Part shown: positions 1-64,000 of the stretch, in pieces
Layout: the number at the start of each line of letters is the position of its first letter
Numbering within the stretch: position 1 is the first letter of the stretch
Assembly (NCBI GenBank): GCA_914767715.1
Contig: OU612069.1
Span: 17,791,387 to 17,855,386 of the forward strand
DNA length: 64,000 nucleotides
Reading direction: 5' to 3'
Origin: Membranipora membranacea
Lineage: Eukaryota; Bryozoa; Gymnolaemata; Cheilostomatida; Membraniporidae
Made by a program: the position numbers and the translations under genes
The notes under the pieces: model-generated
What the model saw: the letters and a program-made list of their open reading frames with translations, nothing else
The model's database searches: none
What the model was told of the DNA's origin: nothing

Positions 1-182
1 TGGTCCAGGTCATAGAAATTCACTATCAGACTTCCCTGAAGATATATGTAATCGTATCAAAGATGCAGCAAAGTGGTATCTAGATGGAACTGAAATTATA
101 CCAACTAAGTTCGATGATTGTACATGGATGTATTTGTTCAGCACGCCCAAGCCTTGTATTTCAGGATCTATCATCTCTGTAT
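1..182 (+). CDS. 5'-partial exon, SAMD3-like gene
   Basis: An open frame runs from base 2 to a possible donor T|GTGAGA at 182. It begins GPGHRNSLSDFPEDICNRIK and includes CTWMYLF. The frame ends in phase 1 and joins in phase to the acceptor at 324, continuing as ...SVYMSLTRKVW. An alternative donor at 179 would break the phase, so I prefer 182. The upstream part of the gene lies outside the window. I do not recognise a domain in this piece; its assignment to the SAMD3-like gene rests on phase and proximity. Confidence 0.4.
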
Positions 183-324
183 GTGAGAACTCCCGCCCTT
201 TGCTACACTATCCATGGAAACATCCATGTTTTATTGTGTGCACTACCAGCAAAGTATTAATAACACCAAGTACCACTGCCTGCAGGATGTAGCTAATTCA
301 TTTTATAAAATTTTGTTATTGTAG

Positions 325-414
325 ATATGAGTTTAACAAGAAAAGTGTGGAGTAGGGATGAAACCGTTAATAAGTTTATTGTTGCTAAGGATTTCCAAGA
401 ATTCAAAGATCAAG
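325..414 (+). CDS. Exon with possible SAM-domain start, SAMD3-like gene
   Basis: The exon lies between acceptor TTGTAG (ends 324) and donor CAAG|GTATAT. It encodes MSLTRKVWSRDETVNKF followed by IVAKDFQEFKDQ. The spacing of W, the V-x-x-F helix and the following F-x-E-F-K-D-Q resembles the first half of a SAM domain, where a DQEIDG-like segment would follow in the next exon. I could not find that next exon between 415 and 1105. SAM domains mediate protein-protein association; no catalytic role is implied. The start Met inside the exon need not be the real start. Confidence 0.4.
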
Positions 415-1105
415 GTATATTTTATAATATTTAAAGGATGTTAAACATGTATACATAGTAATTCACAACACTCAAAACAATTTCTCCTTTCCATATGACA
501 GTCTTAGCATTTACAGCTCAGACTTGTTGCTCATTCTTGTACCTCAGTGACAAAGCTGTTGCCCAATCATATGGCATTTAAAAGTGTGAATCAGTTACAA
601 CCTATACAAGGAGTACTCCACATTTTTCTTCTGGTTATGGTGAAAACTGCATTCAGCTTGACAATGGTTAGGCTTGAGATCAGCTATGGGACAGAGATAG
701 AGGACTAAGCAGTATTCGATATTTTAGATAAGGAAGAGAAGGTGTTTGTGTTTCCAACAGTAATGATCTCCGGAGCACACAGGTATGCATTTCCTTCAAA
801 ATGTGTTATCAGATGAAATATAATTTTGCTTCATCTGCTTGTCGTTTGAGTAAATCCTGACCTTCTTTGAAAGTTTCAACTGGTGCATTCCACTTTGTAG
901 CCCAGTGCTCAAGTGTCAGCGTGCGATCTGGCCTGATGAGCTGCTAAATATATTCACATTATACTAACCCTCTTTGAGTCACAACAAAGATATTTTTATT
1001 ATCACAGAACTGTTTCAAAACAATAACAAGCCTCAGCCCTAGCTTCCAAGTAATATTACTTTTTGAATTAACAATTTGCTATTCAGCTATTCACTTATTT
1101 TTCAG

Positions 1106-1300
1106 ACTCGATTCAGGTATCGTAGTACCTACGCCAGTTTTAACTGGGCCCTCTATGTACACCCTTCCTGAATTTCTGGATCGACTGAGGACCAAGCTGT
1201 GCTCGCTGAAAGAAAACACGAAACTACACGAGAGGCTGATGAGCACAATTACTCGTATACTTCACGAGGACATGCTTAAGTTTTTCCTTACAGATTCAGT
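1106..1300 (+). CDS. Exon, SAMD3-like gene
   Basis: This 195-bp exon has a clean acceptor (TATTTTTCAG) and a canonical donor (CAGT|GTGAGT). It encodes a helical segment with MYTLPEFLDRLRTKLCSLKE and, near the end, HEDMLKFFLTDS. It ends in phase 2 and joins perfectly to the next exon at 1666, giving ..TDSVYPTVCESLIHKYPF. The incoming phase is not met by the exon ending at 414, so at least one exon between them is missing from my model. Confidence 0.5.
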
Positions 1301-2239
1301 GTGAGTTATTATTTTGTAATGTTCAGGATTGTTCAGCATTAACCTTTCCGCCAACAATGTAATTCTTGTGGACGTGGTACCAATGTCAGGTCCAGTATTA
1401 TCTGGTGATAGCCCATTTAGCTTACCATTTAAATAATTGTAAGGACATTCAAACGAAATTGCTATACATATTTTATTTTTATTGGCACTGAAGGATTTTG
1501 GTATACGCCATCTTTACAATGAAATATTTGTCCTATTTAGTTGTATATCCACTGTAAATTCAAAAACGAGTGAAGACCCCGTTATTTTCAGTTGTCTGAT
1601 TTACATGTCATTAGAGCTCCATCCACACAATAGATTAACCAAAGAACTTACATTCTCCTCTGTAGGTATCCAACAGTATGTGAATCATTAATACATAAAT
1701 ACCCATTTCTGGCTGATGACAGCGCATCCTGTACCGGTGTAGTATTGTAAACTGTCCCCCGCGCGAAAACAACCCCGGGACACTTTACAATATTGTAAAC
1801 TGTCCCGGGGACACTTTACAATAAAAACAGGCCTATTGTAAACTGTCCCCCCCTATTGTAAACTGTCCCCCCCCTATTGTAAACCGTCCCCCCCCTATTG
1901 TAAACTGTCCCCCCTATTTGTGACTGTCCATATCGAGAGCCCAGCTGTTTATCACCATTCTAAATGGGTCAGATCATCTAAGTGGAGCATACCATGATGT
2001 TCTGGCTGCCACTATGATGGCCAAAGTTGTACCATGGGGATGGTGGTGGTATCTCATTGAATGAGTGTATAAAGCCTCTTTTTCATATGGTACTTTGGGG
2101 ATCTATTTTTCGCAAACACTAGTTATTTAAAGCTCCTATGATTTAGAGATGTCTTGTTTGCGAAGAAAGGTGCACTAAGCCAACAGTGGATAGATGTGTA
2201 GTTGCCACATCACAGAACACACATACTTTCATTGCAGGT

Positions 2240-4500
2240 TCATGAGCCGCGCGAAAACAACCACCCCATTCATTCATCATTAAAATCTACCTCCGTCAAG
2301 CATTTGCCTAGGAGTGATGGCAGTCAGTCACAAGTGTGAGCGGGAGAAATAATTACTTTTGAGCTTTTCATATTGTGAGGATGGGTATTGCACTGTAAAA
2401 TATTGCTTAAGCCGCGCGAAAACAACCACCCCCTAAGCTGTCTTATAAAGATATCTGTTAAAAAGTCTCAAACATAATGAACCGTGATTTTGCATCCATA
2501 ATGCGATTATCATAAGGTGACTGTGTACCAAATTTCAGATTAGTAGGTCAGAACTTAATGACACAACGGATGATATGTCGTTCTTTGCAAGTTCATGAGC
2601 CGCGCGAAATTAACCACCCCATTCAGTCATCTTGAAATCTACCTCAATCAAGCATTTGCCTGTGAGTGATGAAAGTCAGTCACATGTGAGACCTGGAGAA
2701 ATAACGACTTTTGAGTTTTTCATATTGTGCCGCCTGGTATTGGACTGTAAAATATTGCTTAAGCCGCGCGAAAACAACCACCCCCCAAAGTGTCTTATAA
2801 AGATTATCTGTCAAAAAGTCTCAATCATAATGAACCATGATTTGGCAGCCATAATTCGATTGTCATAAGGTGACTGTGTACCAAATTTCAGATAAGTAGG
2901 TCAGAAGTTAATGACACAACGGATGATATGTCGTTCTTTGCAAGTTCATGAGCCGCGTGAAAACAACCACCCCATTCATTCATCTTGAAATCTACCTCAA
3001 TCAAGAATTTGCCCGTGAGTGATGACAGTCAGTCACAAGTGAGAGTGGGAGAAATAACCGCTTTCGAGCTTTTCATATTGTGCGGCCTGGTATTGCCCTG
3101 TAAAACATTGCTTAAGCCGCGCAAAAACAACCACCCCCCAAAGTGTCTTATAAAGATAATCTGTTAAAAAGTCTCAAACATAATGAACCGTGATTTTGAA
3201 TCCATAATGCGATTATCATAAGGTGACTGTGTACCAAATTTCAGATTAGTAGGTCAGAACTTAATGACACAACGGATGATATGTCGTTCTTTGCAAGTTC
3301 ATGAGCCGCGCGAAATTAACCACCCCATTCAGTCATCTTGAAATCTACCTCAATCAAGCATTTGCCTGTGAGTGATGAAAGTCAGTCACATGTGAGACCT
3401 GGAGAAATAACGACTTTTGAGTTTTTCATATTGTGCCGCCTGGTATTGGACTGTAAAATATTGCTTAAGCCGCGCGAAAACAACCACCCCCCAAAGTGTC
3501 TTATAAAGATTATCTGTCAAAAAATCTCAATCATAATGAACCATGATTTGGCAGCCATAATTCGATTGTCATAAGGTGACTGTGTACCAAATTTCAGATA
3601 AGTAGGTCAGAAGTTAATGACACAACGGATGATATGTCGTTCTTTGCAAGTTCATGAGCCGCGCGAAAACAACCACCCCATTCATTCATCTTGAAATCTA
3701 CCTCAATCAAGAATTTGCCTGTGAGTGATGACAGTCAGTCACAAGTGAGAGTGGGAGAAATAACCGATTTCGAGCTTTTCATATTGTGCGGCCTGGTATT
3801 GCCCTGTAAAACATTGCTTAAGCCGCGCAAAAACAACCACCCCCCAAAGTGTCTTATAAAGATAATCTGTTAAAAAGTCTCAAACATAATGAACCGTGAT
3901 TTTGAATCCATAATGCGATTATCATAAGGTGACTGTGTACCAAATTTCAGATTAGTAGGTCAGAACTTAATGACACGACGGATGATATGTCGTTCTATGC
4001 AAGTTCATGAGCCGCGCGAAATTAACCACCCCATTCAGTCATCTTGAAATCTACCTTAATCAAGCATTTGCCTGTGAGTGATGAAAGTCAGTCACAAGTG
4101 AGACCTGGAGAAATAACCACTTTTGAGGTTTTGATATTGTGCCGCCTGGTATTGGACTGTAAAACATTGCTTAAGCCGCGCGAAAACAACCACCCCCCAA
4201 GCTGTCTTATAAATATTATCTGTCGAAAAGTCTCAAACGAAATGAACCATGATATCTAGCAATAATGTGATTGTCATGAAGTGACTGTGTACCTAATTTT
4301 GGATTAAAAGGTTAGAAATTAATGACACAACGGATGATATGTCGTTCTTTGCAAGTTCATGAGCCGCGCGAAAACAACCACCCCATTCAGTCATCTTGAA
4401 ATCTACCTCAATCAAGAATTTGCCTGTGAGTGATGACAGTCAGTCACAAGTGAGACTGGGAGAAATGACCGCTTTTGAGCTTTTCATATTGTGCGGCCTG
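2240..4500 (+). repeat. 353-bp tandem array, left arm
   Basis: There are about six units of 353 bp. Two variants alternate (starts near 2632, 2985, 3338, 3691, 4044), giving a higher-order period of 706 bp. Each unit contains the box CCGCGCGAAAACAACCACC twice, after ATGA and after CTTAA, about 160-190 bp apart. Short open frames of 60-78 codons recur in each unit but start at TTG and are by-products of the repeat. Confidence 0.85.
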
Positions 4501-6320
4501 CTTGATTGAGGTAGATTTCAAGATGACTGAATGGGGTGGTTGTTTTCGCGCGGCTCATGAACTTGCAAAGAACGGCATATCATCCGTTGTGTCATTAAGT
4601 TCTGACCTACTAATCTGAAATTTGGTACACAGTCACCTTATGACAATCACATTATGGCTACCAAATCATGGTCAATTATGATTGAGAATTTTTGACAGAT
4701 TATCTTTATAAGAGACTTTCGGGGGTGGTTGTTTTTGCGCGGCTTAAGCAATGTTTTACAGGGCAATATCAGGCCGCACAATATGAAAAGCTCGAAAGCG
4801 GTCTTTCTCCCAGTCTCACTTGTGACTGACTGTCATCACTCACAGGCAAATGCTTGATTGAGGTAGATTTCAAGATGACTGAATGGAGTGGTTGTTTTCG
4901 CGCGGCTCATGAACTTGCAAAGAACGACATATCATCCGTTGTGTCATTAATTTCTAACCTTTTAATCCAAAATTAGGTACACAGTCACTTCATGACAATC
5001 ACATTATTGCTAAAAAATCATGGATCATTTCGTTTGAGACTTTTTGACAGATAATCTTTATCAGACAGCTTGGGGGGTGGTTGTTTTCGCGCGGCTTAAG
5101 CAATGTTTTACAGGGCAATATCAGGCCGCACAATATGAAAAGCTCAAAAGTGGTTATTTCTCCAGGTCTCACTTGTGACTGACTTTCATCACTCACAGGC
5201 AAATGCTTGATTGAGGTAGATTTCAAGATGACTGAATGGGGTGGTTGTTTTCGCGCGACTCATGAGCTTGCAAAGAACGACATGTCATCCGCTGTGTTAT
5301 TAAGTTCTGACCTACTAATCTGAAATTTGGTACACAGTCACCTTATGACAATCACATTATGGCTGCCAAATCATGGTCCATTATGATTGAGACTTTTTGA
5401 CAGATTATCTTTATAAGACACTTTGGGGGGTGGTTGTTTTTGCGCGGCTTAAGCAATGTTTTACAGGGCAATACCAGGCCGCACAATATGAAAAGCTCGA
5501 AAGCGGTTATTTCTCCCACTCTCACTTGTGACTGACTGTCATCACTCACAGGCAAATTCTTGATTGAGGTAGATTTCAAGATGAATGAATGGGGTGGTTG
5601 TTTTCGCGCGGCTCATGAACTTGCAAAGAACGACATATCATCCGTTGTGTCATTAACTTCTGACCTACTAATCTGAAATTTGGTACACAGTCACCTTATG
5701 ACAATCGAATTATGGCTGCCAAATCACGGTTCATTATGATTGAGACTTTTTGACAGATAATCTTTATAAGACACTTTGGGGGGTGGTTGTTTTCGCGCGG
5801 CTTAAGCAATATTTTACAGTCCAATACCAGGCGGCACAATATGAAAAACTCAAAAGTCGTTATTTCTCCAGGTCTCACATGTGACTGACTTTCATCACTC
5901 ACAGGCAAATGCTTGATTGAGGTAGATTTCAAGATGACTGAATGGGGTGGTTGTTTTCGCGCGGCTCATGAACTTGCAAAGAACGACATATCATCCGTTG
6001 TGTCATTAAGTTCTGACCTACTAATCTGAAATTTGGTACACAGTCACCTTATGATAATCGCATTATGGATGCAAAATCACGGTTCATTATGTTTGAGACT
6101 TTTTAACAGATATCTTTATAAGACAGCTTAGGGGGTGGTTGTTTTCGCACGGCTTAAGCAATATTTTACAGTGCAATACCCATCCTCACAATATGAAAAG
6201 CATAAAAGTATTATTTCTCCCGCTCACACTTGTGACTGACTGCCATCACTCCTAGGCAAATGCTTGACGGAGGTAGATTTTATGATGAATGAATGGGGTG
6301 GTTGTTTTCGCGCGGCTCAT
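4501..6320 (-). repeat. 353-bp tandem array, right arm
   Basis: The same 353-bp units occur in inverted orientation, about five copies (5226, 5579 and 5932 mark equivalent points). The right arm is shorter than the left by roughly one unit, so the foldback is not symmetrical. The junction at 4500/4501 joins the middle of a left-arm unit directly to a different point of an inverted unit. Confidence 0.85.
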
Positions 6321-7065
6321 GAACCTGCAATGAAAGTATGTGTGTTCTGTGATGTGGCACCTACACATCTATCCACTGTTGGCTTAGTGCACCTTTCTTC
6401 GCAAACCAGACATCTCTAAATCATAGGAGCTTTAAATAACTAGTGTTTGCGAAAAATAGATCCCCAAAGTACCATATGAAAAAGAGGCTTTATACACTCA
6501 TTCAATGAGATACCACCACCATCCCCATGATACAACTTTGGCCATCATAGTGGCAGCCAGAACATCATGGTATGCTCCACTTAGATGATCTGACCCATTT
6601 AGAATGGTGATAAACAGCTGGGCTCTCGATATGGACAGTCACAAATAGGGGGGACAGTTTACAATAGGGGGGGACATTTTACAATAGGGGGGGACAGTTT
6701 ACAATAGGGGGGGACAGTTTACAATAGGCCTGTTTTTATTGTAAAGTGTCCCCGGGACAGTTTACAATATTGTAAAGTGTCCCGGGGTTGTTTTCGCGCG
6801 GGGGACAGTTTACAATACTACACCGGAATGTAAGTATGCAATCATATTATGTCATAAAATGCATGTACCTCTGTTTCTGAGGTGTTGCTTCAATTAAACG
6901 AATCATTACCAGTCATCTGAAAGTTTTAAATTCTTGAGTAAGCAGCTTCGAGTTACCAGTATCAGCTTCACTTCATGTCATCTAACATGTCTGTACTCGA
7001 AAATCAAAACCTGTTCATGGAGAAACTGGTTCACTCTGAACAATAATGATTTTCTCACCACACAG

Positions 7066-7240
7066 CGATCTTTGGAGGAAGAAGCTCAAACGAAAGTTCA
7101 AAGACTATTAAAAGAACCTGGTGAGCCCTGAGATACTAGAGAGGAGGCATAAATATGCTACTGCCAAGAAAAGGTCAACGATTACATCCAGTGCTGCTAC
7201 AGAAGCTATTCCACCGCCATCACCAGTGAAAAGAAGCAAG
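7066..7240 (+). pseudogene. Exon with in-frame stop, SAMD3-like gene
   Basis: The acceptor is CACACAG and the donor is GCAAG|GTACAG. In the phase given by the split exon it reads IDLWRKKLKRKFKDY, then TAA at 7109-7111, then KNLVSPEILERRHKYATAKK and a Ser/Pro-rich tail ending PPPSPVKRSK. Both sides of the stop are coherent in one frame, and a single change from AAA would explain the TAA. The basic LxRKFKxY segment is the expected continuation of the KYPFLxD motif in this family. The stop suggests the gene is already a pseudogene, independent of the transposon insertion. Confidence 0.55.
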
Positions 7241-7408
7241 GTACAGCAAATTATATCTGTTATCACTTGTCAATATACAAAAGCTAGTGCCTCACACTGT
7301 CTGAATTGGGTAAACGGAATTAGAATCTTGGGGCAATGCAATAACGCTGCTACACAACCGACGTATTGCAACATTTAAGTTCATCAATAACTGTGGCTAT
7401 ATCTTTAG

Positions 7409-7588
7409 GTTCCTAGTGCCGCGGCTGCCGATACGGAGATCGAATATGTCCAGACTGCACCGGAGAGAGAGGAAGTGCATGAAATGTTGGCCCGAACATG
7501 GGAGATGCGGATGCAGAGCATTATTGCTGCAGTTCTCGATCCAGTGTCAGAGATGGGGAAATGGCCTGACTTGTTCACATCTGAGCAC
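7409..7588 (+). CDS. Exon, SAMD3-like gene
   Basis: This 180-bp, phase-0 exon lies between ATCTTTAG and GAGCAC|GTAATT. It continues the previous frame as VPSAAAADTEIEYVQTAPER and ends ..KWPDLFTSEH. It encodes an acidic linker and then a helical stretch (EVHEMLARTWEMRMQSI). Its length is an exact multiple of three and both phases agree with its neighbours, which is good evidence for a real exon. Confidence 0.55.
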
Positions 7589-7807
7589 GTAATTCTGTCC
7601 TTTTAAATTTGACTGAGGACCACAGTCAAGTGATTGCGACTGTTCCATCAAATGTTTTAAGATACCCATTACTATGGCGACTTGACTTGTTGTACCCTCA
7701 TTGCAATGAGTCTAATTACAATAAATCCTTTGACAGAAAGGGTCAATTATGTTTACAATTCAATGACAAATAAGCTAAAATGTATTTATTTGCCTTTTCT
7801 ATTGCAG

Positions 7808-7991
7808 ATGTACACTGAAGATCTCAAACTGGCGGCTGTTGAATGTGGATTGGGAATGGGAATGTGTCCAGCCTCCCAAGTGTTTGAGACAGGAGTTGAG
7901 AAGTTGCTGGTGACGTTGAGCAAGGCTTTCCAAACTATGCTAAAAGAATACAAGAAAGCTCAGCCCTATTTAAAGAAATATCAAGGACAAA
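7808..7991 (+). CDS. Exon, SAMD3-like gene
   Basis: The exon follows the acceptor TTTTCTATTGCAG and ends at the donor CAAA|GTAACT in phase 1. It encodes MYTEDLKLAAVECGLGMGMC and later LLVTLSKAFQTMLKEYKKAQ. The frame stays open past the donor to a TAG at 8087, so an unspliced reading would add about 30 residues. The spliced reading is preferred because the next exon (8331) begins in exactly the needed phase. Confidence 0.5.
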
Positions 7992-8330
7992 GTAACTATT
8001 TTTCTTTAGATAAGAATGATCTTATAGAGCAGACCAACACCATTCCCACAATGCAACATCAGACCAGAGATCCCAGGACGAGCAGTTAGATATCAATTAT
8101 ACTGAATGGCCAACCTGATCTGAATTGTATTTTGGGATAGGATATATGATTATTGGGGGAAGGATTAAGATGCACCCAATATCAATAATTACTCACTTAT
8201 AGGTGAATGTACCAAAAAGTCCCCATTGTAAAAATTGAACACCCTGAGAGCGGTAAATGAGCTGGTAATACTAAACATGTGTAGGGCACTTTGTTTCTTA
8301 GTTTTATGTCAGTCTTATTTCTGTTTATAG

Positions 8331-8421
8331 ATTATGATATGTCTCTCAGTACATTGGGCCTGATGCTGTTGCCGTTAAGTTTGGGAGAAATTCAGAATCA
8401 CCTCTACTATGAGAAAGAAGA
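8331..8421 (+). CDS. Exon, SAMD3-like gene
   Basis: The acceptor is CTGTTTATAG and the donor is GAAGAT|GTAAGT. It reads YDMSLSTLGLMLLPLSLGEI and ends HLYYEKED in phase 0. This hydrophobic segment is followed, after a 502-bp intron carrying a SINE, by the terminal exon at 8924. A second frame is open over part of the exon, so the phase match on both sides is the main support. Confidence 0.45.
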
Positions 8422-8660
8422 TGTAAGTTTTTGTATATCATATCTAGTGTTTCTGACAAACAAGGAACTTTGATTTGATTATTTTACTGTCACAGTTTCG
8501 ATGGAAAAAGTTTGTTGCACTGCTTCCCAAATGTGTTTTAATACTTATATTACCTGGTTAGATGAAAAGGTACATGTTATAACCTTTCACTGACACAGTC
8601 ACTGTTATGCCTCTTTGGCTAAGGCTTATTATGTATCAACAACACTTATTTGTAGTATTT

Positions 8661-8830
8661 TGTGGCGCGATGGGTAAGGCATGGGTCTTTCAATTGAGAG
8701 GTCCTGTGTTCGATTCCCGGTGTGTCAGGGTGGTGTCAAAAAGAGCATCCGACCTCAAATGCTCCTGTGCCCCATCAGGATCCAGTCCGTAGACCCGTAC
8801 TGATACTGAGACAAAAGACCAAGCACCATC
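8661..8830 (+). mobile_element. tRNA-derived SINE in an intron
   Basis: The sequence has a box-A-like segment (TGGCGCGATGGGTAAGG, from 8662) and a good box B (GTTCGATTC, about 8708-8716), spaced as in a tRNA promoter. It is followed by a body with GAGCATCCGACCTCAAATGC, a block similar to the conserved tail of several animal SINEs. It is a degenerate tRNA shape rather than a working tRNA gene. It lies inside the intron 8422-8923 of the SAMD3-like gene; a poly-A or simple-repeat tail was not clear. Confidence 0.65.
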
Positions 8831-8923
8831 ATGGTTTCTCACACGGTATCACAGGGTATCAGGACTATAAATGGATGTGAGTTTTTGTTACATATTAACA
8901 TTTTCTGTGTGATTCTTTGGCAG

Positions 8924-9196
8924 CTGCAAGATGTGTCCAAGAAGCTGGTGCTAGGAATACAGGAGAACAGCATCACCATATCGCTCGACAGAACCGAAAT
9001 TGTTCAGAGGTTGACACCGGCAGAAGCTCTTGCTGCATTCTTCAGCCTGCACCATATTCGGGCAATACATTACCAGCCAAAAAGCTGTATGACCCTGCTA
9101 GAATATTGTGCAGGCTTAAAATATAAGTCAAAAATCAAAGTGGCAGCAGTCACAACTCTTATCGATAAGTTGTCGCTTTCTGCTTCGTTTTATTAA
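8924..9196 (+). CDS. Terminal exon, SAMD3-like gene
   Basis: The acceptor is TTCTTTGGCAG and the frame ends with TAA at 9194-9196. It reads LQDVSKKLVLGIQENSITIS, then a segment with TPAEALAAFFSLHHIRAIHY and MTLLEYCAGLK. In the family as I recall it, the C-terminus has a short beta-rich part followed by a helix reading like ALxYxxxxxYPKxxxxTLxFL; the arrangement here is compatible. No AATAAA is evident in the first 100 bp downstream. Confidence 0.5.
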   Translation: MQDVSKKLVLGIQENSITISLDRTEIVQRLTPAEALAAFFSLHHIRAIHYQPKSCMTLLEYCAGLKYKSKIKVAAVTTLIDKLSLSASFY

Positions 9197-9554
9197 CTTT
9201 AGTCTTTGCCTACTATTACGGAATAGCATGGAGTGCAAATTGTGCATTTCTTGTAATTTTTAATGTCTTTTATTATTTTTAAGCTGTCTACGATCAGAAT
9301 TTAGTACAATTTTCCTCTAATATCAGATCATGCCCATGCCCTTGACAATTCAATGCAATGAACAGGCCCAATATCAAAACTTACACGCTAACATTTCTAT
9401 TCCGCATTGAACTATGGAAGTCGGCATGTAGACCTTAGATAAATATTATTAGATTATACAATGTGAATTGTAGACTATTAACAAAGCCTCATGCCTATAG
9501 CGTTGTTTGAACAGTGAAATGAATGTCCGAATCCAAGTTTGTAGACGATTATAG

Positions 9555-10110
9555 ATCTGAGGCTCTAAAATGAAACTACTGCTACAAAGATCATACAAGG
9601 AAGTTTCAAAGCAGTTTCATTTTGTTGAAGGAGTGCTATTGGCTCAGTCTGTGCAAGGAGTAAAACACCCTTGGTCTGTGTACTCTTAACTTGCTCACTC
9701 TTCAGCCTTGTTCACTGCTCAACAGACAAGAGCTGCGCAAAAAGTTCAATGTTATAAGTAGAGAGACAATTTCATTATATCAGCATTTTATCCAGGCTGT
9801 TGTTAGCAAAAGAAGGACCTGTGTTTGTACAGTATTACGTGCGCAGAATTAAGTCTAAGGTGAGACTACAGCTACAAAGACTCAACAAGGATTTGCCAGT
9901 GTTAGTGACTCTACCTGTGTACTCTTAATTGCTCAATTTTAAGCCTTTGTTCATAGCTCAGTAGATGAAAAGCTGCGCTATCACATCAATCCTTTTCTCA
10001 ATCATTAGTAGAGAAGACAAACTATATCCGCTTTTCTATCCAGGCTGCTGCTGCTAGAAAAAGGACCTGTTTCTCTGCATAATTGCCTCGCAGCTAACGA
10101 TTGAAGGTGA
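9555..10110 (+). repeat. Diverged tandem duplication with exon-like segments
   Basis: Two imperfect units of about 250 bp share blocks such as CTCAGTAGA..GCTGCGC, TATCCAGGCTG and AAGGTGAGACT. In each, a segment between a TATCCAG acceptor and an AAG|GTGAGA donor could be an exon (9802-9861 and about 10044-10106). The first is open and reads LLLAKEGPVFVQYYVRRIKS; the second starts LLLLEKGPV but contains a stop. These may be duplicated 5' exons of the downstream deaminase gene, but their phase does not join to the exon at 10400. Confidence 0.45.
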
Positions 10111-10399
10111 GACTTGTTTTTTGCCTCAAAGCATTAAAAATTACATACACATGTGAAATATGCCACCTTTTGAGATCTGAACACAGAAATGTTTGCCTGA
10201 GTTGAATGTTGATTTGAATTTATCTACACTTTATATAGGGCTTTACTAGGATTACACCATTCTGCATTATCATATTGAGGCATCACATTCCGATTGTTTC
10301 ATAGTAAATTTCACAACACAAAGTTTTACTGTAATACAATTTGGGCAGTCTATTGGGCTTGAATTGTGCTTGTAAATATATTCCTTTATTCTTTCAGGC

Positions 10400-11270
10400 A
10401 ATCGGTTCAGGAGCCTGGTACCAATAAAGTTGATGCCTTTAAAGCTGAAAATTTGAGGTGAGATCCATTTTATTCCAAACAGATCCTTCTAAACGGCCTT
10501 TGAGGTTCACTTTTAGTTGGTGGCAGTTTGAGTTACATTTTTACTCAGTGAATATGGCCTTGGTGTTGGCAGGCTTGCATCCAGCCCTGGGTTGATATAT
10601 GGTGGTATCCCACACTGATCACTTGATATACTATTGCATTATTATCTCCGATTGATTGAGAGTGAACTAATGAGTACCATCACAAGGAATCTGGTGTGAA
10701 ACCCGAGTAAAATTTTATTAGGGGCGGGCACATGTAAGGTACTCGTACTAAATTGACTCTACCGATTTGAGATACATATAGCCTTGATGTCAGTGTGACG
10801 GGTAGACAGGCCTATGAGGCTTCTACTGACCTCTGGGTCCCTGTAGATCAGGGCTTCCTCGGGGTGTATACCATCTGGATGCAGGTAAAAATCCACCGCT
10901 CTCCTCAACAGAACAAGAATTGCCACATCATGGCGGTACAATAGTTGGCATTGCCAGGGTCAGCCTTGGAGCTTTGCTTCACGCAGGGTACATAACTGGA
11001 AGTCTGGCGGTGACTTAAGAGTGGATGTGAGTCTTGGTAGCCACTATAAATAAGAAACATGAGAGCTATGGTAATGCCGACCACCTGCAGTGCATACTCA
11101 GATAACAAGTGTCTGCATGTAACATATAAATAAGCATAGAAAACCTCGATGATTACATAAATATTGTTCTTGATGAAATCCTTGCATATCTGCGCATATT
11201 TTTCAGGATCTTTGCAAAAGAGAGGCCTGCTGACCTGCGGAAAATCTCTCTATTCAGAGAACAACTCAAG
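10400..11270 (+). CDS. Two candidate upstream exons of the deaminase gene
   Basis: Exon 10400-10457 (acceptor TTCTTTCAG, donor TTTGAG|GTGAGA) reads QSVQEPGTNKVDAFKAENL. Exon about 11207-11270 (acceptor TTTTTCAG, donor CTCAAG|GTAAGA) reads IFAKERPADLRKISLFREQL. The two join in phase, and the second joins in phase to 11977, from where KKEEQKERLAVGHSNK runs directly into the Met at 12025. About 56 codons without a stop across three splice-compatible pieces suggests a longer N-terminus, or an open 5' leader. Neither exon has a Met, so an earlier exon would be needed. Confidence 0.4.
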
Positions 11271-11497
11271 GTAAGAGCCAGCATGTTCAAACCAGATTCT
11301 GCCCCGCGGCTTTAAAATAAAATTATACGGAGCACCAATTGAAAACTCAACCTTGGAATCAATTCATAGCTGGTTTTGAAAGGGCATGCCAAACATATCA
11401 TGATTTGAAGTGTATGAATTGGCTGTTAGTTGGTTATTTTGTCGACAAGACTTTGAATATAAGAAAAAAATATGAGCAGACGAAAACGCTAAACACT

Positions 11498-11559
11498 ATA
11501 AGGAAGTCTTTAGGGGATTCCCTGCTTCATAAGGAAGTCTTTAGGGGAATCCCTGATTT
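11498..11559 (+). repeat. 31-bp tandem duplication
   Basis: Two adjacent copies of a 31-bp unit start ATAAGGAAGTCTTTAGGGGA and differ at one or two bases. They lie in the intron 11271-11976. A TTG-initiated open frame spans this segment but shows no gene-like features. Confidence 0.8.
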
Positions 11560-12024
11560 TTCTGCTCATTCTCAGAGAAACTTGAAAACAATGTTTGATA
11601 AAACACTTATTATTGAATGGAGTGAAGTCACATAGGACTTCACAACTTTTTTCAGATCAACTTGCATGCAAATGACCCCCAGCCTCATTTCAAAGGAATG
11701 TTTTATGAAACCATTTATAGCATGACCCTTACTTTCATTCCAGTTTCATTAAATTGGGAATTTGTGTTTGCTTTGCATAGAAGAAAAACAGTCTATGTTA
11801 AAATAATAAGAAAGGGAAAGAAAGGGGTGTGTTTTACATTTGAGATAGGGTGTATACAGACAATGTGATAGAGGCTTGTAAAACTATTGTGTTCCTAAAC
11901 CATATCATATCATTTATCTTCATTGAAATAGATAATCAAATGTTATAACAGTTGATTTTTTTCATCAATATTACAGAAAAAAGAAGAACAGAAAGAAAGG
12001 CTAGCTGTTGGACATTCAAACAAA

Positions 12025-13242
12025 ATGCTGATAAAATGTATTGCCCTTTTCACAGTCCTTGGACTTATTCCTCTTTACCCTGCATCTGATTTACCATCAG
12101 ATGTATCAGTTGTAAAACAAATTGGGAGGGGTGAGAGAAATCAAGAGCTTTTCATATTGCTCGCAGAGATGCAAAATGTTACCTCAAATGAAATTGAAGC
12201 ACACAAAGCACAAGGAAATAACCAATATCTTCTTGCAACCTCGCTAAACAAAAATGAGGATAACACCCTTGGCATAAAGTCGCGTAAAGTGAAGTTTTAT
12301 CGCAATATCAGTCCGAAAGATTTGAAAGAGGGTGTGAATGGCTGTGATGAATCCTCAATTGTTGATATAAATGAAATTCAAACAAAATTGAAATCTGATG
12401 ATAAAATTCAAAAGAGAGGCAAGAAAACACTGATTCATACTGAACTTTGTTTTTTATGTAGTACTGACTTTCGTGCTGAACTTGAAGCTGGTGGAATATT
12501 TTTGCTCTACAGCTATTACATTCCATGTTCAGGACTATCTAAGGTTAGTTTTGGTGAATGTGCAGCTGATATGGCATCCTATCGATATAAATCTAGAGGC
12601 AAAGTTCATTTTATTATTGTTTATGATGAATATTTCGTTAAAGGGAGCAGCGGTAGCAACGAAAAGCTATCCAAATTGTATTTAGCACTAGCAGGCATTC
12701 CTCTTTTGCAGCTTACAAGCAATAAAACATCCTGTGCTCCATCAAACTATAATCACACAATGCTCCAATCACACATAGACAATCCTGTATATCAGCGTTT
12801 TCCCAGGGTATTTAAGCATAGTACAACCAATAAATGTACTGTATTCTCAGAATGCCTAGCACGTGGTAACTTCATTCAGTCATTGACAAAGGTAAATCGA
12901 AGCTTGTCAAACATCCCTTTGACTAATGTTGATATAATCATGACAGAATTTGTGAATGAGTATTTTTTGGGCGTGAGTGGTTCTGTACCAATAAGTAACT
13001 ATTACACATTTGAACGTCTTACAACAAGACAATTAGCAAAATTAAATAGTGAAGCAAATGAAATTGGAAAGCGTTGTTTCCTTTTTATGGATTGTCTACA
13101 ATCAAACTGTACTGATACAGAATTGGTTCTTGATCATTCATTGAAAGAAAAATTGGATAAAAGAATAAAAAGAGACAGGGATGAGCTCTGTAGCTATTTT
13201 GGTGGGAGACTGCTGAAAGAAAAGCCTAATATCTGTTTATGA
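12025..13242 (+). CDS. Secreted AID/APOBEC-like cytidine deaminase (SNAD-like)
   Basis: This 405-residue, single-exon frame starts at 12025 with a signal-peptide-like N-terminus (basic Lys4, hydrophobic residues 5-18, likely cleavage near PAS22-D). The deaminase core follows the AID/APOBEC order: H138-T-E140 in HTELCFL (family form HxELxFL), a strand IFLLYSYYIPC with P167-C168, then C179 in GECAADMASY, the strand VHFIIVYDEYF (193-204), and the helix-strand KLSKLYLALAGIPLLQL (214-230). H138, C168 and C179 would bind zinc and E140 would be the proton donor. The spacing PC-x10-C is longer than the usual PCxxC. Sequons at about 51, 233, 243, 291 and 361 and many cysteines fit an extracytoplasmic protein. 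The 170-residue C-terminal part is unrecognised. Known relatives deaminate C to U in single-stranded nucleic acid; activity here is inferred. The frame is intact. Confidence 0.7.
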   Translation: MLIKCIALFTVLGLIPLYPASDLPSDVSVVKQIGRGERNQELFILLAEMQNVTSNEIEAHKAQGNNQYLLATSLNKNEDNTLGIKSRKVKFYRNISPKDLKEGVNGCDESSIVDINEIQTKLKSDDKIQKRGKKTLIHTELCFLCSTDFRAELEAGGIFLLYSYYIPCSGLSKVSFGECAADMASYRYKSRGKVHFIIVYDEYFVKGSSGSNEKLSKLYLALAGIPLLQLTSNKTSCAPSNYNHTMLQSHIDNPVYQRFPRVFKHSTTNKCTVFSECLARGNFIQSLTKVNRSLSNIPLTNVDIIMTEFVNEYFLGVSGSVPISNYYTFERLTTRQLAKLNSEANEIGKRCFLFMDCLQSNCTDTELVLDHSLKEKLDKRIKRDRDELCSYFGGRLLKEKPNICL

Positions 13243-14592
13243 TGGATGACCATGATGATGATGATAGCAATGGTTAAAATTGCTCACAAAATATTTTATG
13301 ATACACTGAATATATCGTAACAGTCTTAACAAAACATCATACATTCTTGACAAAATTGAACGGCAGTCCCATTTATTATTATCTGAAAATATTAAACACA
13401 CTTCACTGATAGATTTTAATGCTTCACTTTTGGTAACAACATTGTTTTACCATTCTACGAACAACTTGACTCTTTATGTTTGCATATTGCAGAATTTTAT
13501 TATGAATTTATTTTTCCTGTTGTCTATTTTTGAATTATAAAGATAAGAATATAAGCACAACAACACACTCCCTACATATGAGGTTCTTCTTTTATTGCTG
13601 TATCCCCTGTTGAGGCCACCATTATTTTCTTCTAGCCTTTATCTTCAATACACCTGGCCAAAAATGATTTGTTGGAATTACCTTCACCTGTAAACTGTGA
13701 TAATTTTCATTTTACTGAATTGTCTTGTATAAATGGCCTGAACTAAGGCCTCATATTTGGTAGCTTTGCCTGCAGGGGAAGAAAACTTTGAAAGTTGCAA
13801 ACTATTTTGAAAGTTGACCGACCATAAACAATATCAACATTTGAGCCTGTTAATGGCGTCTATTTAGAACTGCTTTGTAGTATAAAACTAACCCATGTAC
13901 TTCAATGTAATGAAGAACTTGCTATACAAATCATGCAATATTTACATCATCAAATTAGTCATAAGGCAATGTGTAGGTGAGGATCATTTGTATCTTACAA
14001 ACCTATTCACCAAGCCTATGCCAGAAGCTACCCTTGCTAAATTCCATTACAGATAACTTTCAGCATTAATATTACGTTATTCAGTAAGCAACGGCAAAGG
14101 ACCAACATTTAGTAGTACAGTTAAAATAGACTCTACCACCGCTCCGTTGATGCCAGATTTTTTGCTCAAAAAAAAAATCTCCAATTAGAAAAAGAAAACA
14201 AAGCCTTATTGGCTTAATTCAAACATAACTCTATAGAAGAGTTTTTTTAATCAGGCAGGTTTTGTTAGGTGCTCTGCATCACTATTTCAATCATTTAATT
14301 AAATTTTATTAATTCAGAATAATAAATTATCATTTTATTATTTTGGGTTTTCTAATAAATGAAATAGCTTGTCGGTCATTAAAATCATGACACTATCAAT
14401 ATTTATTTTCCTCAGCCTAGTCCTAAAAGAAGGTTCATGAAGTGTAATACTGAAATGGGTGTGAAAGATGACCTTGAGCAACCTTGATGTGTTCTAACTT
14501 ACTTGGAAGGCTGGGTGAAGGATCTTAATATTATAATGAAATTAGCTGAGGGTTTTGAGCATGTTTCAAAGGTCATTCACAATCTTATCCTC
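13243..14592. other. No gene seen; probable 3' UTR and spacer
   Basis: The stretch is AT-rich with short open frames only. ATTAAA near 13390 is a possible variant poly-A signal for the deaminase gene. I see no repeat of known type. Confidence 0.4.
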
Positions 14593-14608
14593 TATTAGGA
14601 CTATTATC

Positions 14609-15712
14609 CTCACCTATCCTCACCAATCTCCGCTCTGTCCTGTCCGGGTAGTGGGTATCTACCGGAGGCCTAGCTCTATCAAACTTCTCCATCTAATCCT
14701 GTCCTGAGCATCCTCTTCACTGAGGGAACAGGATTGGAGATCATTCCTGACTGTATCCTTCCATCTATGCTTTGGGCGTCCCCGAATTCTCTTCCACTCT
14801 CATCTCATGTACTCTTCTGATTTCATAATCTTCCTCTCTTCTGCACACATGCCCAAACCACTGCAACCTTCTTCTTCTCATAAAGTCTAACACACTCATG
14901 ACATTCGCTTCTTGTCTTATACTTTCGTTGGTTTGGTGCTCCTCAAGACTAATTCCAAGACAGTATATCAACATTCTCATCTCACATACAATGAATCCTT
15001 CAGCAAGATAATCTGTCAATGGCCATGTTTCAGCTCCATACAATAACACCAGGTGTATCACTGTCTTATAAATGAGCACCTTCAACTTCTGAGGGACTAT
15101 CCTGTCGCACAATACTCCCATCAACTCTTGCCACTTATCCCAAGCTCTGCCAATGCACACTTGTACCTCTGCCTTGCATCCTCCTACCTGGTAAACTGTA
15201 GTCCCCAGGTATTTGAATGTGGTTCTTTGAGGCAAAGTGGCATGTGCAGGGCCATCATATTCCTTTAATCTGATGTTGTCATTACTGTCTTTTGGGGGTA
15301 GGTACTCAGTTTTAGACCTGCAGAATTTTAGGCCCACATCCTCTAATATTCTTCTCCTGTCCCCTAATCTCTCTTCCATATCATCTCAACTCTCATCACA
15401 TAAAACCAAATCATCTGCAAACAGCATACTTCATTGTGTGTCTTCTCCATCCGAGATAACAACCATTATAATTATAAAAAGTAATGGGCTAAGGGCTGAT
15501 CCTTGGTGTAGTCCAACTTCCACTCTCATTGCTTTTGTCTCTCCTGCATTTGTTACCACTCTTGTTGTTGAGTCAATGTACATATCCTTGATGATGTCAA
15601 TGTATACTTCAGGCACATGACAGACAATGCCGAATTAGCTCTCTTGGGATGGTATCATATGCCTTTTCCAGGTCAACAAATACCATATGCAGCTCCTTGT
15701 TGAATTCCCTAT
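14609..15712 (-). mobile_element. 5'-truncated RTE-like non-LTR retrotransposon
   Basis: The minus strand encodes reverse transcriptase pieces in several frames: FVDLEKAYDTIPRELI (about 15620-15700), then VGLHQGSALSPLLF (about 15475-15520), FADDLVLC (about 15400-15427), then a 204-residue C-terminal frame (14765-15379) ending with RRRLQWFGHVCRREED. These motifs and their order fit the RTE group. Frame changes show it is dead. The 3' end on the minus strand is a short tandem GGTGAGGATA tail. A 16-bp target duplication, TATTAGGACTATTATC, brackets it at 14593-14608 and 15713-15728, so the 5' truncation inside the RT happened at insertion. Confidence 0.85.
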
Positions 15713-16937
15713 TATTAGGACTATTATCATGAGTTCATAATTCATGGGAGTCCCAAGTGGGTGTGCCTCACTTGTCTTCCAAAATAAATTTATTCATTAT
15801 TACTGAAATATTGATGTAGAGCACCTAAGAAGACCTAGTTGATACATAAAAAACCATGTTTAGAGCTATGGTTCAATTTTTCAAGACTTAAGGTATTTAG
15901 AAATTTATACAATCTGTTTTTGCAGACATTTTTCCTTGGGGGATTAGTTGCAGAATTTCCGTTGACCTCGGTTCAAGACCAATTTGCTCAAAAAATCAAT
16001 TTGCTCTAAAAAGATATGTTAAAGAACACAAGAAATCTGCAAAAAATCACATAATTTTCAATGCCAATGAGAGCACATTACTTCCTTCAATTATCAAATA
16101 CTTTTCCTGATGTCTCACATTAAAGTGTCAGTGTATATTTATTTTGCGTCTGACGAACGATATTACATAGGATATCGCCTGACAGCTAGAATCAGATGAC
16201 CATTCTATTGCAAGTGCTTCAATCTGTCGAAAAGTTGGGTGCAAATCAGGCCTGAAAAGACTTTTTGTTGTATTTTTAGCCTTTTGTTTTGGAATTGTCA
16301 CTATTTATTATGTGGAATTATCCTCGGTTCCCTATTCGCCTCTTTCCTAACTACACAATTGTTGTCTTGGTGTCAGTTCTATTATTTATGTCTATGTATG
16401 TATATCTTACATCTCTTTTACTTATCTCATTGCAGCATGTGCTAACCAGCTATTGATTTTTAATTAACAATCTTTCACAGTCAAAATCATCAAAATCATA
16501 TCCGCCAAATTCAATTGTTATTCTACACAATCACTAACTGCTAAACACTAATATGGCTAGTAAACCTACGTCATATTCATTTGCACCTGTCATACTCAAA
16601 TCCAGTGCCGACAACTCTACCCTTCTAGGAAAAGAAACACTATTTTCAAAATTCAATTCCATTGATTTTTTTTTCAAAAAAACATGGTTATCTACTCATT
16701 TTTAAGTTTGAACTCATGCCATGTCTATTGCTATAATTATATCACTATGTTAAACATTTTTCTTCTTGGGTATAGAGCCTTTAACTTCAGTGCCTCGATG
16801 CGTAAAGTTCCATGGGTGGGTGCTTTCTTTTGAATATTGATCAACATATCATGAGAATGGTTTCCTGCTATTTGACTATTATCTTATAGCAGAGGTTGTT
16901 CCAATCAACATTTTGTTCATGCTGTTTAATGAAAAAT

Positions 16938-17060
16938 AAAGTTTGGGTTGCCCCTTTAGAGGAACGCAAGATGCCCTAAATCCTCATACTGAGAATGTGA
17001 TACATTCTAAGAAAATAGAATGGATCCTTGAGACCTCCTACACTGAGTGTGCGACATTCC
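16938..17060 (-). repeat. Partial copy of the U2-headed repeat
   Basis: The segment matches the body of the repeat at 37255-37478 (blocks GGTTGCCCC, GATGCCCTAAATCCTCATAC and GAATGTGATACATTCTA) but stops before the U2-like head. It lies 20 kb from the other copies, showing that the unit is dispersed and not just locally duplicated. Confidence 0.6.
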
Positions 17061-17288
17061 TCTTCAAAGTTTGATTGAAATTTTAATTGCAGGCCCTTGT
17101 TAGACTCTCCACTTAAGGTTTTTACAATGTTGTTGAAGTAGTGAGCACTGGGCTTAACAACCTAAATAATCACAGGGAAGTTTTTTGAGATTTTGAGTTA
17201 GATTAAGCTCTCAAATATTGATGTGTGTGGGTGCCAGTGACTGATATCAATTAATGTCAATATCCTTGTTGATTAATTTTATTGGCAG

Positions 17289-17849
17289 CTGCCCATGCTC
17301 TTGTGTTGTTGACAAACTCTTGTGTGATTGCCATAACACCTAAAGTGAGCTGCTTATTTTTGTGTACTTGCTCTACAAGAACCTTGATGGTCAACCCTAT
17401 GAAGGACATCATGCTAAATAACCAAGGTGAAAATATTCAATATATTATTGTGTCTTGCCTATTCAGACTCTTGATAAAGACTCCTGAATATGCAAACCAA
17501 GTAGCTGGACCATGGATGGACTCAAACTTTGTTACTGACACAATAAACAGTGATGTTGATATGACAAGAGATGACAAAGCTGCAATGGTTCTGAAGAACA
17601 ACATTGTCCCCTATTTCTTGAGGCAGATTGGCATCAGAAAGGTAGGATAGAACTGCCAAAGGCCAATAATCAACAATTACCTTGATCTCGGTTTATGTCA
17701 GAAATGCAGAAATTCATATTTAAAGAATAACATGTTTGTTCATCCACCAGATTCGCGTTGGAATGTATATCGGAGGGCGGGAAGTGAAACATGTGATCTT
17801 TTCCGGACATGGGACCAACTTTGACTTTTGGTTTCTTCAGCAACCCTGA
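17289..17849 (+). CDS. Unidentified gene, two exons
   Basis: The frame opens after acceptor TTGGCAG at 17288 and runs to donor AGAAAG|GTAGGA at 17641; the second exon, after acceptor CATCCACCAG, starts at 17751 in phase 0 and ends with TGA at 17847-17849. It reads AHALVLLTNSCVIAITPK at the start, then DDKAAMVLKNNIVPYFLRQI, and in exon 2 IRVGMYIGGREVKHVIFSGH. The first part looks helical, ARM-like at most; I cannot name the family. After the TGA another frame (FGFFSNPDKQQLV) seems to continue, and an exon-like block with CRELYIVKSHHGCPKDL follows at about 18110. This may be a decaying pseudogene with frameshifts. Confidence 0.4.
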
Positions 17850-18989
17850 TAAGCAGCAGCTGGTCTAATCTCAACCCTCGAAGCCTGCCTCTGTCATTAG
17901 ACTGGTGGTGGAGACAGTAAGTCACGCTCTAACTTTGTGATATCGTTGTGCACTGTAACCAGAATTTCACTATGTTTTCCCCTCCTCAGTCTACCTGGAA
18001 GGGCTGTAGCTCGTATTCCTAGCTAGGAAGCATTGAGAGTGCAGGTTTCGTAATTTTGTCTAGCCTATGTCTGAGCTTTAATGAGCAAGTGATTTATTTT
18101 CAGATCCAACACCCTCACATGCCGTGAACTTTACATAGTCAAAAGTCATCATGGATGCCCCAAAGACCTTGTGTATATGGTAGCAATCCAAAATCAGAGA
18201 GACATGTGAGAGTCTGTGATTGGGAGAAGTTCCCTGAAGCAGAGCGACCAAAGATCCTTTATTCTCCTTCTTCAACAACCGCCAATAATGTAGCTGACCG
18301 TAAGTTGTGCTCACATGTTTCTTGTCAAGTTATATAGTATTTTATGTAATAGATGTAGTATGGTGTGTTTTTCAATTTTATGACTCGACGATTGAGACAG
18401 AAATGAGATTAAATAGTGCTTTATCTATTCATCTATATCAGCAGATGTTTGAGTGCTAGCCCTTACCAAACACTCAAATACGATAAAAGTACCCTTAAAG
18501 TAAGTGGCTGCGATTTTCATAATAGCATTTAGCTCTATTGCTCTTATACTAGCCTTCAGCCACACCCTACTGGAAAGTATGAGCGCATAATTCTCACTGC
18601 TGTTTTCATTTTGTATTACTGGAAGCTGACAGCATCAGGTTATTGACACACATTTAAATCTTGGTATGAGTACACACCTGTAAAACTGATTGCCTGTGTG
18701 TCAATAACACCAAGACAAATTGGATTTTCTGTAGCAGACACTCATTATCTGCAATCTGATGTTAACCATTTATGAAAATTTTGAGTCATTTCAAAGTAAA
18801 CCAACCAAGCGCGCTAAAAAACTTCCCTAGCTAGTAATTCTCCTGTAATAGATTTGAAAAAAAAGTGTCATAATTTTTGTTATTGCATTCAAGTTTGTGA
18901 ATGACGTATCAATAAATCTGAATTTCTGTCTAAACCCTGCAATTCGATGCAAGTTTGAGTCAAGATATTAGTAATAAGACCTGTCCTCC

Positions 18990-19145
18990 ATTTGGATAAA
19001 AATGCAAATCTTAGAGGGTCCTGAACCAGGGTCTTTTAAACCGGCAGGCAACGCTGCTACCATCGCAACACGAGATCCAGCTCAGAGAGTCTGTTGACAA
19101 TATAGAGCATGGTAGCGGTGTTGCCTGCTGGGTTATGTTTGAGGA
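18990..19145. repeat. Inverted pair of tRNA-like heads
   Basis: GGCAGGCAACGCTGCTACCA (19043-19062) and its near-complement TGGTAGCGGTGTTGCCTGCT (19110-19129) face each other about 45 bp apart. Each shows a tRNA-like D-arm (ATGGTAGC) followed by GTTGCCTGC; the minus-strand copy continues to CTGGTTCAGGACC, a poor box B. This is consistent with two decayed tRNA-derived SINE heads in opposite orientation. Confidence 0.4.
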
Positions 19146-19149
19146 CTCA

Positions 19150-22100
19150 CTACAGAATTAACATATACTCTAGAGAGGACAGTGTGTAAAATGATAGTAG
19201 CACTTGTTGTATAATGTTACTCCTCGGGCTAAAAACCTCCTTAAATTTTACATATACAAACTACACACTGTGACTATTGAAAGGTAGCTTATAATACATG
19301 CAATAACAAAATCAAACAGCAAGAACTTTGTGATAAAAGTGAAAACCAACAACTATAGTTACCCCCTGCAAAGAGACACAGCAGGTAGGGAATATAATTA
19401 TATGAAGACGAGGGCCGATCTAGAGGGAGGGTTCAGGCCAATGGGCTCTGTATCAACCATCCTAAACCTATACTGGAGGATCCATTCAACCATTCATCTA
19501 AGACAGCTCAACCTTATACAAAATAAGTCATCTGTTATTTATTTCCCTGAAGTTTTGTGGCATTTATATCTGCGACATTGCTAGTTGAATGATATTCAAA
19601 ACAATTAATTGAAGTCGGACTGCAAAGAAAACATGACTACGATGTGACATACATTGCTCCTTTGGTTATATGGTTCATTAGTAGGCAGTTGCAGTCACCA
19701 GATGAAAATATATGTTGATGCGGTAACAATCAATGGAAAAGAGACTCATGTCTGATAAAATGTCAGTGCTGTCTGCCTTATATATCAAGACAGCAGTGAG
19801 TAAGACAAGTTGCACTAAGAAGGAGAAAATATTTAGCTGTAAAAAAAAGGCTGTCTGTAGTTCTTAGAGTGCATGGGCAGAGTAGCTTTCCCTTCTATGT
19901 AGGTGCTGACTTCAGTCGCTTTCCTAGAGTTATCATAAAAGTCAAGTTACGTAGATGCAGTATGCAGTTACCTGTAAATGAACAGAAACAGTATTTTGAA
20001 TAGAGTCTTGCCGATGAGACTTAAAAGTGAGTTTCAAAATTAGTGGAAGGATGCAACAAACGCTAGCTAATCAACACCACTCCACCACGATCTAACCACA
20101 GAATTCAAAAATCACAACTTTCTGATTCAACAACATCAGATCTTGAGTTGTAGATGAGTTAATGGTTCGCTTAGTTTATGTAAAATCTAAAGAACATCTT
20201 GGCTCTGCATTGGTAAGTTTGAAGGCAACTTTTTCACTGTAAAGGCTTGAGCACATTATAGCGTATCCTAAGCCGTAACCCGTAATAATTCCACAGTACA
20301 GTTGTATACCGTAAGGCACTGGTGAGCACACTGCAACGTATACAGCCGTAATTTTTTTGTTAAAAAACACAATGCATGTGCATTGTAAACATTGAGTTGA
20401 CTGTAAATCCTTGTTCTAACCAATCAAGTGCATTGTTGTGAAAGTTCATAGATTGATCAAGCACGTGTTTTCAAATTGACCTATGACACTGGGACGCATC
20501 CGCAGTCAACCCACTAGTCATTGGAATGCTCCGCTTCAAAGATCTGGAGCTCATCAGGTCATTGACCTTAAGCGCATGGCTAGTAAAACTACCTTATTGA
20601 AGGAATACGCCATATAGTGTGCTTTAGCCTTAAAGATAAATGTACCCTTTATTTATATCTGATGAATTGACAGCGTGAAATTATCAAGAACTGGGTAGTT
20701 TTGAAGGATAAATCTTGTCATTCATAGGATTTGCTTCTATCATATACTGCTACATACCACAGAAGGAGTGTAGGAGGCACTGTCTCACTCCATGGGAAGC
20801 TGAGAGTTTCAGTGAGGACACTTGACAGAATAGGTTCTATCATAGAAACTGCACTTATTGCTGAATAGAACACTGCCGAAAGCTTTCCAAACAGCTGATT
20901 ACTCTGACCATCAAAACCATGCACTCTGGAAAGGTTCATTTGGTTGTGAGAAGATTGCATAGATTTGGAAGTATTTCTTGAACCTAACATAATATGATGT
21001 TGTAAAGTCTGTTGAGGTAATAGCTATAGAAGCAAACATGTTTATTTGTTGTAAAATGCATTGGATTTTGGCAATAGAACTATGCCTTACTGGAAATCAT
21101 GAAACATCAAGCTTTGGAAGACTTAGTACAACGAGAGCTAGGGAATCATCAACTTACATTGCAATGTTGAAGCCTGCCTGAAAAACAGCAGCAGAGACAT
21201 CGGGACTCCTAGAGCACTATTCAGTACTATGACCGACCATAAGGGGCTAGAAAACAATTTTTTTAAATCTGAGTTAGCTCATCAACATAAATTGACAGAA
21301 CTTTAAACAGTGGATCAACCTTGTAAGATCAGTGTTACCTAAATGCTAAGTATATGGATGATTCTTATATTGGAATAACTGTTGAGTTTGATTTTGATCC
21401 CAAGCTAATTTAATCTTTTGTTATATATGAAAGCTTAAACTAACAGGCACTTATTTTTTGTGGCTCAAGCCAAAATAGTCTGTGTAAAACATTAAAGTAT
21501 CAGGCAGGTGTCTAGACTGCTTCACAGAGTAAAGGGATACAGAGTATTTTTTTCAACAGTAGTTAAGGCAAAGCGTCTTTTACTCCTTTTGGTCATGGTA
21601 TCTGCAAGCTTTGTGTCAAGGGGAAAATTATGTGAAGATTGATGCCAAAAACTCCTTCCATCTATTCGTCACAAATATAGGGTTCTGGAGCATGAACTGT
21701 ATTCAAAGTTTTTGATTGCAGTAAAGAACAGAATATCCAGGCTCTCCCATAAAAATTTCCTTCTGTACAGCCCTACTCTACGTTTAGATTTGACACGCTT
21801 TATGCTTAAATTACACCTATCACTATCCTAGCTAAATTAGTAAGGTGGGTAGCTAGGTAAGCAATATTGGGACTGTTTTAATAATAGGAATAACTATCAT
21901 AATCTTAGAATGATGTTGCCACCAAGTTCCCTTGGTCTGCGCAATTGTTGAACCTTAAATTCATCGAAAGGGCCTCATGTCAAACAAATCTGCAGTCTAT
22001 CGACTACTGGATTTTGGTTGGCACCAAGGTGTGCTCCGATCTGCCTGCAAACAGACAGCAACCTGGCGCAGAAGTTGCGGCCTTGCCACTAAGGCAACGA

Positions 22101-23512
22101 ATTTCACTGCCCATGATCAGGGATGTGGCTCGTGATTTAACATCTGATTTAAATAAACCTTTAATTTTAATCTGATGTAATAATGCCTCTATAAACAAAT
22201 TTTATAAGAAGCAACAAGTCTTGAAACACAAAGGTTTTCCTCAGGTTTCGATATTACTTGCCTTCAAATCCTTTGGAATACAGATAAACAAGACACAACA
22301 GTAACAAATTCTCCCACTGTAATGAAAGACAGAGAATGTAATACAACTTGTTGTTTACAAATAAGATTTTCTTGAGGGATTAGAAAACTCACTCTGAGAG
22401 AACAATGTCTGTTATTGCTCCAACAACAATTCACTGATATCTTCATCCAGCTTAGGCCTCAATTGTATTTGGATTGTGCGTGAAGAAATGCTTCAAATTT
22501 CGTTTGGAGGCCAGCTCAGATTTGTTGTTTATGGAGGCAGCCAACCTGTTTGGCTGACTGACTCTTCAAAAGTGACAACATTATAACTTGCTGCAGTATA
22601 GATGCAGCCCCAGGGCAAGATTTTGATAAAAGCGCAAATTCAACCGTAACATAAATGCTGTCACTGGTCCTACCCATTTTTTTGTTATTTCAGGAATTCA
22701 ATTCCTAGATGGTGATAAATATGCCAAGGTCGACCATACAGATACTAGCTCACCAACTATACAGCAGAATATTTCACAAAGAATATTATGTGTGTTATTA
22801 GGGGTGAGCCCTCCAGACACACGGTTATCATAATCCCATACCCATCCAGCATAATTGTGTCATTGTTTTTCAATGATAAAAACATTGGGATGATTAAATA
22901 CCATAGAAGGTCAACTCAGCAATACACATTCGTGTAAAATTTAACCTCAAATATTTGGGTGTATTTTGAAAATGCTATTCTTGGACATTATCCATTGGAG
23001 CTGGCAACATCTTTACAGCATCCCACTCAGACTTGTCTTGCTGTAATGAAGGCAAAATCTAATTCATAGGAAATCCATGCCATGTTTCAGAATATAGAAG
23101 CATATTAAGTGAGGATGGTATTGCATAAACACCTCTCCCCCGAGCACTCTCTAATTGGCTGTGTAATATCTCCTGGAAGAAGATTATCCTGGCCAGCCAG
23201 GACTTAAGTGACCTTGTATAATTTTTAGAAGCATGGACCATGGTTTGGTTAAGTAAAGAGTGTCGATAACTGAATGTCAAGAAGGTGTCATGGTCGAGTG
23301 CAAAAATGTAAATACATTAGCAGCCAGCCAGTAGAGTCTACTGATTCAACATAATATGATATGATATTTCAGATGCAATATAGTTGGTATAAAAAAACGG
23401 GGCACACTCAATGTAAGCCAATTGTTTTTTATCAGATCTTGGGTTTTGAGCTTGTGATACTGGTTGGAAAATGTTTTTGGTCTGAGCAGGAATTACAAAA
23501 TATCTAGCGCTG
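19150..23512. other. No supported gene
   Basis: This is AT-rich noncoding DNA. The longest uninterrupted frame (90 codons, minus, 20718-20990) has a plausible composition but no flanking splice signals that I trust and no recognisable domain. No long repeats are visible here. Confidence 0.4.
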
Positions 23513-23516
23513 CATA

Positions 23517-23950
23517 TGTCACATACACTGTATGTGACACGCCTAGGTGCATGACCCTACATGAAGTTAGGCATTGTATATTGCACTGTCATGGTTGCCA
23601 TGGTCTTAATCTGATTAATTGTTATACTCTTCCGCATTTACTTCCATTTTTTGCACATTTAATTACCATCTAAATGCGGAGGTTGGCCATCAAAATAATG
23701 ACGTATCATCCCACCTGTTTCTATTTTTACGACCTATTTATACAGGTCAGTATAAAGAACAGTGGTTTTTGCTCTGAAGATTCAGTTACAACTTGGCGTT
23801 GCAATTTATCAGTTGCCTGGGGCATTTGCCCCAGGGTGTAGTTCAGTAATAAAGTCATACAAACTGCCGAAAAACTGCATTCAGTATTATAAAGTAATCT
23901 GATATGAACTCTGCCAGCAGTGAACTGTCGTGATCTTTCTCGATCCGACA
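23517..23950 (+). repeat. 5' LTR of the compact element
   Basis: The left LTR (434 bp) opens with an inverted repeat, TGTCACATACA..TGTATGTGACA. It contains a possible TATA box (ATTTATACAGG) and AATAAA at 23848-23853, so a promoter and poly-A signal are both present as in complete LTRs. Confidence 0.8.
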
Positions 23951-24958
23951 ATTGGTGCCCAACCGAGTGAGGAGAGAACTTCACACCTTCAGATGATGAG
24001 ACTGATAGCGTTGAATATACAAGAAAGAGGATGGAGATTGTGGACTTAGAGGAAAATGTCTTTGGAGTAGATGATCTAATGCAAGCAATATAATGGAACC
24101 ATATGTGTCTACATCGTCTACATTACTATAAGGAGAAATGGAGACGGACTTTTTAGATGATGTAGAGACAAAACATATGGAAGCTGATATACTAGTGATG
24201 ACATTTGATCTTCTGCTCATGATTCACCAACTGACAAGGTACCTCTGCAATTTCCTGATTTTATTCAACCAGTTCTATTCAGTCTCAGTCTACAACAGCA
24301 GACAAACTACTCTGGTGGCGTGAACACTGTAACTCAAAAAAATAGAAAAACTTCAATAAAAACATTAGGCAACCGTAACCTAAGATCCGCTAAGAATAAA
24401 AGATTATGGAATGCAGCTGACTACAACCAACTGGCAACTGATCTTAATATAGCAGCAGTATTAGTGCAAGGATCAGCACAAAATGATATGGTCACTGTAT
24501 TAGTTAGGATGTAATGAATTATTTGATATTATTACCATCGACACAACCTTGATCATGCAATTTATATATTTATCGTTTGAATTTCCTGCGATGCCGATTT
24601 TTTAATGATAGTTGTGCAGGAAAGCAGCATTATAATATTTCATGAATTTTATACCTTCATCTGTCCTGTAATCTAAGCAAAGCTTAGGTTCTTAGATCTA
24701 GAGTTGAAAGGAAAGTGGGATATATTTTTTTTGTTAATGGACCTGAAGCAGTTGTTAAGGTTCTTCAGCCTTGGAAGGGAATGTCATGATTTTGTTATGA
24801 CCGTCTTTTATGCATGACATTTTTGATTTGTTTGTATTTCAGGAGATTTTGAGGTTTTAAATTTTATATTGCAATGATTATCCTTGTGTGACATAAGCTA
24901 TAATGTTTTTTGAACCAGTTAAAGCGATCGAGGACGATCGCAACCAGGGGGGTGCATG

Positions 24959-25378
24959 TGTCACATACACTGTATGTGACACGCCTAGGTGCATGACCCT
25001 ACATGAAGTTAGGCATTGTATATTGCACTGTCATGGTTGCCATGGTCTTAATCTGATTAATTTTTATACTCTTCCGCATTTACTTCCATTTTTTGCACAT
25101 TTAATTACCATCTAAATGCGGAGGTTGGCCATCAAAATAATGACGTATCATCCCACCTGTTTCTATTTTTACGACCTATTTATACAGGTCAGTATAAAGA
25201 ACAGTGGTTTTTGCTCTGAAGATTCAGTTGCAATTTATCAGTTGCCTGGGGCATTTGCCCCAGGGTGTAGTTCAGTAATAAAATCATCAAACTGCCAAAA
25301 AACTGCATTCAGTATTGTAAAGTCATCTCATATGAACTCTGCCAGCAGTGAACTGTCGTGATCATTCTCGATCCGACA
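24959..25378 (+). repeat. 3' LTR of the compact element
   Basis: The right LTR is about 95% like the left one by eye. It lacks a 14-base stretch present in the left copy near 23790 and has several substitutions, so the insertion is not brand new. Confidence 0.8.
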
Positions 25379-25382
25379 CATA

Positions 25383-26420
25383 TATCACTGAAAAAATCTC
25401 CCGAGGTAAAAGTGCAGATTAGACTGTAAAAAGTGCAATACAACAAGACAAAAAAGATTATCGAGTCATATTTAGATTCTGGAAATTCCTGATTATGTAT
25501 GTAGAATAGTTAAGATTAACTAATTTGAGCTATATAGTCATTTCGATAGAATTTGATGGGTGGCTGCCAAACTGTCCCCCCCCCCAAATCTACACTGAAA
25601 ACTTAGTAACCAACAGAACAATTCTGTTTAAATTCAGTATTGTATCTCCATTTTCATTTGTAAATTGCTCAACTCCTTTGATAAAAGGCAATTGAAATTT
25701 GTTTGAAACTGTACACAATGGCATAGAAACTAAAAGTATATAGGCTCTTTGCACTGCATTGGGCAACAATGCCACGGCACTGATGGCTGAAATAAACACC
25801 GTAGTGAAAAAGTAAATCGCATTTTAAAATGTGTTAAAAATTATTTCAAACATGCCCTCAAAAGCTTATTTAGATAATGTGATGAACTGATGCTCCAAAA
25901 AAAAACAGATCTCTGTGACTTACCATGTCGAAATGAAACTCTGCCCAAACAGAAAAAACATGAACTTGAAGAATTTTTGTCATTTTTTTGGCACTTTATT
26001 GGTATGTACTTGAACGGAGGGGAAAAAGTGGTTGATAATGAAATGCCTCTACCAGCATCTTGCACCGTTTGAGCCCTTAAACTAAGGCGAACCTAGCAAC
26101 CATCAAATCTTTTCAATATTAATTAGCTTGCTCAGTAATAAGCATAAATGATCAATTTACTTCTAGTACAGAGCAGCAAAAGATAGACTCCTGTTGACGT
26201 ATTCACTGTAAAAGGTCAATGGCTAGTCTGTTGATTTGAAGGTCAGCATCAGAAATTGCCAGTTGTTATTCTAGGTCAACATGTTTAGTTGATTCACTTG
26301 TTATAACACTCTATATGTGTAGACAATCGATTGAATTATGCCAAACAAGTCAAATTTTAACGCAGCTGCATTTGGATAAAACCAACATGACAATGCGATT
26401 AAAAGTTAGCATTTGCATTG
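25383..26420. other. No supported gene
   Basis: AT-rich spacer between two LTR elements. There is a short poly-C run near 25577. No coding or repeat structure was recognised. Confidence 0.4.
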
Positions 26421-26653
26421 TGCTGTGTCCTCATGTGCAGTGACCACTAATTAAGTAACGTGCTCATTTAGCGTGCTGCCGATAGTATAAATTAGGCATG
26501 CCACCACAATTATAATCAGTTGATGTACAGTTTATATAATCAGTTGATATACAGTTGATCACATATACACAATGGCAACATAATAAATGTACACGCTCCA
26601 ACAACAAATCAAACAGCTTGATTTATATACAACCAACAAAACACAAACTAAAC
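26421..26653 (+). repeat. 5' LTR of the Gypsy-like element
   Basis: Starts TGCTGTGTCC and contains a TATA-like TATAAATTA and AATAAATG. Compared with the 3' LTR it has an extra piece of about 15 bp near the 3' end and a few substitutions. Confidence 0.85.
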
Positions 26654-26911
26654 TTTGGCGACAAGGATAAAACTCAAAAAGATTGAGGTGGAGAAGGAGA
26701 CTATGCCAAAGAGGGTGATAGATCCATAAACTGATGGTATGCAGCCAAACACAGACACAGACTAAGAGAAGAACAGAAGCCCATGACGGTGACGGAGACA
26801 GAAAAAACTATCAGAATAAGATAAGTTGATTTCCGGTTACTTGTAGTACTAATTGTAAACCTTTACCCATCAGAAAATTTTCACTGAATAGCGCATATCA
26901 GATCATAAAAG

Positions 26912-27586
26912 ATGAGTCTAGATATAGGACGCCCAGGTAATTTTGAGGTAGAAGGTGAGGCAAGTGTAGTAGCTACAGCTTGGTTGGCATGGATCGAGGA
27001 GTTCGATTGCTATGCAGATTGTAAGGGTTTGTTCAACCCCAGTGGAACTTCCGCTAAGGAAACATCGCTTAGGAGACAACACCAGGCATTGTTGTTGTTC
27101 TGTGGTGGACCACGTGTTCGGGAGGTGCTTAAGAATCATAACGATTCAATCGAGGAGGTTACTGAAAAATGTCAGCCCGATGATCATGATGGCACAATTC
27201 AAATCTTGAACGCGCATTTTTTGGTAAAACCAAATAAAAGGTTCATGCGTCATGTGTTTAGGCAAATGCTTCAGACTGCAGGTGAGACGATAGCTCAATT
27301 CGTAGGTAGTCTTAGGAAAGGTTCTGTAGGTTGTGAGTACGTTGATGTTAATGACTCGATAGCTGATCAGATTGTTTCAGGCTGCCATTACGATGCTCTT
27401 AGAAAAAAGTTCTTAGAAGCAGGGGCAACTCTTGACCTAGCAAAGCTAATGGGTATTTCAGCATCACATGAAGCGGTCGAAATGCAATATAGGGAAATGA
27501 GAAATGGTCAAAACTCTGGTGCTAGCGCTCATGCTAAAAGTAATGCTCATGAATTTCCCGATGCAACAGGTGGTGTCAACCGATAA
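26912..27586 (+). pseudogene. Gypsy-like gag
   Basis: This 224-codon frame has the retrotransposon capsid-like pattern AWLAWIEEFDCYADCKG near its N-terminus and a helical region with RFMRHVFRQMLQTAGETIAQ, as in gag proteins that build the particle. TAA at 27584-27586 is followed in the same frame by coding-like sequence (RGGKPKPRYEN) and another stop at 27661, so the original gag was longer. A 34-bp tandem duplication (27674-27741) directly upstream of the zinc knuckles shifts the frame. Confidence 0.8.
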
Positions 27587-27678
27587 GGCTTATTTGTTAG
27601 GCATGGAAATAGAGGCGGCAAGCCAAAACCCAGATATGAAAACTCCAATGGTGGTAAATCCTGAATCATGATATAGGT

Positions 27679-28515
27679 GTGGTTCTTCCAATCATATCGG
27701 TAGTGATTAGGTGTGGTTCTTCCAATCATATCGGTAGTGATACTAACTGCCCAGCTAAGGATAAGCAATGTAATAAATGCTCAAAAGTAGGTCATTTTGC
27801 TATTGCGTGTAGGAGTGTTGAACCTAAGAAAAAGATGCATTCTATATTGTCAGCTGGTAGTCAAAATGCTGATCAAGGACAGGCAGCATTTCAGTGCAAA
27901 ACTTTCAGGCCGATGTTTAATCTGGACAAGCTTGAAATCAGAGTAGGAAACATTCCGCTTGATGTGCTTGTAGATTCTGGCTCACAGAGCAATGTGATTG
28001 GTAAAGACACATTTGATTTACTTGTGTCAAGAGGTCTTAGAGCCAAAGTAGAGCCGACAGACCTGGAACTGTTTCCGTTTACTGCTGATAAGCCCTTAGA
28101 CTTGTTCGGATGCTTCAATGCGGAACTAGAAGCAGGAAATCAGCGGGCAACAGCTGAAATCATAATTATTAATGATAGGGATCAGACGTCGTTGTTGAGT
28201 AATGATACATCTCATGCACTAAAACTAATCAAAATAGGCTACAACGTAGGAGAAAATAGCTTAGATTCTAATACCAGTAATGCCAGTAATTACGGTAGTC
28301 TACTAGATAACTATAAGAATTTATTTTCAGGCGTAGGTAAATTCAAAGGCCCAGATATAAAAATAGGAATAGATCCTAATGTAGCTTCAGTGTGACAACC
28401 GTATAATCGCGTTCCATTCGCACTGAGGAGTAAAGTAGAGGCTAAACAAGAACAGCTAGTTAAATCAGATATCATAGAGGTAGTAGCAAAGCCTACACAG
28501 TGGATTTCACCTTTC
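27679..28515 (+). pseudogene. Gypsy-like zinc knuckles, protease and start of RT
   Basis: The frame carries a first CCHC knuckle (CGSSNHIGSD..) and a second, CNKCSKVGHFAIAC. An aspartic protease follows with the catalytic DSG in VDSGSQSNVIG (about 27969-28002). A stop at 28393 interrupts what continues as PYNRVPFALRSKVEAKQEQL and ends ..TQWISPF, the usual beginning of a Gypsy RT. At about 28516 homology ends abruptly at the nested insertion. The catalytic fingers region of the RT, about 60 residues, is missing. Confidence 0.8.
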
Positions 28516-28527
28516 ATTTCGGAAGCG

Positions 28528-29255
28528 CGACAACTTGGCCCGAACCAAACTTGGCCCCAAATATAAAACTTGGCCCGATGCAATGAAACTTGGCCCCAAT
28601 TAGTAAAACTTGGCCCCAAGTACTGAAACTTGGCCCCAATTAGTAAAACTTGGCCCCAAGTACTGGAACTTGGCCCCAATTAGTAAAACTTGGCCAAAAT
28701 ATAAAATTTGGCCCATGTACTGAAACTTAGCCCCAATAAGTAAAACTTGGCCCCAAATATGAAACTTGGCCCGATGCAATGAAACTTGGCCCCAATTAGT
28801 AAAACTTGGCCCAAATTAGTAAAACTTGGCCCCAAGTACTGAAACTTGGCCCGAATTAGTAAAACTTGGCCCCAAATACTGAAACTTGGCCCCAATTAGT
28901 AAAACTTGGCCCCAAGTACTGGAACTTGGCCCAAATTAGTAAAACTTCACTCCAAACATAAAACTTGGCCCCATGTACAGAAACTTGGCCCCAATTAGTA
29001 AAACTTGGCCCCAAATATAAAACATGGCCCCATGTTATGAAACTTTGGCCCAATTACTAAAGCTTGGCCCCAATTAGTAAAACTTGGCCCCATACAATGG
29101 AACTTGGCCCCAATTAGTAAAACTTGGTCCCAATTAGTGAAGCTTGGCCCCAATTAGTAAAACTTGGCCTAATGCAATGAAACTTGGCCCAATCTAAGTA
29201 AACCTTACCCCAATCAGTAAAACTTGGCCCCAAATACAAAACTTGGCCCAACATA
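28528..29255. repeat. 20-bp satellite array
   Basis: About 36 units of AAACTTGGCCCCAATTAGTA with a constant AACTTGGCCC core and a variable spacer (AATTAGTA, AAGTACTG, AAATATAA, GATGCAATG). Spacer types alternate in places, giving a local 40-bp period. Open frames on the minus strand here encode only the repeat. Confidence 0.9.
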
Positions 29256-30239
29256 GTAATATTGGTAAATAATACCAAAGTCAATTACCTTATCTGGTCG
29301 TTGAGACATAAATGCTATTATTTTTGTCATGCATTTAGATTATGAAATAAACGTGTGTAGCTGCAATAAACTTTTATTTAATACAATTAATTATCAGAAG
29401 CATCGATTTAAAAAAATGACAGAGAATTATGCATGTGTAGTAATAGTTACCTTATTATTGAATATAAAACTACAGAAGAACACAAAAGCCACTGTATCCA
29501 GGCAAAAATGATAATCCGTTCTTGCAAAATTAAACATTGTTTCCATTATAGAGACATAATGAATTTTTTGAGATTGAATATGTGATTAAAAATGAGATGT
29601 TTATAAAGTTTGATGCGAAATATAAAATAGAGCAAGCAGCTAGAATATTTATGCAATATCTAAATCTGAGCTAAAACCAATAGTTCTTGGAGTTTTATGG
29701 AACACAAAAATTTGGCTTTCAAGTGATAATACTTCGGTACTTCCATGTACTAAGATGAAAACTATTGAGAGACAAAATAAAATTTCTTCTGAGATTAGAA
29801 ATGAGGTATAAATAAGACAATTTACAATGTTTGTTGCAAAAATATAAATGAAACAGTATGGGCAGTTAGATTGTTAGCTATTTACAAAACTTAGTTTCAC
29901 AGTCTCCTAAGAGATAATTAATACATAAGTACCACCATGTAAAATGATGAACAAAAATATGAGATAAAAAACAAATTTCTGGGATAAGCAATGAGATGAA
30001 AATTAGAGAATTTATAATGATGATGCAGCAAACTAAATGAAACATAATTGGCAATAAGATTCTAAGTCTATCAATGCCATGAACCTTTTACAATGCATGT
30101 GTATGATATAATTGTAGGTTGATCAACAGCTCCTGCTCAGAGGCTGTGAATTCTTCATTCACATCTTTAGAGCAGGAGTCGTCCTCAACGGCAGGCAGCA
30201 TATGGTATGCCATATTTATTATTAGCCTGTAATAAATAT

Positions 30240-31180
30240 TGTCTTCATCGAGTCGATCCCAGGCTTTTACCCAAAAACCTGTTGAGTCTTTCATATTTTA
30301 ATTTTTTATTCAGACTGCTGAAGCCTGCTGGAATCTCTTTCAGCTCCAGTTCTACGGAAGATGACTCCTTCCGTAACTCTTCAATCAACATAAATGTTGG
30401 GGGCTTATCAACTCTTACCTGGCAATTAAACTTGTTATGCCAGCTTGAAAATGGAAACAATATTATTCAATATGCACACATAGCTCCTGTTTTTAAGAAG
30501 CCTGTGAATATTATTTACTTTCAAGCTATAGTAACGCCTCCCAATATTTGGTATCATATTGGATGTCTCGGGCTTATCAAGAGCACTGGATCTTGATTAA
30601 CCAGAGACCTCCAATAGAATTTGTGGCAACATTTCAGATAGCCTATGAATTCAGTTGTACCGATGAGCTTCATTCAAATAAATTTTCATCGTCATGTTAT
30701 TAGCAATTCTTCTACTACCTAAGCAATATGTCATATACCAAAAGGCGCTACTATAGCTTTAACTTTATGATTTAAAGCATAGATATTTGTAACACAGAAA
30801 CAAAATGTTGTTTGTTGCTCATTGCATACTGAATGATGAACCTTTCTGATCAAGTGAAGATTGCTTTACAAGGGTTCAAATATGAACAACCTTAAACGAA
30901 TTGTGAAATTGAATGACAGTTACCTTCCAGAGAGTTATTATTTTGTCCTTATCCTCTGTCGATACACACTCCAGAATTTGGCTCAAATCTTCCATGTAAT
31001 CTCAAAATACTCAAACAACTTCCTGAAGTGAGGCTCGTTGTTCTCTGCGACCACATAGCGATAAGCTTCTTGAATAAAGTGGACAGGTAGGTAGGAGAGC
31101 CCCCACAGAAACCCACAAACACGACGAGTGTTGTGGTGATGGCGATAGCCTGATGCGAGACCTGGAACATGCGCTATCAA
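30240..31180 (-). pseudogene. MULE transposase fragments
   Basis: At 30984-31180 the minus strand reads CGFLWGLSYLPVHFIQEAYR and then HFRKLFEYFEITW. This matches the MULE pattern in which LAFLPxxxVxxAF is followed after about 20 residues by LxxYFxxTW. Downstream, 30290-30440 reads PPTFMLIEELRKESSSVELE and ends KKLKYERLNRFLGK, similar to the C-terminal HPxxWxFIxxLKxEQ region and its basic KYxxLNxRL tail. The frames are interrupted and the DDE catalytic region was not found, so only the C-terminal half is supported. Confidence 0.5.
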
Positions 31181-31894
31181 GTTTTTGAGGTTGGGCTGAT
31201 GTGAGAAGTTATGCTAGTATAAAGTTTTTCTTTTTTCGTGGTTACTAACCTTGTAGAGAAATACGGCGATAAATTTTTGTACTTTCTCAATTATGACTAA
31301 ATAACTTCATAAAAAGTTAAAATTTGATATGTATTATATTATTGATATATCGGTTTATTGCATATTTATAATCATACTATTATTATCAATCATAGTCATA
31401 GTTATTTATGCATAACGTTTACTTCTTACCAAGCTTTTGCACTCTGCACCAAATGCATTTCCGGAAATGGAAGTTACATCCGACTATATGTACATCTTGA
31501 AACGCTGCTGAAGCAGCAGTCCAGATCCCTTTACAGACAAATGAGATGATTTTTTAATGATACAACTGTGCACAAGGCAATAAATGTCTTTTGTTTTATA
31601 CAAATCGGAGGATTGGTCAAGGAAATATTACAGCGAACAAGAACAACATTGCAAAACACTACCATGTTATTTGTTCTGTCACTGCGCGAAAAAAATTCAT
31701 AAAGATGATTGTATATTGACAATAAAAACGTATTATATGTACCAAGAAAAAATGAAGAAGTTGCCCTCAATTAACAAACCCCAAAACGAGGCTTCATTAT
31801 TGACATCTTGTGAATTAAAAGTTACAGTTTGTATTTAAAATTTTACAGCTCAGTCAGGTGTGTTTTGATATTCTTTCACGAACAATTTAATTTA

Positions 31895-32462
31895 ATTTGC
31901 GCTGCATCCTGATTCAAGGGATATCACAACATTCAGTTGTCACATTGGCTTATACCGATATAAGAGGTTATTTTATGGTTGCTCTATGGCTCCAGAGAAA
32001 TTTTATGCAGAGATTCATAGATTGATTCAAGGCATTCCAGGTGTAGCAAACCTCGCTGATGATATTATTATACATGGCTCAGACAGAGCTGAGCATGATG
32101 CTAGATTGATACAGGTTCTGGACAGGATCAAATCAGCAGGATTGACACTCAACAGGCAGAAGTGTACATTTGGTGTTGATGAGTTAGAATTTGTAGGTCA
32201 TAAACTATCAGCAAAGGGCATCGATCCGATGGCTGGTAAAGTTGATGCTATAGTAAATGCTAAGGAACCAACATGCATAGAGGAGTTGCGTTCTTTCTTA
32301 GGATTAGCTAATTATTGTAGCCATATAGCCATTATTGTTCATACCAGATTTCTCGACCAAGACAGAACCACTGCGCAGACTGAAAAAGCAGCCAGTAGAT
32401 GGCAAGCAGAAAGGTGTCAAAGAAAAATTTGTTCTCAACCGAGGGCAGATAGTATCGTTTGA
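31895..32462 (+). pseudogene. Gypsy-like reverse transcriptase, C-terminal part
   Basis: The RT resumes at LHPDSRDITTF (about 31903) and contains FYGCSMAPEKF and the catalytic-site strand LADDIIIHG (motif x-D-D at about 32055). The thumb/connection segment LRSFLGLANYCS is followed by a short insertion (about 14 bases, 32320-32335) that shifts the frame; the reading continues as FIPDFSTKTEPLRRL in the next frame. Confidence 0.85.
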
Positions 32463-32910
32463 GAAAGTGAAGAAAAGTCTAGCCAGTAGTGAGACTTTAG
32501 GTTATTTTGATCTCAAATATCCGACTAAGGTGGTAGCTGATGCAAGTCCTTTTGGTTTAGGTGCTGTTCTTATCCAGGATCAGGAGGATGGACCACGGGT
32601 TATTAGCTATGCATCGAGAAGTTTGAGTGATGTTGAATCTAGATACCATCAGACTGAAAGGGAAGCTCTAAGTTTGGTGTGGGCATTTGAAAGATTCAAG
32701 CCATATTTGATAGGCAATAAGTTCGATTTGGTTACAGACCATGAGCCACTGAAGGTTATTTATGGTCCGCATTCAAAACCATGTGCTAGGATTGAACGCT
32801 GGGTGTTACGTCTTATGCCATATTATTACACTGTAGTTTATTGATCAGGTAGCAAAAACATAGCAGACCCTCTCTTAAGGCTCTCAGCAAGTAAAGTTTA
32901 CGATTTGTCT
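32335..32910 (+). pseudogene. Gypsy-like RNase H
   Basis: The RNase H has the usual VVADASPFGLGAVL start, the second acidic site in ESRYHQTEREALSLVWAFER, and VTDHEPLKVI. A TGA at 32842 sits where the conserved segment continues as SGSKNIADPLSRL-like sequence; a single CGA to TGA change would account for it. Confidence 0.85.
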
Positions 32911-33061
32911 CTCACAAATAAGGCTGAAGCATATGTTAGATTTGTAGCTTTAAATTCTGTACCTAGAGCTATGACCGCTAAAGAGAATTATCCATTGTTA
33001 GGAAATGCATAAATTCAAATAATTTTGATGTTTGTGGTATATTAAAGTCGTATAAGCTAAT

Positions 33062-34020
33062 TAGTGGTGAATTGTGTGTGATAGGAAACCTAGTATTGAG
33101 AGGCAGCAGAATAGTCATACCCTCTCAACTCAGACCACATGTTAAATTTAGCCCATACAGGACATCTAGGGATTGTTGGTACTAAGAGGAATTTGAGGAC
33201 TAAGGTCTGGTGGCCAAACATTGATAGCGATGTGGACAAACACATCAAAGCATGTCATGAGTGTCAATTAGTAGGTAAACCAAGTTCTCCAGAACCCATG
33301 TTGAGTTCTGACCTCCCAACAGCGCCATGGAAGGAAGTTGCGGTAGATCATTTTGGTCCATTTGGTCATTCTAGCCAGTACTTGCTTGTTGTTATTGACT
33401 ATTATAGTAGGTATTTTGAGTGCATTCTGGTGAAATCCACCAGTGCTGCAACCACACTAAAGATATTAGATGAAGTTTTTCAAACTCATGAAATCCCACA
33501 GTACTTGAAAAGTGATTCAGGACCAGCTTTCATCTCAGAGGATTTTAGGAAATTCTGTGAGAATTTGGCAATTAAACGCAGCAGGGGTACACCTAAGTGG
33601 TCTCAAGGTAATGGTCTTGTTGAATCATCAATGAAGTCCATAAAGAAAAGGCTTCAAACAGCCGTGACTACAGGAAAAGATTGGGGAAGTGAACTCCACA
33701 AGTATTTATTTTCTCATGGAAATACCCCCCATCCTGCGACTTGTAAGAGTCCAGCAGAACTATTATTTGGTCGTAAGCTGCGTACCAAATTACCCATGTA
33801 TGATAATGATAGTAAGTTAGATGATGTTCAGGTCAGACAGCATGACGCTGAATATAAGGCTAAAGTAAAAGAATACACTGACCGTAAGCGCAAGGCTGCA
33901 AACTCTAGTATTTCTATCGGTGATGAAGTTTTACTCATCAGAGATCAAATTTCACAAGAAACTGATGATACAATGATAATGTATGTAGTAATGAACAAAA
34001 ATGGGTCACAAGTACTGTAG
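33062..34020 (+). pseudogene. Gypsy-like integrase
   Basis: The N-terminal zinc-binding HHCC motif is present (HTGHLG..CHECQ), followed by the catalytic core: D in VAVDHFGPFG, D in LKSDSGPAF, and E in GNGLVESSMKS, the D,D-35-E arrangement. A small deletion near 33138 puts the upstream part (LVLRGSRIVIPSQLRPH) in another frame. The C-terminal domain (GDEVLLIRDQ) changes frame again and ends in the segment 34044-34328. Confidence 0.85.
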
Positions 34021-34043
34021 GATCCTCAGATGGACGAGAATAT

Positions 34044-34328
34044 GTGCGTAACAGCTTCCATCTGAGACCCTACAAGAGAACCCATGAAATCATACACTCT
34101 TCTTTTGTAGATGCCGGTATCGTAGGCACCACAGAGGAAGAAAAGAGGGAAAATAGTGTCAGAAGATCGCCACGCCATAAGAACACTCCAGACAGATACA
34201 CTAACTATCTAAGCAGTCTCAAGGATTACTACGACTTCTGCTACACGTATTATCAAGGGACTCAGCCTAATACGTCATGTCAAAAGTGCCTGATGCACTG
34301 CAGCACAACAGAGTCGAGAGGAGAGTGA
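34044..34328 (+). pseudogene. C-terminal tail of Gypsy-like pol
   Basis: The frame reads NSFHLRPYKRTHE and then RRSPRHKNTPDRYTNY. A basic SxRxxxxPxRY tail is common at the end of Gypsy polyproteins. It is separated from the integrase frame by a stop at 34018 and a frameshift. Confidence 0.7.
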
Positions 34329-34646
34329 ACTCCTGCGGTTTCATACCAAGGCAAATCCTACCCCCACTGACAATGCGAATATCAGTGGTGCTTGTTCTCT
34401 ATTTTCCCATAAATAGATTATGGTTTTTTGAGGCAGAATGGCACGGTAGCTGCTGGCCGCAATTGACTCTGAACATCTCTACACTATAAAGAGATTCCAT
34501 ATACATATAATTTACATACTAAAATATATTATTGCTGACAAATTTTATAAATAAGACATTTATGTTGCTGTAATATTTTATGCTCGCTTTTTGTATGTAA
34601 AGTTTTCAGATAATCACTCATTCAAGTTTAATGAGGAAAAGAGGGA

Positions 34647-34864
34647 TGTTGTGTCCTCATGTGCAGTGACCACTAATTAAGTCACGTGCTCATTAAGCGT
34701 GCTGCCAATAGTATAAATTAGGCATGCCATCACAATTATAATCAGTTGATGTACAGTTGATATAATCAGTTGATATACAGTTGATCACATATACGCAATG
34801 GTCACATAATAAATGTACACGCTCCAACAACAAATCAAACAACCAACAAAACACATAATAAACA
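34647..34864 (+). repeat. 3' LTR of the Gypsy-like element
   Basis: Starts TGTTGTGTCC directly after the purine tract and is followed by CACTG. It is about 93% like the 5' LTR by eye. Confidence 0.85.
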
Positions 34865-35714
34865 CACTGCAGTTCATGGTGACCATTGCCAAAATAATGG
34901 CCAACCATGAAACTTGTGTTCTTTCAATCTGATATCAATCATCCAATTGACATTCTATGCCAATCTCACATTATGCTTTGGAAATCATAATAAAAAAAAC
35001 TGATAGAATGTCATAACCACTACTAGGTACTTATAGTAGCAGTGGCACTGGTTTAAAGATAGAACAAGTTCATGACAAAGTTTCACTTAAACATGTAGAG
35101 TTATCTTGCCTTTTTAAAGTAGAAGACAATTGTCATTGTATAACTTGAATCTATCACCAATGTTATAACTGTTGTGCTAATTAGCCCTAATTGATAAACA
35201 AGGTCGACTCTTACAATTCACACCCAATTATATACCATGTTTTGTAAGCTTGTGGTTGCATAAAGTTGAGGAAATTCCTAGAATTAATCGACCAGAATCT
35301 GTTTTGGAATAATTTGTTTGACAGAGAATATTGACCGGTTAATTGAATTCTCCTTGCCAAGCAGTTCATGAAACTGTGAAATTTTATAAGGGTGTAGGGT
35401 ATTGTGAATAGAAAAAATTAATTAGGTCTGTTGGTATAAGCTTGTTAACCAGTGTGGCTCAGGTCATCAATGCTTTCCACCCTAGAAACATACATGTCTA
35501 ACCTCTGCTCACAATATAGTGCCACCACCTATCACACCTTCTACCATCTAGACAGAGTCAACATCGACACTTTGCCAGGTTGACTGACACTCTATCAAAG
35601 GGTCACAGAACAGAGAGCATGAGAAATACAATATTTTACAAATATGGTGTTTGAGTTTGTTTTTTTTAGCTCCCATTTTTTCAAAGACATCTCAAATACA
35701 CATTGATTGTTTAG

Positions 35715-35801
35715 TTTTTGCACTTTATGTTTGTTATACTCGCTCTTATTATGATAGACATGTCACCATGTGCTGTTTTGAGCAGTAAAAATAAAGCGGA
35801 T

Positions 35802-35890
<89 letters not shown>

Positions 35891-35907
35891 CCAATCAATC
35901 AATCAAT
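35715..35907 (+). repeat. Retrotransposon 3' tail with (ATCA)n microsatellite
   Basis: A tetranucleotide array ATCA/TCAA runs from about 35798 to 35907, nearly perfect for 27 copies. The upstream segment GAGCAGTAAAAATAAAGCGG is typical of a non-LTR 3' end that terminates in a short simple repeat. Only the last 80 bp or so of such an element could be present. Confidence 0.65.
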
Positions 35908-36379
35908 GGAGAGATGTGTTAAAAGCGCTGGTGAAGTACTGGTGAATAAACACTACCACTACTACTTCTATTGTGAGTATAAACTCATCCTCAGTCGATC
36001 TAACAGGGCGATAGCCAAACTGATGAGGGTCAGTAACCTTGTGGTTGGGATTGTTTGACAAGCAGAATTTCAAGACATTTCTTTAAGATTGAGGTCAGGG
36101 AAACAGACCTGTAGTCTTCTACCTCATATGCTGGTGTAATATTTGCATTGTTGCTTCTGAGGCGCTAGACTCTCCCATGTACAAGATTATTCTTTAAGCC
36201 ATACATAAATTGCCTGTGAGGTGTGAAATTTAGGGTGTGACAATAAAAATGATAGGAAAAAACTGAGTAAAACATGATCCGCAAAAGTTACCCCTTGTCA
36301 GATTTGGTGATACAGCACCAATTCTACCCTCTACCGCCCCTCCCCCCAACTTGGTCGCTTTTGGTAGTCATAGACCCGC

Positions 36380-37030
36380 AGTGCATTTGCCCAGCCAAAA
36401 TGTGAGTTATCCTGAGACAGTGCCCACAAGGTGACTCAAGGTGTGGTGATTTCTATGGCAGATTTGAGGCTTTTGACAGCCGGCAAAAAAAGATTTATTA
36501 AAGACTTAGTTTGAGTTTAACTTTAGTACGTATGAATAGGTTTTTCGAATTCATAGAATATAACAACAAATATATCAATTAGTGCTTGCCATCTTTATGG
36601 CCAATTTGGTTTCAGTATCTCACAAAGAATTTTGTGCACCAAAATACTTTAAATGTGATAATTATTACATAATGGTGTGTGTAAAACAAGTTCTGATTTT
36701 AATATTTTAATAAATATCTTTTGTTCAAACCAAGGGAGACAATTTCTTCTTTTTTGCTTTGATAGGGTTTCCTGGTCATATGGAACAAATGCTACATTAC
36801 CACCATATATTATGTCTCTACAGTCTTGATATAGCCAAATTTAATTTAAGCTCACATTTACTCACTGTTGTTAAAATCTCACATCATGATCAGCTAGCTA
36901 AAGATTTGTGCTAGCTAACATTAGAACACCTTGGAACCCATAAGAATCTAAAGGAGAATCTTCTTATCTCCCTTAGATGCTATTTAGAGTAGAGATAAAC
37001 CCGCTACTGTATACCGCTGTGAGTGAAAAG
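36380..37030. repeat. Dispersed noncoding module, copy 1
   Basis: The blocks occur in order: TTATCCTGAGACA, ATGGCAGATTTGAGGCTTTT with GACAGCCGGCAAAAAAAG, a stretch from CAATTAGTGCTTG to AACCAAGGGAGACAATTTC, TACCACCATATATTATG, then GCTAAAGATTTGTGCTAGCT and AGGAATCTAAAGGAGA-like sequence. The same order recurs at the other copies listed here. It contains no coding frame. Confidence 0.7.
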
Positions 37031-37254
37031 GATAAATAACAATATCACTCGCCTGAAAGACTCAGATACAAAACTTCAATTCACAAGCTTTTTGTGCAAA
37101 TTGTCCGCTAATTTTTTCTTCATACGTTTTAATCTGCGGTCAGGTTATAGAGATTCGGGGGTTAGACAAGCCCTAATGCTCAGTTTTTCTTTGTTTAGCT
37201 GTCGCCCGGTTATCCAGGCTTCTGACGGCCGTCAAAAACAATTTATTGCTGTTT

Positions 37255-37478
37255 AGTAAGAAACAGAAGATTGGGCTGCCCCTAAAGAGGGACACAAGGT
37301 GCCCTAACTCTTCATACTGAGAATGTGATACATCCTAGAAACTAGAATGCATCCTAGATGTGAGGCCATAGAAGTACTCCTGAAGTTGGGTGTGCAGTGA
37401 TTTGCCAAAACTGAACTAGCACTAATCGGCCATTGGCAGTGACACTTTGATCTTAGCCAAAGGGTCGAGAAGCGAAGA
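37255..37478 (-). mobile_element. U2 snRNA-headed SINE-like repeat, copy 1
   Basis: Read on the minus strand it starts CGCTTCTCGACCCTTTGGCT and continues AAGATCAAAGTGTC, which matches the first 30 or so bases of U2 snRNA (CGCTTCTCGGCCTTTTGGCT AAGATCAAGTGT). The rest (about 190 bp) is unrelated to U2. This is the best preserved head of the copies. Confidence 0.7.
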
Positions 37479-38334
37479 AGAAAACATTAAATTTGTCAAT
37501 GCTGGGTTTGAATGGTGTGCATGAACATGGTGCATCAAAAAGAAAAAGTCAATCAATTGCTTCCGCTAGCGCAGAAAAGGCGAATGATCAAATCTGTTGT
37601 AGTGAGTTGTAAACAGCTAGGCACAACAAAAACATGTTTAATTAGCAGCTATGAAGTGGTGGTATTGCACTGAAATGATGAGTTGAATAGAGCAAAATAT
37701 GTTCTCTGTGTTAACCAGGGGAGACAATTTCTACTTTATGTTTTCTATTCTTCATTGCCATTTGAAACAAAGAGTATGTCACCGCCAGCTATAATGGTTT
37801 TTTTTATAAACATCTCTGAAGACTAGAGTTTGGCAAAAGCGACAGAGTAACAGTTGCTTTATATCATTCACATAGGATATCACTGATGGAGCTAGTTGGC
37901 TCGGTAACCTTACTTTGCACTGGTGGGTCATGCGTAGATATGAGTATAATTGTGGTCATATTTTAAGATTTTAAAGCTGCCATTTGAGTTAGGAAAAGTA
38001 TCAAACCGATGGCAGTGAATTGAAACAAATTAAAATTACATATGCAAACACACAGAAATGCTATGTTTTTCTGCAGTAAAACAGATAAGAGAATTCACTG
38101 AGAATATCTGGTATGATATGCTCTTGATCTTCACATCAGCAGCAATTGTGAGAGAATATTCTCTAAGTTCTGAGACAGCTGTGTTTTTTTAAGTATGCAA
38201 ATTATCACAACAGGGGCAAGAAAAACGGAATAATAAATTTTAAATGATTGACTTCTTTTTCCCTTTTGTCACACTATACAACTATTTGTAAATACTCTGT
38301 CCTTACTTATTTACCCGTACTTACTGTTATGCAG

Positions 38335-38602
38335 GTTTTGCAGGGCTTCCAACTCTTTTCTTTAAGGTAATGTCAAAGACCGATCCGACTATCAGCATAT
38401 TATATACTGTTGGAAAGCTGCCGAGCTACTGAAAATGAATATCTGAATAAAAACTTGATTTGATGACGTTGTGACATTTTAGGGAGGAAATGAGGAAGAA
38501 AATGCTGTTTTTGTCAATGCAGATGGAGGAGTTAAATTAAATGCAAGAAATTTTAAACCAGTGGAATGTATACTTAGAGATTGCGTTCATCGTAAAATTT
38601 GA
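38335..38602 (+). CDS. Two 3' exons of an unidentified small gene
   Basis: Exon 38335-38366 (acceptor TTATGCAG, donor TTTAAG|GTAATG) reads FAGLPTLFFK. It joins in phase 0 to exon 38483-38602 (acceptor CATTTTAG), which reads GGNEEENAVFVNADGGVKLN and ends ECILRDCVHRKI with TGA at 38600-38602. No upstream exon was identified. The exon at 42502 shares the VFVN..VK motif and a Cys pair, suggesting a small gene family. Function is unknown. Confidence 0.4.
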
Positions 38603-39104
38603 TTTTCTTTGATATATGACTAGTCTTAATTGACTTTTTACGTCATGCCATACAATGCATTTTGTTTTGTGAAGCCGTGAAAATATGTGAAATTTCAATC
38701 AATTATCAAGAGCAGATCATAGGCTCAAAACAAAATTTATTATGATTTTTGCTAAGAGTACACTTCAAATGTCATACACATTGACTTTCAACAAATTAGC
38801 TTGTATATTGCGAAGCCAGTAGACTCTCAAATACAGCTAATATTTTCGCCACCTTTGCATCACGTCAAATGTGCTGTCCAATTGACCATTATTGTGGCCA
38901 AACAAAGTTTTTTGAAAGTTCTCACATACGAAGTCCCTCTTTAACCATGGTGCACACAGGAAATGCCAACAGATTTTCTCACTGGATCTTTGTTTTTTTT
39001 TAATATAACGCAAAATAATGCACAAAAACACCTCAAAAGTCCCAAAAAATAGCTGGCATTCTTTTGCGTTATAGTATGGTGCAACAAATTTGATATTAAC
39101 ATGC

Positions 39105-40040
39105 TGTCCACACAAATCATTTCGTCATTGCAGCACCAGAGTTCGTATGTCAAGCTCAAGTATTGGTTATCCTGAGACACTGATAGCCGCAGCTGTCCAC
39201 ATGCAGAAAACTCAACATTGTTTGCCTGGTCCAGGGAGACACAAGGTGGAGTAATTTTTATGCCATATTTGAGGCTTTTGAGAGCCGGCAAAGAGAGGGA
39301 ATTAGAAGAGCCCCCCCCCCCCCCCTGTTTATGACAAAACAGAGGGCGGGCTGCCCCTAAAGAGGGGCGTAAGTTGCCCGGAGTCCTCATACTGAGAGTG
39401 TGATACATACTAGAAAACTAGAATGCATCCTAGAGGTGGGGCCATGGTGTACCTCCTAATCGTAAGTGTGCCGCAGGCTGCCAGGAACTGAAACAGGCAT
39501 TAATCAGCCCATGGCAGTGACACTTTGATCTTAGCCAATAGCCTGAGAAGGAAATTTGAAGAAATGACTAGCTTTTAGTTAAACAGGATCTAAGTTGTTT
39601 TTCAAATTGATAAAACATAACAACAATTGTGTTTATTAGTGCTTATTGTCCTTATGGCTAATTTTGTTTCAGTGTATCATAAACAACTGTGCGCATAAAA
39701 ATATTTGAGATGACAATTGATAGATGATGGTTTGCCCAAAATGATTCTGATTTTGATAGTCCAATAAATATCCCTATTTCCAGCCAAGGGAGACAATTCG
39801 ATTTTAACTTTTGGTATTCCCTCTGGCCCCGTCCCCAAAAATGATAATGTTGCCACCATATGTTAGGATTTATGTCTAAAATCTCATCTCCGCAAGCTAA
39901 AGATTTGTGCTAGCTAACACCAAAACACCTTCGGACACATAGGAATCTAAAGGAGAGTATTCTCATCTCCCTAAAGCTGCTCAATAGAGGGGAAATGTAC
40001 TCTAACACTGTATTACAGCTGGGAGTGATTTTCTGCAGTT
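39105..40040. repeat. Dispersed noncoding module, copy 2
   Basis: Contains GTCCACACAAATCATTTCG, CATTGCAGCACCA, TTATCCTGAGACACTG, GAGGCTTTTGAGAGCCGGC, then the U2-headed repeat 39325-39551, then AGTGCTTATTGTCCTTATGG, CCAAGGGAGACAATTC, CTAAAGATTTGTGCTAGCTA and GGAATCTAAAGGAGAGT. It is the most complete copy and shows the U2-headed repeat embedded inside the module. Confidence 0.7.
39325..39551 (-). mobile_element. U2 snRNA-headed SINE-like repeat, copy 2
   Basis: Body and head as in copy 1; the head is slightly decayed (CTTCTCAGGCTATTGGCTAA). The 3' end on the minus strand, TTTTGTCATAAACAGGGG, abuts a run of 15 C (39310-39325). Confidence 0.65.
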
Positions 40041-40269
40041 CCATGGATACACCTGATGTTTTTTCAGGGCTCATCAAGCCATGGACTTGCCTCCCGTTTC
40101 GCACTCAGCCCCAAGGTTAAGTTCTCTCTGAACTCATCGGGTCAGCGTGACGGTCAGCATTGAACAACATGACAAGCGTAGCCAAGGTGTAGGTCCTGGT
40201 GAGGGCAGATTTATCTTGATGCTGTCATCCAGCTCTTTAAATTCGAATTCATGCAGATTTTGAGGGTGA

Positions 40270-40470
40270 TCAAAGATAATGTACCAAATTATAGCTTGTT
40301 TAAAATATTCTGATTTTAATAGTCCAATTGGTGTCTTTGTTTCCATCAAGGTTAGAGAAATCGGTTTCTACTTCCAATGCACTGCCCTTGTCATAATATG
40401 TAAAAAATCATATGTTACCAACATATATTATGTTTTACCTTTTTATGCAGAGCCTTGCTATAACTTCAGC
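40270..40470. repeat. Partial module copy 3
   Basis: Holds TTCTGATTTTAATAGTCCAA, a damaged CAAGG..GAGAAATCG box and ATGTTACCAACATATATTAT, that is, the central blocks of the module only. Confidence 0.5.
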
Positions 40471-40824
40471 TAACAGGATGTCGCTTATGTCGCTCATGTC
40501 ATAGCACCCCACTTATACTACTGTGCCCTAGATGTTAACCAGCAGACGTCAATGAAAAGATGGCTGTCGATGACGAGAAGGCCGTCTAGTTATGCAACGA
40601 TAGCTGTCTTCTCAAAGTTCTGTGACAGCAGTGTTCTTAGTGTCGAACAAAGATACATATTCAAGCTTGATTCCCCAGTTAAATGGAAAAAAGGTTGAAG
40701 TTAAGGTTTCATTGAGTTGTCTTGCCTTTCAACAGTGTAAGACAATTCCCATGATGAATCTAATATCCGAAATCAATATTTGCTGATTTGATGCTTTGGA
40801 CAGCCGTCAAAAAAAGGTAATTTA

Positions 40825-41036
40825 CCCTGTTTATGACAAAACAGAGGGTGGGCTGCCCCTAAAGAGGGACGCAATTTGCCCGGAGTCCTCTACTGAGAGT
40901 GTGATACATCCTAGTTTACTAGAATGTATCCTAGAGGTGAGGTGGACCTCCTAATCAAAAGTGTGCAGCAAGCCGCCAGAAACTGAAACAGGCACTAATC
41001 AGCCATTGGCAGTGACACCTTGATCTTAGCCAATAG
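40825..41036 (-). mobile_element. U2-headed repeat, copy 3
   Basis: A full body but the head ends at GCTAAGATCAAGG, because its 5' end is joined directly to the 3' end of copy 4. The two are tandem with no spacer. Confidence 0.65.
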
Positions 41037-41254
41037 CCCTGTTTATGACAAAACAGAGGGTTGGCTGGCCCTAAAGAGGGACGTAAGTTGCCCGAAGTCC
41101 TCGTACTGAGAGTTTGATACATCCTAGTAAACTAGAATGCATCTTAGAGATGACTTCCTGATCGTGAGTGTGCAGCAAGCTGCCACACACTGAGACAGGC
41201 AATAATCAGCCATTGGCCATGACACTTTGATCTTAGCCAATAGGCCGAGAAGCT
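41037..41254 (-). mobile_element. U2-headed repeat, copy 4
   Basis: A complete copy with head CTTCTCGGCCTATTGGCTAA followed by GATCAAAGTGTC. Here GGCC of U2 stem-loop I is kept. Followed immediately on the plus strand by the next module copy at 41265. Confidence 0.7.
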
Positions 41255-41264
41255 AGTTTTAAAT

Positions 41265-41765
41265 TCATGTCATATAACAACAATTGTTTTCATTAGTGCT
41301 CATTCTCCTTTTGACCAATGTTGTTTCAGTGTCTCATAAAGAACTGTGCGCACCAAAAATATTTTGAGATCACAGTCATTAGTTAACAAGTGCGCAAAAC
41401 TATTCTGAATTTAATAGTCAAATAAATATCTTTTGTTCCAACCAAGGGAACCAATTCTCTTTTTTGACTATTTGATATTCTCTCTCCATCAATGCAAAAA
41501 ATTGGTACGTTACCACCATATTTTATGTTTTATGCCTTTACAGTCTTGATATATGATATGCTAAATTCACTTCTTGTTCACATTTACTCACCCTTGTCAA
41601 ATTTTATAAAAATCTCATCTCTGCTCGCTAACGATTTGTGCTAGCTATGATAAGGACAATTTCAAACCCATAGGAATCTAAAAGAGAGTCTTCTCATCTG
41701 GCTAATATTCTTTTTAGAGCGAGATAAACCAACCCTTCTGTAATACAGCTGTGAGTGAATAAGAC
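41265..41765. repeat. Dispersed noncoding module, copy 4
   Basis: From ATAACAACAATTG through CCAAGGGAACCAATTC, TTACCACCATATTTTATG, CTAACGATTTGTGCTAGCT, AGGAATCTAAAAGAGAGTCT to AATACAGCTGTGAGTGA. Same block order as copies 1 and 2. Confidence 0.7.
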
Positions 41766-42501
41766 AATTTATCAACAACACTTTGCATGATAAACTCAGA
41801 TATACAAATTCATTTTATAAATTTTTTCTTCACTATCTTGTTTCTAAATATCTTTTACGTCTGTTTAGTCATTTTTCTTACGGAGATGTGCGTGCCACAC
41901 TGGTTGAATCTTCATGTTCGTCAAGCTCCTTAGAATTTTGTTTAGCTGACTGCAAGAAATCTGGGCTTCAGTCAGCCTCAAAAATCCTCTTATCCATCAA
42001 AATTATCTACCTTCTGTCAGTGTAGGTTACTGTATGGTAAATAGTATATGAACGTAAGTCAATCATTCCAAATAGTGCAGAAAAACAGATGATTATTTCT
42101 GTTGTAATGAGTCACAAACAGCTCAACAAAAATAAAACCTGTTTAGATAACAAGCATATAGCAATAGATTCGCTCTAGAATGCTGTGCTACACCCCCAAA
42201 TCGTTTCAGCATTGCAGCACCACTGCACAGTCATATGCCAAGCTGAAGTTTAAAAAAAAACGGTAGGGGAGACAAAGTTTTTCAGGTGGTGAGTATTTTG
42301 AATTGTATATTTTGTATTCTTGTCATCTTGTAAATTTAATTGATGAGATGAATGACAAAGGAATTGTTTTTCGAATTATTAACTGTTTCCACTGGCACTT
42401 GGATTAAACTGCAATTATTGATGTTGACTTGTGTATTTTTGTTTGATCAGTTTTCCATCGACCATTATGTTTATTACTGTATAATTTGTATTCAGCTGTA
42501 G

Positions 42502-42604
42502 GAGGAAAGGTGTATTTGTGAATGGTACACCAGCTGAAGTTAAACCCGTTTTCTGTGGCGATGTTATATGTTATAATATAGAGATCTTAAAGGATCGATG
42601 TTTT
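42502..42604 (+). CDS. Unidentified exon with VFVN..VK motif
   Basis: Between acceptor CAGCTGTAG and donor TGTTTT|GTAAGT it reads RKGVFVNGTPAEVKPVFCGD and then VICYNIEILKDRCF. The pattern VFVN-x4-VK followed by two cysteines echoes the exon at 38483. An incoming phase of 2 is required. I found neither start nor end exons, so the structure is tentative. Confidence 0.35.
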
Positions 42605-42999
42605 GTAAGTCCAATAAGTAACGTTTATTATTCGTAATGTTAGATGTTAGTTTGAGTCAAAGTTGTATTCCAAACATCAATTTGTCTTTATTGTCACAAT
42701 TGTAACTGTATGATCATTGTCATAAATGCCATTATTCTGTTTTAATATTGTGACCTTTTAATTTTATATAGGTCACGACGCCTAAGAACAATGAAATCTG
42801 TCTGTTGACATATCGTCTTATCTCTGCATTTAAGCCACCCACCGAAAAACAAAGGTCCGAGGCGAGTTGAAAGCATTATCAGGAGGGGTGATGTAAGCTC
42901 TTCTCCAAGCAATTTGAGGCTTACAAATCGCAATTGAAAATCCAAGAGGCGCTGAATCTGACATGGATTATCCAATTGCACTGCCGTCCCTAGGACTAC

Positions 43000-43490
43000 G
43001 GGTTTGAATCCTTAGAGGGACCAGCCCTGTCCACATCACAGATTTGTTCACAGTATGAACTTGGCTCTTAGTGCCACAAGGTGGGGTTATTATCATGGCA
43101 GATTTGAGGCTTTCAACAGCCAGCAAAAACTTTAAATTAGATGAAAAATTTGGTTTTCGGTTGTAATAGACATATATGTGTTTCAAATATATAAAAATTG
43201 AAACAATAGTTTCTATTGGTGTTCAATACACTGATGACCAATTTTGTCGCAGTGTGTTGTGACAGTTATGTCCGCAAATAATCTGTTTAGATACAATGTA
43301 TTATCTTATACTTTGTTCAAAATATTCTGAATTTGATAGTCCAATTTGTCTCTTTTGTTCTATCCAAGGGAGATAACTCCTTTTCTACTTTCAATTCACT
43401 CTCCTTGTCATATATAAAACAATCATATCATGTTTTAAGCTTTTACACAGAGAATTGATATAACTTCAGCTAACAGGGTGTCGCTTTTAC
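43000..43490. repeat. Dispersed noncoding module, copy 5
   Basis: Contains AGGTGGGGTTATT, ATGGCAGATTTGAGGCTTTC, AACAGCCAGCAAAAAC, TATTCTGAATTTGATAGTCC, CCAAGGGAGATAACTCC and AACTTCAGCTAACAGGGTGT; the last block also occurs at 40456, linking this copy with copy 3. Confidence 0.65.
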
Positions 43491-44269
43491 TAACATGAGG
43501 TATTTTTTGCCCTCACATCGGATCAGAGTTTACCATCATATTGATGGCAATGCATGTCACCTTTTGGATACTCAATTATTACTGTGCTCTATAGATGTTT
43601 GCATATAATAAATAGTTGGGTACCTAAATTGGGGAGATAATTTACACCAATAGTTGGAAATAAATATTTATAATATCATCTTCCCAATTTTGGTACACAA
43701 TGGGCTCAACGGATCACTGGTTTCAATATCACACAGCTTTGAACATTTGGCGTTGTCTTTCTTGATTGAAGGCAGCGCTACAATTGATGTGCAACAGAGG
43801 TAGACTATGTTACAAAGCTATACTGCAGGCATAATGGATTATTGATGGATAGCACACCAAAGTTTTGCATACCAAGCTATTATTCGGTTATCTGTAGTCT
43901 CTAGCAACCGATGTCCATAAAAACGATAAATGCCAAGGTGGGTGACCAACAAATGCTGAATTTAAGAAAAACCACAAATGTTGTCAGTCTCATCAAGGGA
44001 GACGTTTCTAGTAAAGTGTTTTTGTAATAATACCCTGGCCATATTGTACAAATCGTATGAGGCCGCCATGAATTTGGTTTTCAATAATATGACTGGTTTT
44101 ACCAGTGTGGGCAAAGTATCACAGTGCTATAGGTTATACCATACACTTACGGTTAACTTGATACCACTCATATTCTTTTTTCCTAAGAAAAGGGGACAAA
44201 CTCAAATGCCATCAAAGAGTTGTATTGTGAGGACCTTTGAATGTTTAAAGGTTTTCCAATGACAGACAG

Positions 44270-45124
44270 TAGCATGATGTGATCTCTGTACGACTCTAAC
44301 TGACACTTGCTATACTAGATTGGTAAAAAGGTGAATATTAAACACACATTCTTGCTTATTTCTGGAATGATTTTTTATCCTATATATACTGTTGGAAGGA
44401 TGTCAACCAGTCAATGTGTCAGCTCTATGTCTTTTCTGTCAATCAAAGCCAACACGTTGGCTATAAGTCAAGTGTTTGCCACTATTTTATCTTTGCACCT
44501 AACCTCCCGCCTTGATGTTTTTCAATTTCACGGTAATGTATAAATTCAGTGAACATCCTTACTGCCAATATTTCTGGCGCAGCATCACTCATGAATTAAG
44601 TGAACCATGAAATCTAAATATCAAGTGGCATGATCAATAATAATAACTCGTATTGCCGGGGATAACCATTTGTGACAGCTGAGAGGAACAAGAAGGATGC
44701 AGAATAATATGTAAGTCTTATAGATCACCATAGGTTACAATAGAAAGTAATGTAGCGTAATAAGCAGGGAACCACGAATATTGACTATCAATTTGAACCA
44801 AAGATAATGTTACAATATCTGATACTTGAAGGCTACCCAAAGACCAATGCATGATTTAGTCAGGCAGTTAATTATGGTAGAGTTTTGTCAGATTTGTATG
44901 GTAAAAAAATCCAATGCTCTTCTTTACCACAAGTAACATGCTTTGGTCTTTGGGTAGGCCTTAAGCATTGTCATCTAATGTATACTTCCATGATCAAGTT
45001 AAGAACAATGATACTCTGCAAAGCTCCTGATAATCACTTGCACACCTTTTCTATTGTACCGAAAGATTCCCTTACTTGTGAACATCAGGAATAATCCCTT
45101 ATTGTAAATCTAATCTTTTTTCAG
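44270..45124. other. No supported gene; upstream of the cysteine-rich gene
   Basis: Short frames only. A 16-bp inverted motif (CTACCCAAAGACCA at 44834 and its complement at about 44948) is present. A 5' leader exon of the gene at 45126 should lie somewhere here, because that exon starts at a splice acceptor. Confidence 0.35.
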
Positions 45125-45125
45125 C

Positions 45126-45712
45126 ATGATGAGAGGTATGTGTAGTCTGGTGATAATCCTATTCATTTCTGGTGGAGAATCTCAGATTTTCAGAATTCCT
45201 GGTGAGTTGATGTTGATGTTGATGTTGATAAAGTAAAGCTTTGGATGTCAAACTAACTTCATTTGGGGTTTCCTGCAAACAATTGGACATTCAGACCTAG
45301 CTTAGGGAACATGTACCTGCAAATCTTTCTTAGCTGATCTTACAAGTTTATCTGATCAACGCTGGCCAATGGTAATTTCAGACTGAATTGACATGACAAA
45401 CTTCGAATTTGCTCTCATCAGGCCGTAGAACCGAAACCAAATGCAAATCAAATTTCTGATAATTCTATCCTTTTCATTATAGTTGGATCAATTGATGATG
45501 GATCCCAATGCATAGTTGGGTACGAAAAGGTTGTGTCAATCAGTTTCCCTAGACCAGGATGCCTTGCAACAACATTCAGTATTTGGTGTTGCCCCGTATG
45601 TCATCCACCCTACGAAACTTACTTTTCCCATCCTGGTTCAGCATATAACTGCCGCTCATGCCATGTCAACTACGCATGTTACTGCTGCAGAAGTACATTA
45701 GCTAAATTTTGA
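45126..45712 (+). CDS. Secreted cysteine-rich 101-residue protein, two exons
   Basis: Exon 1 (coding 45126-45201, acceptor CTTTTTTCAG, donor CCTG|GTGAGT) encodes MMRGMCSLVILLFISGGESQ, a clear signal peptide. Exon 2 (45483-45712, acceptor TTTTCATTATAG) joins in phase and ends with TGA. The mature part, about 80 residues, has 10 cysteines at roughly 35, 52, 61, 62, 65, 82, 85, 91, 93 and 94, arranged as C..C..CCPVC..CRSC..C-x-CC. The protein is small, secreted and probably disulfide-rich, or metal-binding through its CxxC pairs. I know no family with this spacing. Function is unknown and I do not assign one. Confidence 0.65.
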
Positions 45713-45830
45713 ATTCGATTATCCTATACAACATAATTCTATATTTTAAACGAAATATTATTCTCAAGCTTCAAAATTGTTTGCTATGCATGGCGTAAAG
45801 TGACTTCCTAACCCGATCGGAGCAAATTGT

Positions 45831-45924
45831 TAAGTGCTAAGACGGCTCCATTGCGTGTTAGTGCCATTACATTATCAATCGCCAAATTCGCCATTAACAC
45901 ACAATGGAGCCATCTGAGGACTTA
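45831..45924. repeat. Hairpin-forming inverted repeat
   Basis: Two arms of about 34 bp (GGCTCCATTGCGTGTTAGTG and the complement of CATTAACACACAATGGAGCC with flanks) are separated by about 27 bp. The arms pair with few mismatches. It could be a very small MITE or an RNA hairpin. Confidence 0.65.
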
Positions 45925-46689
45925 GACAAATGAGTCATGTTTTAAAAGCCTGAAGAATGTGTATTTCTTAAAGTTAAAGGATGATTTAGGTTGATGAACT
46001 ACTAGTTATCCTCATTATTGTGTTAATGAAAAAGAGCTATCACTGACTTTAATTCTAAGTTCTAAATTTCTTTATTATAATTAGCAATTATTCCTTCAAC
46101 ATTTTTAAAACTTAATATTCTGCTCCGGGTCAAAACCTTTTGACCTTCCAATATTATTCCAAGTTTCACAATAATAAACTCATACTTCAACCGTTAATCT
46201 CTCTATCAATAAAAATGATAATAACTGTGTGCGCCATTTTTATTTAGAGTTAAAAGCACTTGTTCAATTTGAAACAAAAAAGTTCAGCACCGATGAAAAG
46301 AATTAATTTTTATGATCTCTTTGGTCCACACTGCAGCATTTGATTGACAAAAGCACCAGGATGATAAATGGAGTTTGCAGTCCGGAATAGATACTCCATG
46401 ACCATCCCTATTTATAGTCCTAAAAACCTCAACGTTCATTAATGCAGCATTGAATGTAAAAATCCCAATCAAAGTGTGTCAAACATTTTTGTCAAAGCAA
46501 GTTAATGAAGCAGAGCAAGAAGTAATGAAGCAAAGAGCATGCAATAAATTGTAGCCCGTGAACCATGTAAAAACTTGGAGCAGAATCAACCTACAAAATG
46601 TTTACATGCCTTGCTCAGATATCTCATCTTGAGTTTGACAAGGGAATTTTTATATTGCGGTGTATAGCAAAGTTTCAACCTGAGACTAA

Positions 46690-47131
46690 ATCAACTTCTG
46701 ATTTGAGTATGAACTTATTACGTTCACGACTCTGCTCCAATGGCCACCAATCTCATAGGCTAGGTAAAATCTAGTTGCTGACTGGTCACGGGCCATTCAA
46801 GGTACACCTGCAAAACGCCAAGCTAACAGATGAAATGGACTGCCCAAAATGTGGTCAAGACAAAAATACATCTCTTCACTTTTTATAACCTCATGCCAAT
46901 TCTATAAACACGCGAGGCAGCGAACCATTGGACAATTCGTCCTAAAGAGTGCAGCTAAACCAATGTGCATCACAGTTTCGGAGTTTCTCTGAGTCATTTG
47001 TATTTTGAACAACGATGCTAGATTAAACTTTGTCTTATGGAAGGCTTGAGTTCTAAGGGTCTCCGAGACCTGAACCCAAGTTGATCCGAGTTACCTCGGC
47101 CATCCCCTTCTCAAAGACAAGACAAGACAAG
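46690..47131 (+). mobile_element. 3' fragment of an I-group non-LTR retrotransposon
   Basis: The frame pieces read LLTGHGPFKVHLQNAKLTDE, CPKCGQDKNTSLHFL and RQRTIGQFVLKSAAKP. The pattern TGHGPF..HL followed by a CPxCG..ETxxHFL zinc-finger-like end is the C-terminus of I/R1-type ORF2 proteins. The fragment ends in a short (ACAAG)n tail at 47115-47131. Stops and frameshifts are present and the 5' part is missing. Confidence 0.65.
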
Positions 47132-47775
47132 TGGCTGTCAAATACCTCTGCATAGATTACCACTTTCGGAAATATGACTGCCGCTACATATCTTTTAATT
47201 TTGGAGCTAATTTAACACATGATCGATAGTCCCTTGTGCATGGTATATTTAGTAAAAAATGAGATAAAGATTCAGGGCATAAATGCATCAAGGCACGCCA
47301 AAATATATCCATTTTACAAATTGGCAAATCTGCATATCAAAGACAACTTATGAATAAATTTCGAGGAAAGGACAATTTATGTAAGCTTTGTTACCTAAAT
47401 CTTGATTAATGGAGGCAATAATCATTCAGAGAATTAACCAATCGGCTTTAGTCAATATGGAAGTTTCAAAAAATAGTCTTAGTTTATTCTGTGAAAGAAA
47501 TGCGTGCCAACAACATTGTTGCCTAAAATATGTTTGCCAAAATGAGATTAATTTTTTGCAAATAATAAGGGCTATAGAACTAGGCTTGTCAAGAGTCCAA
47601 GTGACAAGGCAACTATAAAACTGTTGTTGTCAAGTTTTTTCAACATTAAGTTTCAATATGATCTAAGTAATAAATGATATTTAGCGAGATATAATCAGAG
47701 TTTGAGCACATGGATGTCAATCACTGTCTGTGACCCTTGCTCAAGCGCCTCTGAGTATGCGCATCAATCCATGCC

Positions 47776-48072
47776 TTGAGTGAATGCCTGACAGCTAGGG
47801 ATATGTCATCATCCCCAAGGATGAAAATGGTTATTATCCAATTCCTGACATGTGGGTGTTGCTTCCCAAGGTCAGGACTCGGTAGGATTTCCGTTAATTG
47901 TGATGTGAAATGCTGTCCTCACTATGTTCGTACATGGGAGAATACCAAAATCTATGATCTCGACTGTGTTCTGATTTTCGTTCCAAGCGGAATGTGTGGC
48001 AATTCAAAAATTATCTTAAGCACTTTAGGTAGTATCCCCTACAGTCTACGATATTTAAGTAGGATGTATTAA
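47776..48072 (+). CDS. Doubtful small cysteine-containing ORF
   Basis: The 98-codon frame from ATG 47776 includes CGCCFPRSGLGRISVNCDVK and CCPHYVRTWENTKIYDLDCV with nine cysteines, but no signal peptide, no clear splice sites and no start context. A second frame over 47815-47890 (DENGYYPIPDMWVLLPKV) also looks protein-like, so an exon in that frame is an alternative. Listed because it lies near the other small cysteine-rich gene. Confidence 0.2.
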   Translation: MSECLTARDMSSSPRMKMVIIQFLTCGCCFPRSGLGRISVNCDVKCCPHYVRTWENTKIYDLDCVLIFVPSGMCGNSKIILSTLGSIPYSLRYLSRMY

Positions 48073-48079
48073 GAGAACA

Positions 48080-49450
48080 TCAAGCCTTAATTGTAATTGA
48101 AAGAAAAAATAATTGAGAATTGAGGTGAGAATGCTCTGACAACAGTAAAGCGAGAGAAGGCTATTTTTTCTCTCCTAATTTCTGTATGAGTTTTACTTCA
48201 ATGAAATGAAATGGAAATCACTTTATTAAAATGCCCTTGTACTTTACATCAGTGGCTTTTAAAACATGATTAGCCTTCTCTAAGTTTCGAGACAGCTGTG
48301 CTTTTTATGTTGCACATTTTCACATCATGGGCAAATTTTGATACCATGCCATTATATTTTATATGATCAAAATATTTCTACTTTAATCACACAGAGCAAC
48401 TACACTACTGCAATTTGTATCTGCCAAATGAACTGCTCACTTACTTGCATACTGCATACTATTCAAGCTTGGTTAACCGCGGTTAAACGAAAACAAGTTC
48501 AATTAAGACAATAAATTATTGCAATGTTCTGAAGTTATCTTACCTCTTTACAGTGTATTACGATTCATATTACAAAAGGAAAAATCAGTATGATTCTAAT
48601 GTTAATTATTGAAGAAGATCAACATTAATCATTATCACCTTCATGGTTGAAAGCTTGTAGTTGTCTAATGGTGGTGTTCAACTGATCGAGGTCAGTAAGA
48701 CACAATATTGTGTTGTATGTATAATATAAGTATGGTAAGTATAGTGTATAGATATAAACTGCTGTAATGATGCTTCCGTGGGCAAGAGACTCAGCATACT
48801 AAGATAACATTCCTTGTATTGGTAACATTTGTCATGGACAAGTCACATTATTGGTCTTTTGACATTTGTGATATTTCCCTTTTGAATCTGAATAGTAGTA
48901 GGAATAATAGTAGTCTGAGCCCCCAGACTTTTTCCCCACCCCCCTGCCGACGCCCCCCCCCACTCAGAGTGTCAAAAATCTCGTTGTTCTGGTCCTCAGC
49001 ATACAAAAAGAAGATCTCAGTTATTTGTTGATAGCAGCTGTTTAAAAGATGCACAGTTAATTAAATGTGCTATCATTGCAAATGATTAACATATGTAATT
49101 TTTTCCAGACCTGCTTCAGCTAGGCACACAAACTTTTGACCAAATCTTCCCAGCCACTCACCCTTGAAGGAGACTTTTTTTTAATTATAGACAAAGTATG
49201 GAAAACATGTCTTAAACTAATTTTTCCTGATTTAAGAATACCAAAATCTTTTTCTGCTCGTACTGTGGCAGTCACTCAAAATTCATTGAACAATGCTTAT
49301 ATACTGTTGGACGTTAACGAACAAACTTAGAAAAAATTTTAATTAATTAGTTCAATCAAATTCAAGCAGTCTTCTGAATCCTAAGGTTCATGCAGGATGT
49401 CTAGAAACAATCGTTACTACTAAAACCATTAAAACCAGCATTGATTTCTT
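48080..49450. other. No supported gene
   Basis: Noncoding DNA with a shared block CTCTAAGTTTCGAGACAGCT (about 48277) that also occurs near 38161 and 40612, and a pyrimidine-rich C-run at 48930-48962. Confidence 0.4.
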
Positions 49451-49454
49451 ACAT

Positions 49455-50400
49455 TCTGTCCGCGCAAATAATTTCGCCGTTGCAGCACCACAGATGCCGA
49501 GTATGGATTATCCTGTGACAGCCGCTGCCCACAATAAGACGTGTAAAAATTAAAATATACATGTTTACACAAGATGGAGTATTTTCATTGGCAGATTAGA
49601 GGCTTTGGACAGCCGGCAAAAAAAGACAAATTAAAAGCGAAAAACTTATTTTGTGTTATCTAGTGTGTAGAGAAGTGATTAAATACCTACGTTATTGAAA
49701 CAATTGTTCTTGTAAGTGCTGAATACTTGTTTGCTCAATTTTGCTTCAGTGTGTCATAAACAGTTGTCTGCATCAAAAATCTTTCAAAGTGACAATAACT
49801 AGATGATAGTTTTTACAAAACAGTTCTGAATTAAATAGTCCAATAACTACCTTGTGTCAAAACCAAGGGAGATAATTCCATTTGTAAATTCGATATGCAT
49901 CTCCCTGTCATATGTGACAAATGACATGTTACATACTATATGTTTAATGCCTTTACACACAGTCTTGATATAGCTATATTAAATTCTTGTTCACACTTAC
50001 CACCATTTAAGGTTATTACACAAACCATGGCTTTCTACTTTGAGTCACTTTTCATTTTAGCTTTCATGTAATCATCTCCGCTAGCAAAGACAGAGTAAAT
50101 GACCAGGACATGACTGGGGGATGACAGGGACCGGAGATAGAGCTGAGCGGAGATAGAGCTGGGATGCTTCAAATTGACTCACAACTTGGACAATCTGACA
50201 AACCTACTCTGCTTTTACATATAGTGGTAATTATTTTTAACATAGCAGCTATCTCCTAACGGATATAAACCTAGCAAAGGGCCAAGTTTGACCACCTGTT
50301 ACTAGCAATCGATTACGTATCACACACATTTGTTAAATTTGCTGAAGTCTTACCTCCGCTAGTTAAAAATTTGTGCCAACAAACATCGAGTGACATTCAA
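49455..50400. repeat. Dispersed noncoding module, copy 6
   Basis: Begins GTCCGCGCAAATAATTTCGC, GTTGCAGCACCACAG, then GGCAGATTAGAGGCTTTGGA, CAGCCGGCAAAAAAAG, AACCAAGGGAGATAATTCC, ATATGTTTAATGCCTTTACA; the terminal block (CTCCGCTAGTTAAAAATTTG) is displaced to about 50355. No U2-headed repeat is inserted here. Confidence 0.65.
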
Positions 50401-51119
50401 ATCTAAACTCTAGCTTACATCTGCTACTCTAATCTCTAAGCTATTATCAGGGAAGCAATGACAGAGCTCTGAGACCACTGATGTTGATTTTTATACGTGG
50501 ACTGTAAAGCTCCCACCTTGCCTGTGCCACAGATGAGACATGGAGTGGATCCTAAATTCGTAAATTACTTGTCCCTGCGCTGTATTATCTAGTGATAGAT
50601 GAAACGCTTAAAATTAAGGAGTTGTCCTCTCTTTGAACGTAAACAGATAACTCCTATTACTAGTGTGAAGAAGATGGAGGTGAAGACCACCCTACTGCAA
50701 ATTAGACTCCTTCAGACTTAATTGCCCAAGCTCAGATTCAGATAAACTTGTAGAATTTTCTTTTTCCGTTTGCGCTCATGCTATGTGCTTCTACTTTCTC
50801 TGAATTCCGCTCGTTGCAATTGGTTCTGCCTCAGGTCCAAGTTCAAGAAATAAAGGTAGCTTAGGGTCGCAGCTGCAATATTCTGCGCCAAATTGGTCCC
50901 AGTTTGCAGGCAGGTCAGAGCACACCTGGAGCACAGAGCTCAGTAGTCAGTGGACCACAGCGAGGTTTGAGCCTATGACCTGAAGCCTAACTACCTCTCA
51001 CACGCCTACCTATTCCACAGGGTGAAAGTTTTAATGAGTGGTCACCAATACTGACACATGATCCAGAAACAAACATGGTGTGCAATACTTGTGGGCGTAC
51101 TAATAATATTCAGTCATAT

Positions 51120-51375
51120 GATGTGTTACAGCACATACTCCATTCTGGGTCCTATCCTCTATAACTTAGCTATCAATGGATTGCTAGCAACATGATGTTA
51201 GGCTAATCTACTGTACAGCCACAAGCATAGATGAAGTACTAGCGGAGTCCAATACTCTGCTAAAGAAAGCATCAGATTGGGATTATAGCCACTTACTGAG
51301 ACTCAACATTGAGAAAACACAATTCTGCATATTTTCCAACAGAAACATTAAAAATCATAGCTTGCCTTTGTACAG
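51120..51375 (+). pseudogene. Non-LTR reverse transcriptase fragment
   Basis: The sequence reads SILGPILYNLAINGLL and, in another frame, LLKKASDWDYSHLLRLNIEK followed by TQFCIFSNRN. These are the QGSxLGPxLFxxYINDL and LxLNxxKTxxxxF positions of CR1/Jockey-type RTs. The YADD strand between them is not readable. Both flanks are lost. Confidence 0.6.
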
Positions 51376-52218
51376 GATGCTTTTATTATCGACTATAATG
51401 GCTACGGAGTCTTCCATTTACATAGAGCAAAATATATCCTATAAGCTTTTCAGAGCATGCTTGAGGGAGGCTCAATAAGTGTAAGCTAGCACTGAGTTAT
51501 ATCTCGCTGAGGTTTGATTATGTATATATTAAATCTGTTTCCAACTTGTGCGAAAAAGTGACATTTCGCAAATACCCTACTGTCCTACTAATTTTCATGT
51601 TGCTTTGCTGCAGGTGTCTCCTGAATCATGCTGACAGAAATATGCACATATTGACAACAATTTTCGCAAATTACCTATTGAAACTTATTCGGTGCTGTAT
51701 CATTGGGTTTCAAGTAGAAATGCCAATTGATCCGTGCAGCAGGTGATGGTTGTGTACGGGAAAAGTTTGCAGATGATTATGATTTTTTTTGTCTGTCTTC
51801 CACTTGCGAACACTCAGCAACTTCCTCACTGAGTGCAGGCCCTCTCACAATCCTTTTATCCTATTTACATATAAATGTCAAATGTTCAACACTCGGTTTT
51901 TTCAAATTGCTTGCATTCATTTATAACAATCATTAATCTTTATATAAACCATCCCTATAAACTAGTTGATAATTTGCTTCATACCAACGGTTGAACATTA
52001 GTATCTTCAATGGGTCAGCATATTGTAGGTTTCACATAAAACTTACACACTAAGAATATCGAATGTAGGGCTGATTTTTACATCAACGGATCAACAATTC
52101 AAACAAGGATCTGAATGAATTTTGAGTTAACAACTTGAAAGAACACGCCTATCCACTGAATCAGGGAGTTGTAGACTGTCCTTTTCTTTCTCTCTGAATG
52201 TCAACTCTCAGTGATGAG

Positions 52219-52608
52219 GTTTAAAAGGCAACCAAGGTTTCGCAGCAATGCATTAGTTGGTAGTAAATGATGTTCTAGGCAGCATCAGCTTTGTGCATGA
52301 CGCGGCGCAAAACTCAAAGTGGTCGTTGATTCTAAGCTGGGTAACACTTCAGTTTAGGGGAGGTTCAAAGACCTTGCTGTAATATTGATAGATCACAGGC
52401 TAAATAATAACAGGAACAGGAAACTGCTCTGTGGTATTCTATTTTTAGCTTAGTTTGAGTACCTGATGGATGAATTGTTTCACAATAATTCTGGCTGAAT
52501 AATCACCAGATATTAGATTTTGTCTTTTTCCCGATGCAAAAGGTGCAATCCGCTATCTGCTATCTATCTAATCTGAGAACTTGTTTGAAACCTTGGTTGC
52601 CCTTTAAA
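52219..52608. mobile_element. MITE-like element with 22-bp inverted termini
   Basis: TTTAAAAGGCAACCAAGGTT(TC) and its near-perfect complement bound 390 bp of noncoding DNA. No target duplication was recognised, so the exact ends are uncertain. Confidence 0.5.
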
Positions 52609-53577
52609 AAAGGAGTTATCTGCTCAGTGAGAAAGTTCAGGTAACTCCAAAATAAATAACGTTCAATAAGCCGCCCATAATATACTCAGCATTGTCAAGG
52701 TATTTTCAGTTGCTATTGGGTCTCCGTTGATTTTTGTGTGTTTGCATTAATGAAAATCGGTTATGTCCGTTATCGAAAATATAACACATAATGCATCGAT
52801 AAGATTGGAAGAATATTTTCTAAATTTGTATCCTATTTGACCCGTTTATTAAAATGGCTTGTGATACTCTGTCCATGTGCCTCAAACAGTGATTTTTAAT
52901 TTTTGAATTTAAACTTAGTGCATTCCGAATTTCCCTTTAAGTTGTCTCCCCTGGCTGTGTGCAAGATATCTGATGCCTCACTAATATTCACACAATAAAA
53001 TTGTATAAGCTGATTCTGACACCAGAAATAAAAACACTATTATGAACAAAATAACCTGTAAGTATGCCATAACAACTGCATACATATGGGTCACCAGCAC
53101 TCACTGAGCCAAAAGACTGCAGATTATAAATAATGCTTCCTTGCAATACAACTGAATCATATTTCAATCAATAATGCAATCATTTTTCTGTGTGTATATT
53201 GATTTTTTGCCGGCTTCCTGAAGCCTAAAACAGTAGAGTAATGCCACTGTGCTGGTTGGTTCTGTCGTGGTATGCGTAGTAGACTTATCGTCTCTTAGGA
53301 CAATCATGGCTGTTAGTTTTGCAATGGACACACCATACATCATCTTGAAATACTAATTGTGGTGATGCAATGTGAAGCCTGTTGTCCTCTTTAGAATTGA
53401 AATAATTATTGACATTGTTGATGTAGTAGCATCATACTAAAACATTGATTGCACATACAAGCTAAGCAGTATAACCTAAGCAGTCTACCCAAGTTTTCAA
53501 CTTGAGGGCCATGGGTGCAGAATTGGAGGCTAGAAGGGTGTTGTATCACCCTCGGCAAAAGGAAAAAACCGCCATAA

Positions 53578-53826
53578 ATGATAATTACACATAGTTTCTT
53601 CAGGTTTATCCAATTGTCAGCTAGCATTAAGTCTGAATTCCCATACGCCTGTCCTGCATGGTACAATCTGCTATCAGACAGTTACAAAAAAAGACTAGAG
53701 AGGATCCAGCGCTCTGCTACTCGGGTTATGCTGCCCTTCTCTGATGAATTTGAACAGAGGCTTGACAATCTCGCACTGCCAACAAACATAACTTTCCTGC
53801 ACCTCCTGCAGTGGAAATTTCACTAA
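53578..53826 (+). pseudogene. C-terminal fragment of a non-LTR retrotransposon ORF2
   Basis: The frame reads SEFPYACPAWYNLLSDSYKK and then RLERIQRSATRVMLP, ending near LDNLALPTNITFL. The pattern YACPVW..L....xxLERVQxxAxRII..SYxxxLxxLxLPT is the C-terminus after the RT in CR1-like elements. It may belong with the RT piece at 51120, with about 1.8 kb of later insertions between. Confidence 0.7.
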
Positions 53827-54040
53827 AATAGCCAACAACGATCACCATCCTGAACTCTCATAATAAAACTGATTGCATACAGCCATGATGGATACCCGTG
53901 ATACATTCAAGATGTCGATGGCCCGTAGTGCGACTGGGTAGCCCAGATGATCAATTCATACTAGAGACAAGATATTCACTTACCATAAAGCTAACTTTTT
54001 AACATAAGTTTTGTGCAGAATATCTTATGCAGTTTACCAC

Positions 54041-54459
54041 TAGCCCTGTTCACACGGCTAAGGGGTTTGGTTTTTGTGGTTTTGTAGGTGGCCATGTATT
54101 GTTCGGTATAGTATCGGTAGTTGTCTTCTGCTGTTTTAGCTCTAATCTTCACCACTTTGAGCTTTGACTTTTTCTCTGTTCCATGGGCAAATAAATTATC
54201 TTTGTCATTTATCATATTCAAAATAAATATAAATAAGCTGATTGCACTAAATATTGCAGTTATAATGTGAAAACATGGCTAAGTTAAGAATATTTAAAAC
54301 ATCCATGAGTAAGACCATGACCTTGACCTTGACCACAGGCTCAAAGTGGTGAAGATTAGAGCTAAAACAGCAGAAGACAACTAACGATACTATACCGAAC
54401 AATACATGGCCACCTACAAAACCAAAAAAAACGAAACCCGTGGCCATGTGAACGGGCTA
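54041..54459. mobile_element. 419-bp foldback MITE with 9-bp duplication
   Basis: Termini TAGCCCTGTTCACACGG and CCATGTGAACGGGCTA are complementary with two mismatches, and the inverted homology extends about 140 bp inward on each side (GGTGGCCATGTATTGTTCGG and its complement). GTTTACCAC flanks both ends (54032-54040 and 54460-54468). The 9-bp duplication suggests Mutator-type mobilisation. No coding capacity. Confidence 0.85.
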
Positions 54460-54469
54460 GTTTACCACT

Positions 54470-57400
54470 GGTCTATGTATGTTGAAGGGTCAGATATGGT
54501 ACTGGTAATATTTTATTTCTAGCTAGATAAGTGTTTGTGGAAATCATCCCAAGAGAATGAATTTGAAATATTTGTTGTGATAACAATATTCTTCACATAT
54601 TGAACTTTGAGTTGTCTCCCCTGTAATAATACAAGGTCCCTTTTGTTATGTTGAGTTGTGCTGCTTCAAATGAAAGGCATAGCTCAACATATGTGATAAA
54701 AAGTAACTCTTATGAGCTCTACAATTTGTGACATACCATCATTTTATTGGTAATCTGTGCTTTCAGCACTAACTTAGACAATTGACTAAAATTGATATAG
54801 CGCTGAAGATCCTAGGGGAAATCAATTGTTTACTGTTTACAAATAGTTTCTATAAAACCAGGATTTTTGAGTGTGTAAAACATTTTTTAGCTGGCTTCCT
54901 GAAGCCTACAATATCATATGGAAGTCGCCTGCTAATATTGTTAGATCCTTTTCAAACTGCGGCTTCATTCATTTGGATGTAAAATTACTGATAATGTCTC
55001 TCTCTGCACAATTGAGCCTGTCTCAATCAGGTATCATAGGTACACTACAATTATTGATTGAGCAGCCACTGTTTATCAGAATATAAATTTTACAGTACCA
55101 ATTATTATCAAAGCAGCCAACAATTTTTTGTTTTCATAATTGTGAGTTGTCTGCCTTTGTGAAAGGGTAAGACAACTCTCTTTTTTCGTCGCAATTCCGC
55201 AACTACTACATTCACTGCAATGACTATGCATTTTGACTCTGGAATTTCGACCCTGGAATATTTAATAGATGTATGTTATGTTGAAATAAAGGACTGTATT
55301 GTCTAAGAATTATTTTACTCATGTTTCAACAGTGGATGCCCTTATCCAAAGTTGGACCAAGCACAGCAGCTATGAGCCAATTTACGAGATAAACGTTATC
55401 TCAATTGTCTTAAAACAGCAGTTTTACTACAAATACACTATATCTCACACAGCAAAAAATCATATCATATTAGTACCATATTCGCTATTCTGATATTGAA
55501 ATAGATGCCTTATCTTCCCTTGAAAGCTGAAATGTCAAACATTCAAACATTGCATGTTTTACAATCATATACAGTTGCGAATCTGACATGGATAGTAGAG
55601 GGCTTGGGAGGTCCCAAATTATTTTATTTGCATGTTATCTGTTCATAAAACCTTTTTCATAATGACATTTTCAGTGTGCCTTTCAGAGCTGCTCTCAACC
55701 ACAAAAAATTAGCCAGAATAACTTAATTTTTTAGATTGAACTCAGGCAACCATGGGGAATTTCGGAAGGATTTTAAAGAAATACATGTCACACAATAACC
55801 AGGATGCGATATGCATTGATGATCTGCTAACAAATTTAACAACGGGATGTGATTCATCTGCAGAGCCCTAAATTGCTTCCTAGGCTTCGGCGACCTGACC
55901 GCTGGGGAGGCTTGCAAAAACCCTATACTCTCAGCTTGTTATGCACATGAGAGTCGAGCCGAGCAGACTGGGAATAGACTACAATGATCATATCATTTCT
56001 CTCAGGACAAACTTTATTCTTTTTTTTATGCAAAATCACCATCATTTGTTATTATTTTGCCAAATTCATGCCAGTACCTTTTGTCTCATTAAATAAAGTG
56101 TCACCGATAAATCAATGAGATTGATTCCTGTTGAGATAATCAACAACTATAACATATATATTATAAACACATTCATGTGTTTGCTGGCTTTGTTTATGGT
56201 ATTACCAATTTGAATCATATTTTGCACATTAAAAAAAGTTAAAACAATTGAAAAGCCCAAGTCAGATGTTACAATTGTGCCAAGCAAATCAGTACAAGCT
56301 ATCAGTAGCAATCAGGATGCCTAGTCTTTCTATAACACCCTCTCTGCTAGAATAATCAGGAGAAGACAGTGGATACTTGAAGTCACTAAATTTCAAACTT
56401 AAAAAGTACAACTCGGCTCTTTTACTATTTATTTGCTTTGATATATCACAAAAAAACAAGTTGGAATATATTATGCCGCATCCCAAATTAAGAAAACCCT
56501 TTTTCGATTTGTACAGTCATCTATTTTTTTGTTAAGGTGACATGACCTTGACATCATGTTTTCTCAGATTTTATGTGAAAGAAACCCCTAGGGGATGGTA
56601 GATGTTTGTGATGTCAATGCTCCAAATAAAGCCCAAAGCAAAAACTTGCACGATATATTCGTAGATCACCAGGTTCTCATTACGAGGTCAGGGGAGAAGA
56701 AATCCAACTATGTGTTTTACTTGATCACTACATTATATTTTATCCAACCTGGTGTGACAATGGTGTGTAAAATACAGCAAACTGTGATACAAAATACAGT
56801 AGTTTTTTATCCAATAGGTGTGTCAGCTTTAAGTTAATATCAAGAACAACTGTCCACAAACAACTGCCAACAAACAACTGACTTGCTTTCGCCTCCTATC
56901 GCATTCATATATTAATCAGTCACATCTGTCCCTTCTCACCCTGTTACCATGATTATTCTAATTCCGTCATAAATAGTCATTAATCACATAAAAATTCATC
57001 AGATTATAAAATCAAGTAAAGTGAGATCATCAGTTTCCCAGCTAGAGCCTACAGATCTTTGAGATTAAGGGATTATTTAAAGTTCGCTGTTTTAACATAT
57101 TAAGCAGCCAGTGGTTGCATCCTTGGTGAGGTCATCTGATTTATATGTTACAAACTATCCTCTCTCGTCCATCCCTACAACAATATCTGCTCTTTGTGTT
57201 TTGGTTTTGGTTTGGCATCTGTTTATGTACATGTAAAAAGATAATGTCAATTTTTTTCCACAAAGCAAAAAAATAAAACTGTTTTGATACTTGATTGTAA
57301 TGATACGCAGTGTCTCTCACCACGCAGCCTGTTATGATGGCTTTAATTTCTTCATTTATGCTGACAGCCTCAATGAAGCAATCTCAGATCGATTCGACTT

Positions 57401-58400
57401 TTCATGTTATCATCCATCATTTTACCATCTCTCATTCAAAACTATGTTCTATATTACATGAAAAATGTGCTTATTAGTGGGCAATATTGTACTAGGAAAG
57501 ACAATCCTAAATACTAACTTCAAAAATTGTTTTTGTCAAATCCTACTGGCTGTTAAATTGAATTTGGCGTGTTTGTATCTATGTGTTTGGGTTGCATATC
57601 AGGAATCTGACAATATATTTTATTTCCAGCCAATTAATTATGCCAAAACCTGATTTACACTTTTTAACCATGCAGAAAATGATGTGTAGGGTGAATTTCT
57701 AAATATAGGGATGCCAGCAACTCCCCTCAAACTATCCAATCAGTAATGTGTATGTATGATGGCTGACTACCACAAATGTTCTGTCTTTTGGATATTCATA
57801 ATAGATTTATCAGACTTAAGTAGGCAAGCCTGGTAGCAGCATGTTGAGTGGAGCTCAAGCTTCTTATTAGTGTTACAGTATTGGATGGGTGAAGCAAGCT
57901 TCAATCTCTACAAAGGTAATTATATATATACGTTGAGGGTCTGCATTGTCAGACTGGAGCTATTGTCATTTAAGCGCAGCACAATCTGTCACACTATCAT
58001 ACAGTAGGTAAAATATCTGGCCTTGTGTGTTGTTTGCACTAGTGGTGGGCCAGTAGTGAGAAGATCTTATAGCGTTTTCAGGCCATAAAAATGATTTGAA
58101 AGGTGAGAAATTGCCGTGTGATGTCTGAAGAGGAGAAAACACTAAGACATTATGATGAAGCATTAAGAAATAAGTCAATGTCAAGGTCGAATCTCGGAAA
58201 GATGGAAAAAAATCTCTTCTCAAAATTTTCTGTTTTTAATCCTAAATTTCAAGTCACCATACACTGCCCCCTTTCAGCCATCTGAATGAGTGCAGTGGAT
58301 GGTAGTTAATCTGAGGCTGTCCAGGATTGTAAGTCTGGGCAGCCTGTGAATAAAAATCAATAACTGGGAGTTAACCAAAAAAAATCGGAAGGGATTCAAA
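54470..58400. other. No firmly supported gene
   Basis: AT-rich spacer. A GAGTTGTCT..GTAAGACAACTC hairpin lies at 55142-55178; similar boxes are at about 35100 and 40716. A 40-codon frame starting MGNFGRILKKYMSHNNQDAI after a CTCAG acceptor (about 55747) could be a terminal exon, but nothing else supports it. Confidence 0.4.
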
Positions 58401-59030
58401 TCATCTCAAATCAAAAATCTTCTCCTGGGCCAAATTCACCCAAAATTCGTAGTTTCATTCACTACCAACACCTTGAATCACTAACTGTTAAGTCAGAGAC
58501 TAGTACACTAGTAGGAGACACACTTGAGCTTGATCAAAAATCTCACAGTGATGAGACAATTGAGGTCAAGAATATGAAGGAGGGATTTCAGATCCTCTGC
58601 TTGACAACTCATTAGTTAAAAAACTAGACCGGTCAAACTTTAGTGATGATGAACCAATCATCACTAATATAATCATAAACCAAAGGGCCCTAACAAATCA
58701 AAACAATAAAATACACCACACTCAAACAACCCTTACATTCACAACTATACTAGTAAGCCTAACATCGATGTAAGCATGACCCCAAAAAGTAACCCAAGTG
58801 ATAACAGCCCATCACTTGAGTGCAAAAGATCATGCCTTACAGCCATGTCTTACTCAAATGTTATGCAAGCCCCACCCAACCAAGGAGCAGCTGCAATGGT
58901 GGAGTCGCTCACATTACACTTATTAATAGTCCTAAATCAACACTAACCTCATTTATGAACCTAAAGTTTAAAACACCTCCACGAAGTGGTGCACTGCAAA
59001 AAAGCTGCCTGACCCACAAGGCGATTGGTT

Positions 59031-59102
59031 GTTTATTTTGATTGAAGGCGAGGTTTAGCACCCACATGTGGGTGCTAAGCCTCACCATCAATCAACATAA
59101 AC
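59031..59102. repeat. 72-bp palindrome
   Basis: Two 36-bp arms meet with no spacer at CCCACA|TGTGGG; the inner 17 bp of each arm (GAGGYTTAGCACCCACA) pair almost perfectly and the outer parts with a few mismatches. It lies between the ORF1 relics and the endonuclease region of the retrotransposon. Confidence 0.8.
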
Positions 59103-59449
59103 GATACAAATCAGTACTCTTTTAAAAAGAGGTAACAAATTCTGCCGCTTAACCTATTTAAATTTAAATAGAACGTCCCAGCGACATAACCCTTTGTTTT
59201 GACTCAATAAATAGAACAGTTTAACACTACTTTAAATCTAAACCTTTATATCCTTGTACAAATCCACACACACCAACCCTCAAAACCATTATAAAACCCT
59301 TTAAACCATTATACCAAAGCCATTTTTATAAATACTCATAAAACGTCAATGCCTTCTTATTGCTTCTTATTGCTTCTTTTGTTTTCGCATGGTCTTATTT
59401 GCTTAATGCATTGATCGGTGGTTGATAAAAGTTCATAATATATATATTA

Positions 59450-60312
59450 TTGATCAGTAAACTCCCAAATCAACAGACAAAGACATTTCATTTTCATCTG
59501 ATGAGGGCAACTGAAATATGCTTAGTTCAGATCAACTTGCAGCACGCCAAAGCTAGTACAGCCCTACTCTGTAAACAGCTGGCTCAACTGCACACATCCA
59601 AAGCACTTATCCATGAGCCCTTGGTCCATAAATCAAAAGTGTCTGGTTTCCAAGCCCTGAAATCACATCATGTTTTCTATGATAAAACCCAGCCCACACC
59701 CGTGTTGCCATTGCATTTGCCAAAAAACTCACCGCCTTTCCCTGCCATGCTACTTGTAAGAGGGGACAGCCTTTTTGACTTTCTTTTGACCAATAATCTT
59801 GATGTTGCAAAAGTAGGCCAGAAACCGACATTTCTATCAACTAATTATAACCCCATAATATATCTGCCCTTGTTACTCCATCTGTATCGAACAGGATAAA
59901 ACAGTGGAAGGTCAATAATAGAGAAACTCTCTCTGACCACAGACAGATTGAGTTCACTCTAACCAACACCCATATACCAATAACCTTATATCAAAATCAT
60001 AGGAAAAAAAACAAAGAAGAGTTTGAGCACTCTATTCAAGAGAAAATATCGTCAATGGAGTTTGACTCCCCAGTTGATCCACATGGCCACACAGAAACCC
60101 TTCTTCACTTAATTGATCATTCAACAAATAACCTAACTGAAATCATACAATCATCATTTGCCTTAGCCTGGCCTCAAGCAAAGTTCAGAGGATGCAGATT
60201 TAACCCATGGTGGAAAGCTGATTTAAGACGGCTGAGAAGAAATACCAAAACAGCATTGCAAAAGGCTCGCAGAAGTTCAAATGGCCAAAATAATGAAAAT
60301 CTTCCAGGTTAA
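59450..60312 (+). pseudogene. Endonuclease domain of the I-like element
   Basis: The APE-type endonuclease nicks target DNA for target-primed reverse transcription. Seen here are the N-terminal QINLQHxKA motif, GDSLFDFLLTNNLDV..PTFLS where the family has a conserved NxG-PTF region, and SDHRQI, the catalytic SDH motif. The GDFN motif expected between them is not readable. The linker to the RT has FNPWWKADLRRLRRNTKTAL, the PWW..L..LRR segment of this group. Confidence 0.7.
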
Positions 60313-60639
60313 AACTGGGAAACCTACACATCGCTCAGAATAGAATAATAAAAACAAATCAATCAAGCCAAAGTCCTCTCCTGGCAACGATTCTGCGCTT
60401 GAGTGCATCATCCAAAATTCAAAAACTATTATGCAAAACCAATGAATATTAATTGGATTGTTTAAGAAAGCCTGATGGATTTTTAAAATCAATTCATGGT
60501 GACACCTTTCAGGTCCTTTTATACTGGCAATCATGTTTCATCTCAGTCCGAGCTCCCCATTAGCATCCAAAGCTGGAATGAAATCAAACAGAATGATTAC
60601 AGAACAAAAGATAACATGCGCAGTGAATAATTTTCAACC

Positions 60640-61098
60640 ATGCAAACCCCTGGGCCAGATGGAATCTTTCCTATTTGCCTTAAGCTTGCGCTACCCTATG
60701 TGTCACATGCTATCGCTGAATTATTCAAACTGGTACTCATTATAGGTTATATCCCAAAGACCTGGCCACAGACCAAAGTTATTTTTATCCCGAAAGCCGG
60801 TAAAATAGACTATTCTAACCCAAAATCATTCCATCCAATAAGCCTAACATGTTTCTTATTGAAATCATAGGAACTCCTCTCCCCCCTTCTTTGGAATCTT
60901 GTATTGGATAAACTCATAATCACATTTTACAGAATCACAATATGGTGTCTGGGATATGCCAATGACCTAGCCATCTGTATAGAAATCCAAGTGCCACAAG
61001 TCATAGCAGAAGTTACTCAGTTTGCTCTTGGATTCAAAGAAAATTGGTGCAAAACCCATGAATTAAGGTTGAATCCAAAAAAAGGAGTCTGCTGGTAA
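60640..61098 (+). pseudogene. Reverse transcriptase of the I-like element, internally deleted
   Basis: The start (TPGPDGIFP..TWPQTKVIFIPKAGK..FHPISLTCFLLK) is joined within about 25 bp to GTPLPPLLWNLVLDKL, which normally lies some 80-100 residues further on. The active-site strand reads YANDLAI instead of YADD. The end has LGFKENWCKTHELRLNPKK. Confidence 0.75.
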
Positions 61099-62534
61099 CA
61101 AAGAAAACAAAAAACTCGCTAACCAACATGAAAATTTTTGAGGATCAGATTCAATACCAAAAATATGTTAAATAGTTTGGTATTTTTATTGACCAAGGAT
61201 TGACATGGTCACACCACATAAACCAAAAAGCTCTGTCCATCATGTGGATGTGTAAAAAACGCAATTAATAAAACTAGGGGACTTGATCCGAAGCAGATGT
61301 TATGGATCCTACAATCAATTGTACAGACCGGCTTTCTTCATGGTGCGTTGGTCTGGTGGGAAGCAGTCCAAAAATCCTCATGTTCAGCCAAGATTGCCAG
61401 ATTTAACAGATCAGCTCTTTTACTGGCAACTGGTGCTTTTAAAAGAACACCAGGATTAGCCCTCGAGGTTCTTTTTTAACATTATCCCACTAATTGAAAT
61501 AAACAAAGCAGGCTGCTATGAACTCATTGTACCATCTGGTTCATAGCAGCATGCTCTTAAGTTCAAACACATATAATCACACTAAAATTGTTGATCATTA
61601 TATGTCTGATCTCATCCACCAACCAAATTACCACAAACACAGAGAAATTTTATTTTGCCACCCAAATAGTGAGTTTTCATTCAACGATATCACAAAGCAG
61701 AAATTACAAGAATTTCAATAGCTGCCATGGTTCTTGAATTTTCCAGGAATAGAAAAATAGCTATAATCACAGACAGTCTCTGTTCACTCCAGTCCCTTAA
61801 AATCCCTGAAGTTAGAACAAAAACCAAACACAACTTAAATACCCTTGAGAAGAGTAACTCTATCACACTTATCTGGGTCCTTGCCCACTCCGAGATCTAT
61901 GGTAATGTGCATGTTGATGAGCTTGTTAACCTGGGAGGTGCACTTGATACCCTCGATCCTGAACCCTCACCCCCTATTGTTCAAACAGTCTAAAACAAAA
62001 AATAAAAGAACAAGCTATCAGCTCTTTTGAAGATAAATGGTTCAACTCAATGAAACGTACAAAAACAAAAACCATTACTAAAAATATCAAGGGTCAAATA
62101 TCAAAACCCCCGTTGCAACTCAGAAGGCCACTTCACTTCGGTTGTAAACACTATCACAGGTCATGGTCCTGAACACTTCAACTGAATGAACGTCGCTGAC
62201 AAGTCACCCTGTCCTCAATGCAGTGCGGTATCAGATTCAAATACTCTTTTTTTGGACTGCCCAAATTACTCAAAAATCAGAGAGAAAACACCCAAACAGA
62301 TATAAATATCAAAAATAAAATAGAACTTTGTATTAAGATGATGGATCTGACTGACTTCATTAAATTGTCTGACAGATATACTACCATTCATGTGACATGT
62401 GCCATTCATTGGTTGGCCAAATGTACAAACAATTGTCAAGCTTTCAGCTTATATAATGCAACTAATTCAAGATCTCAAGAGCGGTCACACATATATGCTA
62501 ACACGATGGAGGTTAGTGAGATACGATCGAGTGA

Positions 62535-62856
62535 AAAAACGAAACTGTCACATTAGCAGGACTACATGAATCAAATTTAGATGGTGATATCATGTCGCTC
62601 CTCACTACATGGAACAGATTAATTGATATAGTTATCCTAGCTGACAACATCTTTCTTGTTTCCGCCCTGTTTGAAAAGAGATTGATATTGATCGATTTGA
62701 ATTTGAATATCACACTTCCGATATGTTCAAGCGTAGCAGGATATTTTGATGAAATCAACAGCTCTTATGAACCAACCCAGCCTGAGTCACTAGCACTTAT
62801 TGGCAGACCTCTCTATATCACTGATGGATTACAGCATCAAGTTAGAGCTGTGGCAG
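62535..62856 (+). CDS. Exon resembling NHL/beta-propeller repeats
   Basis: An open frame follows a TGA at 62532 and runs to a possible donor GGCAG|GTAGCT. It reads ETVTLAGLHESNLDGDI, then LADNIFLVSALFEKRLILID, ICSSVAGYFDE and later GRPLYITDGLQHQVRAVAG. The recurring order (V-TLAG..DG, then ILADN..FLV..RLILIDL, then SSVAG) is that of NHL-type propeller blades, which bind proteins or RNA in TRIM-NHL and related proteins. Acceptor and further exons were not identified, so the gene model is incomplete. Confidence 0.4.
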
Positions 62857-62864
62857 GTAGCTAA

Positions 62865-64000
62865 TGAATGATAATTATGAGTTGGCACAAAATCTGAGAG
62901 ATCATCATGAATCGGATTTTGTTTTAGGAAAGATTTTCACCACTTTATACTGAACGTTCCCATTTATTGTGACCGTTAGTTAAGTGCCTATGTCACTTTT
63001 GATGACATTCCATTTATTGGGCAAGAGTAATGATTTGGCTTCAATTTCTTAATGTCACAAATTTTGCCTCGATCAGAAATTGTTGTGTATGTGCGCCAGT
63101 CACATTTTCGAACCTATCTATCTACCTATCTATACTCTTGATGTGCTGCACCGCTGTTTCTGTTGCACATGTTCATATTGTGTTAAACGAACTATCAACC
63201 ATTCCTTATCATATGAGCAGAAACAAATATTTTTTGCGGTATGGAATCGGGGCTCTGCATTTTGATTGTTAATTCTATGCCAATGGTTTTTGCCTAATCC
63301 AACAATCACGTCTGCTTGCAATTTTACTTGGTGAAAGTGAGACCATTCTTCTATCATATGATTATGACTCAATATTTGGAGTGAGTACTGAAGAATTATC
63401 TGACAAGGCAAGCTTAAAAGGTAAAAAGTAAAGAAAGATATGCAATATTAACAATGATCATAGTAAATTCTTAACAGTGATTTAAATAACTTCCCACGCA
63501 TCAAATAAAGAACAACTTCAGGAGCGATCACAACATTGAAATAGCATCGCTTCAATTTTCGATCTGTGTTCCTTTGTTTGATTTCAAATAATAATGATTT
63601 GATGTGTAATGAGGTTGCTGTTGTACGTTAGTTGATGACATAAGTGTAAGGGTAAAACTTGTTTAAAAATGAGGGCTGGGTCGGGTTTAAGGATTCTGGT
63701 TATCCTTCAGGACCGGATACGTGTGCATGTGGAACAGAGCTTCTGAACTCTGGTTACACATTTAACATACATACCAAAGAATACAGAAAGTGCCAAAAAA
63801 TTATAACGATGTAATGTAATGTACTTGGTTATACAAGTGAGATGTGTGGGCAGGTATTAAATTAATTAACATCTAACACAGTCCTGACTCATTGAGAACA
63901 AACCTGCTGGTCAGATTTGAGTTAAAGAACGTTCTATAGTCCTAATCCGGTAGCTAGTTGATCGTAGCCTTGTCATGTGGCTACTTTTCTTCTAGCAGCG
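62865..64000. other. No firmly supported gene
   Basis: Noncoding DNA with a short CTATCTATCTACC simple repeat near 63113. A frame at about 63280-63375 (GFCLIQQSRLLAILLGESET), followed by the donor-like GGA|GTGAGT, could be a further exon of the propeller-like gene but lacks a convincing acceptor. Confidence 0.3.

Follow-up and report, generated by a model that had tools for sequence, protein, structure and literature searches.

The question raised by this locus is whether the protein that it encodes is a secreted AID/APOBEC-like deaminase of an invertebrate, as the initial annotation had proposed, and where such a protein would stand among the known enzymes of this fold. The window, that is, the whole analysed stretch of 64,000 nucleotides, corresponds to positions 17,791,387–17,855,386 of contig C5 of Membranipora membranacea. 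On its plus strand, a single exon at 12025..13242, from the ATG at 12025 to the end of the stop codon at 13242, encodes a protein of 405 residues (P0001). The segments quoted in the annotation were present in P0001, namely HTELCFL (from residue 138), IPC (166–168), GECAADMASY (177–186), VHFIIVYDEYF (194–204), and KLSKLYLALAGIPLLQL, and the spacing of the motif was HTE-x26-PC-x10-C. On balance, we lean towards regarding P0001 as a secreted zinc-dependent deaminase with an AID/APOBEC-like fold and as a member of a clade of its own, with multiple copies in M. membranacea.

A chance reading frame was ruled out because the gene lies in a stop-free run of 428 codons, compared with a maximum of 198 when 64 kb sequences with matching dinucleotide composition were simulated 60 times, and because full-length relatives exist. 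Inspection by eye suggested that the 5′ leader may contain an intron, with a candidate 3′ splice site (attacag) at 11970..11976 on the plus strand. A phage, viral-contig, or prokaryotic gene was also rejected, as no relative was found among the genome contigs, viral contigs, and phages searched. Kinship with known anti-phage proteins was rejected as well: PADLOC gave no match for six family members, and NCBIfam gave one weak unrelated match for four members. The invertebrate source was borne out by a homeobox cluster and the mitochondrial code: an Antennapedia homeodomain query had a best match of 92% in the same genome, with five matches grouped in about 61 kb of contig C1, and for COX1, on a mitochondrial contig of 14,741 bases, the invertebrate code 5 fitted better than code 9, with NHKDIG kept. 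A sponge origin, to which the SNAD4 matches and the published placement of SNAD4 in sponges had pointed, was rejected on these grounds. The genome searched comprised 339,339,785 bases in 18 contigs. It is taken to be the published assembly tzMemMemb1.1, given as 339.4 Mb in 21 scaffolds (PMC10290214), minus a few small scaffolds.

Elsewhere in the window, a 5.1 kb palindrome was observed at 1734–6826. Its outer arms (1734–1873 and 6687–6826) are 100% complementary, and its interior holds 353-base tandem repeats in opposite orientation. A search for a target-site duplication gave none of more than 6 bases, and the structure is reminiscent of a foldback-type element. At 26909–34328, what is left of a Gypsy-type retroelement comprises domains in separate ORFs: a zinc knuckle (below the cut-off), a reverse transcriptase, an RNase H, and an integrase. 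Inside it, a 20-base unit is repeated in tandem about 35 times (28547–29249). An ORF on the minus strand at 14765–15385 looks, by eye, like a piece of a non-LTR retroelement, with no Pfam match, and a non-LTR-like ORF on the plus strand at 59429–61993 had an RNase H match just under the cut-off (61673–61990). Several open stretches at 7112–9196 (plus strand) have the appearance of exons belonging to a single gene; none had a Pfam match over the cut-off, and the two pieces tried had no PDB relative.

A protein search with P0001 retrieved four full-length relatives (P0002–P0005) with 41–45% identity, and a search with the alignment of these relatives returned the same four proteins. The alignment of the trimmed domain added twelve more relatives (P0006–P0017), several of them fragments, with E values of 3.3e-8 or better. 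In the genome of M. membranacea, P0001 as a query detected at least six loci (L001–L006), the first being its own gene. L002 is located on the same contig at a distance of 232 kb (40% identity), L003 (37%) is interrupted by one stop in the part that matches, L004 has 38% identity, and L005 and L006 are distant matches; the use of L006 as a query added L035, L036, and L037. Judged by eye, L005 is nearly identical to the database protein P0017. All nine family loci compared, among at least nine in the genome, combine HTE with PC-x10-C (L001–L004 and L006) or PC-x9-C (L005 and L035–L037). Among 15 protein rows, the motif is complete in 12, ten of these having x10, one x9, and one x11; P0009 lacks HTE, and P0011 and P0012 end inside the motif. 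The initial annotation had noted PC-x10-C as an unusual spacing of this copy and had suspected a new subclade; the long spacing proved to be clade-wide, and the new subclade was retained. The sequences of P0011, P0012, and P0013 end after PCAGLA, PCAGLAQ, and PCAGLAGSSFG, respectively, inside the PC-x10-C segment; these ends might coincide with an exon boundary within the insert or simply be those of fragments.

The loci fall into two forms. L001–L004 have a hydrophobic leader (by eye in L002–L004) and a cysteine-containing C-terminal region. L005, L006, and L035–L037 have an open frame without a visible leader, and beyond strand 5 they either terminate or diverge; upstream exons could be missing in them, above all in L035. 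The distance from HTE to PC is 30 in the leaderless loci versus 26 in the leader form. On the unrooted FastTree phylogeny of 14 domains, the four leaderless proteins included clustered together with a support of 1.000; their branch is long and attaches close to P0006 (support 0.719). All the other loci were saturated for synonymous change relative to L001. L003 and L004 share 60.5% of the residues over 418 codons, with a pS of 0.751 (saturated) and a pN of 0.256, and their divergence fits purifying selection. L035 and L036, two leaderless and nearly identical loci, lie about 5.8 kb apart at about 4.05 Mb of contig C10 and are likely to stem from a recent tandem duplication.

The signal peptide claimed in the annotation was found again as a probable leader at residues 1–20 (12025..12084). 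The assignment is based on hydropathy, with a 12-residue maximum of 2.52 starting at residue 6, and on inspection by eye; the cleavage site is uncertain, and none of textbook type was seen. Clearer leaders than that of P0001 were seen by eye in its relatives P0008 and P0012 (VCVAHA-A), the predicted start of P0006 is without a leader, and the leader of P0005 could instead be a membrane anchor. N-glycosylation sites were rejected as evidence of secretion, since P0001 has 5 versus 3.8 expected, and a fraction of 0.337 of the shuffles had as high a count. Judging by its leader, P0001 is probably secreted. The C-terminal part of the protein (residues 236–405; 12730..13239), modelled alone, is a helical domain with a pLDDT of 76.8 and a pTM of 0.77, for which structure searches returned no resembling solved structure. 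The residues C237, C277, C351, C389, and C404 are conserved across five proteins, and the region is probably an accessory domain held by disulfides.

The deaminase-fold domain, delimited by the order of its elements and by fold matches, occupies about residues 55–233 (12187..12723). The template-free AlphaFold model of P0001 was of modest confidence (pLDDT 60). With this model, rows 1–19 of the Foldseek search were all APOBEC3 structures, and AID/APOBEC proteins took 50 of the 50 rows of VIA-align. The model has the helices and strands in the deaminase order, including the helix between strands 4 and 5. These results sustain the fold that had been proposed, and, as far as a predicted model allows, we judge it very probable that P0001 has the deaminase fold.

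The arrangement of the putative zinc site is distinctive. By analogy with AID, H138-T139-E140 (12436..12444) would contain the zinc histidine and the catalytic glutamate, P167-C168 (12523..12528) the first zinc cysteine, and C179 (12559..12561) the second one. Ten residues separate the two cysteines (12529..12558), eight more than in AID, and the pLDDT of residues 167–178 in the model was under 50. HxE and the two zinc cysteines after the PC are conserved in the clade and align with AID, in agreement with the annotated motif; in place of the short spacing PCx2-4C given as a criterion in PMC11004436, the clade has PC-x9-C to PC-x11-C. In eleven proteins representing both forms, Q67, Y68, N94, D108, H138, T139, E140, L160, Y162, S163, I166, P167, C168, C179, and A184 are invariant. 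N94 (12304..12306) and an aromatic residue two places before P167, each found in 14 of 14 rows, may stand in for N51 and W84, which are named in the catalytic pocket of AID (PMC8201067).

We consider it likely that P0001 is a working zinc enzyme. A non-catalytic deaminase fold, secreted to bind nucleic acid or microbes and having a structural zinc site, would account for the loss of the SWS residues, and the C-terminal domain could also suggest binding. In addition, P0009 lacks the whole HTE segment and is otherwise similar to P0012 (83.6% over 122 residues); it is possibly a non-catalytic member or a broken gene model. However, H, T, and E occur together in 13 of 17 alignment rows, the remaining rows being P0009, the misfitting fragments P0014 and P0016, and P0015, which starts later, and a pure binder would not need to keep E140. 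Such a binder is, in our opinion, unlikely.

With [YF]IPC in the place of SWSPC, it is not certain that the enzyme deaminates cytosine in nucleic acid, and the loss of SWS would be the strongest argument against a nucleic-acid substrate. A review reads the same loss in APOBEC4 as an indication that the substrates may differ (PMC8201067). If the substrate were instead a free nucleoside or nucleotide (cytidine, adenosine, or a modified base) and the enzyme acted in extracellular salvage, signalling, or feeding, it would share this feature with APOBEC4. On the other hand, the Foldseek rows were APOBEC3 proteins, which are polynucleotide deaminases, and the helix between strands 4 and 5 follows the AID/APOBEC order, although neither observation settles the substrate; we hold this role to be less probable still than that of a binder. 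Deamination of nucleic acid in defence is, in our judgement, a plausible function of P0001, somewhat short of an even chance.

The sequence support for AID/APOBEC kinship was weaker than that of the fold. No Pfam family was matched by P0001 itself, and the profile evidence for the annotated deaminase came from its relatives and the trimmed domain, at sub-threshold level. P0002 matched APOBEC_N (15 bits versus a cut-off of 25) and SNAD4 below threshold, P0005 matched SNAD4 below threshold, and P0003 had a weak match to an unrelated Pfam family. Among the members tested as whole proteins, P0002 was the only one to match APOBEC_N, and the best SNAD4 score of any member was 14.1 bits versus a cut-off of 27, so that the membership in the SNADs proposed initially was not upheld. 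The trimmed domain of five members matched SNAD4, NAD1, and APOBEC_N, with scores below the cut-off or bits not shown, and ten later relatives and five genome loci had no AID/APOBEC-type Pfam match. In the profile–profile alignment of the family with AID and the two APOBEC3G domains, HTE was placed on HVE, PC on PC, and C179-A on the second C-A of AID; the gap was eight residues long. The HH probabilities were low (3.4 and 5.8%), and the scores of 22.8 and 24.4 stood against shuffle maxima of 22.7 and 22.6, with 0 of 500 shuffles reaching each. When the SNAD4-type proteins of the same genome were added to the template, the score was 32.6 (probability 35.5%, P 3.9e-4), whereas the 398 shuffles that were completed reached 19.3 at most; the extended template with more family members gave 34.3 (48.5%, P 1.8e-4).

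Classical deaminase loci were also found in the genome of M. membranacea. APOBEC_N had at least 12 matches, 12 of them over the cut-off, and SNAD4 had at least 15, with 11 over the cut-off; in the SNAD4 control, 8 of 14 prokaryotic genomes had matches, none over the cut-off. The matches of the two profiles were largely in the same places on contigs C5, C6, C7, and C10, and none was located at any locus of the family described here. Ten APOBEC_N loci (L007–L016) were examined, and six of them had HAE in one open frame with PC-x2-C (five loci) or PC-x6-C (L007); for the remaining four (L010, L013, L014, and L016), the script did not detect a motif of this type in one frame. Some of the ten are clustered, and in three of those on C5 the matched parts are interrupted by stops, which might reflect introns. 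Least probable of all, in our view, is a zinc deaminase of independent origin, such as a bacterial toxin-like capture, which would not descend from the AID/APOBEC proteins of animals. In its favour, the family scored only 15.6 and 18.6 against the SNAD4-type set alone, while AID/APOBEC3G scored 87.7 against it, and a bacterial toxin origin is allowed for the SNADs themselves in a review (PMC8201067), but no prokaryotic, viral-contig, or phage relative was detected at the sensitivity used, and the three Pfam families matched by the trimmed domain are all AID/APOBEC-like.

For the secreted AID/APOBEC-like deaminase that we favour, the following mode of action can be proposed. H138, C168, and C179 would jointly hold one zinc ion, E140 would act as the proton shuttle, and N94 and the aromatic residue before IPC would help to hold the base. 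The base, most likely cytosine, would be deaminated in exposed microbial or viral nucleic acid, outside the cell or after uptake, and the cysteine-containing C-terminal domain would stabilise the protein or bind the target. The branch in which no leader is visible would work inside cells. It is also conceivable, and we suggest it more tentatively than a role in defence, that the clade is a separate lineage of mutator enzymes, with a conserved 9–11-residue segment between the cysteines, a secreted form with the C-terminal domain and an intracellular form without it, which exists beside the SNAD4-type set and was perhaps captured independently.

Secreted APOBEC-like enzymes of animals have been predicted, and their catalytic activity is described as unknown (PMC11004436; PMC8201067). 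The AID-like proteins of the sea urchin (PMC5956068) are likewise AID/APOBEC-like and of invertebrate origin, whereas they have about 193–194 residues and the motif HxE-PCxxC, and the terms "signal peptide" and "secreted" were not found in a search of the text of that paper. AID and APOBEC3 (PF08210) share the fold with the family, as seen with Foldseek and VIA-align, and the zinc motif aligns, in line with the sub-threshold APOBEC_N match of P0002; they differ in having H[AVS]E (PMC5956068) rather than HTE and SWSPC rather than [YF]IPC, while the family has eight extra residues between the cysteines, a probable leader, and the additional C-terminal domain. Fish SNAD1 resembles the family in secretion, which is probable in the latter, and two SNAD1 orthologues were reported in nurse shark plasma (PMC9207270). 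The canonical SNAD1 motif is, however, HxEx25-30PCx2-4C (PMC11004436), and P0001 had no match to the SNAD1 profile. The SNAD4 family (PF18750) was placed in sponges (PMC11004436; PMC8201067), and its profile has matches in a bryozoan too. It has in common with the family the deaminase fold, HxE with two zinc cysteines, the weak matches of P0002 and P0005, and a probable leader, but the family remains under the SNAD4 cut-off, has PC-x9-11-C instead of the short spacing, and carries an extra C-terminal domain, and the SNAD4-type loci of the same genome form a separate set. A bryozoan with SNAD4-type loci and a structurally distinct second clade offers a natural comparison: with it, one can test whether an active nucleic-acid deaminase tolerates so wide a spacing of its zinc cysteines and whether animals use such enzymes outside cells; the arrangement of the loop may also be of interest for the engineering of base editors.
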